The position numbers and the translations under genes were made by a program. The notes under the pieces were generated by a model. That model did not search any database and was not told the origin of the DNA. It was given only the letters and a program-made list of their open reading frames with translations. Below, in pieces: positions 1-64,000 of a DNA stretch of 64,000 nt. Positions within the stretch are counted from its first letter, which is position 1. Each line of letters opens with the position of its first letter. The stretch comes from Alloacidobacterium dinghuense (GTDB lineage: Bacteria > Acidobacteriota > Terriglobia > Terriglobales > Acidobacteriaceae), in contig NZ_CP060394.1 of the NCBI RefSeq assembly GCF_014274465.1, forward strand, positions 1,736,001 through 1,800,000. The letters run 5' to 3'.

Positions 1-1
1 C

Positions 2-451
2 ACCAATTCTGACGCCTTGGTTGTTAATAAGCTTCCCGATGGTTCCAGAGTCATTGTCGACCCCAACAACGAGACGGTTCTTGCTCTAAACGCAACAGCC
101 GGCGCGGCATGGGACGCGTGCAGCAGTCCGACGACTCTATCTAAGGTGACGGAAGATATGCGGCGTTCCTTTGACCGGACGGTCACTGAGGATCTAGCTG
201 CAGAAGCGATTCTGCGCCTGGAGGAGCAGCAACTTGTGAAAACATCCGGACTGCAACCCAATCGCAGGCAATTTATGGCAACTTTGGGTGCCGCAGCCTT
301 GCCGCTAGTCGCATCGCTGCCGTTGGTGGAACAGCGAGCATATGCGCAGAAGGCGCGGTCAGCACCCTCGACACCGCCGCCTTCGACACCACCTCCTGAC
401 AACGGGCATGGGATTCTCTGGTGGATCCTGCACTTGCTGGGTCTTGTGTAA
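2..451 (+). CDS. PqqD-domain protein with internal Tat-like segment and variable tail (5' partial)
   Basis: The reading frame is open to the window edge. The residues before the TTG at 17 (TNSDA) already align with the sister gene at 671, so the true start lies upstream. Residues up to about 80 form a PqqD/RRE-like winged-helix domain (LPDGSRVIV, NATAGAAWD, AILRLEEQQLV), a fold that in RiPP pathways binds leader peptides. Next come NRRQF and a hydrophobic stretch ending in RAYAQ, which looks like a twin-arginine signal with an AxA peptidase site, although it sits in the middle of the protein. About 34 residues follow: a PSTPPP repeat, then a hydrophobic end with WWILHLLG. The family assignment rests on motif recognition. 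Whether the tail is released as a peptide is inference. The alternative is a membrane-anchored RRE protein. Confidence 0.7.
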   Translation, partial: TNSDALVVNKLPDGSRVIVDPNNETVLALNATAGAAWDACSSPTTLSKVTEDMRRSFDRTVTEDLAAEAILRLEEQQLVKTSGLQPNRRQFMATLGAAALPLVASLPLVEQRAYAQKARSAPSTPPPSTPPPDNGHGILWWILHLLGLV

Positions 452-488
452 GCGGCTACTCGGATCGCCCAGACTTCGGCGACAAGTT

Positions 489-522
489 GCAATTTTTTGC
501 AACTTATCGCAACTCATTGCAA
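489..522. repeat. Four GCAA motifs at exact 10-bp spacing
   Basis: GCAA occurs at 489, 499, 509 and 519, each exactly one helical turn from the next, and three of the four are TTGCAA. The array lies 38 bp after the stop of the first PqqD gene and about 150 bp before the start of the second. Face-of-the-helix phasing suggests a cooperative protein-binding site or a bent segment. No binding protein is identified. Confidence 0.5.
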
Positions 523-670
523 TGAATGACTCGAATAATTGAGTTACCGAAGACTCGTAGAAAGTTACCAAGAGATTATCGATAGAAACCAGGCTGGCTC
601 GCTTACACTTCCTAAGTGAAGGAAGTGCGGAAACGACCGCATTGGTGAAATGCCAAGAAGAGAGGCCAAA

Positions 671-1090
671 ATGCACATAGAGCGAGCGAATGCAGACGGC
701 TTAGTGATAAACCAGTTGCCTGACGGCTCCAAGGTCATTACGGATCGTGCGAATGAAACGGTCTTTGCTCTGAACTCGACAGCTGGCGCAGCGTGGGATG
801 CATGCAGCACTCCGACGACACTCTCCGTGATTAGGGAAAACATGCGGCAGTCGATCGGTTCGGGGGTAAGCGAGGAATTGGCGGAAGAGGCGATTCTCCA
901 ATTGCAGAAGAACAAGCTGGTGACGGCAACAGGATCGTTCTCGCAGGCGACGCGGCGCGAGTTCCTCGCGTCCTTGACAGCCGCCGCGTTGCCGCTGGTT
1001 GTTTCGTTGACAGTGGCTGAGCAACAGGCGTTTGCCAAGAAAACACGATCTGTGCCGCGCCCCGACCCGGACCCGAAGCCGCATTCCTAA
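671..1090 (+). CDS. PqqD-domain protein with internal Tat-like segment, paralogue of the first gene
   Basis: The ATG at 671 is chosen because AGAGAGG lies five to six bases upstream; an ATG at 650 is also in frame. The product is 139 residues. Residues 1-80 repeat the PqqD-like domain of the upstream gene almost line for line (ANADGLVINQLPDGSKV, NSTAGAAWDACSTPTTL). Then come TRREF, a hydrophobic segment (LTAAALPLVVSLTV) and QQAFAKK, an AxA-type cleavage site. The tail is only 17 residues, rich in Pro and Asp (RPDPDPKPHS), and unrelated to the tail of the first copy. A conserved domain plus RR segment with a divergent end is what precursor peptides show, but this function is inferred. The protein could instead be an exported or anchored peptide-binding chaperone. 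Confidence 0.75.
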   Translation: MHIERANADGLVINQLPDGSKVITDRANETVFALNSTAGAAWDACSTPTTLSVIRENMRQSIGSGVSEELAEEAILQLQKNKLVTATGSFSQATRREFLASLTAAALPLVVSLTVAEQQAFAKKTRSVPRPDPDPKPHS

Positions 1091-1159
1091 GAATGTAAGG
1101 AATGCGGGGAACTGTGATGTCTCCATCACGAGTGGATCAGTCTGCGGATTTTCGGAGAG

Positions 1160-1200
1160 CAATTGTTTCCTAAACTGCTGTCCTTCAGAATCAACAATTG
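1160..1200. promoter_or_regulatory. Inverted repeat upstream of the HPr-kinase-like gene
   Basis: CAATTGTT at 1160-1167 and AACAATTG at 1193-1200 are perfect inverted copies 25 bases apart, in the 137-base gap between the second PqqD gene and the kinase-like gene. The 10-mer AATTGAGTTA following the second arm also occurs at 536-545, upstream of the second PqqD gene. This could be an operator or a hairpin. No clear -35/-10 pair is visible. Confidence 0.25.
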
Positions 1201-1227
1201 AGTTAATTTGTTTGCCACGCGGTCTTC

Positions 1228-2016
1228 ATGTCAATTACTTACAGTTTCGGTGTTTCCGCATTTGGCTGTAATATGCGTGTGGCGTCTGAGTCCCTTGACG
1301 CCTACTCGGTCCTAAAACGTTATGTTTTCCCGTCGCTGTCGAGACGAATGGATGACGCGGGTCCGGCGGATGTCTTTGTTCGCATAGTACAGGTGGCGGA
1401 TCAATTTCATTTGTCTGTGGATAATGTTGTAGTCGCGTCATCCGGGCAAGCGATCAATCTGGTGCCCGATCTCATCAGGGCATTGGACGATGCTGTGATT
1501 CCACGCCTGACCACACTGCGCGCTGTTCATGCGGGCGCGGTCTTATTGGGAGAGCGGGCCTTGTTGCTACCGGGTGCTACGCATGCGGGCAAATCGTCAC
1601 TGGTGGCAGAACTTTTGCGACGTGGTGCTACTTATTTCTCTGATGAGTATGCGTTTATTGATTCAAGAGGCTACGTGCATCCGTATCCGCGCCCACTGCT
1701 CGTGCGGAATGGCTGTCCAGAGCAACTCCCTATGCTTGCGGAAGAATACAACGCTACGGTTGGTGATGTTGCCGCACCAGTTGGATGGATTGTCTCGCTG
1801 GAATATATGCGGGAGGGTAAATGGAATGTTGCTACGGTTCCTCAAAGCGAGGCTCTGCTGAACCTCTTGCGGAATACGCCGCACGTTCTTTCGGAGATGC
1901 CGGATATGATAGGCGTCTTTCAGCGCGCGGTTGCGGGAGCCGCATGTTATGCCGGGCGGAGGAGCGAAGTGGCTGACGCGGCTGACCATGTCCTACAGTT
2001 GACTGGTGGTGTTTGA
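1228..2016 (+). CDS. HPr kinase/phosphorylase-like P-loop protein of RiPP-type neighbourhoods
   Basis: The 262-residue product has a Walker A loop GATHAGKSS preceded by VHAGAVLLGERALLLP, then FSDEYAFID and HPYPRPLLVRNG. These match the C-terminal kinase domain of HprK-like proteins. It lacks the N-terminal half of true HprK, and no HPr or EI gene is nearby. Family knowledge: HprK-like kinases in lasso-peptide clusters sit beside PqqD/RRE proteins, and some phosphorylate the precursor's C-terminal Ser. Here it follows two PqqD genes, one of whose products ends in Ser. The start is uncertain: ATG 1228 keeps an N-terminal strand (YSFGVSAFG), while ATG 1273 would give 247 residues. Neither has a strong ribosome site. 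The substrate is not known. Confidence 0.7.
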   Translation: MSITYSFGVSAFGCNMRVASESLDAYSVLKRYVFPSLSRRMDDAGPADVFVRIVQVADQFHLSVDNVVVASSGQAINLVPDLIRALDDAVIPRLTTLRAVHAGAVLLGERALLLPGATHAGKSSLVAELLRRGATYFSDEYAFIDSRGYVHPYPRPLLVRNGCPEQLPMLAEEYNATVGDVAAPVGWIVSLEYMREGKWNVATVPQSEALLNLLRNTPHVLSEMPDMIGVFQRAVAGAACYAGRRSEVADAADHVLQLTGGV

Positions 2017-2147
2017 TAATCATCCGGTGCGGCCTTTACAAGCGTCCTTGTTCAAGCGGTCTTCCGGTAATTTGACACTTCGAGATAGGCAACATACCAT
2101 TGGCCCACTGTCACTCGCCAAATCCACGCAGCTGGACAACCTAAAGC

Positions 2148-3785
2148 ATGGCATGGCCGCAAACGTATTTATTGTTTGGGAAAGGTCTGGCCTTTTCCGC
2201 TCTTCTTGCGGCGACTCCTATATTTACCCTACTAGTCCTTCTCGGCGTTCTTCGCAGGCCATCGTGGATTGCCGGGCTCTCCGGTCTCGGTATCACTCTC
2301 GCGCTCGCGATTGGAGGATACCGCATGCCCATTACGACAGCGGTGAGTGCAGCTCTTCAGGGAGCGGCTTTCGGGCTGTTTCCCATATCGTGGATTGTTT
2401 TTTGGGCAATCGCGCTGTTTCGCGTTACCGAGGTGACGGGTAAGTTCGAAATCATTAAGCAATCAGTCAGCAGATTGACACCCGACCTTCGTCTACAAGC
2501 CCTTTTGATTGCTTTTGCGTTTGGGGCATTCCTTGAAGGTGCGGCTGGCTTCGGTACTCCCGTGGCAATTGCTGCGACGATGCTTACAGGGCTGGGTTTT
2601 TCGGCGTTCACTGCCTCGGCTCTTTGTCTACTGGCGAATACGGCACCAGTTGCGTTTGGATCTATCGCCATTCCAGTCGTGACGCTGGCGGGAACCACAG
2701 GTCTGGCGCTGGATAAACTCAGCTCCGCAGTAGGCAGCTTTTGCGCCCCAGTTTCTCTCGTCCTTCCGACTTATTTGATTGTTGCAATGTGGGGATTCCG
2801 AGGTGTTGCGGGGATCTGGTTTCCCGCCGCGGCAGCAGGTTTGTCCTTTGCCTCAGTGCAGTTCGTGGTGTCGAATTTCATCGGGCCGCAGCTAACTGAC
2901 ATTCTGGCATCGCTCACCGCCATGCTCACGCTGGTTGTGGTCCTGCGCTATTGGCACCCCACGACAGATCATGCGAGCGAATACTTGCGCAAAAGGGGGT
3001 TGCTGGAACGCAATGTTTCCGAGTACAGCATGGCCGAGGCAATCTACGCATGGTTGCCTTATGTATTGCTGGTGGTCTGCGTTCTTCTGTGGGGGTATAG
3101 ACCGATTCAGACCCTGCTGAACTCGGTGAGTGTTGCGATTCCATGGCCATTTCTACATAACGTCGTTTGGCGTATGCCGCCGATTGTTGCCCGGTCTGCG
3201 CCTTACCCTGCGATCTTCAATCTGAACTGGTTTGCTGCTTCGGGCACATCATGCATGATTGCGACCTTGCTTTCGGCGATCTGCTTGAGGATGAGCCCCG
3301 TGAAGTTTGTGCACGTGCTTTTATCAGTTGTGCGTACACTGCTCCTGCCCACCGTAACGGTCACCTCGGTGCTCGCGATGGCCTTCCTGATGAACTATTC
3401 CGGAGCGACTGCAACGCTGGGTTTGGCGTTCTCGGCCACGGGAGCGGTGTTTCCTTTCTTCAGCGCTCTTCTGGGCTGGCTTGGCGTGTTTCTGACTGGC
3501 TCCGATACCGCGGCGAATGCGTTGTTCGGGGGCTTACAAGTGATTACAGCTGGCCGTCTCGGCATGGACCCTGTTCTGCTCGCTGCCTCGAACTCTGCGG
3601 GAGGGGTGATGGGCAAAATGATTAGTCTGCAAACCATTGCGGTTGCCGCCGCTGCGACGGGGATGTCCGTCGCCGACCAATCAAAGCTCTTTCGCTTTAC
3701 GCTAAAGCACAGCCTTCTGTTGGCGAGCGTGATCGGCGGGTTGGCACTTCTCTACGTGTATGTAGTTCACCTTCGCTGGAGTTGA
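2148..3785 (+). CDS. lldP: L-lactate permease
   Basis: A 545-residue polytopic membrane protein of the LldP/GlcA lactate permease family, close to the usual ~550. It has 12-14 hydrophobic segments and the family's conserved stretches FGAFLEGAAGFGTPVAI (about residue 125), SALCLLANTAPVAFG, GSDTAANALFGGLQ and AASNSAGGVMGKMIS. It imports lactate or glycolate with protons across the inner membrane. No lactate dehydrogenase genes (lldD or lutABC) adjoin it, so substrate choice within the family is open. It is convergent with the CocE-type gene, seven bases apart, and starts 131 bases after the HPr-kinase-like gene, so co-transcription with that cluster cannot be excluded. Confidence 0.9.
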   Translation: MAWPQTYLLFGKGLAFSALLAATPIFTLLVLLGVLRRPSWIAGLSGLGITLALAIGGYRMPITTAVSAALQGAAFGLFPISWIVFWAIALFRVTEVTGKFEIIKQSVSRLTPDLRLQALLIAFAFGAFLEGAAGFGTPVAIAATMLTGLGFSAFTASALCLLANTAPVAFGSIAIPVVTLAGTTGLALDKLSSAVGSFCAPVSLVLPTYLIVAMWGFRGVAGIWFPAAAAGLSFASVQFVVSNFIGPQLTDILASLTAMLTLVVVLRYWHPTTDHASEYLRKRGLLERNVSEYSMAEAIYAWLPYVLLVVCVLLWGYRPIQTLLNSVSVAIPWPFLHNVVWRMPPIVARSAPYPAIFNLNWFAASGTSCMIATLLSAICLRMSPVKFVHVLLSVVRTLLLPTVTVTSVLAMAFLMNYSGATATLGLAFSATGAVFPFFSALLGWLGVFLTGSDTAANALFGGLQVITAGRLGMDPVLLAASNSAGGVMGKMISLQTIAVAAAATGMSVADQSKLFRFTLKHSLLLASVIGGLALLYVYVVHLRWS

Positions 3786-3792
3786 ATGCACT

Positions 3793-5754
3793 TCAGTGCT
3801 CAGTTACAAGCGGCAACTCTACAAAGCTTGCCTGTGTAGGGGAGTGATAGATGCGCATCGTAGCTTTTTGATAGTCCGAAGGCTGTGCAAAGAAGATGTT
3901 CGGTACAAAAGTTTGGGGGTTTCGGTCGTAGAGCGGAAACCAGCTTGACTGCACCTGGACCATGATTTTATGCCCTGCAGCGAAGATGTGGTTCGTGGTT
4001 GGCAACGCAAATTTGTATTGCAGCGGTGTATTTGGTGGGATCGCCTTGGGCTCGGAGAGACTCTCGCGATAACGACCTCGAAAGATGTCCATGGACACGG
4101 GTAACTGATAGCCTCCTAACTCAGGCTGGCCAGCAACTTCATCGGGATAAACATCGATTAGCTTTACTACCCAATCGGCGTCGCTTCCGGAGGTTGATGC
4201 GAACAGATTCGCAATGGGCTCGCCGCTGATCTTAACAGGTGCAGTGAGAGTCTCTGTGGTAAAGGTCAGAACATCGGTTCGCCCAGAGAACTCGCGCTGG
4301 TCATCCACAAGCCATCGTACCCATGACAGGTTTGGTGTATAACCGACAGGTTGGCTGGGGCGCGCGCGGAAAGGAACTGGTTTAGCTGGATCTGAAATAT
4401 ATTCGTCGAATGCTGCTTTCTTTGTGGGGGCTGTGAACGCGAGCTTCCCTTCCGCCTGCAGATAAAGCGGCGTTGGTTTTGGCGTGCAACCATTCGCACA
4501 GCCTGAGGGCCATGCCTGGAGGCGCTCCCACTTATTCGTACCTGTTTCAAATGCAGTGACCGGAGCCGTGTCCATCGGCGGCGCATCGTCCTTCAGGTAG
4601 TGCGCGAGAAACGGCGCAAGAATTTGTTCGCGGAAATAAAGTCCAGTGTCGCTATGGAAATTAATTGCGCCGAGCGAGCTGGCATCTTCGATTTCCTGGC
4701 CGTGGTGCCAGGGACCCAGGACGAGAAACAGCTTGTTATTGCTTGTGTTCTTAGGCTCAAGGGCTTTGTAGACAGCAATAGCGCCGTAGATGTCTTCCTG
4801 GTCCCACAAGCTGGCTACAAGCATGGTCGGCACAGTCGTCGGCTCGTTAGCGAGAATCCGATCTACTGCCTGGTCGCTCCAGAAACTGTCGTAAGCTGGA
4901 TGCCCGGTCACTTTCGTCCAGAAGCCAATCTGATCCATTTTGCGTTGCTTGCCCAACTCGCCTGCCGACCCCGCATTCATGTAGGTGTCGTAATCATCGA
5001 AGTTGCTGGAGAGCCAGTGCGCGTCGTTCGAGCGGGTTGCCGTCTGCTCGTAGATATACGGCATGTTTTGTTCTCGGAAGGCGCCGTTATGAAACCAGTC
5101 GTCGCCACGCCAGCCGTCCACCATCGGGTTCATAGGAACGGCAACCTTCAGAGCCGGATGCGGATGAATGAGAGGCATGAGAGAGAGAAAGCCGTCATAG
5201 GAGATTCCCAGGACGCCGACCTTCCCATTCGTCTCCGGTATGTTCTTTACCAGCCAATCGATCGTGTCGTAGGTGTCGGTTGATTCATCAACCGGAGTCG
5301 GATTGAGCGGCCCATGGATCGGACGATTCATCACGTAGTCGCCTTCACTGCCGTATTTTCCGCGAATGTCCTGCACAATACGGATGTAGCCGCCTGCAAT
5401 GATCGTTTCGGTTGCATTGTCGTAGCCCCACAAACTGGTTGCCAGATGCACGCTGGGTGTGTTCATTGTGAGCGCATTGGCGCTGTACGGAGTGCGCGTC
5501 AAGAGAATGCCTTCGTGCTTTGCGCCATGGGGCACCAGAATGACTGTGTGCAGCTTTACTCCATCACGCATGGGAATCATGACTTCGCGGCGTTCGAAGT
5601 CCATGCCGAAGGTGGACGGCTGAAAGGTTGCAGGCGTCTCGCTAGGATAATTCGGATAGAGCGGCGCTTGAGTTGTTTGTGCGCTTAGAGCGCCTGCAAC
5701 GAAAAGAATAAATGCAAAAATTGACGAGTGAAGCCAGCGAAAATTCTTACGCAA
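3793..5754 (-). CDS. CocE/NonD family hydrolase (X-Pro dipeptidyl-peptidase S15 fold)
   Basis: An exported alpha/beta hydrolase for acyl esters or X-Pro peptides. I place the start at TTG 5754 (653 residues): it gives the signal peptide LRKNFRW...FVAGALSAQ and has AAAGGTG about nine bases upstream. A frame open to 5892 would overlap the previous gene's end. The N-terminal catalytic domain shows MRDGVKLHTVILVPHG, RGKYGSEGDY and the nucleophile elbow GVLGISYDGF (Ser near residue 183). GPWHHGQE carries the probable catalytic His. The last ~230 residues fit the C-terminal jelly-roll of the family. It lies 85 bases downstream of the MocA oxidoreductase on the same strand and may share its transcript. 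The true substrate cannot be told from sequence. Confidence 0.85.
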   Translation of the reverse strand: MRKNFRWLHSSIFAFILFVAGALSAQTTQAPLYPNYPSETPATFQPSTFGMDFERREVMIPMRDGVKLHTVILVPHGAKHEGILLTRTPYSANALTMNTPSVHLATSLWGYDNATETIIAGGYIRIVQDIRGKYGSEGDYVMNRPIHGPLNPTPVDESTDTYDTIDWLVKNIPETNGKVGVLGISYDGFLSLMPLIHPHPALKVAVPMNPMVDGWRGDDWFHNGAFREQNMPYIYEQTATRSNDAHWLSSNFDDYDTYMNAGSAGELGKQRKMDQIGFWTKVTGHPAYDSFWSDQAVDRILANEPTTVPTMLVASLWDQEDIYGAIAVYKALEPKNTSNNKLFLVLGPWHHGQEIEDASSLGAINFHSDTGLYFREQILAPFLAHYLKDDAPPMDTAPVTAFETGTNKWERLQAWPSGCANGCTPKPTPLYLQAEGKLAFTAPTKKAAFDEYISDPAKPVPFRARPSQPVGYTPNLSWVRWLVDDQREFSGRTDVLTFTTETLTAPVKISGEPIANLFASTSGSDADWVVKLIDVYPDEVAGQPELGGYQLPVSMDIFRGRYRESLSEPKAIPPNTPLQYKFALPTTNHIFAAGHKIMVQVQSSWFPLYDRNPQTFVPNIFFAQPSDYQKATMRIYHSPTQASFVELPLVTEH

Positions 5755-5839
5755 GAGCGAACACCTTTTCAGGAAATAGTAAAGGCAAGGTATCACAACG
5801 GCGCCGGAATTCAGTCTCCGTTCAAGTCGGGTTAATTTC

Positions 5840-7012
5840 TCAAGTCGACGATTTAGTTGGCCAAGAGATCTGGCCATTGCGATGGTAGGCAAGATTGCCT
5901 ATCTGTCCGGCACGTGCGGCCGCCACGCCTGTTTCCACCGGAGCGTTCGGTTCTTTGCGGGAATGGACGCATTCGAAAAAGTTCTCCATATGCGAAATAG
6001 TGCCATCGCGGAAGCTTTCTGACTTGAGAACGGGATTTTGGTCATTCTTCACACCTTCGCGATATACGGCAAATCCGCTGCGGTTGATCTTCAGCGTAGC
6101 TTCGTTTCCACGGAATTCAAGTCCTCCATCATCAATAGAGGAGCTCATCATGCCCTCGTACACGACATCAAAGCCCGGATAACGGAACGCTGCTTGAAGG
6201 GTGTCAGGGCAGTCCCATTGCTCAAACACGAATTTATCGGCGATGATCTGCGCTTGGCGCGGCTGTTCCGTCTTCATTGCCCAATGAACCACATCTATCC
6301 AATGGGTGAATAAGTCGGTCATGGCACCGCCGCCAAAATCCCAATACCAACGCCAGCGATGGAACTTCTCTTCGCTAAACGGCTGATCGGGAGCGGCACC
6401 CAGCCAAAGCTTCCAATCGAGAGCCTGAGTGTCGACTGGCTTGGTCGGCCAGTGCAGGCCATAGTTCTGCCACCAGTAGGTTCTGACCTGGGTGACGCGC
6501 CCAAGGCTTCCTCCCTGGATAAGATCGACTGCATCGCGGAAGTGGGTCCAGCTTCTCTGTTGCATGCCACACTGCAGGATTTGCTTGCCGGAGCGCACAG
6601 CTCGAGTAAGTGCAGCGCCTTCCTCGATGGTATGGGTTACTGGTTTTTCCAGGTAGACGTCTTTGCCAGCCGACAGTGCGTCGACGGCCATGCGTACATG
6701 CCAGTGATCCGGCGAGGCAATGATGACAGCATCGATATCTTTATCAAGAACCTCACGGTAATCCAGATGCGTAGTGGCTATCCCATTTGATCTTTCCTTA
6801 ACGGCGTCGCGATGTGGTCCATAGACGTCACTCACAGCCACGATTTGGCAAGGGCCAACCTTGTCGGCACAATCCAGAAGGTTCTGCATGCGTCCGCCAG
6901 CTCCAATGACCCCTATACGGATGGTGTTGTTTGCGCCAAACGCTTTGGTTGAGGCAAGAGCAGTAAGCCCGCTGGCAATGAGAAAGCTACGGCGATTTGG
7001 TTGATATGGCAT
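5840..7012 (-). CDS. Tat-exported Gfo/Idh/MocA family oxidoreductase
   Basis: 390 residues. The N-terminus carries a twin-arginine signal (NRRSFLIASG) followed by ALASTKAFGA, so the enzyme is expected in the periplasm, folded with its cofactor. The Rossmann motif IGVIGAGGRMQNLL begins near residue 32, and the family's conserved EKPVTH (Lys in the active site) is near residue 120. The C-terminal half is the GFO/IDH/MocA alpha/beta domain with WDFGGGAMTDLFTHWIDVVHW. Family members oxidise or reduce sugars, inositols and amino-sugar derivatives with NAD(P); the substrate here is unknown. GGGAGAG lies just upstream of the ATG. It probably forms a transcript with the CocE-type hydrolase and is divergent from an FG-GAP gene. 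Confidence 0.88.
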   Translation of the reverse strand: MPYQPNRRSFLIASGLTALASTKAFGANNTIRIGVIGAGGRMQNLLDCADKVGPCQIVAVSDVYGPHRDAVKERSNGIATTHLDYREVLDKDIDAVIIASPDHWHVRMAVDALSAGKDVYLEKPVTHTIEEGAALTRAVRSGKQILQCGMQQRSWTHFRDAVDLIQGGSLGRVTQVRTYWWQNYGLHWPTKPVDTQALDWKLWLGAAPDQPFSEEKFHRWRWYWDFGGGAMTDLFTHWIDVVHWAMKTEQPRQAQIIADKFVFEQWDCPDTLQAAFRYPGFDVVYEGMMSSSIDDGGLEFRGNEATLKINRSGFAVYREGVKNDQNPVLKSESFRDGTISHMENFFECVHSRKEPNAPVETGVAAARAGQIGNLAYHRNGQISWPTKSST

Positions 7013-7228
7013 GACTCTCCCGTCGAATGTTCTCGTCGATCATTATCCATGAAGGTTCGCAAAAAAACGCGAACCAGGCGCACAGAAATCGGAGGCCAGC
7101 GGGAGCGTGACTGTTACAGAAGACATGCTCTAAAATCTCCCTTTTGTGAAAGGTTAAGTCTTACCAACTCAGAAACGGTAGAGTAATCACACACGTCGAA
7201 TTCACATCGTAGCTCCGGGAGAGTCAAT

Positions 7229-8530
7229 TTGCCGAAGAAAATGAACTTTTCAGGCCTCGTCTTTGCGTCAATGTATACGGCTTTCAGCTGGATTTGTGGG
7301 GCGCAAGAGATTCGCAAACCAACACCTGGCGATGGTCCTGCTGGCCTTCCCCAGGTGACATTTCTAGCGCATCGCCTGGGGACAGACCATGCCGAAGGCA
7401 TCACAACCATCGACATGAATGGAGATGGACGGCCTGATCTGCTAAGTGGCGCTTACTGGTATGAGAATCCGGGACCAGCCGGAGGGGAGTGGAAGCGCCA
7501 TCAATTTAGATCGGTAGGCATTCTCGGGGAGTTTGTTTCTGACTGCGGCGAGTGGGCTATCGACGTGAATCATGATGGCGCCCCTGATGTTGTCACTGCG
7601 GGCTGGATGCTCAATGGATTGTGGTGGTATGAGAATCCGAAGCGTCCTGATGTGATGTGGGAGAAGCACAAAATCACAGATAGTTATGACACGGAAGGTG
7701 GCGCCTTTGCTGATCTCAATGGCGATGGCAAGCCCGATTTAGCACTGGCACACTATAACCATTCAGGTATCTTGTGGGTTGACTTTTCGCAGCTAGAGCC
7801 GAAAGTTCATCACGTAGGTGGCAAAGAACAGGACGGTCACGGCATTGGCATGGCGGATGTGGATGGAGACGGCAAGGTGGATCTCCTTACCCCTTTCGGA
7901 TGGTTCAAGAACATCGACGCTGACAACGACAAGTGGGAATGGCACGGAGACTGGCAGCTCGGGGACGCCGGGTTCCCAATTATTGGCTACGACGTGAACA
8001 ATGATGGGAAGATGGATATCATCTACGGCCAGGGCCACGGGTATGGGCTCTACTGGCTCGAGCAGCAAGGTGAAGGGACCAGCCGGCATTGGGTGAAGCA
8101 CGTTATCGACGAGTCGTTCTCACAGAGTCATGCGCTCAAGCTTGTCGATATTGACGGGGATGGCGTCCCCGAGTTGCTGACAGGCAAACGCTACCGCGGG
8201 CACAATGGCCACGATCCGGGGTCGTATGATCCGCTGGTGGTCTATTACTACAAGATCGACCGCAAGATTGGGCAATTTACGCGCTATCCCATATCCGTGA
8301 ATGGTACAGGCGGTGGCGGGACGCAGTTCGTTGTCGAGGATCTGGATGGAGATGGTGATCTGGATGTCGCTACTGCGGGGAAGACAGGTGTGCACTTCTT
8401 TGAGAATCTAAAAGTAAACCATGTACCAAACGAATCTCGCGAGGACGACCTGTTGCTCGATAAGAAGTGGCCTTTCGATGGCGAGGGTGAGATTGTGCAG
8501 CAGGAGAACGGGCCTCCGCCTCAGCAATGA
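7229..8530 (+). CDS. Exported FG-GAP/VCBS repeat protein
   Basis: 433 residues with an N-terminal signal peptide (MNFSGLVFASMYTAFSWICGAQ). The start is TTG 7229, with GGGAGAG six bases before it, or ATG 7241. The body consists of repeated calcium-loop blades of the form DxNxDGxxD, for example DMNGDGRPDLL, DVNHDGAPDVV, DLNGDGKPDLA, DVDGDGKVDLL, DVNNDGKMDII and DIDGDGVPELL. This predicts a seven-bladed, integrin-alpha-like beta-propeller. No catalytic domain is visible. It is divergent from one MocA oxidoreductase and followed by a second, so it may act in the same exported pathway as a binding or scaffold protein; that role is inference. Confidence 0.8.
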   Translation: MPKKMNFSGLVFASMYTAFSWICGAQEIRKPTPGDGPAGLPQVTFLAHRLGTDHAEGITTIDMNGDGRPDLLSGAYWYENPGPAGGEWKRHQFRSVGILGEFVSDCGEWAIDVNHDGAPDVVTAGWMLNGLWWYENPKRPDVMWEKHKITDSYDTEGGAFADLNGDGKPDLALAHYNHSGILWVDFSQLEPKVHHVGGKEQDGHGIGMADVDGDGKVDLLTPFGWFKNIDADNDKWEWHGDWQLGDAGFPIIGYDVNNDGKMDIIYGQGHGYGLYWLEQQGEGTSRHWVKHVIDESFSQSHALKLVDIDGDGVPELLTGKRYRGHNGHDPGSYDPLVVYYYKIDRKIGQFTRYPISVNGTGGGGTQFVVEDLDGDGDLDVATAGKTGVHFFENLKVNHVPNESREDDLLLDKKWPFDGEGEIVQQENGPPPQQ

Positions 8531-8626
8531 CCGGTTCGGATTCTTTTATTCAGGGTGCGTGAGGCGGGTTACATCGTACTCTTCATCAAATTGACCAATA
8601 ATATTTTCACGATACGAGGGATTGCT

Positions 8627-9979
8627 GTGCACGAATTGAATCGTAGGAATTTTCTCAAGGTTGCGGGAGTCGCAACGGCCGAGACGCTGATGGGAGCAAA
8701 GGTAAATATGTTGGCGCAGGCTCAAGCTGAACCGGAGAAGGCAGTTGCCACGAACGATCATATACAGATTGCGTTGATAGGCGCCGGAGGTCAGGGACAA
8801 GGGGACACCAAAACAGCAATTCAGGTTCCGGGAGTGAAGCTCGTGGCTGTTGCGGACTGCTACGATGGGAGGCTTCAACACAGCAAAGAACTGTGGGGGC
8901 AGGACATTTTTACGACCCGCGATTACGCCGAGATTCTGGCGCGCAAGGATATTGACGCAGTGATTGTTGGCACGCCAGATCATTGGCATAAGCAAGTTTC
9001 GGTCGACGCGATGAAGGCTGGAAAGGATGTCTATTGTGAGAAGCCGATGATCCATCTTTACGCGGATGGACCAGAGATGATAGAGACAGCGCATGCCACG
9101 AAACGCATCCTTCAGGTCGGAAGCCAGCGCGTGAGCTCGATCATCTATGCGAAGGCCAAAGAACTACTTGCTGCGGGCGCCATTGGACAACTGAATATGG
9201 TTACAGCGCGTTGGGACCGCAATTCATCGATGGGAGCTTGGAACTACACGGTCCCCCTGGACGCTTCAACTGAAACATGCGATTGGCCGCGTTTCTTGGG
9301 TACAGCCCCGAAAATCCCTTTCAATGCCGAACGTTTCTTTCAGTGGAGAAAGTGGAGGGATTACGGAAGCGGCGTTGCTGGCGATCTTTTCGTTCACCTC
9401 TTTAGTGGAACCCATTTCATCACAGGCACGCACGGGCCCACGCGTGCGATGGCTACAGGGGGCTTGCGTTTCTGGAAAGACGGCCGCGACGTGCCAGACG
9501 TGATGCTGGGTTTGTTTGATTACAGGGAAGGATTCAACCTGAGTCTGCACGTGAACTTCGTGGATGGTGGTGAAGAAAGCGAGGGGCTGATCTTTACCGG
9601 CTCAGAGGGAACGATGGAGATTGCCGGCAACACGGTCAGCGTAAACCGAGTTCCTCGCGAGAAGGAGCCTGGCTATACCATCGAGACGTTCACAGAAGCA
9701 ATGCAGAAACAAATCCTCGAAGAATACAAGGCAAAATACCCGCCTGTTCATCCCTCAGGGGCGCCTTCAATGGGTTACGAAAAGTATGTGGCGCCACATG
9801 GATACAGTGACAGTTACGATCATTTCAAGAACTTCTTCAACGCCGTCCGCACGCGGCAACCTGTGGTCGAAGATGCTGTATTTGGGTACCGTGCAGCTGG
9901 AGCTGCGCTTCTAAGCAATCTCAGTATGGAGCGCGGCGCCGTGGTGCAGTGGAATCCGGATACGATAAAGCTTGCGTGA
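8627..9979 (+). CDS. Tat-exported Gfo/Idh/MocA family oxidoreductase
   Basis: I set the start at GTG 8627, with GAGGG six bases upstream (450 residues); a longer frame from 8555 would bury the signal. The N-terminus reads HELNRRNFLKVAGVA, a good twin-arginine motif, then an Ala-rich stretch. The Rossmann motif IALIGAGGQGQGDTK is near residue 50 and the catalytic EKPMIH near residue 135, preceded by GTPDHWHKQ. The C-terminal domain has YGSGVAGDLFVHLFSGTHF. It is related to but clearly distinct from the 5840-7012 enzyme, so the window has two periplasmic oxidoreductases of this family around one FG-GAP gene. The substrate is unknown, probably a sugar or sugar acid. Confidence 0.88.
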   Translation: MHELNRRNFLKVAGVATAETLMGAKVNMLAQAQAEPEKAVATNDHIQIALIGAGGQGQGDTKTAIQVPGVKLVAVADCYDGRLQHSKELWGQDIFTTRDYAEILARKDIDAVIVGTPDHWHKQVSVDAMKAGKDVYCEKPMIHLYADGPEMIETAHATKRILQVGSQRVSSIIYAKAKELLAAGAIGQLNMVTARWDRNSSMGAWNYTVPLDASTETCDWPRFLGTAPKIPFNAERFFQWRKWRDYGSGVAGDLFVHLFSGTHFITGTHGPTRAMATGGLRFWKDGRDVPDVMLGLFDYREGFNLSLHVNFVDGGEESEGLIFTGSEGTMEIAGNTVSVNRVPREKEPGYTIETFTEAMQKQILEEYKAKYPPVHPSGAPSMGYEKYVAPHGYSDSYDHFKNFFNAVRTRQPVVEDAVFGYRAAGAALLSNLSMERGAVVQWNPDTIKLA

Positions 9980-10082
9980 GACAGCTAGAGCAGCCATTGC
10001 GAGAATGCGGGGTAATGCAGACGCTTCTACCAAGACGGTGACAGAGTAAAATGCACACGCAGCAAGCACTTCGCGTCGAGCA

Positions 10083-11756
10083 ATGAAAGCTTTCTACAGG
10101 CTACGATCCCGCTCAGAAAGAATCAAAGGAGCCGCGAGGCTATGGCGTCTGGTCATAATTCTCGCGGCCTTGGCGAGTTTCTTGGACGGAGTTGCTGGTG
10201 CGCAGGGCGCTCCTTCGCATCAGCTGCAAGAAGCTTCAATTCATGGGACTGTTCTGGACTCGGCGGGTAGGCCTGTTGGTGCGGCTCGGGTGCGGCTGGA
10301 ACAAAAAGGAAACCCGGATACTGTGGCGACGACGACTTCGGATGGAGCTTTTGTATTTTCTGGGATTCGATCCGGAACCTATCAAGTAAGTGCGGAGAAA
10401 TCCGGACAGCATAGTTCTGTCGTCGCCGCCATTGCATCTCCAACAGCACAAGAGAGTATTCAACTAGTACTTGGTTCAAGCCAATTGTCATCGTCACCCT
10501 CCAGCGAAGGGATGGCCTTCGCAGACAAGCCGAATTTCACCGTTGCAGGAATCACAGATTGGACTGCAGTCGGTGGGCACGGCTCAGATGCAAGCCTTAG
10601 AACCAGCGAGGCGCTCGCTCGCGAAACCACAACACTAATGCCCGAGAGTGCTGGTCATGGAACATTCAATACTTCTGTGATGTCAGCTGACAAGGAAGCT
10701 GAAGCGAAGTTGCGCGCGGCTCTTGCTGCCTCTCCGCACAGTTTCGAAGCGAACCATCAACTTGGTGAATTCTGCCTGCAAGCAAAAAGCTACCGCGAAG
10801 CGATTCCGTTACTAGAGACTGCGTACAACATTAATCCTGCGAATCATGACAACGAATTTGACCTGGCGCTTGCCTATAAAGAAGCTGGCGATTTCTCGCA
10901 GGCCAGAGAACACATTCAGAACTTGTTCAATCATGAAGATAATGCTGGCCTTCATCGTGCGTTGGGCGATTTGGATGAAACTATGGGAGACTCCCTGGAA
11001 TCTGTTCGGGAGTACGAACAAGCCGCTCGTCTGGATCCAAGCGAGCAAAATTACTTTGCATGGGGTTCGGAGTTGTTGTTGCATCGGGCGGTATGGCCTG
11101 CGGCTGAGGTTTTCAAAAAGGGAAGTGAGATACATCCTAAGTCGGCCAGGATGCTAGCTGCGCTGGGTGCGGCTCTTTTCGCCAGTGCTCTTTATGATGA
11201 AGCGGCTCGCCGTCTTTGTGAGGCCTCTGACTTGAATCCTGCTGATCCTGCTCCTTACATATTTCTGGGCAAGATTGATATTGCTGCGCCTTCGCCACTG
11301 CCGTGTGCTGAGACTAAGCTAAAGCAGTTTCTAGAGGAAACGCCGGACGACGCCCGCGCGAATTATTACTATGCGATGGCGATCTGGAAGCAACAAAAGG
11401 GCACAGAAAATTCACAAAAGATGCAACAGGTAGAGAGTTCGCTCACCAAGGCAGTGATCGCTGATCCTAAATATGGTGAAGCTTACCTTCAACTCGGGAA
11501 CCTCTACGCAGATGAGAGGGATTCTGACAAAGCGATTAGCTCGTATATCAAGGCAATCGAGGTGGATCCGCAGCTAAGCGAGGCGCACTACAGGCTGGGT
11601 GTAGTGTATGAACGAAGGGGAGAGTCTGCAAAGGCGAAGCAGGAATTCCAGCTGCACGATGAGATCGAGAAGGCCCAGTCTGCTGCAATCGAACGACAGC
11701 GCCAGGAAGTTAAGCAGTTTCTAGTCGTGCTACAGGGAAGGCCGACGGTTCACTGA
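10083..11756 (+). CDS. Exported TPR protein with carboxypeptidase-regulatory-like domain
   Basis: 557 residues. A signal anchor (LVIILAALASFLDGVAGAQG) is followed by a CarboxypepD_reg-like beta-sandwich at about 55-130 (IHGTVLDSAGRPVGAARV, TTSDGAFVFSGIRSGTYQV). The remainder is TPR helices: HQLGEFCLQAKSYREAIPLL near residue 222, then WGSELLLHR, and the last clear pair AYLQLGNLYADERDSDKAI. The TPR part is paralogous to the gene at 24091, which shares LGEF, WGSELLLHR and YLQLGNLYAD in the same order. Such proteins act as protein-interaction scaffolds in the periplasm or at the outer membrane. It is followed 50 bases later by the HbpS-like gene. The partner is not known, but ASPIC and TonB-receptor genes nearby are plausible clients. 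Confidence 0.8.
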   Translation: MKAFYRLRSRSERIKGAARLWRLVIILAALASFLDGVAGAQGAPSHQLQEASIHGTVLDSAGRPVGAARVRLEQKGNPDTVATTTSDGAFVFSGIRSGTYQVSAEKSGQHSSVVAAIASPTAQESIQLVLGSSQLSSSPSSEGMAFADKPNFTVAGITDWTAVGGHGSDASLRTSEALARETTTLMPESAGHGTFNTSVMSADKEAEAKLRAALAASPHSFEANHQLGEFCLQAKSYREAIPLLETAYNINPANHDNEFDLALAYKEAGDFSQAREHIQNLFNHEDNAGLHRALGDLDETMGDSLESVREYEQAARLDPSEQNYFAWGSELLLHRAVWPAAEVFKKGSEIHPKSARMLAALGAALFASALYDEAARRLCEASDLNPADPAPYIFLGKIDIAAPSPLPCAETKLKQFLEETPDDARANYYYAMAIWKQQKGTENSQKMQQVESSLTKAVIADPKYGEAYLQLGNLYADERDSDKAISSYIKAIEVDPQLSEAHYRLGVVYERRGESAKAKQEFQLHDEIEKAQSAAIERQRQEVKQFLVVLQGRPTVH

Positions 11757-11806
11757 GTCGCGGAGATTGCGACGCAACTGCAAAAGAAAATTAACAGGAG
11801 AATTTC

Positions 11807-12271
11807 ATGCTTAAGCTTCTAGCTGTGATACTTTTCCCAGTTATGACGATGTTCGCCAGCGATCTCCCTAGCAAGAAATATTTGAACCTTGCCAATATCA
11901 AAATGATGGTTGCTGCGGCTGAAGAGAAGGCCAAGGAACTGAATGTTTCCGTGACGATCTGCGTTGTGGACGAGAGCGGAAATCTGCTTTTTCTGGAAAA
12001 GGGCGAGACTGCCTCGCTCAATACGATCCAGTTTGCGCAAAAGAAAGCACGGCATGCGGCGTTCTACGGCAATCCGTCAAAGAATGGAGCGGACACTGTA
12101 AAAAGCGGTAGCGTCGAAGCGATGTCCTTTCCGGAATTCTTTCCTAATCAGGGGGGATTGCCGATAAAGGTCGATGGCCAGATACTCGGTGGAATTTCTG
12201 CCAGCGGCGCCAAGTCTGAGATTGATGAGCAGATCGCTCAGGCAGGCATCGACGCGCTTTTAAAGAAGTAG
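11807..12271 (+). CDS. GlcG/HbpS family (heme-degrading/binding domain) exported protein
   Basis: 154 residues with a cleavable-looking signal (MLKLLAVILFPVMTMFAS) and ACAGGAGAA ahead of the ATG. The mature part matches the GlcG/HbpS (DUF336) fold: NIKMMVAAAEEKAKEL, VTICVVDESGNLLFLEKG, FAQKKARHAAFYGNPS, GGLPIKVDGQILGGISASGA. HbpS members bind or degrade heme or act as extracellular sensors of redox stress; GlcG is of unknown role. Conserved Thr/His ligands could not be verified here. It is convergent with the ASPIC gene, with only two bases between the stops. Confidence 0.8.
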   Translation: MLKLLAVILFPVMTMFASDLPSKKYLNLANIKMMVAAAEEKAKELNVSVTICVVDESGNLLFLEKGETASLNTIQFAQKKARHAAFYGNPSKNGADTVKSGSVEAMSFPEFFPNQGGLPIKVDGQILGGISASGAKSEIDEQIAQAGIDALLKK

Positions 12272-12273
12272 CT

Positions 12274-14043
12274 TTATGCTTGATGAGTCTTGATGATACC
12301 TTCACCTTCTTTGATTATGAGTATCTGATTTGCCTTTATCTTCGTGAATCGCTCGACTCTTTGGGTGGTTGGCCACCTCACTTCAATCACATCTACGGTC
12401 TCGATTTTTCCTAAACCGAAGTGAAGGCGGAGATCGCTCTGCGACATTACGCTGGCGCCGCTGTGGACTTCGTCCATTTGTGTGTGCTTGTCGGTGGTTA
12501 CTCGCACACGCGCTCCAATTGCGGTGCGATTGCACTTTGTTCCGATGAGTTTAATTTTGATCCAATTTTGTTTATTGCCGCCATCATTGCGTAGAAGAGA
12601 CGGCAGGTCATTCATGTTGAGGATTAACACGTCCACGTCGCCATCGTTGTCGTAGTCTCCGAAGGCTGCGCCGCGACTAGAGAACCGCTCACTGATCCCA
12701 GGTCCCATTTCTGAAGAAACATCTTTAAAGCGGCCATTACCCAGATTTCTATAGACCAATCGAGGGTTTTTGTAGGTCTGGCCGAAGTTGTATTGATCGA
12801 TCTCGGGATAGACGTGGCCGTTGATTTGGATGATGTCGGGCCAACCATCGTTATCGTAATCAACAAAACCACAGCCCCACGCCACATAGTTACTGTTGAT
12901 GCCGACGCCGGCCGCGAAGGTCATGTCGCTGAACGTCCCGTCCCCATTGTTGTGGTACAGGTTGCAAGTGTCGTCGGCGAAGTTGGTCTTGAAAATATCG
13001 AACCACCCATCGCAGTCATAATCGGCTACCGCCACGCCCATACCAGCCTGTTCGTGGCCGTTGTCGTTGTAGGCGCAACCTGCCATTACGGCCACGTCCG
13101 TAAAGGTGCCGTCATGATTGTTTTTGAACAGGATGCTAGGTTCTGAGTCCACTGCAACGTAAATGTCGGGCCATCCATCATTGTCAAAATCATAGGAGAC
13201 GGCGGTGATGGAGTATCGCGGACCTGGTTTTAGGATGCCTGACTTTTCGGAGACATCGGTGAAGGTCCCGTCGCCATTATTGTGGTAGAGAATGTTGGTG
13301 TCTGCTGGAAGTCCGCGCGGGCCACACATGGTAGGCACACCTTTCCACTGACAAAACTTCGTGTCGTTAGGGGATGGAATGCTGCCGGGGTCGAGCTTAA
13401 TGTAATTGCACACGAAGAGATCGAGATGGCTGTCGCGGTCGTAGTCTAGGAAAGTGCAGCCGGCACCCCAACGGATCTGATCCTGAGAGAGGCCGGCTCT
13501 ATGAGTCACATCGGTGAACGTTCCGTCGCCATTGTTGTGGAAAAGAGCGGTGTGTCCCCAGAAGCAACAGAAAAGATCATCCCATCCGTCGTTGTCGTAA
13601 TCGCCCACGCACACGCCAGTCTGCCAACCAGTACGTCCGAGTCCCGATTTCTGAGTCACGTCGGTAAAGGTCCCGTCGCGGTTATTTTTATAGAGATGAG
13701 ATGTCGGCGCCTTTCCTGGCGGCCAGTTTGCATCAAGTCGGTCTCCATTTGTGAGATAGATATCGAGCCACCCGTCATTGTCGAAGTCGAAGAAAGCCAA
13801 ACCACTCCCTTTCGCTTCAATGATGGAGCGCTTGTGATCGATGCCGCCCCATACGTTGGGAGTGGTGAGCCCGGCTTGTTGTGCAACGTCGACATATTGA
13901 ACGGGGAACGAGGAACTCGTCGTCGCAGCCTGAACGAGGGATGGATTTCTCCATTTCCAGAGTGGAGTTGTTAGAATATCGAGCAGCGTGCCGCCGAGCA
14001 GGAAGAAAGATGAACCGAGAAATCGTCGCCGGGGAAAATTCAT
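12274..14043 (-). CDS. CRTAC1-type ASPIC/UnbV FG-GAP protein, Tat-exported
   Basis: 589 residues. The N-terminus has a twin-arginine signal (NFPRRRFLGSS) and a hydrophobic stretch. About nine FG-GAP blades follow, with calcium loops such as DFDNDGWLDIY, DYDNDGWDDLF, DYDRDSHLDLF and DYDNDGDVDVL, alternating with LYHNNGDGTFTDVT. The last ~100 residues are the ASPIC/UnbV domain (NWIKIKLIGTKCNRTAIGA, LHFGLGK, IEVRWPT). No enzyme domain is present. It is the last of three minus-strand genes of this family (19852 to 12274), 70 bases after its neighbour, and probably shares their transcript. Bacterial CRTAC1 proteins are secreted and their role is poorly known; binding to surface glycans or proteins is a guess. 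Confidence 0.85.
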   Translation of the reverse strand: MNFPRRRFLGSSFFLLGGTLLDILTTPLWKWRNPSLVQAATTSSSFPVQYVDVAQQAGLTTPNVWGGIDHKRSIIEAKGSGLAFFDFDNDGWLDIYLTNGDRLDANWPPGKAPTSHLYKNNRDGTFTDVTQKSGLGRTGWQTGVCVGDYDNDGWDDLFCCFWGHTALFHNNGDGTFTDVTHRAGLSQDQIRWGAGCTFLDYDRDSHLDLFVCNYIKLDPGSIPSPNDTKFCQWKGVPTMCGPRGLPADTNILYHNNGDGTFTDVSEKSGILKPGPRYSITAVSYDFDNDGWPDIYVAVDSEPSILFKNNHDGTFTDVAVMAGCAYNDNGHEQAGMGVAVADYDCDGWFDIFKTNFADDTCNLYHNNGDGTFSDMTFAAGVGINSNYVAWGCGFVDYDNDGWPDIIQINGHVYPEIDQYNFGQTYKNPRLVYRNLGNGRFKDVSSEMGPGISERFSSRGAAFGDYDNDGDVDVLILNMNDLPSLLRNDGGNKQNWIKIKLIGTKCNRTAIGARVRVTTDKHTQMDEVHSGASVMSQSDLRLHFGLGKIETVDVIEVRWPTTQRVERFTKIKANQILIIKEGEGIIKTHQA

Positions 14044-14113
14044 AGATATCGCTTGAGATTATAGAGAGCCAATTTTTGCGAGATTCGATGATGGTCTGAA
14101 AGTTGCGCTGTTC

Positions 14114-15838
14114 TCATCGATTTGTAAATTTCGGGAATGGATGCGGAACAATTCCTGCGCCTTCTTTGACGGCAATGATTGTGTCGATTGGCACATTGGT
14201 CAGCTTGTCGATGTGGCCGCTGGGCCAGGTAATGACGAGAGATTCAATCTTGGAGCGCCTACCCAGGCCGAAATGTATGCGCGGATCGCTGGCCGACATG
14301 TAACTCATTCCGCCCTTAGACTGCTCCATGTGAGTCACCCCTTCCGAGGTTAGCTTTAGAACAGAGCCGATGCCATCACGATTGGATTTTGTTCCAATCA
14401 ACAAAACTTCCAACCAGTGATTGGCGTTGCCTCCATCGTTGCGTAGCAATTCCGGAGCCTCGCCACGTGCGTTAACTGCGATGTCGATGTCTCCGTCGTT
14501 GTCGTAGTCCGCAGTAGCGAGGCCGCGTCCTGCTACAGGACGGATGAAGTCGGCGCCTAACATGTCTGAAGTCTTTTCAAAGCGGCCTTTGCCAGTATTG
14601 CGGAACATCAACAGCGGTTCTTTGTAAGAGACTTCGCTGTGATACAGGCTCACATTGTCGAGCATGGCTCCGTTCAATTGCAAAATGTCGGGCCAGCCGT
14701 CGTTATCGTAGTCGATGAATTTGGCTGCTACGCCGCTCAGTAGTACTGCCTTCTGGCCAATTCCGCAGTTATAAGTGTCATCGGTGAAGGTGCCGTCTCC
14801 GTTATTGTGATAGAGCCGATTCAACTCAAGATCAAGGTGGGTGATATATACATCGAGCCAGCCATCGCCGTCCACGTCCGCCGCATCGATGCCCATCCCG
14901 GCTTCATACCGTCCGTCTTCACTTACCGCTATTCCTGAGAGTAGGGAGACATCTTTGAAGGTTCCATCATGATTATTCAGGAAGAGAAAATTTGGCCAAG
15001 TGTCATTGGCAACGGCGATGTCGGGCCAGCCGTCGTTGTTGAAATCTGCGAGAACCACTCCCATACCTTTTGATTCCGGAATGCCTACTCCGGATTTGTC
15101 ACTGACGTCTGTAAAGGTGCCGTCGTGGTTATTGTGATAGAGCTTGGTCTTTTGCCCCTTATAGTTATTAGGATTGCAGTAGGAGCGGTAGCCGGGGCCA
15201 CGCTCACCGCACCAAAGATTGTTTTTCGGGTTCCACTCAATGTAGTTGGTGACGACGAGATCTAAATATCCGTCTTTGTCATAGTCAAACCATCCTGCGC
15301 TTGTTGACCAACCACCTTCATCAGCGACTCCCGCTCTGGCTGTGACATCGGTGAATGTGCCGTTTCCATTGTTGTGATACAGAATGGCTCGACCATACCC
15401 GGTTATGTAGAGGTCGGGGTACCCATCGTTGTCGAAATCTCCGACAGCAACGCCTTGACCATAATGTCCTTCACCACCAACACCCGCCTTTTCCGTGACG
15501 TCAGTAAATGTCCCGTCTCCGTTATTGCGATAAAGTGCCGAGCGCAACGGATGAGACGGCTTGTAAATGTCGGTGGGTGCGGACTGGACGAAATACAGAT
15601 CCATTAATCCATCCTGATCGTAGTCAATCCATCCAAGACCCGTACCCATCGTTTCCAGGTAATATTTTTGATCTGATTGCGTAGAGTCCTGAACAAACGT
15701 GATCCCGGCGGCCTTTCGTACGTCTGTGAAATGAACCGGAATGGGAGCTTCTTGCGTCTTTGTAGACGATGGCGCGGAAGTCTGACCCGAAATAGAAGCC
15801 CACGGCAGAGCTAAAAGGAGAACTGCCACACAGCGCAT
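14114..15838 (-). CDS. CRTAC1-type ASPIC/UnbV FG-GAP protein, Sec-exported
   Basis: The frame is open to 15964, but ATG 15838 has CAGGAACTC just upstream and gives a standard Sec signal (MRCVAVLLLALPWASISGQ), so I use it (574 residues). The body has FG-GAP blades with DYDQDGLMDLYF, DFDNDGYPDLYI, DYDKDGYLDLVV and DYDNDGDIDIAV. The end has an ASPIC/UnbV domain (HWLEVLLIGTKSNRDGIGS, IHFGLGRRS, VITWPSG). It resembles the downstream 12274-14043 protein throughout but uses Sec instead of Tat export. The gene sits in the middle of a three-gene minus-strand array. Function is unknown beyond a predicted extracellular propeller. Confidence 0.85.
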   Translation of the reverse strand: MRCVAVLLLALPWASISGQTSAPSSTKTQEAPIPVHFTDVRKAAGITFVQDSTQSDQKYYLETMGTGLGWIDYDQDGLMDLYFVQSAPTDIYKPSHPLRSALYRNNGDGTFTDVTEKAGVGGEGHYGQGVAVGDFDNDGYPDLYITGYGRAILYHNNGNGTFTDVTARAGVADEGGWSTSAGWFDYDKDGYLDLVVTNYIEWNPKNNLWCGERGPGYRSYCNPNNYKGQKTKLYHNNHDGTFTDVSDKSGVGIPESKGMGVVLADFNNDGWPDIAVANDTWPNFLFLNNHDGTFKDVSLLSGIAVSEDGRYEAGMGIDAADVDGDGWLDVYITHLDLELNRLYHNNGDGTFTDDTYNCGIGQKAVLLSGVAAKFIDYDNDGWPDILQLNGAMLDNVSLYHSEVSYKEPLLMFRNTGKGRFEKTSDMLGADFIRPVAGRGLATADYDNDGDIDIAVNARGEAPELLRNDGGNANHWLEVLLIGTKSNRDGIGSVLKLTSEGVTHMEQSKGGMSYMSASDPRIHFGLGRRSKIESLVITWPSGHIDKLTNVPIDTIIAVKEGAGIVPHPFPKFTNR

Positions 15839-16018
15839 GAGTTCCTGTGATTGACCCCGGAGTACCGGCAATAGCAATCCCATTTTTTCAGAGAGTTCGA
15901 TCTGCAAGCGCCAAAGCCATCTGTAACTGCTGACAACTCGCCATCGGCATAGGTTCATTGGCAATGGAGGGAAGTTCCAATGTGTAATTCTTTATCTGCG
16001 AGGTCATCCAAAGGCCCA

Positions 16019-19000
16019 TTAAGGTAGCGATTTTAGCATTTCGAGGGCCTGCTGCGCTCCCTGATGTTGAGGCTGCAGCCTGAGTAATTCGAGCAGCACT
16101 TGCCGGGCTTTCTCCTTATCGTGCTGTATCACGTAGACACGGGCAAGATTGAGATATGACTGATCGAAGTTTGGAGCCACTCGGATACAGGTTTTGAATT
16201 GCTCCTCAGCCTTCGCGTAATCCTTGCTACGAACAAAGATAACGCCAAGATTGTTCAAGGCTTCAGGATAGTCCGGACGCAGTACGATAGCCTTCTCAAG
16301 ATAATCCACAGCGGACTGCATCTGTCCCTGCTGAGCACAAAGCATTCCAAGGCTGTAGTTCACTTCAGGATCGTCAGGCTGAATTTGAAAAGCGCGATTC
16401 AGAAGGGCCTGCGCTTTATCAAACATGCCCTGTCTGCGGTAGAGATTCCCTAGATTCAGAAGAGCTATGGCGAAATTTGGCCTCTGGTCCAGCGACTGCT
16501 GAAAGTTTCGTATTGCTTCCTCCGGTTGTCCCTGTTGAGCTGCAATCATCCCGAGATTGTTCCAAGCCTCTGGATAATCCGAGCGCAGTCTTACTGTTTG
16601 CTCCAGATATTGACGCGCCTGTTGGAGGTTATTTCTGCGCAAGTAAAGCGTGCCCAAATTGTAGTAGGCTTCCGGATCATTCGGTTTCTGGGCGATGACC
16701 TGTTCAAAGGAGGAAGCTGCTGCGTCGAGATAACCATGTTGGAAAAACGCAACTCCATAGGTAAAGTCGTTACGCTGGAAAGCGTCCTGATAGAGTACAC
16801 CATTGAAAGGAAGCCCCTTTTGCATGCGATCGGCAGCTGTGATCGGGATGGATTTAACGTCCTCCAACACTCGTTGTGGATCAATCCTACCTTGGTAAAC
16901 CTTGACGATCATGCGGTCCTTGTCCAGGAGGAATGATGTTGGAATAGCTAGATCTCTTCGCCGATCGAACAAATATCGATAGATGATGTTGTAGATTCCA
17001 GCCACCTCCGCCGTCGCAAAGAGAATACGAAAAGAAAGTCCCAGTTGGCTCACGGACAATTTTGCTGTTTGCATATCCGTCGCTTCATCGACGTTGATCG
17101 CCAAGAGACTCAGCTTGTTAGCAGCAAACGCTGACCGATGCTGTTGAAGGCGCTTCAGTTCGTCCATGGACCCTCGAGCCTTTATAGCCCAGAAGTTCAG
17201 AAGTATTGGGTCGTCAGAGAATGAGCGAAGATCTCGCACATTCCCTGCGAGATCTGGAAGGGAAAAGTCAGGTGCTTTTAGTGGATCGATAAGCCAGGCA
17301 TCTGCCACGGATGGCAGGATCTCTAGTGGCAGCTGTGGCCCTGGATCTGCGTAGGAAGCAGGTCGTGCAGCAAAGGGCTTGGCAGTGAACGTCGCCGATT
17401 CTTCCTCGATCTCGATGCGGTGATTGAGAGGGAGGTCCTTGAATTCCTGGGTGAATCCACTGGGCCAGCGAATATAAGCCTGAACCGGGCCATCCAAACT
17501 TCCAACTCCGAAAAAAACTTCTTTCGAGTGCTGGGCCAGAAAGCCGGATCCCGCCTGCAGATATTTTGTCTGATGAAGCGGTCCAGCATCTACAGTGATT
17601 TCGGTTCCGATGCCATCGCGATTGCTCCGCGTTCCCCGAAGACGGAAGGTGATGGCATGTCCGATGTCCTTCATCGCATTTCGCAAAATTCGTATCTGCG
17701 GCGAGTTTCGGTTCTTAAGGATGATCTCCTGACACCCATCGTGGTCAATGTCCGCCAGTGCAAACGATCGACTATCTTCGAGAAAGTCCAAGCCGATGGC
17801 GCCTGAAGCTTCAGAGAATGTGCCATCGCGATTGTTCGCAAACACCACATTTCTTTCGTACCCGCTCCATGAACTGTCCGATCGGATCAGTTCGTTCAGC
17901 GCGTTCCACCCCAGTTCGTAAGCTTGGGATGGGGTGTTGTCTTCGGGAGACTTTCCCACCACCTGCCGCCAAAAGAAACTGCTGAAGTCGTTGCGCTCCG
18001 GTCCGGAAATATATCCATTCGCGATATAGAGGTCGGGATAGCCATCGTGGTCGAGGTCCCAGAAATCGGAGCACCAGGACCAGCGACCCATCCCAACTCC
18101 AGACTGCCAACTGGTGTTTTGGAACTTCCCATCTCCCTGATTTCGATAAAGGGAATTACCACGCGCATGGCGCGCGTAAAGTGCTCGAATTTCATCCTTT
18201 GCATTTTGATGGAAGATCTTTTGTTCCGAGACGCGCTGTCCGGCCGCTGACCACATGTTCGCAGCGTATATATCTTGGTTCCCATCATTATCGAAATCAG
18301 ACCAACATGCACTCATCCCTGCGCCAACGTCTTCCACGTGCGCGTCCGTAGAAGTGTCAGTGAAGGTCCCATCGCCGTTATTGCGATATAGATTGCCTCG
18401 TCCGAAATCATTCGCTACATAGAGATCGGGAAATCCCTTGGAGTTGGAATTACCCCAGGCGCAGGCAAAGCTATAGCGATTGTTGTTGGCGTTCAACCCA
18501 GCCGATTCAGTTTTATCTGCGAATGTCGCATTTCCTTCATTGTGGAACAAGAAATTCGGAGGTCCGTTGCGCGCATCGAAATAGGGAACCGGATAGTGAT
18601 ATTGGTCTAAGCCAAGGTAGTAGCTATATACACAAAAGTAGATGTCAAGATGCCCATCGCAATCGTAATCGGCTATGGCCGCGTGCGTAAATGTCCCTTG
18701 GGGAGTTTGCGCGAACTTAAAGGCGTCAGCCTTCAGCGAGAATTTTCCGTTTCCCTGGTTGCTGAAGAGTAAAGGACCACTGCCGCAAACTACCAGAAGA
18801 TCCTGAAGCCCCTTGTTCTCAAAATCAGCGAACAGGGCACAGGCACTATTATCGAGCACTCCGACGCCGGCTCTTTCTGTTACATCTTCGAAACTTCCGT
18901 CTCCACGATTGCGATAAAGGCGGTTTGGGAGACCAGCAGGCTGGCAAATGTAGAGATCGTCGAATCCGTCATTGTCGAAATCGCCTGCCACTACGCCGTT

Positions 19001-19852
19001 GTTCCCGTACACATCGATGCCGCTTGCGGCATCAAGAACAGTGCGCCAATAGTCAGAGCCATGAAGCAATTGTTCTTTGTATGATTCCGTCGCCCCTAGC
19101 GCTTGATGAGTGATATCGATGAATGCAGGGGAGTGCGCCACGGCGCGTGTTTCTTCGGTAGCTTCCCACCTTTGAGCCTTCCATGCACTGGAGACATTGC
19201 GCGACCATTCTGTCTTCCAGTGACCGACTCGTTCTTCGTGACGGTCATCATGTTTCATGACCAGGTCATACCGGATATCCAGGCGCAGCGTCAGCGGATT
19301 ATTCGCGAGTTCTTCAATACCGACAATTTGGAATTCTGCCGTTTCTACATTGACGGCTGGCTCCAGATAGTCATGCCATTCTTTCAGGAATCGTTCCTGT
19401 GAAAGCACAGCGCTCTCGCCAAATTGTTGTCTGGTTACCTCGATTCCTTGGCCCGTACGCAGTGAGCGATCTTTCCCGGAGGAGAAAGGAGTTGCCACAA
19501 TGGAAGGGCTAAGAAATTTTGCCAAAGATGAGAAGTCATGAGCTGACTTTCTTAAAGATTCGCTCCATTGATCGAGCATCGACTCGATTTCAAACGCATA
19601 CTTTTCCGTGACGTACTCATCCGAACCGGGAGCAACGCGCTTTAACACATCTTCAAGAGGAGATTTCGTCGGGTAGGTTGGTTTTAAGCGAAAATCCGCG
19701 AGGGGCAAATGCGGATGCTGGTCTAGGGCAGGCGGAAATATAAACGGCAGCCGGTGAAAAGGCGCCGGATGAAAAAGGACAGGAGCCAAGCCCATCTTTT
19801 TAAGAAACGCCCGGCGGGAAAAAAATTGGTCAGGCTTTTTACGACTCAACAT
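16019..19852 (-). CDS. 1277-residue fusion: Tat signal, FG-GAP/ASPIC-UnbV, redoxin-like domain without cysteines, TPR array
   Basis: Residues 1-45 form a Tat signal (SRRAFLKKMGLAP). About 60-250 is an uncharacterised alpha/beta segment with NTF2-like flavour. About 285-720 are FG-GAP blades (DFDNDGFDDLYI, DYDCDGHLDIYF, DLDHDGYPDLYI). About 735-820 is an ASPIC/UnbV domain (LRGTRSNRDGIGTE, FFGVGS, YIRWPSG). About 850-1000 is a thioredoxin/AhpC-like domain (DFSLPDLAGNVRDL, ILLNFWAIKARGSMDELKRL, IPTSFLLDKDRMIVKVYQG). About 1030-1270 holds at least six TPRs (YYNLGTLYLRRNNLQQA, LLNLGNLYRRQGMFDKA). In the redoxin part the place of the usual WCxxC is IKARGS, so both redox cysteines are missing. It is first of a three-gene minus-strand array, divergent from the TonB receptor. 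It is likely a periplasmic scaffold, not an oxidoreductase. Confidence 0.85.
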   Translation of the reverse strand: MLSRKKPDQFFSRRAFLKKMGLAPVLFHPAPFHRLPFIFPPALDQHPHLPLADFRLKPTYPTKSPLEDVLKRVAPGSDEYVTEKYAFEIESMLDQWSESLRKSAHDFSSLAKFLSPSIVATPFSSGKDRSLRTGQGIEVTRQQFGESAVLSQERFLKEWHDYLEPAVNVETAEFQIVGIEELANNPLTLRLDIRYDLVMKHDDRHEERVGHWKTEWSRNVSSAWKAQRWEATEETRAVAHSPAFIDITHQALGATESYKEQLLHGSDYWRTVLDAASGIDVYGNNGVVAGDFDNDGFDDLYICQPAGLPNRLYRNRGDGSFEDVTERAGVGVLDNSACALFADFENKGLQDLLVVCGSGPLLFSNQGNGKFSLKADAFKFAQTPQGTFTHAAIADYDCDGHLDIYFCVYSYYLGLDQYHYPVPYFDARNGPPNFLFHNEGNATFADKTESAGLNANNNRYSFACAWGNSNSKGFPDLYVANDFGRGNLYRNNGDGTFTDTSTDAHVEDVGAGMSACWSDFDNDGNQDIYAANMWSAAGQRVSEQKIFHQNAKDEIRALYARHARGNSLYRNQGDGKFQNTSWQSGVGMGRWSWCSDFWDLDHDGYPDLYIANGYISGPERNDFSSFFWRQVVGKSPEDNTPSQAYELGWNALNELIRSDSSWSGYERNVVFANNRDGTFSEASGAIGLDFLEDSRSFALADIDHDGCQEIILKNRNSPQIRILRNAMKDIGHAITFRLRGTRSNRDGIGTEITVDAGPLHQTKYLQAGSGFLAQHSKEVFFGVGSLDGPVQAYIRWPSGFTQEFKDLPLNHRIEIEEESATFTAKPFAARPASYADPGPQLPLEILPSVADAWLIDPLKAPDFSLPDLAGNVRDLRSFSDDPILLNFWAIKARGSMDELKRLQQHRSAFAANKLSLLAINVDEATDMQTAKLSVSQLGLSFRILFATAEVAGIYNIIYRYLFDRRRDLAIPTSFLLDKDRMIVKVYQGRIDPQRVLEDVKSIPITAADRMQKGLPFNGVLYQDAFQRNDFTYGVAFFQHGYLDAAASSFEQVIAQKPNDPEAYYNLGTLYLRRNNLQQARQYLEQTVRLRSDYPEAWNNLGMIAAQQGQPEEAIRNFQQSLDQRPNFAIALLNLGNLYRRQGMFDKAQALLNRAFQIQPDDPEVNYSLGMLCAQQGQMQSAVDYLEKAIVLRPDYPEALNNLGVIFVRSKDYAKAEEQFKTCIRVAPNFDQSYLNLARVYVIQHDKEKARQVLLELLRLQPQHQGAQQALEMLKSLP

Positions 19853-19970
19853 CCCTCAGAGTTTTCCGTCACAGCGTTTTCAGAAGTGACCATCAAGTCT
19901 TTGCATCCCGTCAAAAGCATCGTAGCATCTTGCAAATTCAACCCAAACCCACCTTGACCAATTGTGCTTA

Positions 19971-20037
19971 CGTGTCCAGAGACACGGTTCATGACGCCTG
20001 AAAATCAGCCTCCATCTTTAGGTGGAGACTGACCACC
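19971..20037. promoter_or_regulatory. Hairpins, two of them mutually exclusive, between divergent promoters
   Basis: CGTGTC-CAGA-GACACG (19971-19986) is a perfect 6-bp hairpin. TCAGCCTCCA (20005-20014) pairs with TGGAGACTGA (20023-20032) with one mismatch. Overlapping that, GGTGG (20021-20025) pairs with CCACC (20033-20037), followed by TACTTTTTG, a terminator-like shape. The second and third structures cannot coexist. This might be an attenuator for a transcript starting further upstream, or only a barrier between the divergent units. Confidence 0.4.
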
Positions 20038-20047
20038 TACTTTTTGT

Positions 20048-20077
20048 TTGACAAAGCATATTTGCAGGTATTAGATT
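20048..20077 (+). promoter_or_regulatory. Sigma-70-like promoter of the TonB receptor
   Basis: A perfect -35 TTGACA (20048-20053) and a -10-like TAGATT (20072-20077, four of six matches) are separated by 18 bases. They stand about 100 bases before the ATG at 20177. Confidence 0.5.
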
Positions 20078-20176
20078 GCCGCGCAAGTTCAATGTAAGCG
20101 GTTACCTCATTGAGTTAGTGCAGATTTGTTTTCTCCACTGCGCACAGATTGTGCGCAGGAAAGCGGAGGTTTTGGG

Positions 20177-23100
20177 ATGGCCTTTCGTCGGAATACTCTC
20201 AGTCTGTTCAGGTCTTTGGGCTGCATAACCATTGCATGCCTTTGCTTTCTTCTGATCCAGACCCCAAGCGGTTTCGGGCAGGTAGATGAAGGATCAATCA
20301 CCGGGGTCGTTCAGGACTCAACGGGCGCAGTTGTCCCGAATGCGACGGTGACGCTGCTCAATACGGACGTGGGTCTGTCGCTCGTAACCACTACAAACAG
20401 CAGCGGTATATACACATTTACGCCGGTCAGAATCGGGCATTATTCCGTGTCCGTGAGTGCTGCCGGTTTCTCAACGACGACCCAGCAGAATTTGCAGGTG
20501 GCTGTGAGCCAGAACCTGCGGGTAAACGTTGAGCTGAAGGCTGGCGCCACAACTCAAACGGTTGAAGTGACTGCCGCACCGCCGCAGTTGCAGACCGAGG
20601 ATGCGTCGGTCGGACAAGTCGTCAATGGACAGAGTGTAAACAATCTTCCGTTGAATGGACGCAACTTTACTTTTCTGGCGCAGCTCAGTGCCGGTGTAAA
20701 CACTCCACAGGCGGACACTCGCGGCAATGCTGCTAACGGCGCATTTTCCGCGAACGGCCTGCGTCCAGCCCAGAACAATTACTTGCTTGACGGCATTGAT
20801 AACAATTCTGACAACGTCGATTTCCTGAACGGAACAAACTTTGTCGTGCTTCCTCCGCCAGATGCGATCGCGGAGTTCAAAGTCCAGACTTCCGACTACA
20901 GCGCTGAACTGGGCCGCGCCGCGGGTGCCGTCCTCAATGCCACTGTCAAGTCCGGCACGAACAGTATCCACGGCGCGGTCTGGGAGTTTTTCCGCAACGA
21001 TGTGCTCGACGCGGCTGACTGGTTTGAGAACAACAACGGCGTCAAGAAAGGCGAGTTGCGCTGGAACCAGTTCGGAGCTTCCATCGGCGGTCCCATCATC
21101 AAGAACAAGATCTTTTACTTTGGCGACTATCAGGGTTTTCGGCATGTGCAAGGCAATACTCAGTCTGGAGTCAGCGTGCCGACCGTTTTGGAGCGCAACA
21201 GCGGTTACTCAAATCTCTCCGAGTTAATTACCGCAAATGCCTCGAGTGCGCCGCGAACCGACGCTCTGGGACGATCGATCCCGGTCGGCACAGTGCTCGA
21301 TCCGGCGACCACGCGCCCAGCGCCCGGCGGCGGCTGGGTTCGCGACCCGTTCGGCCTCTCGAGCTGCACCGGCCCGACTATTTCTCTCGCCAGCTGCCCG
21401 CAATTGAATCAAATTCCTGGCAACCGGATCGATCCGAATGCTGTCGCGCTGTTGAACCTTTTCCCGCTGCCGACCAGCGGCGGAGTCACGTCAAACTTTG
21501 CGGACAGTCCCAATCTCTACCAGCATAACAACCAGTTTGACGTCCGGGCCGATTTCAATCCGTCGGAAAAAGATCAGGTGTTTGCGCGTGTCAGTTATTG
21601 GGATAACCCGCAGTATATTCCGGGGCCTTTTGGGGGCATTGCGGATGGCGGCGGCTTCCAGGAGGGCGACCAGACTGCGAAATCCTTCCAGGGCGTGTCT
21701 GCGTATACGCACGTGTTTTCCCCCAGCACCGTCAATGTGGCGCGTTTTGGATGGAGCCACCTGCACACCTCGCGTTTCGGTCCTGAGGGCAGCAACTATG
21801 GTATCCCCAAGCAATTTGGAATTCCGGATATTCCACAGACGGATAACAACGGCGGCCTCCCCGCCTATTCATTTGGCGGCCTCTCGACGCTGGGCAGCAA
21901 CAACTTCTTGCCATCGGACGAAACTACACAGGCCACCCAGGTCGTTGATGACTTCTCCAAGGTCTACCAGGCCCACAGCTTCAAAGTAGGTATTGAATAT
22001 CAGCACGTAAGGTTCAATACTTTACAGCCGGCCTATTCGCATGGCCAGTGGGACTACAACGGCAACTTTACGGATGTTCCGAGTAACAACAGCAGCACCA
22101 CAGGCATCGCGCAGTTCCTTCTGCCGCCAGTTGCGCCTACAGTTCCTGGCGGTATCGTTTCAGGCGGGTCTGACCAAGTGCAGGCCTCCAACATCAACAA
22201 GACCTATGACGAGCGAATGTATTTCGCCGCTTACATCCAGGACGACTGGAAGGTAAATTCCAAGTTCACGCTCAATGCAGGAATACGCTGGGATTACTTT
22301 GGCCCGATCAACGAAACGAATGGAGGCCAGGCCAACTTCGTATGGAATAACGGCCCGCCAAATGGCACTCCGACATTCATCATTCCAGCAAGCGGAAAAG
22401 ATGATCGATCACTGTCGTCCACTGCAAACAATCCGTCGCTCAACGGTCAGGGCTTTCTTGATCTCTTGGCAAAAGACAATATCACGCTATTACAGACCGA
22501 CAGGTATGGCCAGGGATTGCTCAAACCCCAATACAATAACTTTTCGCCACGGGTCGGCTTTGCATACCAAGTGGACCCGAAGCTGGTGGTGCGTGGCGGG
22601 TTTGGCTTCTTTTACAACGCCTTCGAGAATCAGGGATATGGGCCTAACATCGGTGAGAACTATCCGTTTGTGTACAACTTCAACTATGTTCCCAAGGTTC
22701 CTACCAATGCTGCTCCCGGTTTAAGCACAGTTGCACCTGTAAGCTACGGCACTCCATTTAGCTCGTGCTCGGGTGGGACCGCAGGTTACGGCGGAACCGC
22801 GACTCTTGAGTCCGGTTTCTCCTGCATTGGATTTACGCCATTGAATGTGAACGCATCCAACTTGGGACTGCAGGGACTTCAGTTCAAGTTCGTAACTCCC
22901 AGAACACTTGCCGCTAATCTCTCTTTCCAATATGCGATTACCCGTTCGCTGGCGGCGCAGATCGGCTACGTGCTTACGGACGCGAATAATCTTCAGATGA
23001 ATCTTGGCGCCAATAACGTTACTGCACTGCTGCCGCACGACGCGAGCACCAATGGTGTTGTCGGTGGTGGTACCACAGGTACAAGACCGTTTCCGGATTT

Positions 23101-23986
23101 CTCGGGCAGTTCGTCCGGGCGAATGATTGGCGCCAGCATTTACAATGGCCTGCAGACGAAATTGGAAGAGCAGTTGTCAAATGGACTGAATTTCCTCTTT
23201 ACGTACACCTTCTCGAAGACCTTTACGGACGCCGGCGACTTGCTAAATGGTGGCAGCGCGCAGAACGGCCGAGCAGTGGATATCCCGGCCTTTGGTGTCC
23301 GTGGAGATTGGGGATTGGCCTCTTTCAACATCACCAACGTATTCCATTTCAGTGGTGGATACGAGCTGCCATTCGGCACTGGCAAGCGCTTCATGCACGA
23401 CTCAGGGAGGCTGGTGAACGCAGTGGTTGGAGGGTGGACCACACAATGGATTACCACACTTCAGGGTGGCCAGCCAATCACCTTGGGGTGCCCCACTGGA
23501 ACAGTTGCTGGTTCAGGCTGTTATGATGTGATTGTCAAAGGACAGAGTGCAAAGCTAGGACTGCATACCGATTCGAACGGAAAACAGAGTTGGTTCGGTA
23601 ATCCACAAGCCTTCCAACAACCCTGCCAGTTGGGATCCGATCTTAGTCCTATTCCAGATTCACCAGCCGGATGCATTCCTTTGACTGGTTTGGGAGCTTT
23701 GGGTTACCGTCCGACGACGACCACGGGACCGGGGTTCCATCGGCTCGATTTCTCCACATTCAAGAGAATTCCGATTAACGAACGCTTCAACATGGAGTTC
23801 CGGGCTGAGTTCTTCAACATCTTCAACCACCCGAATTTCAATGCGCCCGGATTCGGTGGCAACGGCGTCGTGTCGATTTCCAACTCGACCAACTTCAACA
23901 ATTCCAATTTTGGCGAAATCGGATCGACTCGCGATGCTCCCTATGATCCGAGACAGATACAATTTGCTTTGAAGCTGTATTACTAG
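20177..23986 (+). CDS. TonB-dependent receptor, Oar-like, with N-terminal carboxypeptidase-regulatory domain
   Basis: ATG 20177 is chosen for the GGAGG eight bases upstream; a TTG at 20126 is less likely. The 1269-residue product has a signal peptide (CITIACLCFLLIQTPSGFGQ), then a CarboxypepD_reg-like domain (about 35-125: GSITGVVQDSTGAVVPNATV, SGIYTFTPVRIGHYSV). A plug domain follows (NLPLNGRNFTFLAQL, DGIDNNSDNVDFL, AIAEFKVQTSDYSAELGR) and a long 22-strand-type barrel ending in ...RQIQFALKLYY with the terminal aromatic typical of outer-membrane proteins. This is the Oar-type receptor abundant in Acidobacteria; the ligand is probably an oligosaccharide or peptide. It has its own promoter, is followed by a terminator, and then by a TPR gene on the same strand. 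Confidence 0.92.
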   Translation: MAFRRNTLSLFRSLGCITIACLCFLLIQTPSGFGQVDEGSITGVVQDSTGAVVPNATVTLLNTDVGLSLVTTTNSSGIYTFTPVRIGHYSVSVSAAGFSTTTQQNLQVAVSQNLRVNVELKAGATTQTVEVTAAPPQLQTEDASVGQVVNGQSVNNLPLNGRNFTFLAQLSAGVNTPQADTRGNAANGAFSANGLRPAQNNYLLDGIDNNSDNVDFLNGTNFVVLPPPDAIAEFKVQTSDYSAELGRAAGAVLNATVKSGTNSIHGAVWEFFRNDVLDAADWFENNNGVKKGELRWNQFGASIGGPIIKNKIFYFGDYQGFRHVQGNTQSGVSVPTVLERNSGYSNLSELITANASSAPRTDALGRSIPVGTVLDPATTRPAPGGGWVRDPFGLSSCTGPTISLASCPQLNQIPGNRIDPNAVALLNLFPLPTSGGVTSNFADSPNLYQHNNQFDVRADFNPSEKDQVFARVSYWDNPQYIPGPFGGIADGGGFQEGDQTAKSFQGVSAYTHVFSPSTVNVARFGWSHLHTSRFGPEGSNYGIPKQFGIPDIPQTDNNGGLPAYSFGGLSTLGSNNFLPSDETTQATQVVDDFSKVYQAHSFKVGIEYQHVRFNTLQPAYSHGQWDYNGNFTDVPSNNSSTTGIAQFLLPPVAPTVPGGIVSGGSDQVQASNINKTYDERMYFAAYIQDDWKVNSKFTLNAGIRWDYFGPINETNGGQANFVWNNGPPNGTPTFIIPASGKDDRSLSSTANNPSLNGQGFLDLLAKDNITLLQTDRYGQGLLKPQYNNFSPRVGFAYQVDPKLVVRGGFGFFYNAFENQGYGPNIGENYPFVYNFNYVPKVPTNAAPGLSTVAPVSYGTPFSSCSGGTAGYGGTATLESGFSCIGFTPLNVNASNLGLQGLQFKFVTPRTLAANLSFQYAITRSLAAQIGYVLTDANNLQMNLGANNVTALLPHDASTNGVVGGGTTGTRPFPDFSGSSSGRMIGASIYNGLQTKLEEQLSNGLNFLFTYTFSKTFTDAGDLLNGGSAQNGRAVDIPAFGVRGDWGLASFNITNVFHFSGGYELPFGTGKRFMHDSGRLVNAVVGGWTTQWITTLQGGQPITLGCPTGTVAGSGCYDVIVKGQSAKLGLHTDSNGKQSWFGNPQAFQQPCQLGSDLSPIPDSPAGCIPLTGLGALGYRPTTTTGPGFHRLDFSTFKRIPINERFNMEFRAEFFNIFNHPNFNAPGFGGNGVVSISNSTNFNNSNFGEIGSTRDAPYDPRQIQFALKLYY

Positions 23987-23997
23987 GCTAAGATGAA

Positions 23998-24045
23998 AAC
24001 ACCCCGAAGAAGGCGCGCCTCATCGGGACGCCAGTTCGGGGTGTT
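23998..24045 (+). terminator. Hairpin terminator after the TonB receptor
   Basis: AACACCCCGAA (23998-24008) and TTCGGGGTGTT (24035-24045) form an 11-bp perfect stem just 11 bases after the receptor stop, followed by CTTCTGCG. The tail has few T, so it may slow polymerase or protect the mRNA end and allow partial read-through into the TPR gene. Confidence 0.6.
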
Positions 24046-24090
24046 CTTCTGCGTAGCACTTCGCTCACGCGGTGACAACAAGGGTGGGCT

Positions 24091-25515
24091 GTGAGCAAAA
24101 GGCCTTGGTCTCAATGGATGGTTTTGGGTTCTTTCCTGATTTACGCGCTGTTGGCCGCAGGTCAGGACACGCAAAACCAATCCCAGAATCAAGCGTTGGA
24201 TCGGCAGTTTCAATCAGCGGTCGCCCAATATAACGCTGGGCACCTGGCGGATGCCGCGACGCAACTTGAGAGCCTGTTGCCGTATAGCCAGAAGAACTTC
24301 GAGGTTCACGAACTTCTGGGATTGGTCTACGCCGGACTGTCGGAAGATGCAAAAGCAGCTGAACAGCTCCAAATTGCGACGCGATTGAAACCGGATTCGG
24401 CGCTCGCAAGAACAAACCTGGCCACCGCTCTACTCCATTCAGGAAAGCCTGAGTTGGCGGAGGAGCAGTTTCGGAAGGCACTCGATCTTGAACCTCGAGA
24501 CTATGACGCCAACCATAACCTCGGTGAGTTCTACATCCAGTCTAAGAAAATCACAGACGCGATTCCTCTCCTGGAGAAAGCTCAACAGGCTCGTCCTTCC
24601 TACGACAATGGCTATGATCTGGCACTGGCATATCTCCTCACCGGACAGCTAGACAATGCGAGGCAATTGGTTAACAGTCTTGAACAGATTAAGAATACCG
24701 GCGAGCTGCATAACTTAATGGGTCAGATCGAAGAGAAGGACGGAAAAGTTGTGGTGGCGGTGAACGAGTACGAGACAGCCGCTCACATGGATCCGAGCGA
24801 GGATAACCTGTTCGATTGGGGGAGCGAACTTCTTCTCCACCGAACCTACGAACCCGCCATAGATGTATTCACATGGGGAGTTCAGCATTATCCTAACTCG
24901 CCTCGACTGTCGATCGGATTGGGAATGGCGTTGTATTCGCGCGGCAAGTATGACGATGCAGTCAAGGCACTCCTCAAAGCGGCTGATTTGAATCCCTCTG
25001 ATCCCCGTTGCTATCTTTTCTTATCGAAGGCCTACGACAGTTCGCCGAATCAGGCGGAGGATGTAATTCAGAGATTCCGGCGCTTTGCAGAGCTTCAACC
25101 CAAGAATGCAGATGCGCTCTATTACTATGCGATCAGTTTATGGAAGGGTAAGCGGGCAGAAGATCCAACATTGAACCTGCAACAGGTCCAGTCTTTGTTG
25201 GAAAGATCAATAACACTTGATCCCAAGCTTGCTGAGGCCTACTTGCAACTCGGCAATCTGTACGCTGATCAGCGCGACTATGCCAAATCCATTCCGGAGT
25301 ATGAAGCGGCTCTAAAGCTAAATCCGAACCTTTCCGACGCACACTATCGTCTCGGACAGGACTACGTACACACTGGGCAGAAAGATCGGGCCCAGGGAGA
25401 GTTCGATGTTTACCAGCGACTTCGGGCACAGCATTTGGCTGAGGTTGATAAAGAGAGGGCAGAGGTTCAGCAATTCGTTTATTCGGCGAAAATTGCCCCC
25501 TCCGCAAAGCAGTGA
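24091..25515 (+). CDS. Exported TPR protein
   Basis: 474 residues from GTG 24091 (ATG 24115 is possible). It has a signal peptide (WMVLGSFLIYALLAAGQ) and then TPR units over nearly the whole length: FQSAVAQYNAGHLADAATQLE, VHELLGLVYAGLSEDAKA, HNLGEFYIQSKKITDAIPLL, RLSIGLGMALYSRGKYDDA and AYLQLGNLYADQRDYAKSI. It matches the TPR half of the 10083 gene unit by unit but lacks the carboxypeptidase-regulatory domain. It is 104 bases after the receptor stop and 78 before the phosphatase-like gene, so these are probably one unit. A periplasmic scaffold for the receptor or exported enzyme is a reasonable guess. Confidence 0.85.
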   Translation: MSKRPWSQWMVLGSFLIYALLAAGQDTQNQSQNQALDRQFQSAVAQYNAGHLADAATQLESLLPYSQKNFEVHELLGLVYAGLSEDAKAAEQLQIATRLKPDSALARTNLATALLHSGKPELAEEQFRKALDLEPRDYDANHNLGEFYIQSKKITDAIPLLEKAQQARPSYDNGYDLALAYLLTGQLDNARQLVNSLEQIKNTGELHNLMGQIEEKDGKVVVAVNEYETAAHMDPSEDNLFDWGSELLLHRTYEPAIDVFTWGVQHYPNSPRLSIGLGMALYSRGKYDDAVKALLKAADLNPSDPRCYLFLSKAYDSSPNQAEDVIQRFRRFAELQPKNADALYYYAISLWKGKRAEDPTLNLQQVQSLLERSITLDPKLAEAYLQLGNLYADQRDYAKSIPEYEAALKLNPNLSDAHYRLGQDYVHTGQKDRAQGEFDVYQRLRAQHLAEVDKERAEVQQFVYSAKIAPSAKQ

Positions 25516-25593
25516 TTTCTACTCATAGACGAACATGGTGAAAGTGCAAAGTTCGGACAACAAAGCACTTTCTACTAGTAAGGTGCGTTTGAA

Positions 25594-26784
25594 TTGACAT
25601 CGAAGGGTTCAGTCAGTGGTATGGTTCAGGCGGGCCTCTCCACCTCTCGGGAATTCGCTCGTCACCTCAGCTGCAGCAGACGCGACTTCCTTCGTAGCGC
25701 AACAGGGGTGACGTTGGGTTCCGCTCTGATGTGCGCGAGTCCTTTCGTTCGTGGAGTCGTTGCGGGAAAAAAGCGGAAGATCATTGTTGTTACATTTGGC
25801 GGGGGTGCGCGTGACCAGGAGACATTCGCGCCAGAGGGCCAGGAAAATATTCCGCATCTGTTGCATGAGCTCATCCCGCAATCCAGCTTCTTCACCCAGA
25901 TGGTGAATCAAGGAATTCTCGGACACTATGTTGCGACCGCAAGTCTGGCAACAGGGGTCTACGAAACATTCAATAACTTTGCAGCTATTCCGCCGGAACA
26001 CCCGACGATTTTTGAATACTTCAGGAAAGACTTGAAGCGTCCGTCGTCGGACACTTGGGTGGTGGCGCCAAGCAATGGGTTTAATCGGATTGGTGAGAGT
26101 GACTATAGTTCTTATGGTCCGGGCACAGGTGCTAGGGTAATTCTTCCAAAGCACTTGCTTACTGCAGCCATGTCGGGGACAACCACTGACTATGAACATT
26201 TGCTCCGGGACAACTACGAAACTCCGCTTTATGCGCCACGGCTTGGCGGCAACGAGTTCGAGTTGCAGCAGCTTGAGACGATCCTGAAGCTTTCGGTTGA
26301 TGATTTCAAAACGCATGCGAAAACCCTGTCGAGTCCGGATGAACTTTCGATGTATGTGGTACGACAGCTTATGCGACAACAGGCCCCCAGCCTGCTTTGG
26401 ATCACAATGCATGATATCGATGTTGCTCATGCCGGCGCGTACTCCCTATACATTGAAGGAATTCGCCGCACAGACCGCCTTTGCGGGGAGTTTTGGAAAT
26501 TAATCCAGAGTGAACCCGAATACATGGGCAACACAACACTCTTTATCCTTCCAGACTTTGGGCGGGACTCCGATGGGGACGCAGGAGGAAATGGGTTTCA
26601 ACATCATCGCACGGGCGATCCGGCCTCGCGCACTACTTGGATGATGGCGCTCGGGTCGGGTGTCCGCGAAGGCGTAATCTATGACCATCCAATGCAATCC
26701 ACTGATCTGGTGCCAACCCTCGGAGCGATGATGGGGTTTTCTCCATCGCTTTCGCAAGGGCGCCCAGTTCAGGAGTTGTTGTAA
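25594..26784 (+). CDS. Tat-exported alkaline-phosphatase/sulfatase-superfamily protein (DUF1501-like)
   Basis: 396 residues from TTG 25594 (AAGGTG eight bases upstream; ATG 25621 also possible). The N-terminus has a twin-arginine motif (CSRRDFLRSATGVT). The domain begins with KIIVVTFGGGARDQETF and ends with LFILPDFGRDSDGD, GFQHHRTGD and MQSTDLVPTLGAMMG, the order seen in alkaline-phosphatase-superfamily and DUF1501 proteins, where the late Asp/His residues bind metal. The first metal-site Asp and the catalytic Ser/Thr/Cys position are not in a standard sulfatase context (no CxPxR), so a sulfatase call would be unsafe. It lies four bases ahead of an unknown gene, so the two are probably translated together. 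Confidence 0.65.
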   Translation: MTSKGSVSGMVQAGLSTSREFARHLSCSRRDFLRSATGVTLGSALMCASPFVRGVVAGKKRKIIVVTFGGGARDQETFAPEGQENIPHLLHELIPQSSFFTQMVNQGILGHYVATASLATGVYETFNNFAAIPPEHPTIFEYFRKDLKRPSSDTWVVAPSNGFNRIGESDYSSYGPGTGARVILPKHLLTAAMSGTTTDYEHLLRDNYETPLYAPRLGGNEFELQQLETILKLSVDDFKTHAKTLSSPDELSMYVVRQLMRQQAPSLLWITMHDIDVAHAGAYSLYIEGIRRTDRLCGEFWKLIQSEPEYMGNTTLFILPDFGRDSDGDAGGNGFQHHRTGDPASRTTWMMALGSGVREGVIYDHPMQSTDLVPTLGAMMGFSPSLSQGRPVQELL

Positions 26785-26788
26785 TTTT

Positions 26789-27997
26789 ATGCTTCCGCAC
26801 GATCTACAAGCCGAACAGTTCAACGGATATCCTACCGAGGCGAGAAAGCTGGCCGTGTTGTATATTGGAACGCTAAAACAGCTGCCCCTCGCCTTTCTGC
26901 CGAGTCTCCTCCGGGAGGTCATAGATTACGATGTCAAGTTTCCGGCAGAACGTGTTGCGATTGAAAAGGAACTCGCCAAGCTTAGTTCTCTTTCGCCAGT
27001 GGAGATGAGGGAGTGGTTTCAAGCCTTTTCTGAAATATCGCTTTCTTCGAAATTTGAACAGCTCAACTGGGTAGGGCATCCGGCTCAATTTACCGAGCAG
27101 CTTTCAGAGTATCTTTGGTCGACTCACCAACTGGATGCATTTAGAAAGGTCGCGACCGAATATGGCGAGCGGCTGCGATCGGCGGTCCCTCCAGAACCTC
27201 CTGTAACTTCCAGGCTTGGCATAGCAGTCATCGGGCAAGGTCTTTCATCCTACGACGCTCCACTTTTTCGTAACTTGCGAGAGCACGGCACCTACTTTGC
27301 GCGAGTGAAACCCGATAACGGAGTTGAACTTCTATTGAAAGCTGTTGCAGCACGCGCACAAGCACATCCAGTTCCGTACGGACATTGGTATATCGAGGGA
27401 GGACAGGAGTTCGACTATAGCGCGTTGCTGACCTGTGTGTCGTACCAGGCCCTGGAACCAGTGCGGACAGCATTGTTGCGCAACATGCAAGCTGAAATTA
27501 AACGTCCAGGGATGGGACCCGAACAGCTGCGTACCCATTTGGCTCAGCTATCTCCATCGGATATTGGCATGAACAAGTCGGGAGATGCCGTTTTACACCA
27601 CTTTGAGCTCAAGTTGCTTACCGAGGCGTCTGGAACGCAGATCTTCAGCACCACATTTGCACAATGGGCAGCGCGTGAAGCATTGCGGCGCGCCCAGCCG
27701 TTAACCCTCTTAGTGCGGTTTGGACCTCGACAACGCCAGCGTCCCATGAATGAGCTCCTGTCTAACAATGCTGGCAATCCGGATCTGGACTTGATTGGCT
27801 CATTAATCGATGCGGACATGGGTGCATACTACAACTGGATCAATCAGCAGCGATTACCAGGCTCTGAGCGGTCTTCCTTCCTAGTATGGTTTGAAGGACA
27901 CGGTCAGGCCTTAGCTATCGGACCGACTCTTGCACGGGCAACTACCTCCAACTCAATAGCCGATCTCGGAGAACTACTTTCCTGGGCGATCGGATGA
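26789..27997 (+). CDS. Conserved-looking protein of unknown function, coupled to the phosphatase-like gene
   Basis: 402 residues, not recognised. There is no signal peptide or clear membrane segment. The N-terminal ~130 residues look helical (AFLPSLLREVIDYDV, LSSLSPVEMREWFQAF). The middle has an alpha/beta stretch with RLGIAVIGQGLSSYD and YFARVKPDNGVELLL, followed by GHWYIEGGQEFD. The last part has TFAQWAAREALRRAQP and SSFLVWFEGHGQALAIGP. It begins four bases after the stop of the Tat-exported protein, while itself appearing cytoplasmic. A chaperone, regulator or maturation factor for that neighbour would fit the coupling, but this is only inference from position. Confidence 0.7.
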   Translation: MLPHDLQAEQFNGYPTEARKLAVLYIGTLKQLPLAFLPSLLREVIDYDVKFPAERVAIEKELAKLSSLSPVEMREWFQAFSEISLSSKFEQLNWVGHPAQFTEQLSEYLWSTHQLDAFRKVATEYGERLRSAVPPEPPVTSRLGIAVIGQGLSSYDAPLFRNLREHGTYFARVKPDNGVELLLKAVAARAQAHPVPYGHWYIEGGQEFDYSALLTCVSYQALEPVRTALLRNMQAEIKRPGMGPEQLRTHLAQLSPSDIGMNKSGDAVLHHFELKLLTEASGTQIFSTTFAQWAAREALRRAQPLTLLVRFGPRQRQRPMNELLSNNAGNPDLDLIGSLIDADMGAYYNWINQQRLPGSERSSFLVWFEGHGQALAIGPTLARATTSNSIADLGELLSWAIG

Positions 27998-28156
27998 GAA
28001 CGCTGTTCAGAGCAGATGCAAGCAAAGGCGATCGGACTCGCCATAATCGCCCACGAAATAGCGGCCTCCGCTCGAAATAATTGAATTCAAATGGGCTCAC
28101 TTTGTTACTCTTGCTGCAACTGGTTGCACCCGCGATTACGGGGATAATAACGTTCC

Positions 28157-30007
28157 ATGTGGCGTCTCATCCGCGAGCTGGTAAGACCTTATCGGGGCAC
28201 ACTCATGGTCATTCTGTCGGCGATGCTGGCGGAGACGGCGATGAGTCTTGCCGCTCCGTGGCCACTCAAAATCATCATTGACAACGTTGTAGGCCATCAC
28301 AGGTTGACTCCGTGGCTGGATGACATCGTCCGCCCAATGCTTGAAGGTGGACAGAAGATGCAGGTAGCAGCATTCGCGGCGTTGGCCACGTTATTGATCG
28401 CGGTGATTGGGGCGGTTGCAAGCTATATCGATAATTACTATACCGAGAGTGTTGGCCAGTGGGTTGCGCACGATTTGCGAATGCGTACATATCACCACTT
28501 GCAGAGACTCTCTCTGGGCTACTACAACACGCATCAGACGGGAGCTTTGCTGAGCACGATCACGACTGACATTCAGACGATCCAGGGTTTTGCATCCTCA
28601 TCCAGTCTCGATATCTTCGTCGATCTGTTCACAATTCTTAGCATGCTGGGACTGATGTTCTGGCTCAATTGGGATTTCACGCTGATCGCGCTCGGAATTA
28701 CTCCGTTTTTGTTGCTTTTTGTTTCGCGCTTCAAGAAAGCGGTCAAGAAAGCGACTCACGAGGTTCGCAAAGACCAGGGCGAGATCGTAGCTGTAGTGCA
28801 GCAAGATTTAGAGTCCATGCATGTAATCACGGCATTTGGTAGGCAAGAACTGCAGCAGAAACAGTTACAAGATGTGAGCCAGGCAACTGTCGCGGCCGCC
28901 TTACGAGCGAGAAGGATCAAGTCTTTGCTCTCGCCGGTGGTTACAATCACAGTCGCCGCGTGTACCGCCGTCGTATTGTGGCGCGGTGCATGGCTTATCG
29001 TGCACGACATGATGACAGTCGGAGAATTGACCGTCTTTCTTGCGTATTTGAGCAAATTCTTTAAGCCCGTCAAGGATCTTGCGACCATGACCAATCAGAT
29101 CGCGCAAGCCGCGGTGGGGGTGGAAAGAGTGCGCACGATTCTCGATACGGATGCGATCATCGAGGAAAAGCCCGATGCAATTGATCCTGGACCTCTCACT
29201 GGCGCGATTGAGTTCCAGAATGTGGCCTTCGGATATGACGCTGAAGCCCCAGTGCTGAAAGATGTGAATCTCAAGATCGAGCCGGGGCAGTTTATCGGAA
29301 TTGTGGGCCCCACGGGCGCTGGCAAATCTACCATTGTCAGCCTGATTCCTCGCTTCTACGATCCGCTTTCAGGAGTTGTACGGGTTGACGGAAAAGACCT
29401 TCGCGACGTCAAGCTCAAGGAACTGCGCGACCAGATAGGATACGTTTTGCAGGATACAGTGCTCTTCCGGGGAACCGTGGCTGAAAATATTGCCTTCGGC
29501 AGACCAGACGCTACAACCGAGGAGATTGTGGCTGCGGCGAAGCTAGCCAATGCTGATGAATTTATTGCGAAAATGTCTGATGGCTATAACACGATGGTGG
29601 GCGAACGCGGCGTGACTCTCTCAGGCGGCCAACGTCAGCGGATTGGGATTGCCCGTGTGATGGTTCGGAAGAGCCCGATCCTCTTGCTGGATGAGCCGAC
29701 AGCCGCTCTTGATACTGAGTCAGAACATCTGGTGATCGATGCTCTTGAACGGTTGATGAAGGGTAAGACCGTGATCACAATTGCTCACAGGTTGAGCACG
29801 ATTCGAGACGCGGACCGAATTCTTGTCATCTGTGATGGAATCGTAGCAGAGGCTGGCACGCACAACGAACTACTGGCTCTTGGCGGTATTTTCGCAGGGC
29901 TGTATCACGCGCAATTCAAAGACGAGACAACGAGAAGTGAACGCGCATTGCCAGAGCAACCGGTAGTCTCAGCCAGCCTAAAGTCCTTGTCTCCGGAGGG
30001 AGCATAG
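28157..30007 (+). CDS. ABC exporter, MsbA/lipid-A or multidrug type, fused TM and ATPase
   Basis: 616 residues. The first ~310 hold six membrane helices of the type-IV ABC exporter fold (ABC_membrane). The ATPase follows with Walker A GPTGAGKSTI, Q-loop, signature LSGGQRQRIG, Walker B ILLLDEPTAAL and the H-loop in TIAHRLS, all intact. It works as a homodimer in the inner membrane, flipping lipids or drugs. The gene ends three bases before a phospholipase D-like gene, so substrate and enzyme could both be phospholipids. The C-terminal ~30 residues are a Ser/Pro-rich tail. Confidence 0.9.
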   Translation: MWRLIRELVRPYRGTLMVILSAMLAETAMSLAAPWPLKIIIDNVVGHHRLTPWLDDIVRPMLEGGQKMQVAAFAALATLLIAVIGAVASYIDNYYTESVGQWVAHDLRMRTYHHLQRLSLGYYNTHQTGALLSTITTDIQTIQGFASSSSLDIFVDLFTILSMLGLMFWLNWDFTLIALGITPFLLLFVSRFKKAVKKATHEVRKDQGEIVAVVQQDLESMHVITAFGRQELQQKQLQDVSQATVAAALRARRIKSLLSPVVTITVAACTAVVLWRGAWLIVHDMMTVGELTVFLAYLSKFFKPVKDLATMTNQIAQAAVGVERVRTILDTDAIIEEKPDAIDPGPLTGAIEFQNVAFGYDAEAPVLKDVNLKIEPGQFIGIVGPTGAGKSTIVSLIPRFYDPLSGVVRVDGKDLRDVKLKELRDQIGYVLQDTVLFRGTVAENIAFGRPDATTEEIVAAAKLANADEFIAKMSDGYNTMVGERGVTLSGGQRQRIGIARVMVRKSPILLLDEPTAALDTESEHLVIDALERLMKGKTVITIAHRLSTIRDADRILVICDGIVAEAGTHNELLALGGIFAGLYHAQFKDETTRSERALPEQPVVSASLKSLSPEGA

Positions 30008-30010
30008 AAG

Positions 30011-31009
30011 ATGTCCCGTTCGCTGATCGTATTACCCGATGATTCAGTCCGTCCGTTCATAGAGGCGATCGATCATGCGTCTAAAACATTGCGGATAAAG
30101 ATGTTCGTCTTTTCCGATCCCGTTCTTATTCAAGCTGTGATTTCGGCGCACAAGCGCGGCGTTAAGGTCCGCATCATGCTCAATCCTTCTCGGCGCAGTG
30201 GCGAAAAGGAGAATGATGATACTCATCGGATCCTGACCGATGCCGGGATCGCGGTGCTCGACAGTAATCCGGCATTCGACGTAACGCATGAAAAATCAAT
30301 GGTGATCGATGACGAATCAGCGTACATTCAATCGCTTAATTGGCAAACCAAGAATTTCACTAAAACCCGAGACTATGCAATTGTGACCCAGCATAAGCAT
30401 GAGGTGAATGAAGTGATCGAATGCTTCGATGCTGACTGGAGCAGGCAAGAGTTTAAGCCTGACAATCAATCACACCTTATCTGGTGCACTGGCAATGGGC
30501 GGCAACGAATTGCAGAGTTCATCGATGAGGCTAGACATTCTTTGTGGGTGCAGAATGAGCGGTATCAAGACCCGGTAATTATCGAACGCCTCGTGCGTGC
30601 AAGCCGGCGAGGTGTCAAGGTCAGGGTGATGATGCGGCCTCCGCATACGCTGAAAAAAGACAAGCTCATCGAAGGCATCGGAGGTGTCCGGATTCTCGAT
30701 GATGTGGGCATCAAGGTTCACAAGCTGAAGGATCTGAAACTTCACGCAAAGCTTCTGTTTGCTGATGGAGCACGAGCTATCATCGGGTCTATTAATCTGG
30801 CGCCGGGCAGTTTCGATAGCCGTCGTGAGCTTGCCATCGAAGTTCGCGATGACGGCATCGCCAGTCGTATCCATGAAGTTGTACATCGTGACTGGGAAAA
30901 TTCGAAGGCGATCGACCTGACTGACGACGGCCTTTTGGCAGATCTCGAAGACGTCGACGAAAATGTTGCGGCAGACCTGGCGCTGGAAAACCACAAAAAA
31001 AACAAATGA
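30011..31009 (+). CDS. Phospholipase D-like / cardiolipin synthase-like protein
   Basis: 332 residues with two HKD motifs: HEKSMVIDDE (near residue 96) and LHAKLLFADGAR (near residue 245), each as HxKx4D. The pair forms one active site that makes and breaks phosphodiester bonds through a His intermediate. It lacks the N-terminal membrane helices of classical cardiolipin synthase and is shorter (about 480 is usual), so it may be a soluble or peripheral enzyme, or a nuclease-like PLD. It starts three bases after the ABC exporter stop and surely shares its mRNA. Confidence 0.85.
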   Translation: MSRSLIVLPDDSVRPFIEAIDHASKTLRIKMFVFSDPVLIQAVISAHKRGVKVRIMLNPSRRSGEKENDDTHRILTDAGIAVLDSNPAFDVTHEKSMVIDDESAYIQSLNWQTKNFTKTRDYAIVTQHKHEVNEVIECFDADWSRQEFKPDNQSHLIWCTGNGRQRIAEFIDEARHSLWVQNERYQDPVIIERLVRASRRGVKVRVMMRPPHTLKKDKLIEGIGGVRILDDVGIKVHKLKDLKLHAKLLFADGARAIIGSINLAPGSFDSRRELAIEVRDDGIASRIHEVVHRDWENSKAIDLTDDGLLADLEDVDENVAADLALENHKKNK

Positions 31010-31093
31010 GAAGTATTAACGTTCCAGCCTATCCCATGTAAGCTAAATTCCTGATAACACAGGTTCTTTGCGAAAGATTGGCGCAGATATCTG

Positions 31094-31162
31094 AAAATAC
31101 TTGATTTACAGGCAAGTATTTTATTTCCAACAAGAAAGGCCGCCGTGTCGGCGGGCTTTTTT
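31094..31162 (+). terminator. Two hairpins after the PLD gene, the second with a T run
   Basis: AAAATACTTG (31094-31103) and CAAGTATTTT (31113-31122) form a perfect 10-bp stem. Further on CCGCCG-TGT-CGGCGG (31140-31154) is followed by GCTTTTTT, a good Rho-independent terminator. Both lie in the 252-base gap before the convergent GH38 gene. Confidence 0.7.
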
Positions 31163-31261
31163 ATTCCCTATTTCAATTTTACAGGATTGATGGAAAGAAC
31201 ACGCCAAATTGGATGAAGTATTTTCTCCTTAGAATGAATGGGTTAGAGGATTTCTTTGCAG

Positions 31262-34200
31262 TTACTCTCTTGACAGCGGTTTGGGGCTATGCAAAACGGG
31301 ATTGCCTATTAGTCGAACTGTAACAATTTCATGCGGGTGGATATCGACTTTGAACGCGCTTCTACCTTCTGTGAGTAGGAGTTTCTGGTTGCGTTCGACC
31401 GCGTCTGTTTGAAAAACCTTGTCGAGCAGGAGCAGCGGTGTTGAGACCGTGATTGAGCGTGGAGCTCCGCCGAGATCGATAAGCCGGAGGATGGTTCCGT
31501 TTCCGTCTTCCGCCGGCTTCCAGGTGTCTAGTAGAAGATTTGGATCGTCAATGGTTAGAAAACTTGCCTCTTTGCCATCCAATGGACGAGATAAGTCGAG
31601 CGCTTTATCCTGCGAACGAATTTCATCTACTTCTAGCGGAGTAACTTCCTCCCACCCCATACGGCTCAGGGCGAGAGAATCAGAGGCTGGCGCGCTGGTC
31701 ACAACAAAACGAAATCGGAAATTACCGTCCTGGGCAGCACGATAATTCGTGTGCCAATAATTGTTCATGACATAGGCAAATATGGTCCCGGTGCGTTTAC
31801 CAAATTCTGTCGGCCATTCTCCGCGATTGATATCCCCCAATGTTACAAGCGGTGTATCCAGCGGCATGACAGCTCCAGAGAATCCATCCTGCTGCGCCGA
31901 AATCCAGTGCTGCACAGAAAACCACTCGTGGCCAGCGCCCGGATACATGTCCGTCGATGGGTCAACCACACCATTCTGGATCTCATACCGAAATTGAGGG
32001 TGATTCATTGCGAAGGGGAAAGCGAAGTATACAGCTTCTTTCGTGAAGGCCTCTTTTTTCGCGACGTTCTCGATGAATTCGATTTTCTTCTCATTTTCAA
32101 AGAGGCGGATTTCAGTAGTGATTTCCGGAGTGTTTTCCGCGGAACTTTCGAGGTGGGCACACCAACCATAGGAAGTGCGTTCGACTGAAATCAAGCGGCC
32201 TTGTGAACCGGCGTGAATCTGCAACTCTGGTTTAGGGGAAACGACACGATATTGAAGGATGCTGTTAGGCTCCTTATCTCCACCAGCGACATAAAGATAT
32301 TGGCCGAATCGATAAGGACTGTTCTGGTCCACCAACTCTTTTTGAAGTTGCTTGTCATAGACACTTCGCACTGCGCCCGAGGACGGGTCGAGTTCCACGC
32401 GGTAGTAAGGACTTTCGAGAGTTGCGGCGCCGATTTTTTCGGTTGCCGGGAGCGATTTATCGGATCGGCGAAGATCGTACACTTTGTAACCAACCGGCGG
32501 TACATCCGTTGCGACGAATTCAATTCGGCGAAAATCATTACCCTGGTGCACAGCGGAATAGGCAATGGATTGATCTGTCGATCGGTCAACGATCTCAAGG
32601 CCCTTATCTAGATCCATCTCGACGATTCCATCTCGCTTCCAATTAAGTGGATTGAAGACGACGACACTGCCGACTCCTGCGGAGATGGAGTCTGCTACGC
32701 TGGCCATGCTGCTGCGAAGCAGGTGGTCCCGCAGTTCAGAAGCAGTCGTGGCGCGTGAGTCCTTTACGCGTAGTTGTTCAGAGGCTTCGCGGCTGGATGG
32801 ATCGGACACGCTATTCCACGACAGCCAGGTGTGCTCGTCCATCAAAACCATGTTGTTCCACATTTGACTTAGAAGGTCATGATCGACTGACAGACGTGGA
32901 TTGATGAGCGTGCTGATCGTAGCAAGTTTTTCGGCTGAAGGAGCACGGCTTTCGTTTTCGCGCTCCAAGGCTGCAAAGAAAGCATCAGAGCCTATGCCAT
33001 CTTCCCAGTAGGGCCCGCCATCACCGCGCATGGTTGGAATGTTGTCGCCGAACTGTTTTGCTATTTCTTCAAGAGCATCATGAAAGCCGGAGTATTGCAG
33101 ATGCGGATAGGCGTAGTGCGCATTCCACTGATCAGCCAATTCTGCCTGCTGAGGAAATAGATCAGTATTCTCAACTTGGGTGCCGAAGAGGATGGCGGCG
33201 TGAGCCTGATAGTTCTTGCTTTGATACATCTGCAGGAAAACGGGTAACATCTCCTCTCCGACTTCAGGGAGCGGAGGCAACCCGAAAAGAAATTGCATTT
33301 GCATATAATGGCGCGAGTACCAGAAGAGCACTCTCTTTCCGTCGGGACCTTCCCAATACATCGGGGAGTTTTCATTCAAATGCCCCTGAAGAAGAACTGG
33401 AGCGCGATCATTGTTGCTTCCGGCGAGAAAATACTGAATACCCGCCGCTGCCAGCACGGAGGGGTACGACCATGTGTAAGACGGAACATCCGTGATGTTC
33501 ACGTAGTCGAAAGGCGTCTTATTTTGCCGACTGAAGTTTGCGCTCGGATAAAGTGAACGGATCAATGTTTCCGCTGTCGGGAAGCCGGTAAGCACATTGC
33601 TGTACTGGGCCGGGATATAAAGCTTTTCTTCTTTAATAGCCTGAATCACACGCTGCTTTTCCTGCGGAGTTCGTGTCTTGAGATATTGCTCCAGGTTCCA
33701 GAAGCCATCTGTGCTGAATCGGAATGATGGATGCTTTGCGGACAAATCCATCGCCTCGTCGAGAATGCGGCTTTGAATCGTGGCGACTTTCGCCTGGTAA
33801 TCTGTGTAACCCACATCCAGGTGAACGTGGGGAACGAGGAAGAGAGTCCACTTCTTCTGTGGTTCTATGGTTTGAGTGGAATGCGTAGTGTGACCGTCGA
33901 GCGTTACTGTGATGCTGACCGGAGTATTGGCTGGAAATTCAGGTACCTGGACGGGAATGCGTTTTTCGCCGAAGTCGTGATCGATGTGAATCTGGCGTTT
34001 AAAGTGATGACCTGAAACTTCGAGATCGATCTGTCCGGAGCCTGGCCGAGCGTTGTAGCGAACAAGAACGTCAACTCGTTCTGTCAGCAGTTTGTCGAGT
34101 TGTTGATAGAAGATAGTTGGTTCTATGTGTACGACTGGATCGTGCGACAAAGCCGACGATTGATCGAGTTCGATTGCGTCGTAGTTGAATCCCGCGTCGG

Positions 34201-34735
34201 GCACCGCTTTACTCGCGGTCGCCACTGCTTGCAGCGTGATCGTGTTTGATCCTTGATGCAGATAGTCGCCAGGAAAATCAAATTCGACTGTCGAGTGAGA
34301 ATATGCCGGGAAGAATGCAGCCATGGTGTCGCCCATGCTGTATTCCAGTTCCGGATGTAAGTAGAAAATACCGGTGCGACCGTTAATGGAGACGCGTAGC
34401 TCGGGTACGCTGGAATGCTCAACGAGCAGGGAGACGCGCAACCGATAAGCAGTCGATGGCTTATCGGTCATCGAAAACTGAATCGTGCGCGGCGCAGAGG
34501 CGATGTCTGAATTACTTGCAGGGACGTAAGCAGGCGCAAAGCTGTACCAACTCTTGGCAGGCGAGTCTTGCTGGACGACAAATGTCACAGGTTGCTGAGG
34601 TGAACCATCGGCGAATTCAGCAGATGAGCGATCGAATGTTCCAATACGCCAAATTGCATTCGTTGTCTGGGCGACAGCAGATAAGAATGAAGAAACCGAT
34701 AAGGCGAGAAAGAGGCTGGCGGCCCTGAATTGCAT
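31262..34735 (-). CDS. Glycoside hydrolase family 38 alpha-mannosidase with N-terminal lyase-type CBM domain
   Basis: ATG 34735 is used: CAGGAG lies six bases upstream and a signal peptide follows (MQFRAASLFLALSVSSF...AVAQ); the product is 1157 residues. Residues ~25-190 resemble domain III of polysaccharide lyase family 4 (AIWRIGTFDRSSAEF, RVSINGRTG), a carbohydrate-binding beta-sandwich. The GH38 catalytic barrel starts near 300 with LFLVPHVHLDVGYTDYQAK (zinc His/Asp) and has a helical bundle and C-terminal beta domain with FNPLNWKRDGIVEM. The enzyme is expected to be periplasmic and to cleave alpha-mannosides. The lyase-type domain ahead of GH38 suggests plant cell-wall or rhamnogalacturonan-associated glycans, an inference. 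It is divergent from the aspartic protease gene. Confidence 0.87.
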   Translation of the reverse strand: MQFRAASLFLALSVSSFLSAVAQTTNAIWRIGTFDRSSAEFADGSPQQPVTFVVQQDSPAKSWYSFAPAYVPASNSDIASAPRTIQFSMTDKPSTAYRLRVSLLVEHSSVPELRVSINGRTGIFYLHPELEYSMGDTMAAFFPAYSHSTVEFDFPGDYLHQGSNTITLQAVATASKAVPDAGFNYDAIELDQSSALSHDPVVHIEPTIFYQQLDKLLTERVDVLVRYNARPGSGQIDLEVSGHHFKRQIHIDHDFGEKRIPVQVPEFPANTPVSITVTLDGHTTHSTQTIEPQKKWTLFLVPHVHLDVGYTDYQAKVATIQSRILDEAMDLSAKHPSFRFSTDGFWNLEQYLKTRTPQEKQRVIQAIKEEKLYIPAQYSNVLTGFPTAETLIRSLYPSANFSRQNKTPFDYVNITDVPSYTWSYPSVLAAAGIQYFLAGSNNDRAPVLLQGHLNENSPMYWEGPDGKRVLFWYSRHYMQMQFLFGLPPLPEVGEEMLPVFLQMYQSKNYQAHAAILFGTQVENTDLFPQQAELADQWNAHYAYPHLQYSGFHDALEEIAKQFGDNIPTMRGDGGPYWEDGIGSDAFFAALERENESRAPSAEKLATISTLINPRLSVDHDLLSQMWNNMVLMDEHTWLSWNSVSDPSSREASEQLRVKDSRATTASELRDHLLRSSMASVADSISAGVGSVVVFNPLNWKRDGIVEMDLDKGLEIVDRSTDQSIAYSAVHQGNDFRRIEFVATDVPPVGYKVYDLRRSDKSLPATEKIGAATLESPYYRVELDPSSGAVRSVYDKQLQKELVDQNSPYRFGQYLYVAGGDKEPNSILQYRVVSPKPELQIHAGSQGRLISVERTSYGWCAHLESSAENTPEITTEIRLFENEKKIEFIENVAKKEAFTKEAVYFAFPFAMNHPQFRYEIQNGVVDPSTDMYPGAGHEWFSVQHWISAQQDGFSGAVMPLDTPLVTLGDINRGEWPTEFGKRTGTIFAYVMNNYWHTNYRAAQDGNFRFRFVVTSAPASDSLALSRMGWEEVTPLEVDEIRSQDKALDLSRPLDGKEASFLTIDDPNLLLDTWKPAEDGNGTILRLIDLGGAPRSITVSTPLLLLDKVFQTDAVERNQKLLLTEGRSAFKVDIHPHEIVTVRLIGNPVLHSPKPLSRE

Positions 34736-34901
34736 GCCTGCTCCTGATGGTAGCGATTCCACTGCGGTCTAATAGTAAATTGAGCAGGCTGTCTCTGGCA
34801 TCGAATCTTGGAGGCCGGCGACCAATAGAAAACCGAGCCAACCAGACTGCGCTGAAGCGTATACTCCCGTTTAACGTGATTTTGGGTTTTTCTGGAATCT
34901 G

Positions 34902-37076
34902 ATGCGAACTGGTGCTCTTTCTCTTTTCGCCTTCACAATCTTGTCTCTGGCCGTCCCTGTCAATGCGCAGAGCCACAACTGTACCACTATAGCTCCGCAC
35001 GATCTAACGCCGGCGGAAGAGGCGTATGCGCAGGGCAAATATGACTCTGCGGAATCCCTCTACATGCAGGCTTTGCTGCAACAACCACACGATAGCGCTC
35101 TGTCTTCCGCGTTAGTGCGCACGCTGCTGCATGAAGGCAAGATCGGCGATGCGACAATCCAGGTGAATAAATCTCTGGCTGAAGACGCAAGTTCTGCCGT
35201 CACCCTCACAGTGCTGGCCGAGGTGCAATTCCGGAAAGGGCAGCCCTGGGTGGCGATGCAGACATTGAGTGAGGCGGCAAAGCGAGACGACTGTTACGCT
35301 CGGGCGCACCTCATTCGTAGCCGGATTCTGCGCATCGACTCGATGTATGCCTCCGAGCGTAAGGAGCTTCAGATCGCTTACGATATCGACCCGAGCGATC
35401 CAGACATAAAGCACGCATGGCTACAGATCGATTCTGCCGCCAAGGACATTCAGGGGACGGAAGATGCGCTCTCCACGATGAGCCATGTCGATGCAGATCT
35501 GCGAGAGAAGGCCGCCGCGTCGGTGCATGCGTTAATGGGGCAACTGACAGAGAACTCGAAAACATGCCAGAGCACTTCGATGGCATCCGCGCTTGCTTTG
35601 CCACTGGTTCCTGTGCTGCAAGACACGAAACACGTCAGCGGATATCAGCTGGAGGTCCAATTCCCGCAGCGGAAAGCGAAGCTGATCGTGGACACGGCTG
35701 CTTCCGGACTGTACATCAGCCGAGCACTTGCCGATGAAAATGGCTTCCAACACGCAGTTGGTGAACCAACAAACACAGTCCATGTTGATAGCGTGCACAT
35801 TGGATCCCTGGAGTTTCGTGACTGCACGGTGGGAGTAAGCGATACTCCATTTCCGGATAAAGGAGATGGCTTTATCGGCACCGATATTTTTGCTTCTTAT
35901 TTGGTCACGCTGGATTATCCAATGGGAAAGCTGGAGATTGCTCCGCTACCGGTATTATCTGACCCGCGTGAGGACGCCCTGCCGTCGGATCGCTATATTG
36001 CCCCGGCGATAGATGGCTACACACCCGTCTATCATCGACTACAGTATCTACTTGTTCCCGTGATGCTGAACAAGCGGGAGCAGCGGTTGTTCGTGCTGGA
36101 TTCGGGAATGCGCATGAGTACGATGACCTCAGAAGTTGCGCACCTGGTCTCGTCGACCAAGGTCAACTTTACAAACGCGATGCAAACCGTTTCTGGCGGA
36201 ACGGTGCAACTCTACCGGGACAGCTTCGCCTTTCAGTTTGCCAATCTATCCCTCGACAATCAGGGGCGCATTCTCGAGTTTGACCCCGCGGTAATTGACG
36301 AGAGTGCCGGATTCCAGGTAGCTGGTTTACTTGGCTTCGATATACTCCACACGTTTACAGTTCACCTCGACTACCGCGATGGACTCGTGAAATTTGACCA
36401 GTCTGGATCGAGCCTTCCTCCCCAACCGGGCGTGTCCATTGCCGCCGCTTCGAATTTCGCGCCCAGCAGCATAGTGCGGCGCGAAGCATGCGATCGCTAT
36501 GTAGATCAAGCCGGTGATCTGCCGACGAAGCAAACAATCGAAGCGCAAATTGTGGGCTGGTTGGATTCCGGACACACAAAGCCGGGACAGCCCGTAACTC
36601 TAAAGGTCGTTCACGAATGGGCTGCACAGGATTGCAAACTCCCCGCCGGCGCACTGCTCTATGGCAACGTGCTCGCATCGTCGAGCGGTAAGAATGGCAG
36701 CGAACTAGCCTTGGCTTTTGATCATGGGGACTGCTCCAACCAGAGTAAAAAAGGCCTGTCACTTCGACTCATAGGGATTGTGGGGCCGCCCGGAGAGCAC
36801 GAGGCATTCCATGATGCAATGCCTACGCAAATAGCTGGCGGAGCCAGACAGATTTCCGATGCTGTTGCCGCGGTGGGTTATAAGGAAGATGAGAATCTGA
36901 ATCCTGGTGGTCCCCCGAATACCGTCCACCCCGGAATTGTCGTGGGGCTCAAGGGAACTAAGATGACCCCAGAGGGTGGGCCGCAGTGCAGTGCTCTTCT
37001 AACAAGCGTCGGTCACAGCGTTCGCTTGGACACGGGAAGTGTATTCATCCTCACAATGGAGACGGGAACTCACTAA
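34902..37076 (+). CDS. Exported TPR plus double retropepsin-like aspartic protease
   Basis: 724 residues. Signal peptide at 1-22 (LFAFTILSLAVPVNAQ). Residues ~40-200 hold TPRs (EEAYAQGKYDSAESLYMQ, LRKGQ-type repeats). A retropepsin-like domain follows at ~245-345 (RKAKLIVDTAASGLYISRAL, IGSLEFRDCTVGV, GFIGTDIFASYLVTLDYP). A second half at ~375-500 (EQRLFVLDSGMRMSTM, VAGLLGFDILHTFTVHLDYR) is homologous. The catalytic triads read DTA and DSG instead of DTG, so one site is DTA. The C-terminal ~200 residues are unassigned. The family comprises bacterial pepsin-like domains, some active, some pseudo-proteases. Divergent from GH38, possibly co-regulated. Confidence 0.8.
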   Translation: MRTGALSLFAFTILSLAVPVNAQSHNCTTIAPHDLTPAEEAYAQGKYDSAESLYMQALLQQPHDSALSSALVRTLLHEGKIGDATIQVNKSLAEDASSAVTLTVLAEVQFRKGQPWVAMQTLSEAAKRDDCYARAHLIRSRILRIDSMYASERKELQIAYDIDPSDPDIKHAWLQIDSAAKDIQGTEDALSTMSHVDADLREKAAASVHALMGQLTENSKTCQSTSMASALALPLVPVLQDTKHVSGYQLEVQFPQRKAKLIVDTAASGLYISRALADENGFQHAVGEPTNTVHVDSVHIGSLEFRDCTVGVSDTPFPDKGDGFIGTDIFASYLVTLDYPMGKLEIAPLPVLSDPREDALPSDRYIAPAIDGYTPVYHRLQYLLVPVMLNKREQRLFVLDSGMRMSTMTSEVAHLVSSTKVNFTNAMQTVSGGTVQLYRDSFAFQFANLSLDNQGRILEFDPAVIDESAGFQVAGLLGFDILHTFTVHLDYRDGLVKFDQSGSSLPPQPGVSIAAASNFAPSSIVRREACDRYVDQAGDLPTKQTIEAQIVGWLDSGHTKPGQPVTLKVVHEWAAQDCKLPAGALLYGNVLASSSGKNGSELALAFDHGDCSNQSKKGLSLRLIGIVGPPGEHEAFHDAMPTQIAGGARQISDAVAAVGYKEDENLNPGGPPNTVHPGIVVGLKGTKMTPEGGPQCSALLTSVGHSVRLDTGSVFILTMETGTH

Positions 37077-37148
37077 GACACAGCTGTAAATCCAGGCGCG
37101 CTTTTTCTCATGTCGAGTCCTGTGCCAGAATGAAGATTACAGGCAGCC

Positions 37149-38855
37149 ATGTCCAATTCAAATCTTCCGGAATCCCAATCCACTGATGAAACCACAGTCG
37201 AAAACAACGAATCCTTTGGCGAACTTCTTTCCCAGTTTGAGCAAAGTCGCTCACACAAAGCAGAAGCCGATGACAAACAACGCGAAGGCACGGTAATTTC
37301 GACTTCTTCAGACTTCGTGTTCGTCGACATTGGACTGAAGATTGAGGGAGTTCTGCCGGTCGCACTCTTCGGCGAGACGGAGATGCCAAAGCCCGGAGCC
37401 CAGCTGCAGGTTTCCGTGAAGGGCCGCAATGAAGAAGGCTATTACGAACTGTCTCTCTTCAAAATTGCGCAGCCCAAAGACTGGTCATCTCTTGAACGAG
37501 TGTTCGCGGAAAAGACAGCGATTTCCGGCACCGTAACTGGTGTAGTCAAAGGTGGAGTGACGGTTGATGTCGGTGTTCGAGCCTTTATGCCAGCCTCGCG
37601 CAGTGGCGTGCGCGATGCAGCCGAGATGGAGAAGCTGATCGGCCAGGAGATTGTCTGCCGCATTATCAAGCTCGATGTCGCTGATGAAGATGTGGTGGTC
37701 GATCGACGCGTCGTGATGGAGGAGCAGCAGCAATCGCTGCGTGAAGAACGCTACGCAGAAGTGCGCGAAGGCGATCTGGTGCAGGGAACCGTTCGCAGCC
37801 TGACCGATTATGGCGCGTTCGTAGATCTGGGTGGAGTAGACGGTTTATTGCACGTCAGTGATATCGCGTGGAACCGCATCACGAACCCCGCGGATGTGCT
37901 GTCCGAAGGGCAGCACATTGAAGTGAAGGTTCTCAAAATTGATTCCGACAAGCGACGCATTTCATTGGGTTTAAAGCAGTTGCAGAAGCATCCTTGGGAT
38001 GACGTCGGAGAAAAATTCAAGATCGGCGATCGCGTACGCGGTACCGTGGCTCGCTTGGCGGATTTTGGCGCATTTGTTGAGCTTGAGGCGGGGATTGAGG
38101 GGCTCATTCATGTGTCGGAGATGTCCTGGGGAAAGAAGGTTCGGAAGCCGAGCGACATTTTGAAGCAAGGTGACACTGTAGATGCGGTGATCCTGGGAGT
38201 GAATGCTGGAGAGCGGCGTATCTCCCTGGGACTCAAACAGGCCTTGGGGGATCCATGGGCTGATGCGTCACAGCGGTTTCCGGTGGGCTCGCAGATTGAA
38301 GCGCCGGTTACAAGCTTTACCAAGTTTGGCGCCTTTATTCAGCTAATCGAAGGCGTTGAAGGCATGGTACACGTCAGCGAAATCAGCGTTGATAAGCACA
38401 TTCATCATCCGCAGGACGTGTTGCGAAAGGGAGAACAGGTCAAGGTCCTTGTGTTGGCGGTGGATGCGGAAAAGAGACAAATTCGTCTAAGCATGAAGCA
38501 ACTCATTCCCACCAGTCTGGATGAATACCTGGCGGAGCACAAACTGGGCGATGTAGTTTCGGGAAGGACGATGGAGGCTCCTCGGGCTGACTCAACGGAG
38601 CCAATTCGAGTAGAACTGGGTGAAGGCATTCTGGGATATTCCACCCTTAAGAACCTAGCTTCAGCTCCCGAAGCGTCGCAAGATGTAGGCAAGGTCGATC
38701 TTGCGTCGTTAAGTTCAATGTTAAAGGCCAGATGGAAGACCGGTGCAACTCCGAGTGCCTCGAAGACTGCACCTCTTCAGGCAGGTCAAATTCGCAGTTT
38801 TCGCATTACGCACCTTGATCCTGCGGCAAAACGTATTGAATTGGAGCTGGTCTGA
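37149..38855 (+). CDS. rpsA: Ribosomal protein S1-type multi-S1-domain RNA-binding protein
   Basis: 568 residues, close to the 557 of E. coli S1. Five clear S1 domains can be followed: GTVISTSSDFVFVDIG (~42), GTVTGVVKGGVTVDVG (~127), GTVRSLTDYGAFVDLG (~215), GTVARLADFGAFVEL (~300) and a fifth with APVTSFTKFGAFIQL (~385). A more degenerate C-terminal segment resembles a worn sixth domain. Domains 1 and 2 are atypical, as in S1, where they bind the ribosome. The gene name is tentative: acidobacteria can carry extra S1-like proteins, and no cmk or ihfB neighbour helps. It starts 72 bases after the protease stop and is followed by a long hairpin. Confidence 0.8.
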   Translation: MSNSNLPESQSTDETTVENNESFGELLSQFEQSRSHKAEADDKQREGTVISTSSDFVFVDIGLKIEGVLPVALFGETEMPKPGAQLQVSVKGRNEEGYYELSLFKIAQPKDWSSLERVFAEKTAISGTVTGVVKGGVTVDVGVRAFMPASRSGVRDAAEMEKLIGQEIVCRIIKLDVADEDVVVDRRVVMEEQQQSLREERYAEVREGDLVQGTVRSLTDYGAFVDLGGVDGLLHVSDIAWNRITNPADVLSEGQHIEVKVLKIDSDKRRISLGLKQLQKHPWDDVGEKFKIGDRVRGTVARLADFGAFVELEAGIEGLIHVSEMSWGKKVRKPSDILKQGDTVDAVILGVNAGERRISLGLKQALGDPWADASQRFPVGSQIEAPVTSFTKFGAFIQLIEGVEGMVHVSEISVDKHIHHPQDVLRKGEQVKVLVLAVDAEKRQIRLSMKQLIPTSLDEYLAEHKLGDVVSGRTMEAPRADSTEPIRVELGEGILGYSTLKNLASAPEASQDVGKVDLASLSSMLKARWKTGATPSASKTAPLQAGQIRSFRITHLDPAAKRIELELV

Positions 38856-38872
38856 GCAATTCCAATCAAAAT

Positions 38873-38917
38873 GCACGCTGTCTGCCGGTTCTCCTTATAA
38901 AATGGTAGACAGCGTGC
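38873..38917 (+). terminator. 14-bp hairpin just after the S1 gene
   Basis: GCACGCTGTCTGCC (38873-38886) pairs with GGTAGACAGCGTGC (38904-38917), one G-T wobble, with a 17-base loop. It begins 18 bases after the stop. No T run follows on the plus strand (GGAAGAGC), so it may act as an mRNA 3' protector or autoregulatory structure instead of a classical terminator. The following 210 bases hold nothing convincing apart from a 36-codon frame at 39009-39119. Confidence 0.5.
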
Positions 38918-39127
38918 GGAAGAGCAGAATATAGGGACCTGTTTGGGACCTTCTACGTTTTTCTGTGCAGATATTGAGCCCCTTGCGCGGAAAATCCTCG
39001 AAGATTACATGAAATCTGGCGTTTTGAGCGACTTAGGTAGGCGAAATTCCGTCTCTACCAACGGACGCCGGCCTGCCTTGTTTGTCGCACAGGGGATGCA
39101 GAACTGGATGAAGAACTAACAGACAAG

Positions 39128-39997
39128 ATGTACTCATCGACAATTTCTCGCTGGAATGCGATTGCCGCCACCGTAGCCACCTTCTTGCTGGTTGGCACGA
39201 CATTGCTGGCTCAAGCCCAATCTGATATGCCCGATGCTCCCGGACCTGCTGTTCAGCAGCCAGCAGCCGTCGTGGATCCGCCTGTAATCCCGCAGCCGAA
39301 GTCTCAGAGAGAGCAGGCGGCGGAAGATCTGAAGAAGGAAGAGCGCCAGCGCATTCTTGGTATCGTCCCCGATTTCAACATGATGGACAATGCGATGGCT
39401 CCGCCCTTGAGCCCGAAGCAGAAATTTCATCTTTTCTGGAAGAGCGCGACCGATCCGTACGCTTTTTTTGTTGCGGGTTTTGTAGCGGGTTATGGTCAGG
39501 CTCAGGACAGCAATCCTGGGTATGGACAAGGCGTTGAAGGATACTTTAAACGCTTTGGAGCTTCATACGCCGATGCATTCGACGGCAATCTGTGGGGCAA
39601 TGCCATCCTCCCCGTATGGTGGCATGAAGATCCGAGATATTTCCGCAAAGGAACAGGAAGCATCAAGGGCCGCATGCTCCACGCTGCTTTGTCAACTGTG
39701 TGGTGCCGCCGGGATAACGGTTCATGGGGTCCAAACTACGCGAATGTTGTGGGGAATATGGTTGGTGGCGCGATCTCCAATCTGTACTATCCCAAAGAGG
39801 ATCGCGGACCCGACATTGTTTTCGGCAATGCGCTGACGGTCACAGCGGAAGGAGCGGTTGGCGCGCAGCTAGTCGAATTCTGGCCGGATATTTTACGGCA
39901 CTATCGAAATAAGAAAGCCAAACAGGCGAGTGCTCAAGACGCATCTAAACAGACAACTGCTCAAAACACATCTGTTGATACCGAATCCAAACAGTAG
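39128..39997 (+). CDS. Exported protein of unknown function, acidobacterial type
   Basis: 289 residues. A signal peptide (AATVATFLLVGTTLLAQAQ) is followed by a Pro-rich stretch with QQPAAVVDPPVIPQPK. The conserved-looking core contains ERQRILGIVPDFN, AGFVAGYGQAQDSNPGYGQG, VEGYFKRFGASYADAF and FGNALTVTAEGAVGAQL, with WHEDPRYFRKGTGS in the middle. Gly/Ala-rich amphipathic stretches suggest an outer-membrane association. The C-terminus is Lys/Ala/Gln-rich and low complexity. I do not recognise a function. It follows the S1 gene by 272 bases and precedes the glycoside hydrolase by 71 bases. Confidence 0.75.
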   Translation: MYSSTISRWNAIAATVATFLLVGTTLLAQAQSDMPDAPGPAVQQPAAVVDPPVIPQPKSQREQAAEDLKKEERQRILGIVPDFNMMDNAMAPPLSPKQKFHLFWKSATDPYAFFVAGFVAGYGQAQDSNPGYGQGVEGYFKRFGASYADAFDGNLWGNAILPVWWHEDPRYFRKGTGSIKGRMLHAALSTVWCRRDNGSWGPNYANVVGNMVGGAISNLYYPKEDRGPDIVFGNALTVTAEGAVGAQLVEFWPDILRHYRNKKAKQASAQDASKQTTAQNTSVDTESKQ

Positions 39998-40068
39998 AGG
40001 CGGTCTCTCGGGAGATTCCGTTTCTTGATGCGAATGGGATATCGTTAACATTCAACTGATATCCAACC

Positions 40069-43000
40069 ATGACTCGATCCCTTCGTTTTCTGCTTTTCTG
40101 TTTCCTGGGAATTTCCTGCGCGCGAGCTGCTTCTCACACCGTTGTTTTCTTTGAGCCGGGATTTCCCTCGGCAGATTCTCCTGTTGTCACTGAAGATGTG
40201 TTGCATTCGGCTTTTGCAGATGCGGAATTCGCTGGTGCTCATCAAATTGTCTCTGCGTTAGAGAAGCCTGAGACGCATCTGCTGGTGATGCCGTTCGGCT
40301 CAGCCTATCCGGAGGCGGCGTGGCCTGCGATTTTGCGGTATCTGGATCGCGGCGGCAATCTGCTGGCGCTTGGTGGCAAGCCGTTTACGCGAGCGGCCTA
40401 CTCTTCTGGATCGGGTTGGCAACTGCGTGGACCGAGGGTGGCTGCATCGTTGGAATTGCTGATTCATGACTATCAGGAAACTCCAGGGTCGGATTCGCTG
40501 ACTTTCGAGGCGAATCATGATCTGCAACCTGAGGTTGCCGCCTTTCATTGGAGACGGGCATTTAGCCCAGTGTTGCGATTGTCGGTGATTCCCAAGTACA
40601 ACCGCGACGGTGCGACGGGTGACGAAGATGCCGATCTGACAACGCTTGCCTGGGGATCGAAGAATGGGCACAAATTAGCGGCTCCGATTTTTGAGATTGA
40701 CCATAACTCGTATCGGTTTGTTGGTGGTCGATGGATCTTCGTCGCATGCGAGCCGGATGCTGATTTCTTCTCCAACACGCAATTGCTTTCTTCGCTTGCG
40801 GAGCTGGCTGTCCGGCAGAGTGATCGATTCACGCTGCGTCCGCGTGTGCCGCTGTTTCTGCCGGGAGAAGCGCTGGAGCTGCGATATGAGCAGGCGAATC
40901 CGCTGGCGGCCGAGCCTAAGGGCGATCAGCTGAAGATTCGTGTTACGGCGGAACAGGGTGCACCGCCGGTTGAATTGACGGTAGCGGCAGATGCGTCGCA
41001 GCCGATCTCGTTGTCGGCTGATGCTTCGAGTGGCAATGGCTTCCATACGATTGAAGCGACGCTGCTGCGGGACGGCAAGCCGCTGAGAGTCTATCGCAGC
41101 GGCTTCTGGATGCGGGACTGGAATTACCTTCTGTCGGGGCCGAAGCTTTCGGTTGGCAGCGATTACTTCGCACTCGATGGCAAGCCTCTGCCGGTGGTTG
41201 GCACGACGTACATGTCTAGCGACGTGCAGCGGCTTTACCTGATGCGGCCAAATGCTTACGTCTGGAATCAGGACATGGCGCAGATTCGCGGCGAAGGTCT
41301 CAACATGATTCGCAGCGGGCTGTGGAGCGCATGGGATCCGGAACTGGCTCCGAACGGCGAAGTCAGCGAAGACGCGCTGCGGACCATCGAAGCATTTCTG
41401 ATGTGTGCGCGGCATAACAATCTTCCTATTCAGTTCAACCTGTTTGCGTTTCTGCCGGAGAATCTGGGTGGGGTGAACCCGTATCTCGATCCGGCGGCAT
41501 GGCGCGCGCAGGCGCTCTACGTCAACTCGTTGGCGAAGCGGTTTCACGAGGTTCCGTTTCTGGCATGGGACTTGATCAATGAGCCGAGTGCAAATGGCAA
41601 TCTCTGGAAGGAACTGCCGATTGGCGATCCCTTCGAGCAGCGGGCCTGGCGCAGGTGGCTCACGGCGAAGTATCCCGATCAGGCGGGGCTCCTGCATGCG
41701 TGGGCGGAGCCGTCGTTTGGCATCGGGCGCGATTTGCAGTTGCAGCCTTCGAGCAACTCTCCGGAGATTGTGGCTCAGGACCCGTTTGCGCTGCCGAAGG
41801 CTGGTGCCTTTGGGTTTGATTCGGTGCGGTCGGGGTTCAATCCGCTCAAGGTGTATGACTACTATCTGTTCACGCAGGATTTCTTTGCCGATTGGGTGAA
41901 GCGGACGAAGGATGTCATCCGCGCTGCTGGATCGCAGCAGCTGATCACTGTCGGGCAGGAGGAGTACGGCGTCGCGAGCCGCTTGTCGCCTGCGTTCTAT
42001 TCGGAGTTCATCGACTTTACAGCGGATCACACATGGTGGGATTTTGATGGGTCGCTGTGGGCTTCTCTGGCGGCGAAGTTTCCCGGCAAGCCGATGCTGA
42101 TCCAGGAGACGGGCGAGCAGCGGCGTCTCTGGCAGGACGACCATCTGCGCTTCTCGGCACAGGTGGAAGGCTGGCAGCTGGAGCGGAAGATTGCCATGGC
42201 CTTTGCGCAGGGAACTGGGGCGCTTGAGTGGGTTTGGAATGTGAACAGCTACATGGCAAACGACAACGAGATTCCGATTGGCGCTGTCCGTCCGGATGGG
42301 ACGGAGAAGCCTGAAGCGGAAGTGCTGAGCGCGTTTGCCGCGTTTGTTGCGAAGAATTCTTCGAGTTACACGCACATTCAGGCTCCTGCGGTGACGTTGG
42401 TGACGTCGAATGTGATGCAGTACAGCAACATGAATCCGCTGGCGATTGACACGCAGAAGCGTGCGCTGCGGGCGCTGTGCTACTACGATCACACGCCGAC
42501 GCGCATGCTTCAGGAGAACCGCCTGTCTGATCTGGGCCAGCCTAAGCTGGTGATTCTGCCTGCTCCGCAGGCGCTGACCGATGCCGCGTGGCAACAGTTG
42601 CTGGCCTACGTTGACGGCGGTGGAACGCTGCTGGTCTCCGGGCCGGTGTCGCGCGATGAGCACTGGCAGTTTGTCGACCGGCTTGCGCCGCTGGGTTTGA
42701 AAGCTCAGATTCAGCCGCTTACTGTTCGGCAGTCGGAGTTGAAGATTGGCGCGCAGCCTGTGGTGCAGGTGAGCTTTCCCACCCTCGTTCAGCAGGATCC
42801 GGTTGAGGTGATGCGGTTCGCCGACGGCAAGTCGGTCGAGACTGTCGCGCATGGGCGCGGGAAGATTCTCTGGGCGGCTGACCCGGTCGAATTTTCAGAG
42901 GACTACGATCCTACGGCGGCGCTTTATCGTTACGCGTTGCAGGAGGCGGGTGTTGCGGCGTCGTTCACGGGTTCGCTTTCGCCGGGTGTGCTGGCGTTTC

Positions 43001-43194
43001 CTACAGTGCTCGATGATGCGGTGCTCTACAGCTTCTCGAATGAGTCGCTGGACGATCATCCGGTCGATATTCGGGATGCGGTCAGCGGTGCGCACCTTAA
43101 GTTTGAACTGTCGGCGCAGCGAGGAGCGGAGATTCTGCTCAGCCGAAAGGGGGCTGTTCTGGCGGCTTATGGGCAGGCGGCAGTTGCCCGATAG
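40069..43194 (+). CDS. Large exported glycoside hydrolase, beta-galactosidase/GH5-clan barrel
   Basis: 1041 residues with signal MTRSLRFLLFCFLGISCARA. Residues ~50-120 look like a glutamine-amidotransferase-type flavodoxin fold (HLLVMPFGSAYPEAAW, LDRGGNLLALGG). A beta domain follows, then a clan GH-A (beta/alpha)8 barrel: the acid/base region is FLAWDLINEPSANG (Glu near residue 506) and the probable nucleophile is MLIQETGEQ (near 680). The last third repeats a GATase-like fold (PKLVILPAPQALTDAAWQQL, VDGGGTLLVSGPV) as in the trimerisation part of GH42. This order suggests a beta-galactosidase-like or related beta-glycosidase; exact specificity is unclear. GC3 is higher than in neighbours. Confidence 0.82.
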   Translation: MTRSLRFLLFCFLGISCARAASHTVVFFEPGFPSADSPVVTEDVLHSAFADAEFAGAHQIVSALEKPETHLLVMPFGSAYPEAAWPAILRYLDRGGNLLALGGKPFTRAAYSSGSGWQLRGPRVAASLELLIHDYQETPGSDSLTFEANHDLQPEVAAFHWRRAFSPVLRLSVIPKYNRDGATGDEDADLTTLAWGSKNGHKLAAPIFEIDHNSYRFVGGRWIFVACEPDADFFSNTQLLSSLAELAVRQSDRFTLRPRVPLFLPGEALELRYEQANPLAAEPKGDQLKIRVTAEQGAPPVELTVAADASQPISLSADASSGNGFHTIEATLLRDGKPLRVYRSGFWMRDWNYLLSGPKLSVGSDYFALDGKPLPVVGTTYMSSDVQRLYLMRPNAYVWNQDMAQIRGEGLNMIRSGLWSAWDPELAPNGEVSEDALRTIEAFLMCARHNNLPIQFNLFAFLPENLGGVNPYLDPAAWRAQALYVNSLAKRFHEVPFLAWDLINEPSANGNLWKELPIGDPFEQRAWRRWLTAKYPDQAGLLHAWAEPSFGIGRDLQLQPSSNSPEIVAQDPFALPKAGAFGFDSVRSGFNPLKVYDYYLFTQDFFADWVKRTKDVIRAAGSQQLITVGQEEYGVASRLSPAFYSEFIDFTADHTWWDFDGSLWASLAAKFPGKPMLIQETGEQRRLWQDDHLRFSAQVEGWQLERKIAMAFAQGTGALEWVWNVNSYMANDNEIPIGAVRPDGTEKPEAEVLSAFAAFVAKNSSSYTHIQAPAVTLVTSNVMQYSNMNPLAIDTQKRALRALCYYDHTPTRMLQENRLSDLGQPKLVILPAPQALTDAAWQQLLAYVDGGGTLLVSGPVSRDEHWQFVDRLAPLGLKAQIQPLTVRQSELKIGAQPVVQVSFPTLVQQDPVEVMRFADGKSVETVAHGRGKILWAADPVEFSEDYDPTAALYRYALQEAGVAASFTGSLSPGVLAFPTVLDDAVLYSFSNESLDDHPVDIRDAVSGAHLKFELSAQRGAEILLSRKGAVLAAYGQAAVAR

Positions 43195-43343
43195 CCCCGG
43201 TTCCTGCGAGAGGGGGAGGGGGCTAAATTCCTCAAAACAGACGGGTTAACTTTTTAATTCGGCAGGTATTTGATTATACGAACGTTACGAGCAACTATTT
43301 CATTCTAAAAGACTTCACGTAGCCTTCCCATTCTGAAAGTTCT

Positions 43344-43751
43344 ATGGACGATCTGCTCGTTAGCTTAATTTATGTAATTGCTGAGGCGCTGCTAGAGGCC
43401 CTGCTGGAAATCATCGGAGAAGCGGTTATTGCATGGATTTCTCGTGCAGTTGGAAACCTATTCGCACCATTGCTCAAGTCCAACCGTTTCATTACTACAC
43501 TCTGTTTTGCACTCCTTGGCGTTGCCGCGGGAATTTCGAGCATAGCAGTCTTTCCTCACAGGCTCGTAGCACCATCGAAATTTCATGGTATTAGCCTCTT
43601 GCTGAGTCCACTTATTACCGGATTTGTGATGTCTCAAGTAGGACGTGCTGTACGTAGTCGAGGCCAAGAGGCAGCTGCGATCGAAAGCTTTGGCTATGGG
43701 TTCGTCTTCGCGCTAGCAATGGCCATAATTCGCTTTGTATTTGTGAAATAG
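43344..43751 (+). CDS. Small membrane protein of unknown function
   Basis: 135 residues with about three hydrophobic segments (LIYVIAEALLEALLEIIGEAV, FALLGVAAGISSIAVF, FGYGFVFALAMAIIRF). Family not recognised. The ATG has no strong ribosome site (AAAGTTCT). It stands between the glycoside hydrolase and a 31-bp dispersed repeat. Its higher A+T and lack of a signal peptide differ from the exported proteins around it. Confidence 0.5.
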   Translation: MDDLLVSLIYVIAEALLEALLEIIGEAVIAWISRAVGNLFAPLLKSNRFITTLCFALLGVAAGISSIAVFPHRLVAPSKFHGISLLLSPLITGFVMSQVGRAVRSRGQEAAAIESFGYGFVFALAMAIIRFVFVK

Positions 43752-43909
43752 TCTCTATTTCTATTTTACGAATTTCATCGAAATAACACGCCAAATGGCG
43801 CAGAGTATTTGGTCTTTCGATTCAGGAGTTTACCGAGAAAGTTTTCCACATGGGCTTGACAGCTACGTGCAGGTATATTGCGTTCTGGCCCCGATGCTAA
43901 TCGCTGAGG

Positions 43910-43940
43910 TTCTTCCTCCCGTTGGTCGTCAGAATGACGG
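43910..43940 (+). repeat. 31-bp dispersed repeat, copy 1
   Basis: Identical to four other copies in the window. It begins TTCTTCCTCCCG and ends CAGAATGACGG. It lies between the convergent small membrane gene and the DUF1905 gene. Confidence 0.85.
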
Positions 43941-43959
43941 TTCATCTGAAATCTTTGCT

Positions 43960-44433
43960 CTACTCCGAAGGACGCTTGTCGCCTTTTGCCAAGCGCTCGA
44001 TGGTTTTCGCTACGCGGGCGGTTCGGGTTTCTTCTTTCTTCGACGATGTGATCCATGTGGCCCATTCGGCTTTTGCTTTGGGGGTGATCTTTACCCATTG
44101 TGCGGATGCCTTGACTGATTTCTTCAGGGCGGCGTTGAGGTAGTCGGGGACTTCGAATTCGACGGCGTCGCCAGCGGTTTCGATGATGAAGGTTGCGGTG
44201 TCGCCGACGGCGGCTTTCGCTCCTGCGCGCATGGTTCCGTTGACCATGAACTGGTGGCTGCCTTCTCCGTCGGGGAAGGCAGAGGTTTTAAAGGCGAAGC
44301 CGTTGATGGTGCCCTGGATGGCGATGCGGCCGCGTTTGGGGAGCTTTTCGCTGGCGGCTTTCGGCATGGTGATGAAGGTCCAGCCTTTGCCTTCCATCGC
44401 TGTCCAGAGCTTGGCCTTGAATTGAATGGGCAT
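43960..44433 (-). CDS. DUF1905/YdeI family protein
   Basis: About 157 residues from ATG 44433 (MPIQFKAKLW); a longer version from 44469 is also possible because neither start has a strong ribosome site. Residues 1-85 match DUF1905 (WTFITMPKAASEKLPKRGR, GTINGFAFKTSAFPDGEG, HQFMVNGTMRAGAKAAVGD). The C-terminal part resembles the YdeI/OmpD-associated helical tail (LNAALKKSVKASAQWVKIT, TARVAKTIERLAKGDKRP). Cytoplasmic, function unknown in the literature. It is downstream of tpiA on the same strand, with palindromic repeats in between. Confidence 0.8.
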   Translation of the reverse strand: MPIQFKAKLWTAMEGKGWTFITMPKAASEKLPKRGRIAIQGTINGFAFKTSAFPDGEGSHQFMVNGTMRAGAKAAVGDTATFIIETAGDAVEFEVPDYLNAALKKSVKASAQWVKITPKAKAEWATWITSSKKEETRTARVAKTIERLAKGDKRPSE

Positions 44434-44600
44434 GGGTGGTTTGTATCGTGGATGCATGTGGATGGGCAATGGTGTTTGCGAAGAACCCGGTGCTTCTACC
44501 TTGTCTTGCTTTCTCAGGGCGGTTTTGACGGAGCTAGTACCGCTGGATTCCTCGCACGGATTGCGTGCTTAGAATGACGGCAGTGTTGGGGAATTGCTCT

Positions 44601-44638
44601 CCCACCCTTTCGCAAACTGCGCGAAAGGATGGGGCACC
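44601..44638. repeat. REP-like palindrome with GGGGCACCC tail
   Basis: CCCACCCTTTCGC (44601-44613) and GCGAAAGGATGGG (44621-44633) form a 13-bp stem with one mismatch, followed by GCACCC. The tail GGGGCACCC recurs after the hairpin at 51569. It lies between DUF1905 and tpiA; a second phrase, CCTCAGGGTCAGGATGAC (44686-44703), follows and resembles a related interspersed element. Confidence 0.6.
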
Positions 44639-44730
44639 CGCTTTTCGTGCCACTGCTTGCGAAAAACGATCCTTCCCCTTCGTTCCTCAGGGTCAGGATG
44701 ACATCGGATAATTTAGCAAGGCTCAGATCA

Positions 44731-45483
44731 CTAATACTTCACTATTTTGGCAAAGGATTGAGGGTCGAGGCTGGCTCCGCCTACCAGGGCTCCGTCGATT
44801 TCGGGCTGGTTGAGGAGGGCGGTGGCGTTGTCGGGCTTGACGCTGCCTCCGTAGAGGATGCGGACGGTGTCGGCAACGTGGCGGCCGAGGCGGCGGGCGA
44901 TCTCGCTGCGGATGAGCAGGTGCGCGGTGGCTGCGATTTCCGGCGTTGCCGTCTTGCCGGTGCCGATCGCCCAGACGGGCTCGTAGGCCACGACGATATT
45001 CTCCGCGTCTTCAGGGGTGACTCCGACGAGCGCGAGGGAGATTTGTTTACGCAGGACTTCGTCGGTGTGTCCGTCCTCGCGCTCCGCCAGGACTTCGCCA
45101 ATGCAGACGATGGGGATGAGTTGGTGCTTGAGCGCGGTGGCGAGTTTCTTGTTGACGCTCTCGTCGGTTTCGTTGAAGTACTGGCGGCGCTCGGAGTGTC
45201 CGATGATGACGTGAGTTGCGCCGATGGCTTTGAGCATGAGAGCTGAGGTTTCGCCGGTGTAGGCGCCTTCTTCAGCGAAGTGCATGTTCTGTCCGCCAAT
45301 GGCGACGTTGGAACCGGCGACGGTGGGGACGATGGCACAGATCGATGTGTCAGAGGGGCAGAGGACGATTTCGTCGCGGTCATGGCCTGCAACGAGGGGC
45401 AGGAAGGTTTTGACGTAGCCCTCGGCCTGGGCCGGGGTTTTGTACATTTTCCAGTTGGCTGCTATGAGTGGTGGTTTGCGCAT
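44731..45483 (-). CDS. tpiA: Triosephosphate isomerase
   Basis: 250 residues, the family's usual size. It interconverts dihydroxyacetone phosphate and glyceraldehyde 3-phosphate in the cytoplasm. Substrate and catalytic residues are in place: AANWKMYK (Lys12), IGHSERR (His near 94), YEPVWAIGTG (Glu near 166) and the phosphate-binding ILYGGSVKPDN. It is the last of the glycolytic genes gapA-ridA-pgk-tpiA on the minus strand, but is separated from pgk by a broken GIY-YIG gene and three copies of the 31-bp repeat, so co-transcription is not certain. Confidence 0.97.
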   Translation of the reverse strand: MRKPPLIAANWKMYKTPAQAEGYVKTFLPLVAGHDRDEIVLCPSDTSICAIVPTVAGSNVAIGGQNMHFAEEGAYTGETSALMLKAIGATHVIIGHSERRQYFNETDESVNKKLATALKHQLIPIVCIGEVLAEREDGHTDEVLRKQISLALVGVTPEDAENIVVAYEPVWAIGTGKTATPEIAATAHLLIRSEIARRLGRHVADTVRILYGGSVKPDNATALLNQPEIDGALVGGASLDPQSFAKIVKY

Positions 45484-45568
45484 TTCTTGTTTTGGTCCTG
45501 GCTTAGTTTCTTACAGACTAGTATGCGGGAGATCTCTGCGATTTTTGCTTTAGCGCTCATCTTTCAGA

Positions 45569-45599
45569 TTCTTCCTCCCGTTGGTCGTCAGAATGACGG
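45569..45599 (+). repeat. 31-bp dispersed repeat, copy 2
   Basis: Same 31 bases as the other copies. On the minus strand it supplies the last codons and the TGA stop of the broken GIY-YIG frame at 45588. Preceded by CTTTCAGA. Confidence 0.85.
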
Positions 45600-45915
45600 C
45601 TGTGAGGGATGAAGATTCTGCAAAGGCTTTCCCCAGTCTTTGGCTAAGTCGCGGAAGCTTTCATTTATTTGCTGAATGAGAGCGATTTTTTTCGATCTTC
45701 TCCAGCCTTTGAGTTCTTTCTCCCGCGCTATGGCTGAAGTTATGTACGCGTATTCTTCGAAATAGATCAGCCTGTGGCATTTGTATTTCGTTGCGAATTC
45801 CCGAGCGGATGCCGGATCGATGGTCGAGCACTCGCTTGTATAGATTGCTTGTTACTCCGATGTAGAGAACGCCTCGGTCGCTTGCCAAAATGTAGACCCA
45901 TGCCTTTTCTATCAT
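45588..45915 (-). pseudogene. GIY-YIG nuclease gene with a frameshift, flanked by 31-bp repeats
   Basis: The first ~32 codons read a normal GIY-YIG start (WVYILASDRGVLYIGVTSNL, YKRVLDH). Around 45796-45826 the frame changes: the continuing frame loses similarity and stops at 45661. The alternate frame restores the family's second half, EFATKYKCHRLIYFEEY, AIAREKELKGWRRSKKIALI and FRDLAKDWG, and stops at 45588 inside repeat copy 2. One base gain or loss explains it; a sequencing error cannot be excluded. Intact relatives are about 90-110 residues, small single-domain nucleases often near repeats. Copy 3 of the repeat lies nine bases before the start codon, so direct repeats bracket the gene. 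Confidence 0.75.
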
Positions 45916-45923
45916 CGTTCAGA

Positions 45924-45954
45924 TTCTTCCTCCCGTTGGTCGTCAGAATGACGG
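45924..45954 (+). repeat. 31-bp dispersed repeat, copy 3
   Basis: Identical to the other copies; shares the additional upstream flank CATCGTTCAGA with copy 5. It stands just 5' of the GIY-YIG start on the minus strand. Confidence 0.85.
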
Positions 45955-46010
45955 CTTACCAAGCTGTGCTGCTTGGAGCTCAGGTGTGCCTTATCCGAAA
46001 TCCGTTGAGA

Positions 46011-46041
46011 TTCTTCCTCCCGTTGGTCGTCAGAATGACGG
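46011..46041 (+). repeat. 31-bp dispersed repeat, copy 4
   Basis: Identical to the other copies. It lies 19 bases from the pgk stop codon, 57 bases after copy 3, in the same orientation. Confidence 0.85.
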
Positions 46042-46060
46042 CTCGTTAAGGATTGGTGGT

Positions 46061-47275
46061 TTATTTGTTGGTCAGTGCTTCTACGCCAGGTAGTTTCTTG
46101 CCTTCGAGGAATTCCAACGATGCGCCGCCGCCGGTGGAGATGTGCGTGATCTGGTCGGCAACTCCGGCTTGCTTGACTGCGGCTACGGAGTCGCCTCCGC
46201 CGATGATCGAGATGGCTTCGTTGTTCTTGGCTACTGCTTTGGCTATCTTGGTTGTTCCCACTGCGAAGGCTGGCATTTCGAAGACGCCCATGGGGCCGTT
46301 CCAGACGATGGTGCGGGCTTCGGCGATTTCGTATGAGAACACCCGGATCGTTTCGGGGCCGATGTCGAGGGCCATCCAGTCGGCGGGGAATGGGCCGGTG
46401 CCGGAGAAAAGCTGCGTTTTTGCGTCGGGCGCGAATTTGTCGGCTAGGATGTGATCGACCGGAAGCAGGAAGCGCACGCCTTTGGCTTCTGCTTTGGCAA
46501 GCGCTTCCTTGGCGATGTCGATCTTGTCGGCTTCGACCAGCGATTTGCCGACTTCCTGTCCCTTGGCCTTGAGGAATGTGTAGGCCATGCCGCCGCCGAT
46601 GAGCAGAGCGTCGACTTTGCTGAGGAGGTGGTCGATGACTTCGATCTTGTCGGAGACTTTGGCTCCGCCGAGGATGGCGACGAAGGGCTTGGCCGGCTCA
46701 GCGAGCGCTTTGCCCATGTACTTCAACTCTTTCTCCATCAGCAATCCGGCAGCGGATTGCTTGACGAAGTGCGTGATGCCCTCGGTGGATGCGTGAGCGC
46801 GGTGCGCGCTGCCGAAGGCGTCATTCACATAGAGTTCGCAGAGCGAGGCGAGTTCTTTGGCGAAGCCGGGGTCATTGGCTTCTTCCTTTGCGTGGAAGCG
46901 GAGATTTTCGAGGAGCAGAACCTGGCCGGATTCGAGCTGCCGCGAGAGCTCGGTGGCGAGCTCGCCGATGCAATCGGGCGAGAAGGCAACGTTGACGCTC
47001 TCGCCGAGGTGATGATCGAGGAGCACGCGCAGGCGATCGACGACGGGGCGCAGGCTGTACTTCGGATTTACTTTGCCCTTGGGGCGGCCGAGATGCGAGG
47101 CGAGGATGAGCTTCGCTTTATGGCGCAACGCGTATTCGATGGTGGGGAGCGTTTCGCGGATGCGGGTGTCGTCGGTGATTTCGCGGCCGTCGTCGGTGAG
47201 TGGGACGTTGAAATCGACACGCATGAGTACGTGCTTGTGCTGCAGATCAAGATCGCGGATCGATAGTTTGGGCAT
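46061..47275 (-). CDS. pgk: Phosphoglycerate kinase
   Basis: 404 residues from ATG 47275 ([19 protein letters not shown]); the frame is open to 47332, but the extra 19 residues are unlike the family. It converts 1,3-bisphosphoglycerate and ADP to 3-phosphoglycerate and ATP. Signature MRVDFNVPL near the start, [14 protein letters not shown], and the nucleotide-binding hinge region [34 protein letters not shown] and [12 protein letters not shown] near the end are intact. Upstream on the strand is ridA; downstream, 145 bases of repeats lead to the broken GIY-YIG gene. Confidence 0.97.
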
Positions 47276-47431
47276 GGCAGAACTTTCTGAAGTGTTTTTA
47301 AGGGTCACAGTCCCTGAGAATGAGTGATTCATAACGCGACTTTGAGGGAACCTGAATCCCTCGGCTCCTGCATTTTAGTGAAGTCGTGCCCTTTCAAGAC
47401 GAAAAACCATGGTGCAGATCATTTTAGAAGT

Positions 47432-47806
47432 TTACGAGTCGGAAATGACAGCGTCGGCTTCTATTTCGACGCGCCAGGATGGGTTGAGAAGCTTGGCGAC
47501 AACGAGCATGGTTGCCGCGGGACGGATGGCTCCGAAGAACTCGCCGTGGACGCGGCCGACGGCTTCCCAGTCTTCGACGTGGGTGAGGTACATGCGGGTG
47601 CGGACGACGTCCTCGAGCCTGGCTCCGGCTTTTTTGAGAGCGCTTTGGATGAGGGTGAGGACGTGACGCGTTTGCGCGGCGGCATCTGCTTCATCTGCGC
47701 CTACAGGGCCGGTGCCGGAGACGTGGATGGTGTTGCCGACGCGCACGGCTCGGGAGAAGCCGATGATGGGCTCAAAGGGGGACGAGCCTGAGATGTTCTT
47801 GCGCAT
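47432..47806 (-). CDS. ridA: RidA (YjgF/YER057c/UK114) family protein
   Basis: 124 residues. RidA proteins hydrolyse reactive enamine/imine intermediates of pyridoxal-phosphate enzymes. The conserved Arg is in AIRPAATMLVVAKL (near 95), with HVSGTGPVGAD, TRMYLTHVEDWEAVGRVHG and VEIEADA also typical. It lies between gapA and pgk on the minus strand, 171 bases after gapA and 156 before pgk. The linkage to glycolytic genes is unusual. RidA subfamilies are broad, so the exact substrate is unknown. Confidence 0.85.
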   Translation of the reverse strand: MRKNISGSSPFEPIIGFSRAVRVGNTIHVSGTGPVGADEADAAAQTRHVLTLIQSALKKAGARLEDVVRTRMYLTHVEDWEAVGRVHGEFFGAIRPAATMLVVAKLLNPSWRVEIEADAVISDS

Positions 47807-47865
47807 CGGTGGTGCTTTCCAAGGATGAGGTGCGCGCTTTGCGCGGACGCAGTGAAAACGGCCCT

Positions 47866-47915
47866 GGGCTAAAGCCCCGAATTATGGTCTTATTTCACCG
47901 GGCTAAAGCCCGGTG
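47866..47915. repeat. Tandem GGGCTAAAGCCC palindromes
   Basis: GGGCTAAAGCCC occurs at 47866-47877 and again at 47900-47911 (34 bases apart). The second is extended to a nine-base stem CACCGGGCT/AGCCCGGTG. They lie in the gapA-ridA gap and look like interspersed palindromic elements. Confidence 0.6.
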
Positions 47916-47927
47916 CTTTCACCCTTT

Positions 47928-47957
47928 TGAAAAGGCAGGATTGCTCCTGCCTTTTCA
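47928..47957 (-). terminator. 13-bp hairpin after gapA
   Basis: TGAAAAGGCAGGA (47928-47940) and TCCTGCCTTTTCA (47945-47957) form a perfect stem with a TTGC loop. Read on the minus strand it is 21 bases after the gapA stop, with a CCTTTTC arm, so it is a likely transcription terminator or attenuator. Confidence 0.65.
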
Positions 47958-47977
47958 ACGTTGCAATCAGACTAGAA

Positions 47978-48982
<1,005 letters not shown>

Positions 48983-49230
48983 TGATACTTCTCCTTTGTT
49001 TTTGCTTAGAGGGACTAGAGTGCAGGTGATAGTCACCCCAGAACGCGAACACCGCGCGTTTTGGGGACCCCGATGCGCGGGCACCGCCGGGCGCCACCAA
49101 ATATCGATGCTAGCACTGTCGTCAACATCAAGAAAGTCTTTGGGGCGGATCAGGAAAATTTATTCGCAATTTTAGGCTTTTCAACACAGTAGTTTGCGGC
49201 GGGGCGGGGGACTGTGTTACATCCTCAATC

Positions 49231-50082
49231 ATGCGCGAATGGATGCGCGAACGAATGAGACGACGCTCAAAGCGTGGACCGAATACTTCGGAGTCCACTG
49301 GAAAGATAGGGCAGGAGATACCTGCCAACCAACCCGCTCCTTTGCGGCCCACCTATCCGGAAGCACAGGCTGCCGGTGAAGCGGAAGAAGCCGCAGAGCA
49401 GCATGACGAAGTCGCAGGTGAGCCTTTTGGGGTATTTGCGGATGCGGCGGGGGAACCGGAGCAGACGACGGAGCCTCAGGCATCTGAAGCAGAGCCAGCC
49501 GGCAAGCTTGTAGTCGAGACCCAGCCGGAATCGCTTGCGGTGCCGCCACCGGAGCAACAGGCTGCGGCACAACGCAGTCCGCGTGGATTTGTGGTGCTGA
49601 CGATCGGGCTGCCTGGATCAGGCAAGACGACGTGGTTCAAGAGACGCGGCGTTACGCCGTTGTCGAGTGATCTGCTGCGGACGATTCTATTTGATGACAT
49701 CACGGAGCAGCGGTATCAGGGGCTGGTCTTTTCGACGCTGCGGTCACTGCTGCGGGCAAGATTGATTGCCAAGATGCCGTGGAACTATGTGGATGCTACG
49801 AATCTCTCTCCGCATGAGCGGCGGCAGTGGATCAAGATGGCGAAGAGCTTCGGCTACGAGGTGCAGGCGGTCTTCTTCGATGTTCCGTTTGAGGTTTGCA
49901 TGGAGCGGAACCGGCGTCGCGAGCGCGTGGTGAGCGACGAGGTGATGCAGAAGATGGCAGAACGTCTGCGTCCGCCGAACTTCAAGGAAGGTTTTTCGAA
50001 AATCACGGTGGTGCGCGTGAAGGGCGCTGCGCAACCTGAGCCGATAGCCGAAGCAGAGCCGACAACGAGCGAGGGAGCATAA
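49231..50082 (+). CDS. P-loop kinase (polynucleotide-kinase-like AAA_33) with disordered acidic N-terminus
   Basis: 283 residues. The first ~110 are a low-complexity Glu/Ala/Gln/Pro region (KIGQEIPANQPAPLRPTYPE and onward), probably disordered. The kinase domain starts at about 120 with Walker A TIGLPGSGKTTWFKRRGV, followed by LSSDLLRTILFDD, VDATNLSPHERRQW and VFFDVPFEVCMERNRRRERVVSDEV, as in phage T4 Pnk-like and related zeta-toxin-like kinases. The lid Arg residues are plentiful. The phosphate acceptor could be RNA/DNA or a small molecule. A strong terminator follows, isolating it from the ABC genes. Between gapA and this start are 248 bases with no gene. Confidence 0.8.
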   Translation: MREWMRERMRRRSKRGPNTSESTGKIGQEIPANQPAPLRPTYPEAQAAGEAEEAAEQHDEVAGEPFGVFADAAGEPEQTTEPQASEAEPAGKLVVETQPESLAVPPPEQQAAAQRSPRGFVVLTIGLPGSGKTTWFKRRGVTPLSSDLLRTILFDDITEQRYQGLVFSTLRSLLRARLIAKMPWNYVDATNLSPHERRQWIKMAKSFGYEVQAVFFDVPFEVCMERNRRRERVVSDEVMQKMAERLRPPNFKEGFSKITVVRVKGAAQPEPIAEAEPTTSEGA

Positions 50083-50106
50083 GACTCGCTGATGTGAGAT
50101 AAAGAG

Positions 50107-50132
50107 AGCCGGGCAGCGAACGCCCGGCTTTT
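50107..50132 (+). terminator. Rho-independent terminator
   Basis: AGCCGGGC and GCCCGGCT (8-bp stem, loop AGCGAAC) followed by TTT and, slightly later, GTTTTT. It stands 25 bases after the kinase stop and before the Opu genes. Confidence 0.85.
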
Positions 50133-50149
50133 CTGTTTTTACGAGGATC

Positions 50150-50908
50150 ATGGCGGCAGCGATTGAATTTCGGGAGGTGAGCCTGAAGACAGCGGAGGGC
50201 CGCGTGTTGCTCGACCGAGTTCATCTGAGTCTGGAAGAGGGAACGACGACGGCAGTGCTGGGTCGCAGCGGGTCAGGCAAGACGACGCTGCTGCGGCTGG
50301 TGAATCGCATGCTCGATCCGACGGATGGGACCGTCTTCATTCGCGGCATGGAATGCGAGCAGCACGACGTGATCACGTTGCGGCGCGGTATTGGCTACGT
50401 GATTCAGGAGACAGGATTGTTTCCGCACTTTACGGTGGCGCGGAATGTGGGGCTGGTTCCTGAGTTGAATGGCAAGCGGCTTCCGAAGGAAAAGGTTGGT
50501 GGGCTGCTCGATCAGGTGGGGTTGGACGCGGAGAAGTTTGCGGAGCGCTATCCGCATCAACTTTCCGGGGGGCAGCGGCAGCGCGTTGGCCTGGCGCGGG
50601 CACTGGCGGCAGGGCCATCGCTTTTGTTGATGGATGAGCCGTTTGGAGCGCTTGATCCGCTGACACGCGCCGAGATGCAGGACATGCTGCGCGATCTGCT
50701 GAATCGGTTGAAGAAGACGGTGCTGATCGTGACGCACGATCTGGATGAGGCGCTGTATCTCGCGTCGCGCATTGTGCTGCTGGAAGAGGGTCGTGTTGTG
50801 ACGGATGTAGCGGCGGAGGATTTTCTGCGTTCGGAGATTCCGGCGGTTAAGGCGTACGCCGAGGCGTTTCATCGTGGCCAGAAAGATCTAAGGCAGGAAC
50901 AACGATGA
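50150..50908 (+). CDS. opuBA: Glycine betaine/choline (OpuBA-type) ABC transporter ATPase
   Basis: 252 residues. Walker A GRSGSGKTTLL, LSGGQRQRVGLARAL signature, LLMDEPFGALDPLT Walker B and VTHDLDEALYLASRI. It lacks the C-terminal CBS pair found on OpuAA/OpuCA, hence the short length. It energises import of quaternary-amine osmoprotectants. Start codon of the permease overlaps its stop (ATGA), so translation is coupled. The naming follows family order and could equally be the Yeh/OsmF-type. Confidence 0.82.
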   Translation: MAAAIEFREVSLKTAEGRVLLDRVHLSLEEGTTTAVLGRSGSGKTTLLRLVNRMLDPTDGTVFIRGMECEQHDVITLRRGIGYVIQETGLFPHFTVARNVGLVPELNGKRLPKEKVGGLLDQVGLDAEKFAERYPHQLSGGQRQRVGLARALAAGPSLLLMDEPFGALDPLTRAEMQDMLRDLLNRLKKTVLIVTHDLDEALYLASRIVLLEEGRVVTDVAAEDFLRSEIPAVKAYAEAFHRGQKDLRQEQR

Positions 50909-51546
50909 GCGGATTTCTGGCGCAGTATGGCGATCAGATTCTGTCACTGACTTTCGAGCATCTTTGGCTTACAGGCGCGGCCATGCTTTGCGCGATTGCG
51001 ATCGGTGTGCCTGCCGGCATCTGGCTGACAAGGCACACAAACTGGGCGAAGCCGGTTCTCGGTTTTGTGAATATTGTGCAGACGATTCCCAGCTTGGCGA
51101 TGTTTGGTTTTCTGCTGCCGTTGCCGTGGCTGGGTGAAGAGGCAGCGCGCATTGCCATTGTTGCTCTTACCGGGTATGCGCTGTTGCCGATTGTTCGCAA
51201 TACGTACGCGGGGATTCGTGGTGTCGATCCTACTGTAACTGGAGTTGCGCGCGCGCTGGGTATGACGGATATGCAGCGGCTCTTCAAGGTGGAATTGCCG
51301 CTGGCGGCTGGCGTGATTCTTGCCGGGCTACGCACGGCGACAGTGACGTGCGTTGGTATTGCGACGATTGCGGCTGCTGTGGGAGCGGGCGGGCTGGGTG
51401 AATTTATTTTTCGCGGTGTTGCGTCGGTGGATAATCGGCTGGTGCTGGCTGGGGCGATTCCTGCGGCTCTGCTGGCGCTTGGCGCGGATGCTCTGCTGGG
51501 GTTGGTTGAGCACTGGCTTCGTGTGCCTGGGGCGGCGAAGGCGTGA
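50905..51546 (+). CDS. opuBB: OpuBB-type ABC transporter permease
   Basis: 213 residues with about five to six membrane helices and the BPD_transp_1 loop GIRGVDPTVTGVARALGM, carrying the EAA-type contact to the ATPase (VARALGMTDMQRLFKVELPLA). It forms the pore of the osmoprotectant importer. The 5' end overlaps opuBA and the 3' end overlaps opuBC. Confidence 0.85.
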   Translation: MSGFLAQYGDQILSLTFEHLWLTGAAMLCAIAIGVPAGIWLTRHTNWAKPVLGFVNIVQTIPSLAMFGFLLPLPWLGEEAARIAIVALTGYALLPIVRNTYAGIRGVDPTVTGVARALGMTDMQRLFKVELPLAAGVILAGLRTATVTCVGIATIAAAVGAGGLGEFIFRGVASVDNRLVLAGAIPAALLALGADALLGLVEHWLRVPGAAKA

Positions 51547-52475
51547 CTGGGCGTTATCCTGCGAAGGACCCCAGGTCTTCTTCGCAGACCTGGGGCACCC
51601 ATGTTTGCACTTTGCTCGCCTTACTTCTTGGCTTCTTGGTGACAAGTTGTGGCCCGCCGCATCCGAATCATCCGGTGATTGGCGCGAAGAACTTCACTGA
51701 GCAGGTTGTGCTTGGCGAATTGCTTGCACAGCAGATTGAAGCGAAGACCGGCATGAAGGTGGAGCGCCGCTTTTATCTGGCGGGAAGTTACATTTGCAAT
51801 CAGGCATTGATTTCAGGTCGCATCGACGCGTACGTGGAGTACACGGGCACGGCGCTGACGGCGATTTTGAAGCAGCCGTTGAATCGCGATCCTGATGCGG
51901 TGCTCGAGACCGTGCGGAATTTGTATCAGCAACGGCATCATATTACGGTCATGGATCCGCTGGGTTTCGAGAATACCTTTGCCATGATTGTTCGTGGCGA
52001 TGACGCGACGCGATTTCATCTCACGACCTTGAGTGAGGCTGCACAGTACACGCCGCAATGGATTCTTGGCGTGGGTTATGAATTTGAGCAGCGTCCCGAT
52101 GGGCTGCCGGGGCTGAGCAAGGCGTATGGACTGAAGTTCAAGGAAGCGCCCGTCACGATGGACCTTGGGCTTTTGTATCGGGCGATCGGTTCGCATCAGG
52201 TGGACATGATTGCGGGTAACTCGACGGATGGTCCGATTGCTGCGCTTGGTTTGAAGGTGCTTGCAGACGATAAGCATTACTTTCCGCCGTATCAGGCTGT
52301 GCCGCTGGTTCGCGATGCTGCTCTGAAGCGCTGGCCTGCGATGGGGGCCGCAATCAATGAGCTTCAGGGTAAAGTATCAGCAGACGACATGCGCTCCATG
52401 AATGAAGCTGTTGACGGGGAGCATCGCGATCCGGCAGTGGTGGTGCGGGAGTTTCGTCAGAAGAAAGGGCTTTGA
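51543..52475 (+). CDS. opuBC: OpuBC-type substrate-binding lipoprotein
   Basis: 310 residues from GTG 51543, overlapping the permease stop (GTGA). The N-terminus contains a lipobox LVTSCG (Cys near residue 36) after a hydrophobic stretch, so the mature protein is lipid-anchored in the periplasm. The fold is OpuAC/ProX type: GAKNFTEQVVLGELLAQQI, DAYVEYTGTALTAI, VTMDLGLLYRAIGSHQVDM and AGNSTDGPIAALGLK. Residues ~8-20 of the N-terminus are encoded by a palindromic repeat (51569-51595), which is odd for a signal region. A start at TTG 51612 would avoid that but leaves no positively charged n-region, so I keep GTG. Confidence 0.85.
   Translation: MTGRYPAKDPRSSSQTWGTHVCTLLALLLGFLVTSCGPPHPNHPVIGAKNFTEQVVLGELLAQQIEAKTGMKVERRFYLAGSYICNQALISGRIDAYVEYTGTALTAILKQPLNRDPDAVLETVRNLYQQRHHITVMDPLGFENTFAMIVRGDDATRFHLTTLSEAAQYTPQWILGVGYEFEQRPDGLPGLSKAYGLKFKEAPVTMDLGLLYRAIGSHQVDMIAGNSTDGPIAALGLKVLADDKHYFPPYQAVPLVRDAALKRWPAMGAAINELQGKVSADDMRSMNEAVDGEHRDPAVVVREFRQKKGL
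51569..51600. repeat. REP-like palindrome inside the opuBC 5' end
   Basis: CCCCAGGTC (51569-51577) and GACCTGGGG (51587-51595) form a perfect 9-bp stem, followed by CACCC. TGCGAAG (51560-51566) can pair instead with CTTCGCA (51580-51586). The tail GGGGCACCC also follows the hairpin at 44601. Confidence 0.6.
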
Positions 52476-52480
52476 GAAGT

Positions 52481-53011
52481 ATGAATGAATTGCAAACGAA
52501 AGTAGCTCCAGCGCTGCAACCGGAACCATGGCTGCGTGGCACATTGACGGAATTGCCTGCGGTGGCGCGCGGAGTCCTACATGCGTTTGAACTGGCGCAG
52601 GAAGATGTGAATCGCTGGTGCGAGTCGCTAAGTGAGGCTGATCTGAACGCTCGTCCGTTTGAGCTGGCGCCGATTGTGTTTCATCTTCGGCATATTGCCC
52701 GGAGTCTGGATCGTTTGCTCGCTTATGCGGAAGGGAATCAGCTGTCAGCGGAGCAGATTGCTTTGCTCAAGAGCGAGATGGATCCGGGCGCTATTCGTGA
52801 AGAGCTTTTTGCTGAATTCAGTCGTGGGCTGGAGGATGCGGCGTTGCGTGTGCGTGCTTTGGCGGCGGGGGATTTGGAACAGGATCGGTTTGTTGGGAAG
52901 AAGCAATTGCCTACGAGTGTTGGTGGATTGCTGGTGCATCTGGCGGATCATACGCAGCGGCATGTTGGACAGGTTGTGACTACGGCGAAGGTGTTGATGG
53001 CGGGGAAGTAG
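52481..53011 (+). CDS. DinB family protein
   Basis: 176 residues from ATG 52481; a TTG at 52472 overlaps opuBC. A four-helix DinB bundle: VFHLRHIARSLDRLL carries the first metal His and HLADHTQRHVGQVVTTA the others, the HxxxH pattern of DinB/YfiT metal-dependent proteins. Some members are thiol transferases linked to bacillithiol (BstA) in organisms that have BshA, as here, but assignment to that activity is only inference. It is immediately after the Opu genes and may be read through from them. Confidence 0.85.
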   Translation: MNELQTKVAPALQPEPWLRGTLTELPAVARGVLHAFELAQEDVNRWCESLSEADLNARPFELAPIVFHLRHIARSLDRLLAYAEGNQLSAEQIALLKSEMDPGAIREELFAEFSRGLEDAALRVRALAAGDLEQDRFVGKKQLPTSVGGLLVHLADHTQRHVGQVVTTAKVLMAGK

Positions 53012-53018
53012 GGCTGCC

Positions 53019-53441
53019 ATGGGATCGAAGACGCAAAATCTGGAAGTATACGAGGAAACACCCAACGGAACGAGTTGCTATGTTTTCGGGGTTGTAATCC
53101 CACTGTTATATCTTCTGTTTGTTCAACGCAAACAGCAAAGCCCTTTTCTTCGTTTTCATTCCTTTCAGTGTCTTTTGCTATTCGCGATATGGACACCGTT
53201 CATCGTCCGTATTTCTTGGGCGCGACCTGTCGAGGCATTCGGCACTTTGTTTTGTTCAGTTGCGTGGCTCGTATCTGTGATTCAGGCAGGGCGATGGAAG
53301 TGGTTTCATCTCCCAATCATTGGGCGTTTGGCAGAGTGGTTCTCAGAGTTGCAAGTTGTTCCTGACCCAACATCGTTCAGATTCTTCCTCCCGTTGGTCG
53401 TCAGAATGACGGCCTTCCCAATATTTAGGAAATGGACCTAG
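53019..53441 (+). CDS. DUF4870-like small membrane protein with repeat-derived C-terminus
   Basis: 140 residues with three hydrophobic segments (YVFGVVIPLLYLLFV, CLLLFAIWTPFIV, LFCSVAWLVSVIQAG) and FLRFHSFQ, the order of DUF4870/Tic20-like proteins. The end of the frame runs through dispersed repeat copy 5 (53382-53412), which encodes FFLPLVVRMTA, so the native C-terminus was probably altered when the repeat arrived. It lies seven bases after dinB and overlaps the end of ribA by four. Confidence 0.7.
   Translation: MGSKTQNLEVYEETPNGTSCYVFGVVIPLLYLLFVQRKQQSPFLRFHSFQCLLLFAIWTPFIVRISWARPVEAFGTLFCSVAWLVSVIQAGRWKWFHLPIIGRLAEWFSELQVVPDPTSFRFFLPLVVRMTAFPIFRKWT
53382..53412 (+). repeat. 31-bp dispersed repeat, copy 5
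   Basis: Identical to the copies near 43.9-46.0 kb; shares the flank CATCGTTCAGA with copy 3. It lies within the 3' end of the DUF4870-like gene. Confidence 0.85.
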
Positions 53442-54106
53442 CGAGTTTTGGCTTCCAACTCTTCGTGGATGTGGCCCATCTTTTCGCGCTTCACCTGCAG
53501 GTAGCGCTCGAAGGTTTCTTCCGGCTCAACGGCGGCGGAGATGCGTTCGACGACGCGAATGCCGGCTGATTCTAGAGCTTCAACCTTTTCGGGGTTGTTT
53601 GTGATGAGGCGTACCGCATGGACGCCGAGCTGCTTCAGGATTTCAGCGGGCAACTCGAATTCGCGGCAGTCGGGTTTGTAGCCGAGTTCGAGGTTTGCCT
53701 CTACGGTGTCGAAGCCCTGGTCCTGCAATTCGTAGGCCTTGAGTTTTGCCATCAGGCCGATGCCGCGGCCCTCCTGCTGCTCGTAGAGAAGAATGCCCGC
53801 GCCTGCTTCGGTGATGGTTCTGAGAGCCAGCTCTAGCTGCAGGCGGCAATCGCAGCGCAGGGAGTGAAAGACGTCTCCGGTAAGGCACTGTGAGTGGATG
53901 CGGATGATGGGCGGCTCGGAGTGGATATCGCCCATGACGAGGGCTACGGCAGCTTCAATGCGCTTTGCGGGCGCCGGAGTGTTGCCATTGCATGGCTCGG
54001 GATGGGCTACGACGCCTTCGAATCCGAGGATGCGGAAGTGGCCCCAGCGTGTGGGGAAATCGGCATCGGCAACTTTCTTTACACTTTCAAACGGCATGGG
54101 TTTCAT
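53438..54106 (-). CDS. ribA: GTP cyclohydrolase II
   Basis: 222 residues. It catalyses the first step of riboflavin synthesis, GTP to 2,5-diamino-6-ribosylamino-pyrimidinone phosphate with loss of formate. Motif IRIHSQCLTGDVFHSLRCDC holds the three Zn cysteines; QQEGRGIGLMAKLKAYELQD and LELGYKPDCREF (catalytic region) follow; RLITNNPEKVEAL is the C-terminal signature. It lacks the RibB domain, so it is a stand-alone enzyme. No other rib genes or FMN riboswitch are visible nearby. Divergent from the sensor kinase. Confidence 0.95.
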   Translation of the reverse strand: MKPMPFESVKKVADADFPTRWGHFRILGFEGVVAHPEPCNGNTPAPAKRIEAAVALVMGDIHSEPPIIRIHSQCLTGDVFHSLRCDCRLQLELALRTITEAGAGILLYEQQEGRGIGLMAKLKAYELQDQGFDTVEANLELGYKPDCREFELPAEILKQLGVHAVRLITNNPEKVEALESAGIRVVERISAAVEPEETFERYLQVKREKMGHIHEELEAKTR

Positions 54107-54205
54107 TATACGAACGCAGGCGGTTCCTTATTCGTAACAGCAAAAGAGTTACATAGTAATGATGAAACTGTGACCGGAAAGTTGCAGGAGGGGTAGAGTT
54201 AAAGG

Positions 54206-55558
54206 GTGTACGAGCAGCGGCTGATCCTGATTACGTTGCTGGTGAAGCTCGGCGTGGCCGCGGCTACGTCCAGCGCGCTGGCCCGGGCGCGTACCTTCCA
54301 GCGTTTGCTGTTTACCGAGGTGCGTAACGCGGGGCAAATGCTGGGTTTGCTGGCTTTCATTTGCATTCCGCTTACGCTTGGGGTCTGGGTGCGGGTTACG
54401 GTGCCGAATTTTCTGGCCGCCGATATTTCGTTCGAGACGACCATCCTGCTCGGCGTCCTGATGGGGCCGTTTTCGGCGATTGCCGGTGGAGCGCTCCTGT
54501 CGCTTCCGGCGATGCTGCATCACGAATATCTATCGCTTCCGTTCAACGTTGCAGTTGCGCTGATTGCGAGTCTTTACGGGACCTTTGTCGAAGAGGAAGA
54601 GATCTGGTCTTTCTCGCCTTTTGTCGACCTGAGCATTTACCGCTGGGTGCGCCGCAACCTGCGGCAGCCGCGCTTCGACCGCCAGGTTCTGCTGCTGGTG
54701 TTGATTGCAGGGCTCGAGATGTGCCGTGGCTGGCTGCACAATGTGTATCCCAGCCGGCTGTTTGCGCTGACGTCGGAGAACTGGTGGGTGCGGATTGCAA
54801 TATGGGCGAGCGCGGCGATGGTGGTCGGCATTCCACTGAAGATATGGAACACGATTCGCATCGAACAGAAGCTGGAAGAGCAGAAACGGCTTTTGCTGGA
54901 AGCTCGTCTCGATGCGCTGCAGCGGCAGATCAATCCGCATTTCCTGTTCAATACGCTCAATTCGATTGCATCACTGGTGCGATTTCGGCCTGAACAGGCG
55001 CGCGAGCTGATTGTGAAGCTGGCCAACATTCTGCGGGCGCTGCTCAAGGAGCACGACTCGTACGTGCTGCTGCGCGACGAGTTGAGTTTTACCGACGACT
55101 ATCTCGGCATTGAAGTGGTGCGCTTTGGAGCGGACAAGCTGAAGGTGGTGAAAGAGATAGATCCCGTGACGCTGGAGATGCCGGTTCCGAGTATGATTTT
55201 GCAGCCGTTGATCGAGAACAGCATCAAGCATGGGCTGGAGCCGCGCATCAGCGGTGGAACCATCACGATTCGCAGCCGGGTGAATGGCGGAAAGCTGATG
55301 ATCGAAGTCGAAGACGATGGCGTGGGCATTGCGCCGGGACGGCCTCATTCCAGCGGAGTGCTGCATCAGGGTACTGGCATCGGCATGAGCAATGTGCGCG
55401 AGCGCCTGGAGGTGCTTTTTGGCGATGCGGCGACGTTTGATGTGACAAGTCGTCCGGGCCGTGGGACGCATATCACCATGGAGATGCCTGCGGCTGCTTA
55501 CGATGACGGCGAGACGGGTTCAACTCCGCTTCCGGCACGCTCAAGCACGCGCTCGTAA
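54206..55558 (+). CDS. LytS-type sensor histidine kinase (5TMR-LYT)
   Basis: 450 residues from GTG 54206. The N-terminal ~190 residues hold five to eight membrane helices with GVWVRVTVPNFLAADI and GVLMGPFSAIAGGALLSLPA of the 5TM-LYT sensor. The His_kinase domain has the phospho-acceptor in LQRQINPHFLFNTLNSI (near 250) and the ATPase has PSMILQPLIENSIKHGLEP, DDGVGIAP and GIGMSNVRERLEVLFG. These kinases usually pair with a LytTR response regulator, but none adjoins it here. The 3' end overlaps bshA convergently by 61 bases. Confidence 0.88.
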   Translation: MYEQRLILITLLVKLGVAAATSSALARARTFQRLLFTEVRNAGQMLGLLAFICIPLTLGVWVRVTVPNFLAADISFETTILLGVLMGPFSAIAGGALLSLPAMLHHEYLSLPFNVAVALIASLYGTFVEEEEIWSFSPFVDLSIYRWVRRNLRQPRFDRQVLLLVLIAGLEMCRGWLHNVYPSRLFALTSENWWVRIAIWASAAMVVGIPLKIWNTIRIEQKLEEQKRLLLEARLDALQRQINPHFLFNTLNSIASLVRFRPEQARELIVKLANILRALLKEHDSYVLLRDELSFTDDYLGIEVVRFGADKLKVVKEIDPVTLEMPVPSMILQPLIENSIKHGLEPRISGGTITIRSRVNGGKLMIEVEDDGVGIAPGRPHSSGVLHQGTGIGMSNVRERLEVLFGDAATFDVTSRPGRGTHITMEMPAAAYDDGETGSTPLPARSSTRS

Positions 55559-56670
55559 TACTTTTCGTAAAGAGGAATGATTTTTGAGGCGCAGAAGCGC
55601 TTCTGCGCCGTCTGCCGCGCGGCCGTGCCCAAGGCTTCGAGCTTCTCAGGATCGAGGAGCAGTTCCGCGGCCGCATCGGCCATCGCGTCCACGTCGCCGA
55701 CAGGGAAGAGACAACCGTTGACGCCATCTTCGATCAACTCAGGCACGCCGCCGACTTTGGTTGCGATGGCCGGGACGCGGCAGGCCATGGCTTCGAGCGC
55801 TGCGAGGCCGAAGGATTCCAACTCGCTTGGCATGAGCATGAGATCGGCGAGCGGAAGCAGTTCGTTAACGCTCTCCTGCTTTCCGAGAAAGTGAACGCGC
55901 TCCTGAATGCCTTTCCTGTGGGCCAGCCATTCCGCTGCTGAGCGGTCGGGTCCATCGCCGATGAGAAGCAGTTGGGACGGGATCTTTTCGACGACTCGCG
56001 CAAATACTTCTACGGCATCAGTGACGCGCTTGACGGGACGGAAATTTGAAAGGTGAATCAGGATCTTCTCGTCGGGCGCGGCGTAGCGTTGGCGCTTCTC
56101 TGCGCGAAGCTCGGGCGGGAGCGGCATGTAGAAATCACAATTGACGAAGTTGGAAATGACTTCGATCTCGCGCTTGATTTTGAATTCCTTGACTGTCCGT
56201 TCGCGCAGGTAGTGCGAGATGGACGTGACTCCGTCGCTTTCTTCGATGGCGAATTGCGTGATCGGAAGGTAGGCGCGGTCGAGGCCGACCAGGGTGATGT
56301 CTGTGCCGTGCAGAGTCGTTACAAACGGCAGGTGGCGCCCTCGCGCTGCAAGCATCTGTCGCGCCAGGAGGGCGCTCACGGAATGAGGGATCGCGTAGTG
56401 CACATGCAGCAGGTCGAGGTCGTAGTATTCAGCAACCTCGGCCATGCGCGAGGCTAGAGCCAGGTCGTAGGGAGGGTATTCGAAGAGCGGGTAGTTCGAG
56501 ACCGGGACTTCGTGGTAGAAGATACCCTGCTCACGTCCGGTGAGCCGGAAAGGTTGTGAATAGGTGATGAAGTGGACCTGATGCCCACAGGCAGCCAGTT
56601 CAATGCCGAGTTCGGTGGCTACGACTCCGCTGCCGCCATAGGTGGGGTAGCAGGTAATTCCAATCTTCAT
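55498..56670 (-). CDS. bshA: N-acetyl-alpha-D-glucosaminyl L-malate synthase
   Basis: 390 residues from ATG 56670 ([20 protein letters not shown]), a BshA hallmark; a start at 56691 adds seven residues. A GT-B, GT4 glycosyltransferase that joins UDP-GlcNAc to L-malate, the first step of bacillithiol. [43 protein letters not shown] and [21 protein letters not shown] agree with the family. bshB and bshC are not in the window. It partly overlaps the sensor kinase gene at its 3' end. Confidence 0.92.
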
Positions 56671-56717
56671 GCTGGCTCGCAGTCTCTGCATTTGACGTTA
56701 CCGCATGATAAACGGAT

Positions 56718-57602
56718 TCACGCAAGCTGCCCAAAGTGAATGAGTTCTGCGTTTGCGTGAGGAATGGTTTCGAGCAGGGCGGTACGCTCCACGTCGCGCG
56801 ATTCGAGTAGGCGGGTGTTTGCCTGCTGCAAGGCTTCGTCGTTGTAGCCGGGATGGCAGACCAACTCCCAAGTGCCGTCGGGCATGGCTGCCAACAGATT
56901 GCGGATAGTCAGCGCGTCGAGTGTGCCGGTGGCCAGGACGCCGATCGCTCCGTCGGTGGTGAGCAGGCGGGCGCGATTGACTTCTTCGCTGAAGGCCGAA
57001 CTCTGCGAGCGCAGCAAACGCACCTGCATCTTGCGGACATGGCCGGCGTTGGCGGTTGCATTCAGGCTCCAGTTCGGTTCGAAGGGATTGCGGATGGCCT
57101 TGACTCCGCAGGCGAGCGCTGCCCGCAACAATGGGCGAAGAACACCGGGGAATATGTGCGTGTGCTTGTGGGTGTCGACGTGGGTGACGTGGATTCCAGT
57201 TTGCTGCAGTTTTTTGATTTGCGCGGTGGCCTCGGCTTCAATTTCTGTGTCCTTGATGCGGCCGCGCAGCAGCTCGGCGACGAATGTGCTCAACTTTTGC
57301 CGAAAGCGGGTTTCATTTTCGGATGAGGCATCGACCAGGGATGGGATCTGGACTGGAGGCAGTGCGGGTGTTCCATCGACGAGAACAACATGGCAGCCTA
57401 CGCCGAGAGTTGAGTTTTGGTTTGCCAAGGATACAGCCTCGGTAAAGTGCGAGGCTGTCGCCATGAGCGTCGCGGAAGAAAGCGCACGTGCGCAGTGCAA
57501 TTCGACCACCGCCCGATTTACTCCGGCGGTTAATCCAAAGTCATCTGCGTTGACGATGAGGCGGCGCACAGCGGCCAGTGTATCAGCGCTGCATCTGCGC
57601 AT
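56718..57602 (-). CDS. ChbG/HpnK (YdjC) family deacetylase
   Basis: 294 residues (start 57602; GTG 57569 is an alternative). The metal-binding start LIVNADDFGLTAGVNRAV and the HVDTHKHTHIFPGVL motif show a YdjC-fold carbohydrate deacetylase. VGCHVVLVDGTPALPPVQIP is typical of the HpnK branch, linked to hopanoid biosynthesis; ChbG-like chitooligosaccharide deacetylase is the other possibility. No squalene-hopene cyclase gene is in view, so I give no symbol. It is 48 bases before bshA on the same strand, likely one transcript, although the functions look unrelated. Confidence 0.83.
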   Translation of the reverse strand: MRRCSADTLAAVRRLIVNADDFGLTAGVNRAVVELHCARALSSATLMATASHFTEAVSLANQNSTLGVGCHVVLVDGTPALPPVQIPSLVDASSENETRFRQKLSTFVAELLRGRIKDTEIEAEATAQIKKLQQTGIHVTHVDTHKHTHIFPGVLRPLLRAALACGVKAIRNPFEPNWSLNATANAGHVRKMQVRLLRSQSSAFSEEVNRARLLTTDGAIGVLATGTLDALTIRNLLAAMPDGTWELVCHPGYNDEALQQANTRLLESRDVERTALLETIPHANAELIHFGQLA

Positions 57603-57689
57603 TTCGGGCGCATTTGTTTCGGGTTCAGCCGTCCCTTACTGTTAGAATCAAGACTATCGGTTCTGGCCCGATAGAACCGGGCCGTTCAT

Positions 57690-57766
57690 GGGCGGTTAGC
57701 TCAGTTGGTTAGAGCGCCTGCCTTACAAGCAGGAGGTCGCAGGTTCGAGCCCTGCACTGCCCACCA
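57690..57766 (+). tRNA. tRNA-Val (anticodon UAC)
   Basis: 77 nucleotides with CCA encoded. Acceptor GGGCGGT/ACTGCCC (one G-U), D arm GCTC/GAGC, anticodon stem CCTGC/GCAGG around loop CTTACAA (anticodon TAC), T arm GCAGG-TTCGAGC-CCTGC. It stands alone between the deacetylase and the GGDEF gene. Confidence 0.97.
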
Positions 57767-58156
57767 TGAGATCCATAAGTCTTCAAGGCCCCTGGGATGA
57801 AACCACGCGCAAGCTCCCGAGATGGTCAGTTCCATATTGGTTCCCCAAACGTGATCGGAAACGATTTGAGTTGATGAGATCCGCCCATTTTGCGATAAAG
57901 TAGGGGTAATTGGTGGAAGGCGAAGAAATCCATCGCGGTCGCCTCGGAGACAAAGATTGTAAGCTCCGGACTACCCACCATGAGGATAAGTCGCTCGTAA
58001 GTTATTGATGTCCTTGTTGTTCTGTTTTGGATAGTTTCCCCCATGGAGCTGCCGCTCTCGTTTGTAGTGGCCTTTCGCCGCCGTTTTGCGTTTTTGCGAT
58101 TTTCTTCATACCCCGGTAGAAGCCGCCGATGGTGAGGTAGAGGGACCTCCATCTCC
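57767..58156. other. 390-base gap after tRNA-Val
   Basis: I see no convincing gene. CCCACCATGAG, which spans the tRNA 3' end (57760-57770), recurs at 57974-57984, and ATAAGTC follows both copies a few bases later, hinting at a partial duplication of the tRNA end. Confidence 0.4.
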
Positions 58157-59863
58157 ATGCAAGACAGGCTGCTCGACATCCTGATACTCGGCCTTCTGGT
58201 GCTGCTCTTCGGAGTGATTTACCGGAAGGTGCCATCGCGGCGTCTGCGTTACTGGATCGCCGGATGGCTATTTGCTCTGGCGCATTTTGCAGTTTTGCTG
58301 CCCCGGGTCCCGGCGCTCTTCTGGCAGGAGATTCAGGTCGCGCTCGGGATGAGCGGACTTGTACTGTGCGGTATCTGCTTTGTGCTCGCGTCGTCGGCGT
58401 TTGCTCTCCGCAATAAGAGTTTGATCTGGGTGGGAGCGGTGCTCAGCATTCCGCCTCTGATCTATGTCTTCCTAGTGATCTTCGGCTACGCGGCTGTATG
58501 GCCGTTGAGCCTGTTTGCCATAGCGGGCGAGGCGATGGCTCTCTGGATTGGCTGGCGATTCAACCGGCAGCAAAGAATTGTGCTGTGGGCAAACAACCTG
58601 ACGGTGGTCGGTTGTGGAGCATGGTTGTTGTGGCTGATCAGCAGGCAAGACGCGGACATCGGCATCTACGCCATCCTTACCCAGCTCTTTTTGATCAATG
58701 CGGTTCTCTACTGGAACGACTTTCGTCGTCTTTCAGCGGGCGTTATCACTGCTTCGGCGGGGTTGCTGGCGTGGGCTGCGGTCTTTCCGACGGCGTTAAC
58801 GATAGCCCATTTCTTCCCTCATTTGAGTGTTCCCGGGGAACTCTGGAATGTGCCCAAATATTTCGTCGAATTCGGCATGATTCTCACTCTGCTGGAAAAC
58901 CAGATATACACGGCGCATTGGCAGAGCGAGCAGTATCGGGTGCTTTTCGACAGCAATCCTCACCCGATGTTCATCTACGACACGAAGACGTTTGCCTTCC
59001 TGCGGGTGAACGACGCGGCCTTAGAGGAATACGGATACAGCCGGCCAGAGTTTCTCCACATGAGCATTGGTGATCTGCATGAAGTTGCGGCTTTAGCTGG
59101 AGTAGAGCGGTTACTTGCCGATACCCACAGCTCGATCAAGGTAACGGGACCGTGGACCCAGCGCAGAAGGGACGGCAGCGAATTTCAGGCGGAGATATCA
59201 TCCCATCCCATTGAGTTTGAGGGCTGCGACGCGCGCCTGTCACTGGTGCAGGATGTGACCGATCGCGAGCGCCTGCACGAGCAACTGGTGCATCGAGCGC
59301 ATCATGATTCATTGACGAATCTGCCGAACCGTTTTTTGTTCGAGCAGCGTATGCGTCACACGCTGGAGAATGCATCGCGCTACGCGCATAAGGCCGCGAT
59401 TCTGTGCATTGATCTGGATCGCTTCAAGCAAATCAACGACAACCATGGGCATGCAACCGGTGATGCCTGTCTGCAGGAGATCGCGAACCGGCTAACGAAC
59501 CGGCTGCGTGAATCCGATACAGTGGCCCGCACCGGCGGCGAAGAGTTTACTGTCGTGATTGGCGAATTGCTGCACGGCGGGGATGCGGAGAAGGTGGCTG
59601 CCGATCTGCTAACGGAGTTTCGGCACCCGTTCACCGTCGATGGCGTGGAGATGCAGCTCTCGGCCAGCGTTGGAGTTGCGCTCTACCCCGATCATGGAAC
59701 GGAAGGCGCACAGCTCTGGCGAGCCGCTGACATTGCCATGTACAGGGCTAAGTATTCAGGCGGAAACCGTTCCCTGCTTGTCTCTCACGACGATGTCGAG
59801 TACTGCATGCCGGACAAGGCCCTGGCGCGGCATTCAAGCGGGAATGGCGACGACCGCAGATAA
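58157..59863 (+). CDS. Membrane PAS-GGDEF diguanylate cyclase
   Basis: 568 residues. About eight membrane segments form the N-terminal ~250 residues. A PAS domain follows (QYRVLFDSNPHPMFIYD, LRVNDAALEEYGYSRPEFL, ~255-375), then a GGDEF domain (~385-550) with DSLTNLPNRFLFE, the metal/GTP motif IDLDRFKQINDNHGHATGD and the intact active loop ARTGGEEFTVV. The inhibitory I-site RESD lies five residues before it, so product inhibition by c-di-GMP is expected. There is no EAL domain. It makes c-di-GMP in response to a ligand or redox cue. Confidence 0.9.
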   Translation: MQDRLLDILILGLLVLLFGVIYRKVPSRRLRYWIAGWLFALAHFAVLLPRVPALFWQEIQVALGMSGLVLCGICFVLASSAFALRNKSLIWVGAVLSIPPLIYVFLVIFGYAAVWPLSLFAIAGEAMALWIGWRFNRQQRIVLWANNLTVVGCGAWLLWLISRQDADIGIYAILTQLFLINAVLYWNDFRRLSAGVITASAGLLAWAAVFPTALTIAHFFPHLSVPGELWNVPKYFVEFGMILTLLENQIYTAHWQSEQYRVLFDSNPHPMFIYDTKTFAFLRVNDAALEEYGYSRPEFLHMSIGDLHEVAALAGVERLLADTHSSIKVTGPWTQRRRDGSEFQAEISSHPIEFEGCDARLSLVQDVTDRERLHEQLVHRAHHDSLTNLPNRFLFEQRMRHTLENASRYAHKAAILCIDLDRFKQINDNHGHATGDACLQEIANRLTNRLRESDTVARTGGEEFTVVIGELLHGGDAEKVAADLLTEFRHPFTVDGVEMQLSASVGVALYPDHGTEGAQLWRAADIAMYRAKYSGGNRSLLVSHDDVEYCMPDKALARHSSGNGDDRR

Positions 59864-59892
59864 GTTGGATTTCAAAAGCGATGATCAGGCCT

Positions 59893-61719
59893 TTACTCCA
59901 CCCGGAGCGTCAGTACCTGTTGTCCGCTGAGTACGTTGTCGATGGGAACGGACGCCATCGGAACGGCCGATTCGCCGTTGAGCGTGAGCTTCTGGTTCTG
60001 GCGAAGAGGCTCAAGAACGTTCGCCATGGACATCGGTACGGTTGACAGCGTGCGGCCATCGAGAACGGCCTGAGGCGATGGCTCCAGCAACGTAACGTAC
60101 AGGCGATCATTCTCGTGGAGACTGTTGAGCTGCTCGATAGTTGCCGCTACATCGAGATCCTGGTTCCCGAAGCGCGTTGTCTGCGTAATGCGGTCGAGTG
60201 TGCTGCCGTCGCTTACGAGAAGGCGCACATGACCTTCGCTCAAGACCTCAGGCAGTTTGATCGGAATACGCACGTTGCGTACTTCTCCTCGCCAAGGCCG
60301 GATAGTTGCCTCAATCGTGATGGTTTCGCCGGGATGGACGATGGGTACGGTGCTCTGCGCGCTTTCAAGCTGTGCTGCGAGATGCTTGGGGATGGCTTCG
60401 ACTTCGATGTCTACGCTGCGGATGGGAGTCTGACGCGCGGCGTTGTCGTATAAGCGCGAAAAGCGCTCGCCGACCATCAATGCGGCAAGAAGATTTGCCG
60501 GGGCCATGTCGCTGGGTGCTGCGAGTCCGCCAAAGTGCACTGCGGGATAGCCCGAGACATTGACGGTGCTGCGAACGCGATAGCTGGTTTCCGCAGTGAA
60601 AGTATTGCGCTGCATCAGCGCCTGGAAGACCGCAACCATGACGGCCGAGGGCGTGATTTGCGGTTGGTCAACCACTTCGATGTGCAGGGCGCGAGGCGTC
60701 TGTTCGCCCGTGATGTTCACCGTCACCGGAATCATCCTGGCCTGCTGGCCGAAGGCGCCACGAATTGCCGACTCGCGGTCTTCGGTGAAAGAGCCGACTG
60801 TCTCCGTCGTGTTGATGATCTTGAAGGCGTAAAGCGGGGACGGCAAAGTAGCCACGACCTGTGCCTTCGTCATCGGCATGGAGACGGGGCCGAATTGCGT
60901 AATCGGATGTCCGCAGGCAAGCAGCTGCTTTGGATCGACGTAGGTGACAGTGCAGGTTGCCGCAATCTCAAGATCACCGCGCATCAGCAACGCACTGACT
61001 GCCGAACCGGGAACGATTGGCTCGGGCTGCTTTTCATTGCTCGACGAGCCGCCTATGCCCGCGACGGCACTGAGGCCCAGCGCAGGCGAATGTTCTTTCC
61101 AAAGATCAAGCGCTTCCTGGCTGAATCCGTTGAAGACGAGCGGCATGTCCATGGGGCGAATTGCGCTGGTCTCGACTGTCTCTTGATTCACGGCCGGTAG
61201 TGGCGGCGTATCCTTCACGCTCGCTGTCTGGCTAAATGAAGGGGAGCTGCTGTTGGCCGCAATCAAATCGGAGCTCTGGTGCGCGACTTCAAGCATCTGG
61301 CCGATCGGAGTGATGCCTGCAATAGGCTCCTTGCTGAAGGCTCCGATGCGGTAGCTGATGGCTCCCAGCAGTTTGCCATCGATGTAAACCGGGCTGCCGC
61401 TCATGCCTGCGACGACGCCTGTGTACTCTGGCTTGGCGCCCTCAAGCCTGGCGAGGATCATGTCTTGTCCGGGACCAAGAGCGTTGTGCAGGAGGCCAAG
61501 AATCTGTACGCTCATCGGCTCGGGATTCACGCCTTCAAAGACCGTGTAGGCAACTCCATGCAGTCCGCGATGCACCTGATCCAAAGGATAGAAGCCGGCA
61601 GTGGAAGGCGGCGGGACGGCCGGTAAAGACGCAGTTTGCGCCGCAAACGCCGAAGCGCCAAAGAAAATCAGCAGGACGATGTCTTTTGGGCGAATACCCA
61701 CGTCTACAGAGTAGAGCAT
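59893..61719 (-). CDS. Exported S55 (SpoIVB-type) peptidase domain protein
   Basis: 608 residues with a signal peptide (DIVLLIFFGASAFAAQ). Residues ~45-220 match the SpoIVB/S55 fold: YPLDQVHRGLHGVAYTVF and VAGMSGSPVYIDGKLLGAI, with the probable catalytic Ser in GMSGSP (near 112). The rest is a long C-terminal region with beta-rich PDZ-like features (VASTVNVS-type strands; TRSVDIEVEAIP) not assigned. In spore-formers SpoIVB activates a sigma factor; in this non-sporing lineage the domain is an exported protease or chaperone of unknown target. It is divergent from the VWFA gene, 70 bases apart. Confidence 0.8.
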   Translation of the reverse strand: MLYSVDVGIRPKDIVLLIFFGASAFAAQTASLPAVPPPSTAGFYPLDQVHRGLHGVAYTVFEGVNPEPMSVQILGLLHNALGPGQDMILARLEGAKPEYTGVVAGMSGSPVYIDGKLLGAISYRIGAFSKEPIAGITPIGQMLEVAHQSSDLIAANSSSPSFSQTASVKDTPPLPAVNQETVETSAIRPMDMPLVFNGFSQEALDLWKEHSPALGLSAVAGIGGSSSNEKQPEPIVPGSAVSALLMRGDLEIAATCTVTYVDPKQLLACGHPITQFGPVSMPMTKAQVVATLPSPLYAFKIINTTETVGSFTEDRESAIRGAFGQQARMIPVTVNITGEQTPRALHIEVVDQPQITPSAVMVAVFQALMQRNTFTAETSYRVRSTVNVSGYPAVHFGGLAAPSDMAPANLLAALMVGERFSRLYDNAARQTPIRSVDIEVEAIPKHLAAQLESAQSTVPIVHPGETITIEATIRPWRGEVRNVRIPIKLPEVLSEGHVRLLVSDGSTLDRITQTTRFGNQDLDVAATIEQLNSLHENDRLYVTLLEPSPQAVLDGRTLSTVPMSMANVLEPLRQNQKLTLNGESAVPMASVPIDNVLSGQQVLTLRVE

Positions 61720-61789
61720 TTTTGGGTTTGTGGTGACGAAAACCTTTGTTGCTCACGGTGCTTGCAGGAGGATGCCTCAAAGTTTGACA

Positions 61790-63028
61790 ATGGGTTCACG
61801 CATGAGAGTTCCGGTTACTGGTCCCCGACTTCGTCAGATCTTTGCTTCAGTTCTTATGATTGCTCTGGTGTTCTGCCAGGGCGCTGCTCCTGCGCAGCAA
61901 TCTTCGCAACAGACCCCACAGCAAACTCAGCAGCAACAAACTCAGCCGAATCAGCAAGGCCAACAGCAGCCGGACCAGGCGTCGCCTGATGCAGGCGGTC
62001 CCGGCGGCGACAATGGTGCGATTGCGATTCCCAAGAAGAAGGAATCAGAAACAGCGCCTCCGCCTCCGCCGCCAGAGCCCAAGGTGAAAAATCCGCCGGG
62101 ACTGCAAAACTTCTCGCTGCGCGTCGATGTTCCGGTAGTGAACGTAGATGTGGGAGTCATTCTTGAGAAGACACATCAGTTCGTGCCGAACCTGCAAAAG
62201 GACAATTTCCGAGTTTACGAAGACGGCGTGACTCAGGACATTACTAGCTTTCAGCGCATTCAAGCGCCAATTACGGCCGTTCTACTGGTTGAGTTTGCGG
62301 CTAACAGTTACGCGTTCATCTATGACATGAGGAACGCTGCATACACCTTTGCTCAACAGTTAAAGGCGGATGACTATATCGCTGTCGTGACCTACGACAT
62401 GCATACGCAGATTCTTACAGACTTTACGCAGGACAAGCGCCTCATTTATGAGTCGTTGAATTCGCTTACGATTCCCACCTGGCACGAGACGAATCTTTTC
62501 GATGCGCTTTATACCACTCTGGACCGGCTGACTCGCGTCGAGGGACGCAAATACGTTGTCCTCATTTCGTCGGGTCGCGACACTTTCAGCAAGATCAATC
62601 TTGATAAGGTCCTCCAGAAGATCAAGGCTACGCCGAACGTTACGATCTTCTCGATTGGCACGGGGCAGACGGCGCGCATCATGGCCGACGGCGCCGGCAT
62701 GATGGGGCCGATCCGCAATCTGGACTATCTCCAGGCGGACAACCAGATGACGACCTTCGCCCGGATGACGGGTGGCCAGGCGTTTTTCCCTCGCTTTGTC
62801 GGCGAGATGCCGGACATTTTTCACCAGATCAATGACACCATCCGCAACCAATATGTGCTGAGCTACCACCCAACAAATGTGAAGCAGGATGGCACTTATC
62901 GCAAGCTGCGCGTCGAGCTGGTCGACAATGAAGGTCATCCATTGCGGATGCAGGATGAGAAGCACAAGCCTTTGAAGTACGACATCATTGCTCGCGACGG
63001 GTACCGGGCGAAGCAGGAAGTAGAATAG
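61790..63028 (+). CDS. VWFA-domain protein of the acidobacterial exported type
   Basis: ATG 61790 (412 residues) is one of several in-frame starts (61730, 61772, 61802); AGGAGG at 61766 does not fit any of them well. A signal peptide (RLRQIFASVLMIALVFC) leads to a Gln/Pro-rich linker of about 70 residues and then a VWA-like domain: LRVDVPVVNVDVGVILEK, FRVYEDGVTQDITSFQ, GRKYVVLISSGRDTFSKIN and FARMTGGQAFFPRF, as in the acidobacterial VWFA-related family (TIGR03436-like). The metal-binding DxSxS is not conserved (VLLVEFAANS), so metal-ion adhesion is doubtful. Probably a periplasmic or surface protein; the partner is unknown. Confidence 0.8.
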   Translation: MGSRMRVPVTGPRLRQIFASVLMIALVFCQGAAPAQQSSQQTPQQTQQQQTQPNQQGQQQPDQASPDAGGPGGDNGAIAIPKKKESETAPPPPPPEPKVKNPPGLQNFSLRVDVPVVNVDVGVILEKTHQFVPNLQKDNFRVYEDGVTQDITSFQRIQAPITAVLLVEFAANSYAFIYDMRNAAYTFAQQLKADDYIAVVTYDMHTQILTDFTQDKRLIYESLNSLTIPTWHETNLFDALYTTLDRLTRVEGRKYVVLISSGRDTFSKINLDKVLQKIKATPNVTIFSIGTGQTARIMADGAGMMGPIRNLDYLQADNQMTTFARMTGGQAFFPRFVGEMPDIFHQINDTIRNQYVLSYHPTNVKQDGTYRKLRVELVDNEGHPLRMQDEKHKPLKYDIIARDGYRAKQEVE

Positions 63029-63035
63029 TTCTGGT

Positions 63036-63899
63036 CTGAAAACACGACTCAGGGATGGATCTTCTCGCCTCGTTCGAGCATGCCAGTCACCCGCCCTCAA
63101 GGCCGAGGACTTCTGCTACTTCCACCACAAGACTCGCCGCCGCCCATCACCTGCGAACCAACCCTACGAGCCCTACACCGAACCCAAAGAAACCACCCTC
63201 AACCTGTCGCCACTCGAAGACGCCGACGCCATCCAACTGGCCATCTCCGACGTCGTCCTGGCATTAGCCGCCAACCGCATCGACACGCGTCGCGCCCGCA
63301 TCATCATCTACGGCCTGCAGGTAGCCTCGCAGAACAACCGTCACCGCGCCGCCATGGCCGTGCAGGAAGCAGCAGCCATTGAGCAGACCGTCCGCGAAGC
63401 CCACGAACACGCAGACGGCACCCTCATCGGCCCGGAAAAGCAGAGCCCCGAACCGGAAGAAGCCGCCGCCAGAAAACGCCCGCCCAGCCTCGGCGAAATC
63501 CTGCTCCGTCAAGCCGAAGAACTGAGCGCCCGAAAAGCAGAAGAGGCCAGGCTGAATGCGGAGGGAGAACAAGCCCTGCAACAAGAATCTGGAACTGAAT
63601 CAGCCAACAGCAACCAACCAGATGCGGGAAACTCCGACGCGCAATCTGCGCAAAGAGGAATAGAAGTCCATGCCGTCGCCGAAATGCCTTCGGCAATAGA
63701 ATCACGCGGAGCGACCTCAACATGCTTGCTGTCAGCGGCGGTAACGAGCGAAGCGGGCACGAATGGAGAATTCTTCAGGTCTTGGCAAGACTTACAGTGG
63801 ATTTACCGCCACTTGCATGACTGCGGTCCAGTCAGCTTCCGATCAACTTCAATGACTTTTCGTGGCGCGTCCACGCCAATCTCTAAATCAAGTAGTTGA
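63036..63899 (+). CDS. Conserved-looking protein, no canonical start codon visible
   Basis: This frame is open from 63024 and carries a strong N-terminal metal-finger-like pattern CQSPALKAEDFCYFHHKTRR, then a helical part (ALAANRIDTRRARIIIYGL) and a Glu/Ala-rich end. Before ATG 63354 no ATG, GTG or TTG is in frame; CTG 63036 is the first possible initiator. Starting at 63354 would drop the finger. Either CTG is used, or a frameshift separates the gene from its start. Codon third positions are extremely C-rich, unlike the neighbours. The part past about 63780 overlaps the antisense zinc-ribbon gene and is of doubtful coding value. Function unknown. Confidence 0.55.
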   Translation: MKTRLRDGSSRLVRACQSPALKAEDFCYFHHKTRRRPSPANQPYEPYTEPKETTLNLSPLEDADAIQLAISDVVLALAANRIDTRRARIIIYGLQVASQNNRHRAAMAVQEAAAIEQTVREAHEHADGTLIGPEKQSPEPEEAAARKRPPSLGEILLRQAEELSARKAEEARLNAEGEQALQQESGTESANSNQPDAGNSDAQSAQRGIEVHAVAEMPSAIESRGATSTCLLSAAVTSEAGTNGEFFRSWQDLQWIYRHLHDCGPVSFRSTSMTFRGASTPISKSSS

Positions 63900-63997
63900 T
63901 CAGGCTGCACCATGCCGTGCCGAGGTGTGCCACAAATAGGACACGCTTCCGCCTTCAAAGTAATCTCTGCTCCACAGCACGCACAAAAAGCCGCCAC
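63803..63997 (-). CDS. Small zinc-ribbon protein (cut by the window end)
   Basis: 64 residues visible, starting at GTG 63997 or upstream of the window. Two Cys pairs, FCACCGAEI and ACPICGTPR, make a zinc-ribbon. The remainder (VQPDQLLDLEIGVDAPRKVI) has no known motif. It is antisense to the last 97 bases of the plus-strand frame ending at 63899, so one of the two ends is not truly coding. Confidence 0.55.
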   Translation of the reverse strand: MAAFCACCGAEITLKAEACPICGTPRHGMVQPDQLLDLEIGVDAPRKVIEVDRKLTGPQSCKWR

Positions 63998-64000
63998 GTT

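What the first reader, a model, noticed from the sequence alone, without database searches (positions are those of the whole stretch)
2..1090. Two PqqD-domain proteins with an internal Tat-like segment, an AxA site and divergent short tails
Seen: the two products share a PqqD-like domain and then an RR-x-F hydrophobic segment ending in A[YF]A, but their ends after that site differ entirely (34 residues with WWILHLLG versus 17 residues RPDPDPKPHS). A conserved leader with a variable core is the signature of peptide precursors. Known: PqqD domains (RREs) bind leader peptides in RiPP pathways. Inference: the RRE is fused to its own substrate, and an internal export signal releases a short peptide outside the cell. 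I know of no described system with this order.
Basis: partly seen in the sequence, partly recalled or inferred. Interest (0 to 1): 0.82.

Follow-up and report, generated by a model that had tools for sequence, protein, structure and literature searches.

The report
Secreted peptides with built-in recognition domain
Two neighbouring genes of a soil-type bacterium look like precursors of small exported peptides in which the helper domain that normally guides peptide-modifying enzymes is fused to the peptide itself; relatives with fast-changing, often knot-like tails and a partner kinase occur in many Acidobacteriota, so this may be an unrecognised peptide-making system.

Summary
Both genes encode a PqqD-fold (RRE) domain, a Tat-type RR motif, a hydrophobic stretch, an A-x-A site and a tail; gene 1 starts 14 bp upstream of the window. 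I compared 91 family members from Acidobacteriota (one more lies on a Gemmatimonadota plasmid): RR is present in 91 of 91. Tails evolve faster than the domain: tail pN exceeds domain pN in 11 of 11 close pairs. In the larger branch tails are Cys-rich, even Cys counts in 51 of 53, and one is modelled as a knottin; the window's own tails are Pro-rich. Instead an HprK-like kinase and/or an NTP_transf_5 nucleotidyltransferase accompany the precursor in 60 of 67 distinct loci, and 42 of 42 precursor genomes have the kinase (42 of 44 with two doubtful ones). Best reading: an RRE-precursor fusion tailored by kinase and nucleotidyltransferase, as in some lasso peptides, then exported and cut at A-x-A. 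Anatomy, co-occurrence and tail variability are shown; phosphorylation, export, cleavage and activity are inferred. Ten searches of open-access papers gave no description of this architecture.

The parts
1..451 (+). Precursor-like protein 1 (P0001, 154 aa); its ATG lies 14 bp upstream of the window (genome C1:1735987). PqqD/RRE domain residues 1-92
   Evidence: AlphaFold2 model, block pLDDT 87-98 over residues 1-90, best PDB matches lasso RRE TbiB1
263..346 (+). Protein 1 internal Tat-like signal: RR (263-268), hydrophobic stretch, EQRAYA (A-x-A ends at 346)
   Evidence: sequence; RR in 91 of 91 members; Pfam/NCBIfam TAT models hit below cut-off; TatC in genome
347..448 (+). Protein 1 tail (34 aa), QKARSAPST...ILWWILHLLGLV; family-invariant Ser125 at 359-361
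   Evidence: Ser invariant in 27-sequence alignment A2; block pLDDT 60-70
671..1090 (+). Precursor-like protein 2 (P0002, 139 aa); PqqD/RRE domain residues 1-94
953..1036 (+). Protein 2 internal Tat-like signal: RR (953-958), hydrophobic stretch, EQQAFA
1037..1087 (+). Protein 2 tail (17 aa) KKTRSVPRPDPDPKPHS; the invariant Ser at 1049-1051
1228..2016 (+). HprK-like kinase (262 aa), P-loop GATHAGKS at 1573-1596, His101 at 1528-1530, SDE at 1639-1647; partner gene of the family
   Evidence: NCBIfam HprK_rel_A E 1.1e-12 but 47.6 bits against cut-off 200; His101, Gly121, Lys122, Asp139, Glu140 invariant in 25 kinases; kinase beside the precursor in 23 of 25 distinct type A loci

Best explanation
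The two genes are precursors of exported peptides in which the RiPP recognition element (PqqD/RRE fold) is fused in cis to its own substrate. In the cytoplasm the RRE part recruits the partner kinase (window 1228-2016) and a nucleotidyltransferase (in this genome about 225 kb away), which probably phosphorylate, and perhaps further decorate, a Ser/Thr near the start of the tail (type A: the invariant Ser five residues after A-x-A). The internal twin-arginine signal then carries the tail through the Tat (or Sec) translocon with the RRE left on the cytoplasmic side; signal peptidase I cuts after A-x-A and frees the peptide. Genes duplicate and the tails diversify while domain, signal and the (usually single) kinase stay constant. 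Shown: anatomy, RR in every member compared, A-x-A-like site in most, hypervariable and often disulfide-type tails, association with kinase and nucleotidyltransferase. Inferred: phosphorylation and its site, nucleotidyl or sugar transfer, Tat route, cleavage, biological role (antagonism, signalling or surface/polysaccharide function).
For: Fold: type A model matches lasso RRE TbiB1 first (5v1v, E 1.5e-4), type B model likewise (E 2.8e-3). RR in 91 of 91, S/T before it in 80 of 91, hydrophobic or Ala at +3 in 91 and at +4 in 90, like SRRxFLK (passages of PMC7317946). A-x-A at RR+25 in 24 of 31 type A, shifted in 3. Tails: median identity 0.21 against 0.54 for the domain in type A (435 pairs), 0.27 against 0.39 in type B (450 of 1711 pairs); tail below domain in 433 of 435 and 406 of 450; tail pN above domain pN in 11 of 11 close pairs, medians 0.373 and 0.066. 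Cys number even in 51 of 53 Cys-bearing type B tails. Partners: in 67 distinct loci kinase in 53, nucleotidyltransferase in 50, both in 43, either in 60 (less one locus fetched twice). Of 396 genomes 42 have precursor and kinase, 0 precursor only, 3 kinase only, 351 neither. Of 45 kinase genomes 39 have one kinase, even with several scattered precursors (G872, G926, G1034). No short ORF (20-74 aa) recurs in more than two loci within 2.5 kb, so no separate precursor was seen. Precedent: BsfK phosphorylates core Ser3 of a lasso precursor and its RRE accelerates this; PsmK phosphorylates and PsmN adds hexose (passages of PMC10368454 and PMC9266682).
Against: No experiment. TAT models score under cut-off. 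Kinases and PqqD parts miss the cut-offs of NCBI's HPr-rel-A families. Four of 31 type A members lack A-x-A at the expected place, including this genome's third copy. The Ser is fixed in position only in type A; in type B S/T near the cut is common (57 of 59 in the first five residues, about 65% expected from composition) but not fixed, and small residues are usual there anyway. In type A only 9 of 13 Cys-bearing tails have an even number. One member next to a kinase has a 2-residue tail (L191) and three have tails of 84-163 aa. Seven of 67 loci have neither partner (some near contig ends), among them the third copy in this genome. Six of 45 kinase genomes have two or three kinases. G1037 has a precursor-like gene and no kinase at E 1e-20.
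Confidence: 0.6

Rival explanations
1. The proteins are membrane-anchored RRE or docking proteins (N-in, C-out). The hydrophobic segment is only an anchor, the tail is filler, and the kinase and nucleotidyltransferase act on some other, unlinked substrate recruited to the membrane.
For: Discrete RREs act as scaffolds for a separate precursor (passage of PMC7470986); one member has practically no tail; the P0001 tail is poorly modelled.
Against: Type B tails keep an even Cys number while the rest changes, hard to explain for filler; RR in every member compared is more than an anchor needs; in 18 type B triads the gap to the kinase is at most 131 nt and to the nucleotidyltransferase at most 121 nt in 17 (388 in one), leaving little room for another gene; no short ORF recurs in more than two loci nearby (a hypervariable or distant precursor could escape).
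Confidence: 0.2
2. The module belongs to polysaccharide or cell-surface assembly: kinase and nucleotidyltransferase put a phospho-sugar link on an exported small protein, which anchors or caps a polysaccharide rather than acting as a free peptide.
For: Several type B loci lie inside exopolysaccharide-type clusters (Glycos_transf_4 in 7 of 94 neighbours scanned; my reading of clusters); PsmN installs hexose on phospho-Ser (passage of PMC9266682); two type A loci (L037, L047) have an ORF that joins a glycosyltransferase-like and the kinase part (my reading).
Against: Polysaccharide families are not among the 25 commonest in 78 type A neighbours, and none was recognised beside the window genes; hypervariable tails are unusual for a structural anchor.
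Confidence: 0.15
3. A remnant of a lasso-peptide or HPr-rel-A system whose core-forming enzymes were lost; the fusions are degenerating.
For: Closest fold matches are lasso RREs; kinase plus nucleotidyltransferase are known in lasso clusters.
Against: Open frames with domain pN far below pS (medians 0.066 and 0.503 in 11 pairs), kept motifs and co-occurrence over the phylum are not the pattern of decay; no lasso peptidase at the precursor loci of 40 genomes.
Confidence: 0.05

Closest known systems
Lasso peptide clusters with kinase (PadeK, PsmK, BsfK) and nucleotidyltransferase (PsmN, BsfN)
   Same: RRE fold closest to lasso B1; HprK-like kinase with a comparable His/P-loop/Asp motif; nucleotidyltransferase partner; in BsfA the modified Ser is near the start of the core and the RRE speeds phosphorylation (passages)
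   Different: RRE is fused to the candidate substrate; no B2 peptidase at the loci and no cyclase or transporter among the recurrent neighbours; export signal lies in the precursor; tails Cys- or Pro-rich
HPr-rel-A system (NCBIfam TIGR04352 kinase, TIGR04353 PqqD chaperone)
   Same: PqqD-family protein with HprK-related kinase; TIGR04352 is the best NCBIfam hit of the four kinases scanned, TIGR04353 hits both type B proteins scanned
   Different: All these scores are below curated cut-offs; TIGR04353 has 74 positions, no room for signal and tail; the phrase 'HprK-related kinase' is in no paper of the library
Actifensin / actinodefensin bacteriocins
   Same: Bacterial disulfide-rich peptides with leader, variable mature peptide and multi-copy genes (passages of PMC6989792)
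   Different: 32-aa leader with a GA site of the ABC-transporter type, no fused RRE; NCBIfam actinodefensin-associated protein B hits P0002 only at E 0.062
Internal or late Tat signals (actinobacterial Rieske proteins; SCO1860 family with long n-region)
   Same: Tat-type motif not at the extreme N-terminus (passages of PMC7317946 and PMC10924467)
   Different: Those have preceding TM helices or a long n-region (passages); no RRE before a short tail is mentioned in the passages I saw
Inhibitor cystine knot (knottin) peptides
   Same: The L080 tail carries C-x6-C-x5-CC-x3-C-x4-C; its model superposes on spider ICK structures 5fzv (0.4 A over 25) and 1hvw (0.8 A over 25)
   Different: Foldseek E-values above 1 and Pfam hits below cut-off; the window's own tails are not knottins

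Membership tests
PqqD / RRE domain (PF05402) | Pfam score over 23.4 bits | tested here: met
   P0001 28.5, P0003 27.6; P0002 21.7, just below
PqqD / RRE domain (PF05402) | winged-helix RRE fold | tested here: met
   AlphaFold2 model, top PDB hits TbiB1, also lasso B1 6jx3 and PqqD 5sxy
PqqD / RRE domain (PF05402) | binds a peptide substrate | not testable with these tools
   needs a binding assay
Tat substrate | twin arginine in SRRxFLK-like motif before a hydrophobic region and A-x-A | tested here: met
   RR in 91 of 91; S/T at -1 in 80 of 91; A-x-A in both window proteins; TatC in genome
Tat substrate | score over curated cut-off of TAT models | tested here: not met
   TIGR01409 13.6 against 16.7, PF10518 14.4 against 22.7 for P0001; no TAT hit for P0002
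Tat substrate | TatC-dependent export | not testable with these tools
   needs an export assay
Lasso peptide biosynthesis | B2 leader peptidase (PF13471) beside the precursor | tested here: not met
   PF13471 in 10 of 40 precursor genomes, at none of the precursor loci, 0 in this genome
Lasso peptide biosynthesis | asparagine-synthetase-like cyclase beside the precursor | tested here: inconclusive
   not among the 25 commonest families of 78 and 94 neighbours; not searched for on its own
HPr-rel-A system | TIGR04352 and TIGR04353 over cut-off | tested here: not met
   four kinases 42-60 bits against 200; two type B PqqD 17.6 and 19.5 against 35; no TIGR04353 hit for P0001-P0003
NTP_transf_5 (PF14907) partner | Pfam score over 31.2 bits | tested here: met
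   three of three relatives' partners scanned, 89.6-196 bits; this genome has a homologue, E 3e-95, itself not scanned with Pfam
RiPP | enzymatically modified ribosomal core peptide | not testable with these tools
   needs mass spectrometry
Knottin | six-Cys cystine-knot core | tested here: inconclusive
   31 of 59 type B tails have 6 Cys; one modelled as ICK; this genome's tails have 0, 0 and 1 Cys

The most novel reading that the evidence does not exclude
A new class of ribosomal peptide natural products: self-chaperoned precursors in which RRE, Tat signal and hypervariable mini-protein (knottin-like or Pro-rich) are one polypeptide, phosphorylated or glyco-phosphorylated near the new N-terminus by a kinase/nucleotidyltransferase pair that several precursors of a genome can share, and exported without a dedicated transporter or leader peptidase.
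Probability: 0.45. Interest if true: 0.9.

Novelty: new variant of a known kind. Interest (0 to 1): 0.8.

Why it matters
If right, it gives a simple three-gene route (precursor-RRE fusion, kinase, nucleotidyltransferase) to exported, disulfide-rich or Pro-rich peptides, with built-in recognition and built-in export. It would add a peptide repertoire to a major soil phylum, say what kinase/nucleotidyltransferase pairs do outside lasso clusters, show knottin-like mini-proteins made behind an RRE, and offer a plug-in leader for peptide engineering. The prediction can be tested directly with recombinant proteins in laboratory strains.

Tried and rejected
Radical SAM, asparagine-synthetase-like or transglutaminase-like partners: none recognised by eye upstream of the window and none recurrent near the loci. 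Searches list only the 25 commonest Pfam families of 78 and 94 neighbours, picked from 88 and 177 candidates, so families hitting one or two neighbours could be missed; MFS (3) and ABC ATPase (2) were among the 78, and an ABC ATPase cluster lies near 3 of 18 loci. Lasso membership: rejected on PF13471. Separate precursor gene: little room in 18 type B triads and no recurrent short ORF (one search had looked only at ORFs of 75 aa or more). Promoter/terminator scan of the window operon: not above shuffles. Plasmid search with P0001: no match. Gemmatimonadota genomes: could not be searched. L191, the member with a 2-residue tail: what follows its stop does not look like a family tail, so it stays tail-less. 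Literature: ten searches, from which I saw listings and passages only; no paper was read whole, and the library lacks most subscription papers.

Choices that shape the counts. 95 distinct frames matched my profiles; 4 were dropped (L047 interrupted by unread bases; L076, L077 and one L072 frame are PqqD-only, without tail or RR), leaving 91. Where two RR pairs occur my rule took the one preceded by S, T, N or G. L095 (2-residue tail) and one L045 copy whose cut my rule misplaced were left out of the tail statistics, leaving 89; cut sites come from a simple rule and some are off by a few residues; the small-x-Ala pattern counted for type B (59 of 60) is loose. Searches counted 68 loci, but one search showed that L044 and L156 are one locus; I give 67 (25 type A, 42 type B), subtracting it. 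In one search precursor genomes were taken by E <= 1e-18, a threshold set after seeing the list, plus the type A genomes G000 and G230 added by hand; adding G730 (gene cut by a contig end) and G1037 gives 42 of 44. Genomes and sequences are related, so p-values are only indicative.

Full report
What is there. The window is G000:C1:1736001-1800000 of a 6.27-Mb single-contig genome. Its closest relative by this protein, 65% identical and of the same genus (G003), matches the contig of Acidobacterium sp. S8 in position and contig length (L033). Window genes 1 and 2 encode P0001 (154 aa, starting 14 bp before the window) and P0002 (139 aa, window 671-1090); a third paralogue lies 464 kb away (L006:9550-10017). 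Each has a PqqD-like domain of 92-94 residues, then [N/T/S]-RR-x-F, a hydrophobic stretch, E-Q-x-[AG]-[YF]-A and a tail. Downstream, at 1228-2016, lies a kinase related to HprK. No partner was recognised upstream; the next gene there looks like an SDR-type reductase on the other strand (my reading).

How far it reaches. With the three-protein profile 19 of 399 genomes of the class match, and with the 27-member type A profile 31 of 398 of the family; both counts include some type B or weak PqqD-only matches. One scan of named genome contigs gave 16 loci, all with acidobacterial titles. A second branch, type B, is widespread: of 396 genomes of the phylum 130 match its profile at E <= 0.001, many of them PqqD-only, and 40 at E <= 1e-18. 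One further member is on a Gemmatirosa kalamazoonensis plasmid, with kinase and nucleotidyltransferase nearby. L035 carries four precursors in tandem, L045 two, the window two.

Anatomy. After removal of 4 of 95 frames (see Tried and rejected) all 91 members have RR in front of the hydrophobic segment; S or T precedes it in 80 of 91, and a hydrophobic residue or Ala stands at +3 in 91 and at +4 in 90. That resembles the Tat consensus SRRxFLK, in which even Lys for Arg is poorly tolerated, whereas Sec signals have no such constraint (passages of PMC7317946). A-x-A lies at RR+25 in 24 of 31 type A and is shifted in 3; 4 lack it, including this genome's third copy (GYA). A loosely defined small-x-Ala site is present in 59 of 60 type B. 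In type A the Ser at the fifth tail position is invariant among 27 aligned.

Tails. Median pairwise identity is 0.54 (domain), 0.61 (signal) and 0.21 (tail; 0.16 if shuffled) for 435 type A pairs, and 0.39, 0.45 and 0.27 (0.23 shuffled) for 450 of 1711 type B pairs; the tail is less alike than the domain in 433 of 435 and 406 of 450. In the 11 pairs with domain identity of 72-99% non-synonymous divergence is higher in the tail in all 11 (medians 0.373 against 0.066); synonymous divergence is also higher there (0.738 against 0.503), so part of the contrast is rate or alignment. Of 59 type B tails 49 have four or more Cys; among 53 with any Cys 51 have an even number, against 9 of 13 in type A. 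The L080 tail is modelled with pLDDT 92-94 over residues 141-161, and 25 residues superpose on the ICK peptides 5fzv (0.4 A) and 1hvw (0.8 A), with Foldseek E above 1, the stretch being short. So the variable part is often a disulfide-type mini-protein, which would belong outside the cytoplasm. The window's tails are Pro-rich without Cys, and P0001 ends in a hydrophobic ILWWILHLLGLV that its same-genus relative partly shares.

Partners. In 67 distinct loci (25 A, 42 B) a kinase is present in 53, an NTP_transf_5-like protein in 50, both in 43, at least one in 60 (corrected for the locus fetched twice). In type A the kinase follows on the same strand within 400 nt in 23 of 25 and the nucleotidyltransferase is divergent upstream within 800 nt in 18 of 25; in type B the usual order is kinase-precursor-nucleotidyltransferase, with the kinase upstream within 400 nt in 21 of 42 and the nucleotidyltransferase downstream within 800 nt in 24 of 42. 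His101, Gly121, Lys122, Asp139 and Glu140 are invariant in 25 kinases; BsfK needs a His, P-loop Gly/Lys/Ser and an Asp pair (passage of PMC10368454), so the motif is alike but has Asp-Glu for Asp-Asp. Across 396 genomes 42 have both precursor and kinase, none precursor only, 3 kinase only (Fisher 1.5e-53; 42 of 44 if two doubtful precursors are added). Of the 45 kinase genomes 39 have one kinase and 6 have two or three; in G872, G926 and G1034 several precursors lie on other contigs than the single kinase, as expected of one tailoring enzyme serving several substrates. The window genome has its nucleotidyltransferase at C1:1510558-1511721, about 225 kb away, an intact frame without precursor or kinase beside it.

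Mechanism. The domain's closest solved relatives are lasso RREs. In lasso systems such an RRE accelerates an HprK-like kinase that phosphorylates the core, in BsfA at Ser3, and PsmN is held responsible for hexose on phospho-Ser (passages of PMC10368454 and PMC9266682). Here RRE, export signal and candidate core are one chain, with kinase and nucleotidyltransferase beside it and no lasso peptidase at the locus. The simplest reading is modification, guided in cis, at a Ser/Thr near the tail start, Tat (or Sec) export with the RRE left inside, and release by signal peptidase. Shown: anatomy, kept motifs, hypervariability, association. Inferred: modification, route, cleavage, role.

Against it. 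TAT models stay below cut-off; one kinase-associated member is nearly tail-less and three have tails of 84-163 aa; seven loci lack both partners; the Ser/Thr position is not fixed in type B. Several type B loci lie in polysaccharide-type clusters, so a surface or glycan role is a live rival.

Novelty. The loci lack the lasso peptidase, and the proteins scanned miss NCBI's HPr-rel-A cut-offs. Ten literature searches gave no description of a PqqD-Tat-peptide fusion; the RRE-Finder passages I saw name RRE fusions to enzymes, not to precursors. I rate it a new variant of a known kind (RRE-guided kinase tailoring), with a fair chance of being a class of its own.

Noticed in passing
genome C1:4035695-4037005 (L172:7138-9537): A second, divergent pair of HprK-like kinase (E 1e-7 to my profile) and NTP_transf_5-like gene (E 4e-19), with no PqqD match by my two profiles in the 16 kb around it.
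   Followed up: partly
L035:5968-8468: Four precursor genes in tandem before one kinase; two of them have 80% identical domains and similar short tails with two Cys.
   Followed up: partly
L186:7109-7801 and L185:2593-3420 (G708): Precursors with Thr/Gly/Pro-rich tails, one of them built of many PGTTTAD-like and GGGDT repeats.
   Followed up: no
L020, L073, L075: Family members whose tails are small proteins of 125, 163 and 84 residues rather than peptides.
   Followed up: no
L168:6590-7513: On the Gemmatirosa plasmid an ORF that looks like a DoxX/MauE-like membrane protein with a thioredoxin-like part (recalled likeness, not scanned) lies between precursor and nucleotidyltransferase; it could serve disulfide formation.
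   Followed up: no
L037:6479-8572 and L047:6419-8509: One long ORF seems to join a glycosyltransferase-like part and the HprK-like kinase (my reading, not scanned).
   Followed up: no
Halobacterium plasmids H2-H14: PqqD-family proteins on 13 haloarchaeal plasmids match the domain part of a type B precursor over 63% of the query or less, without the tail.
   Followed up: no
window 2148-3785: Lactate permease (PF02652, E 2.9e-143) directly after the kinase; it is not among the recurrent neighbours.
   Followed up: partly
window 8555-9979: Oxidoreductase-like ORF (my reading) with an RRNFLK Tat-type motif near its N-terminus, a conventional Tat candidate in the same window.
   Followed up: no
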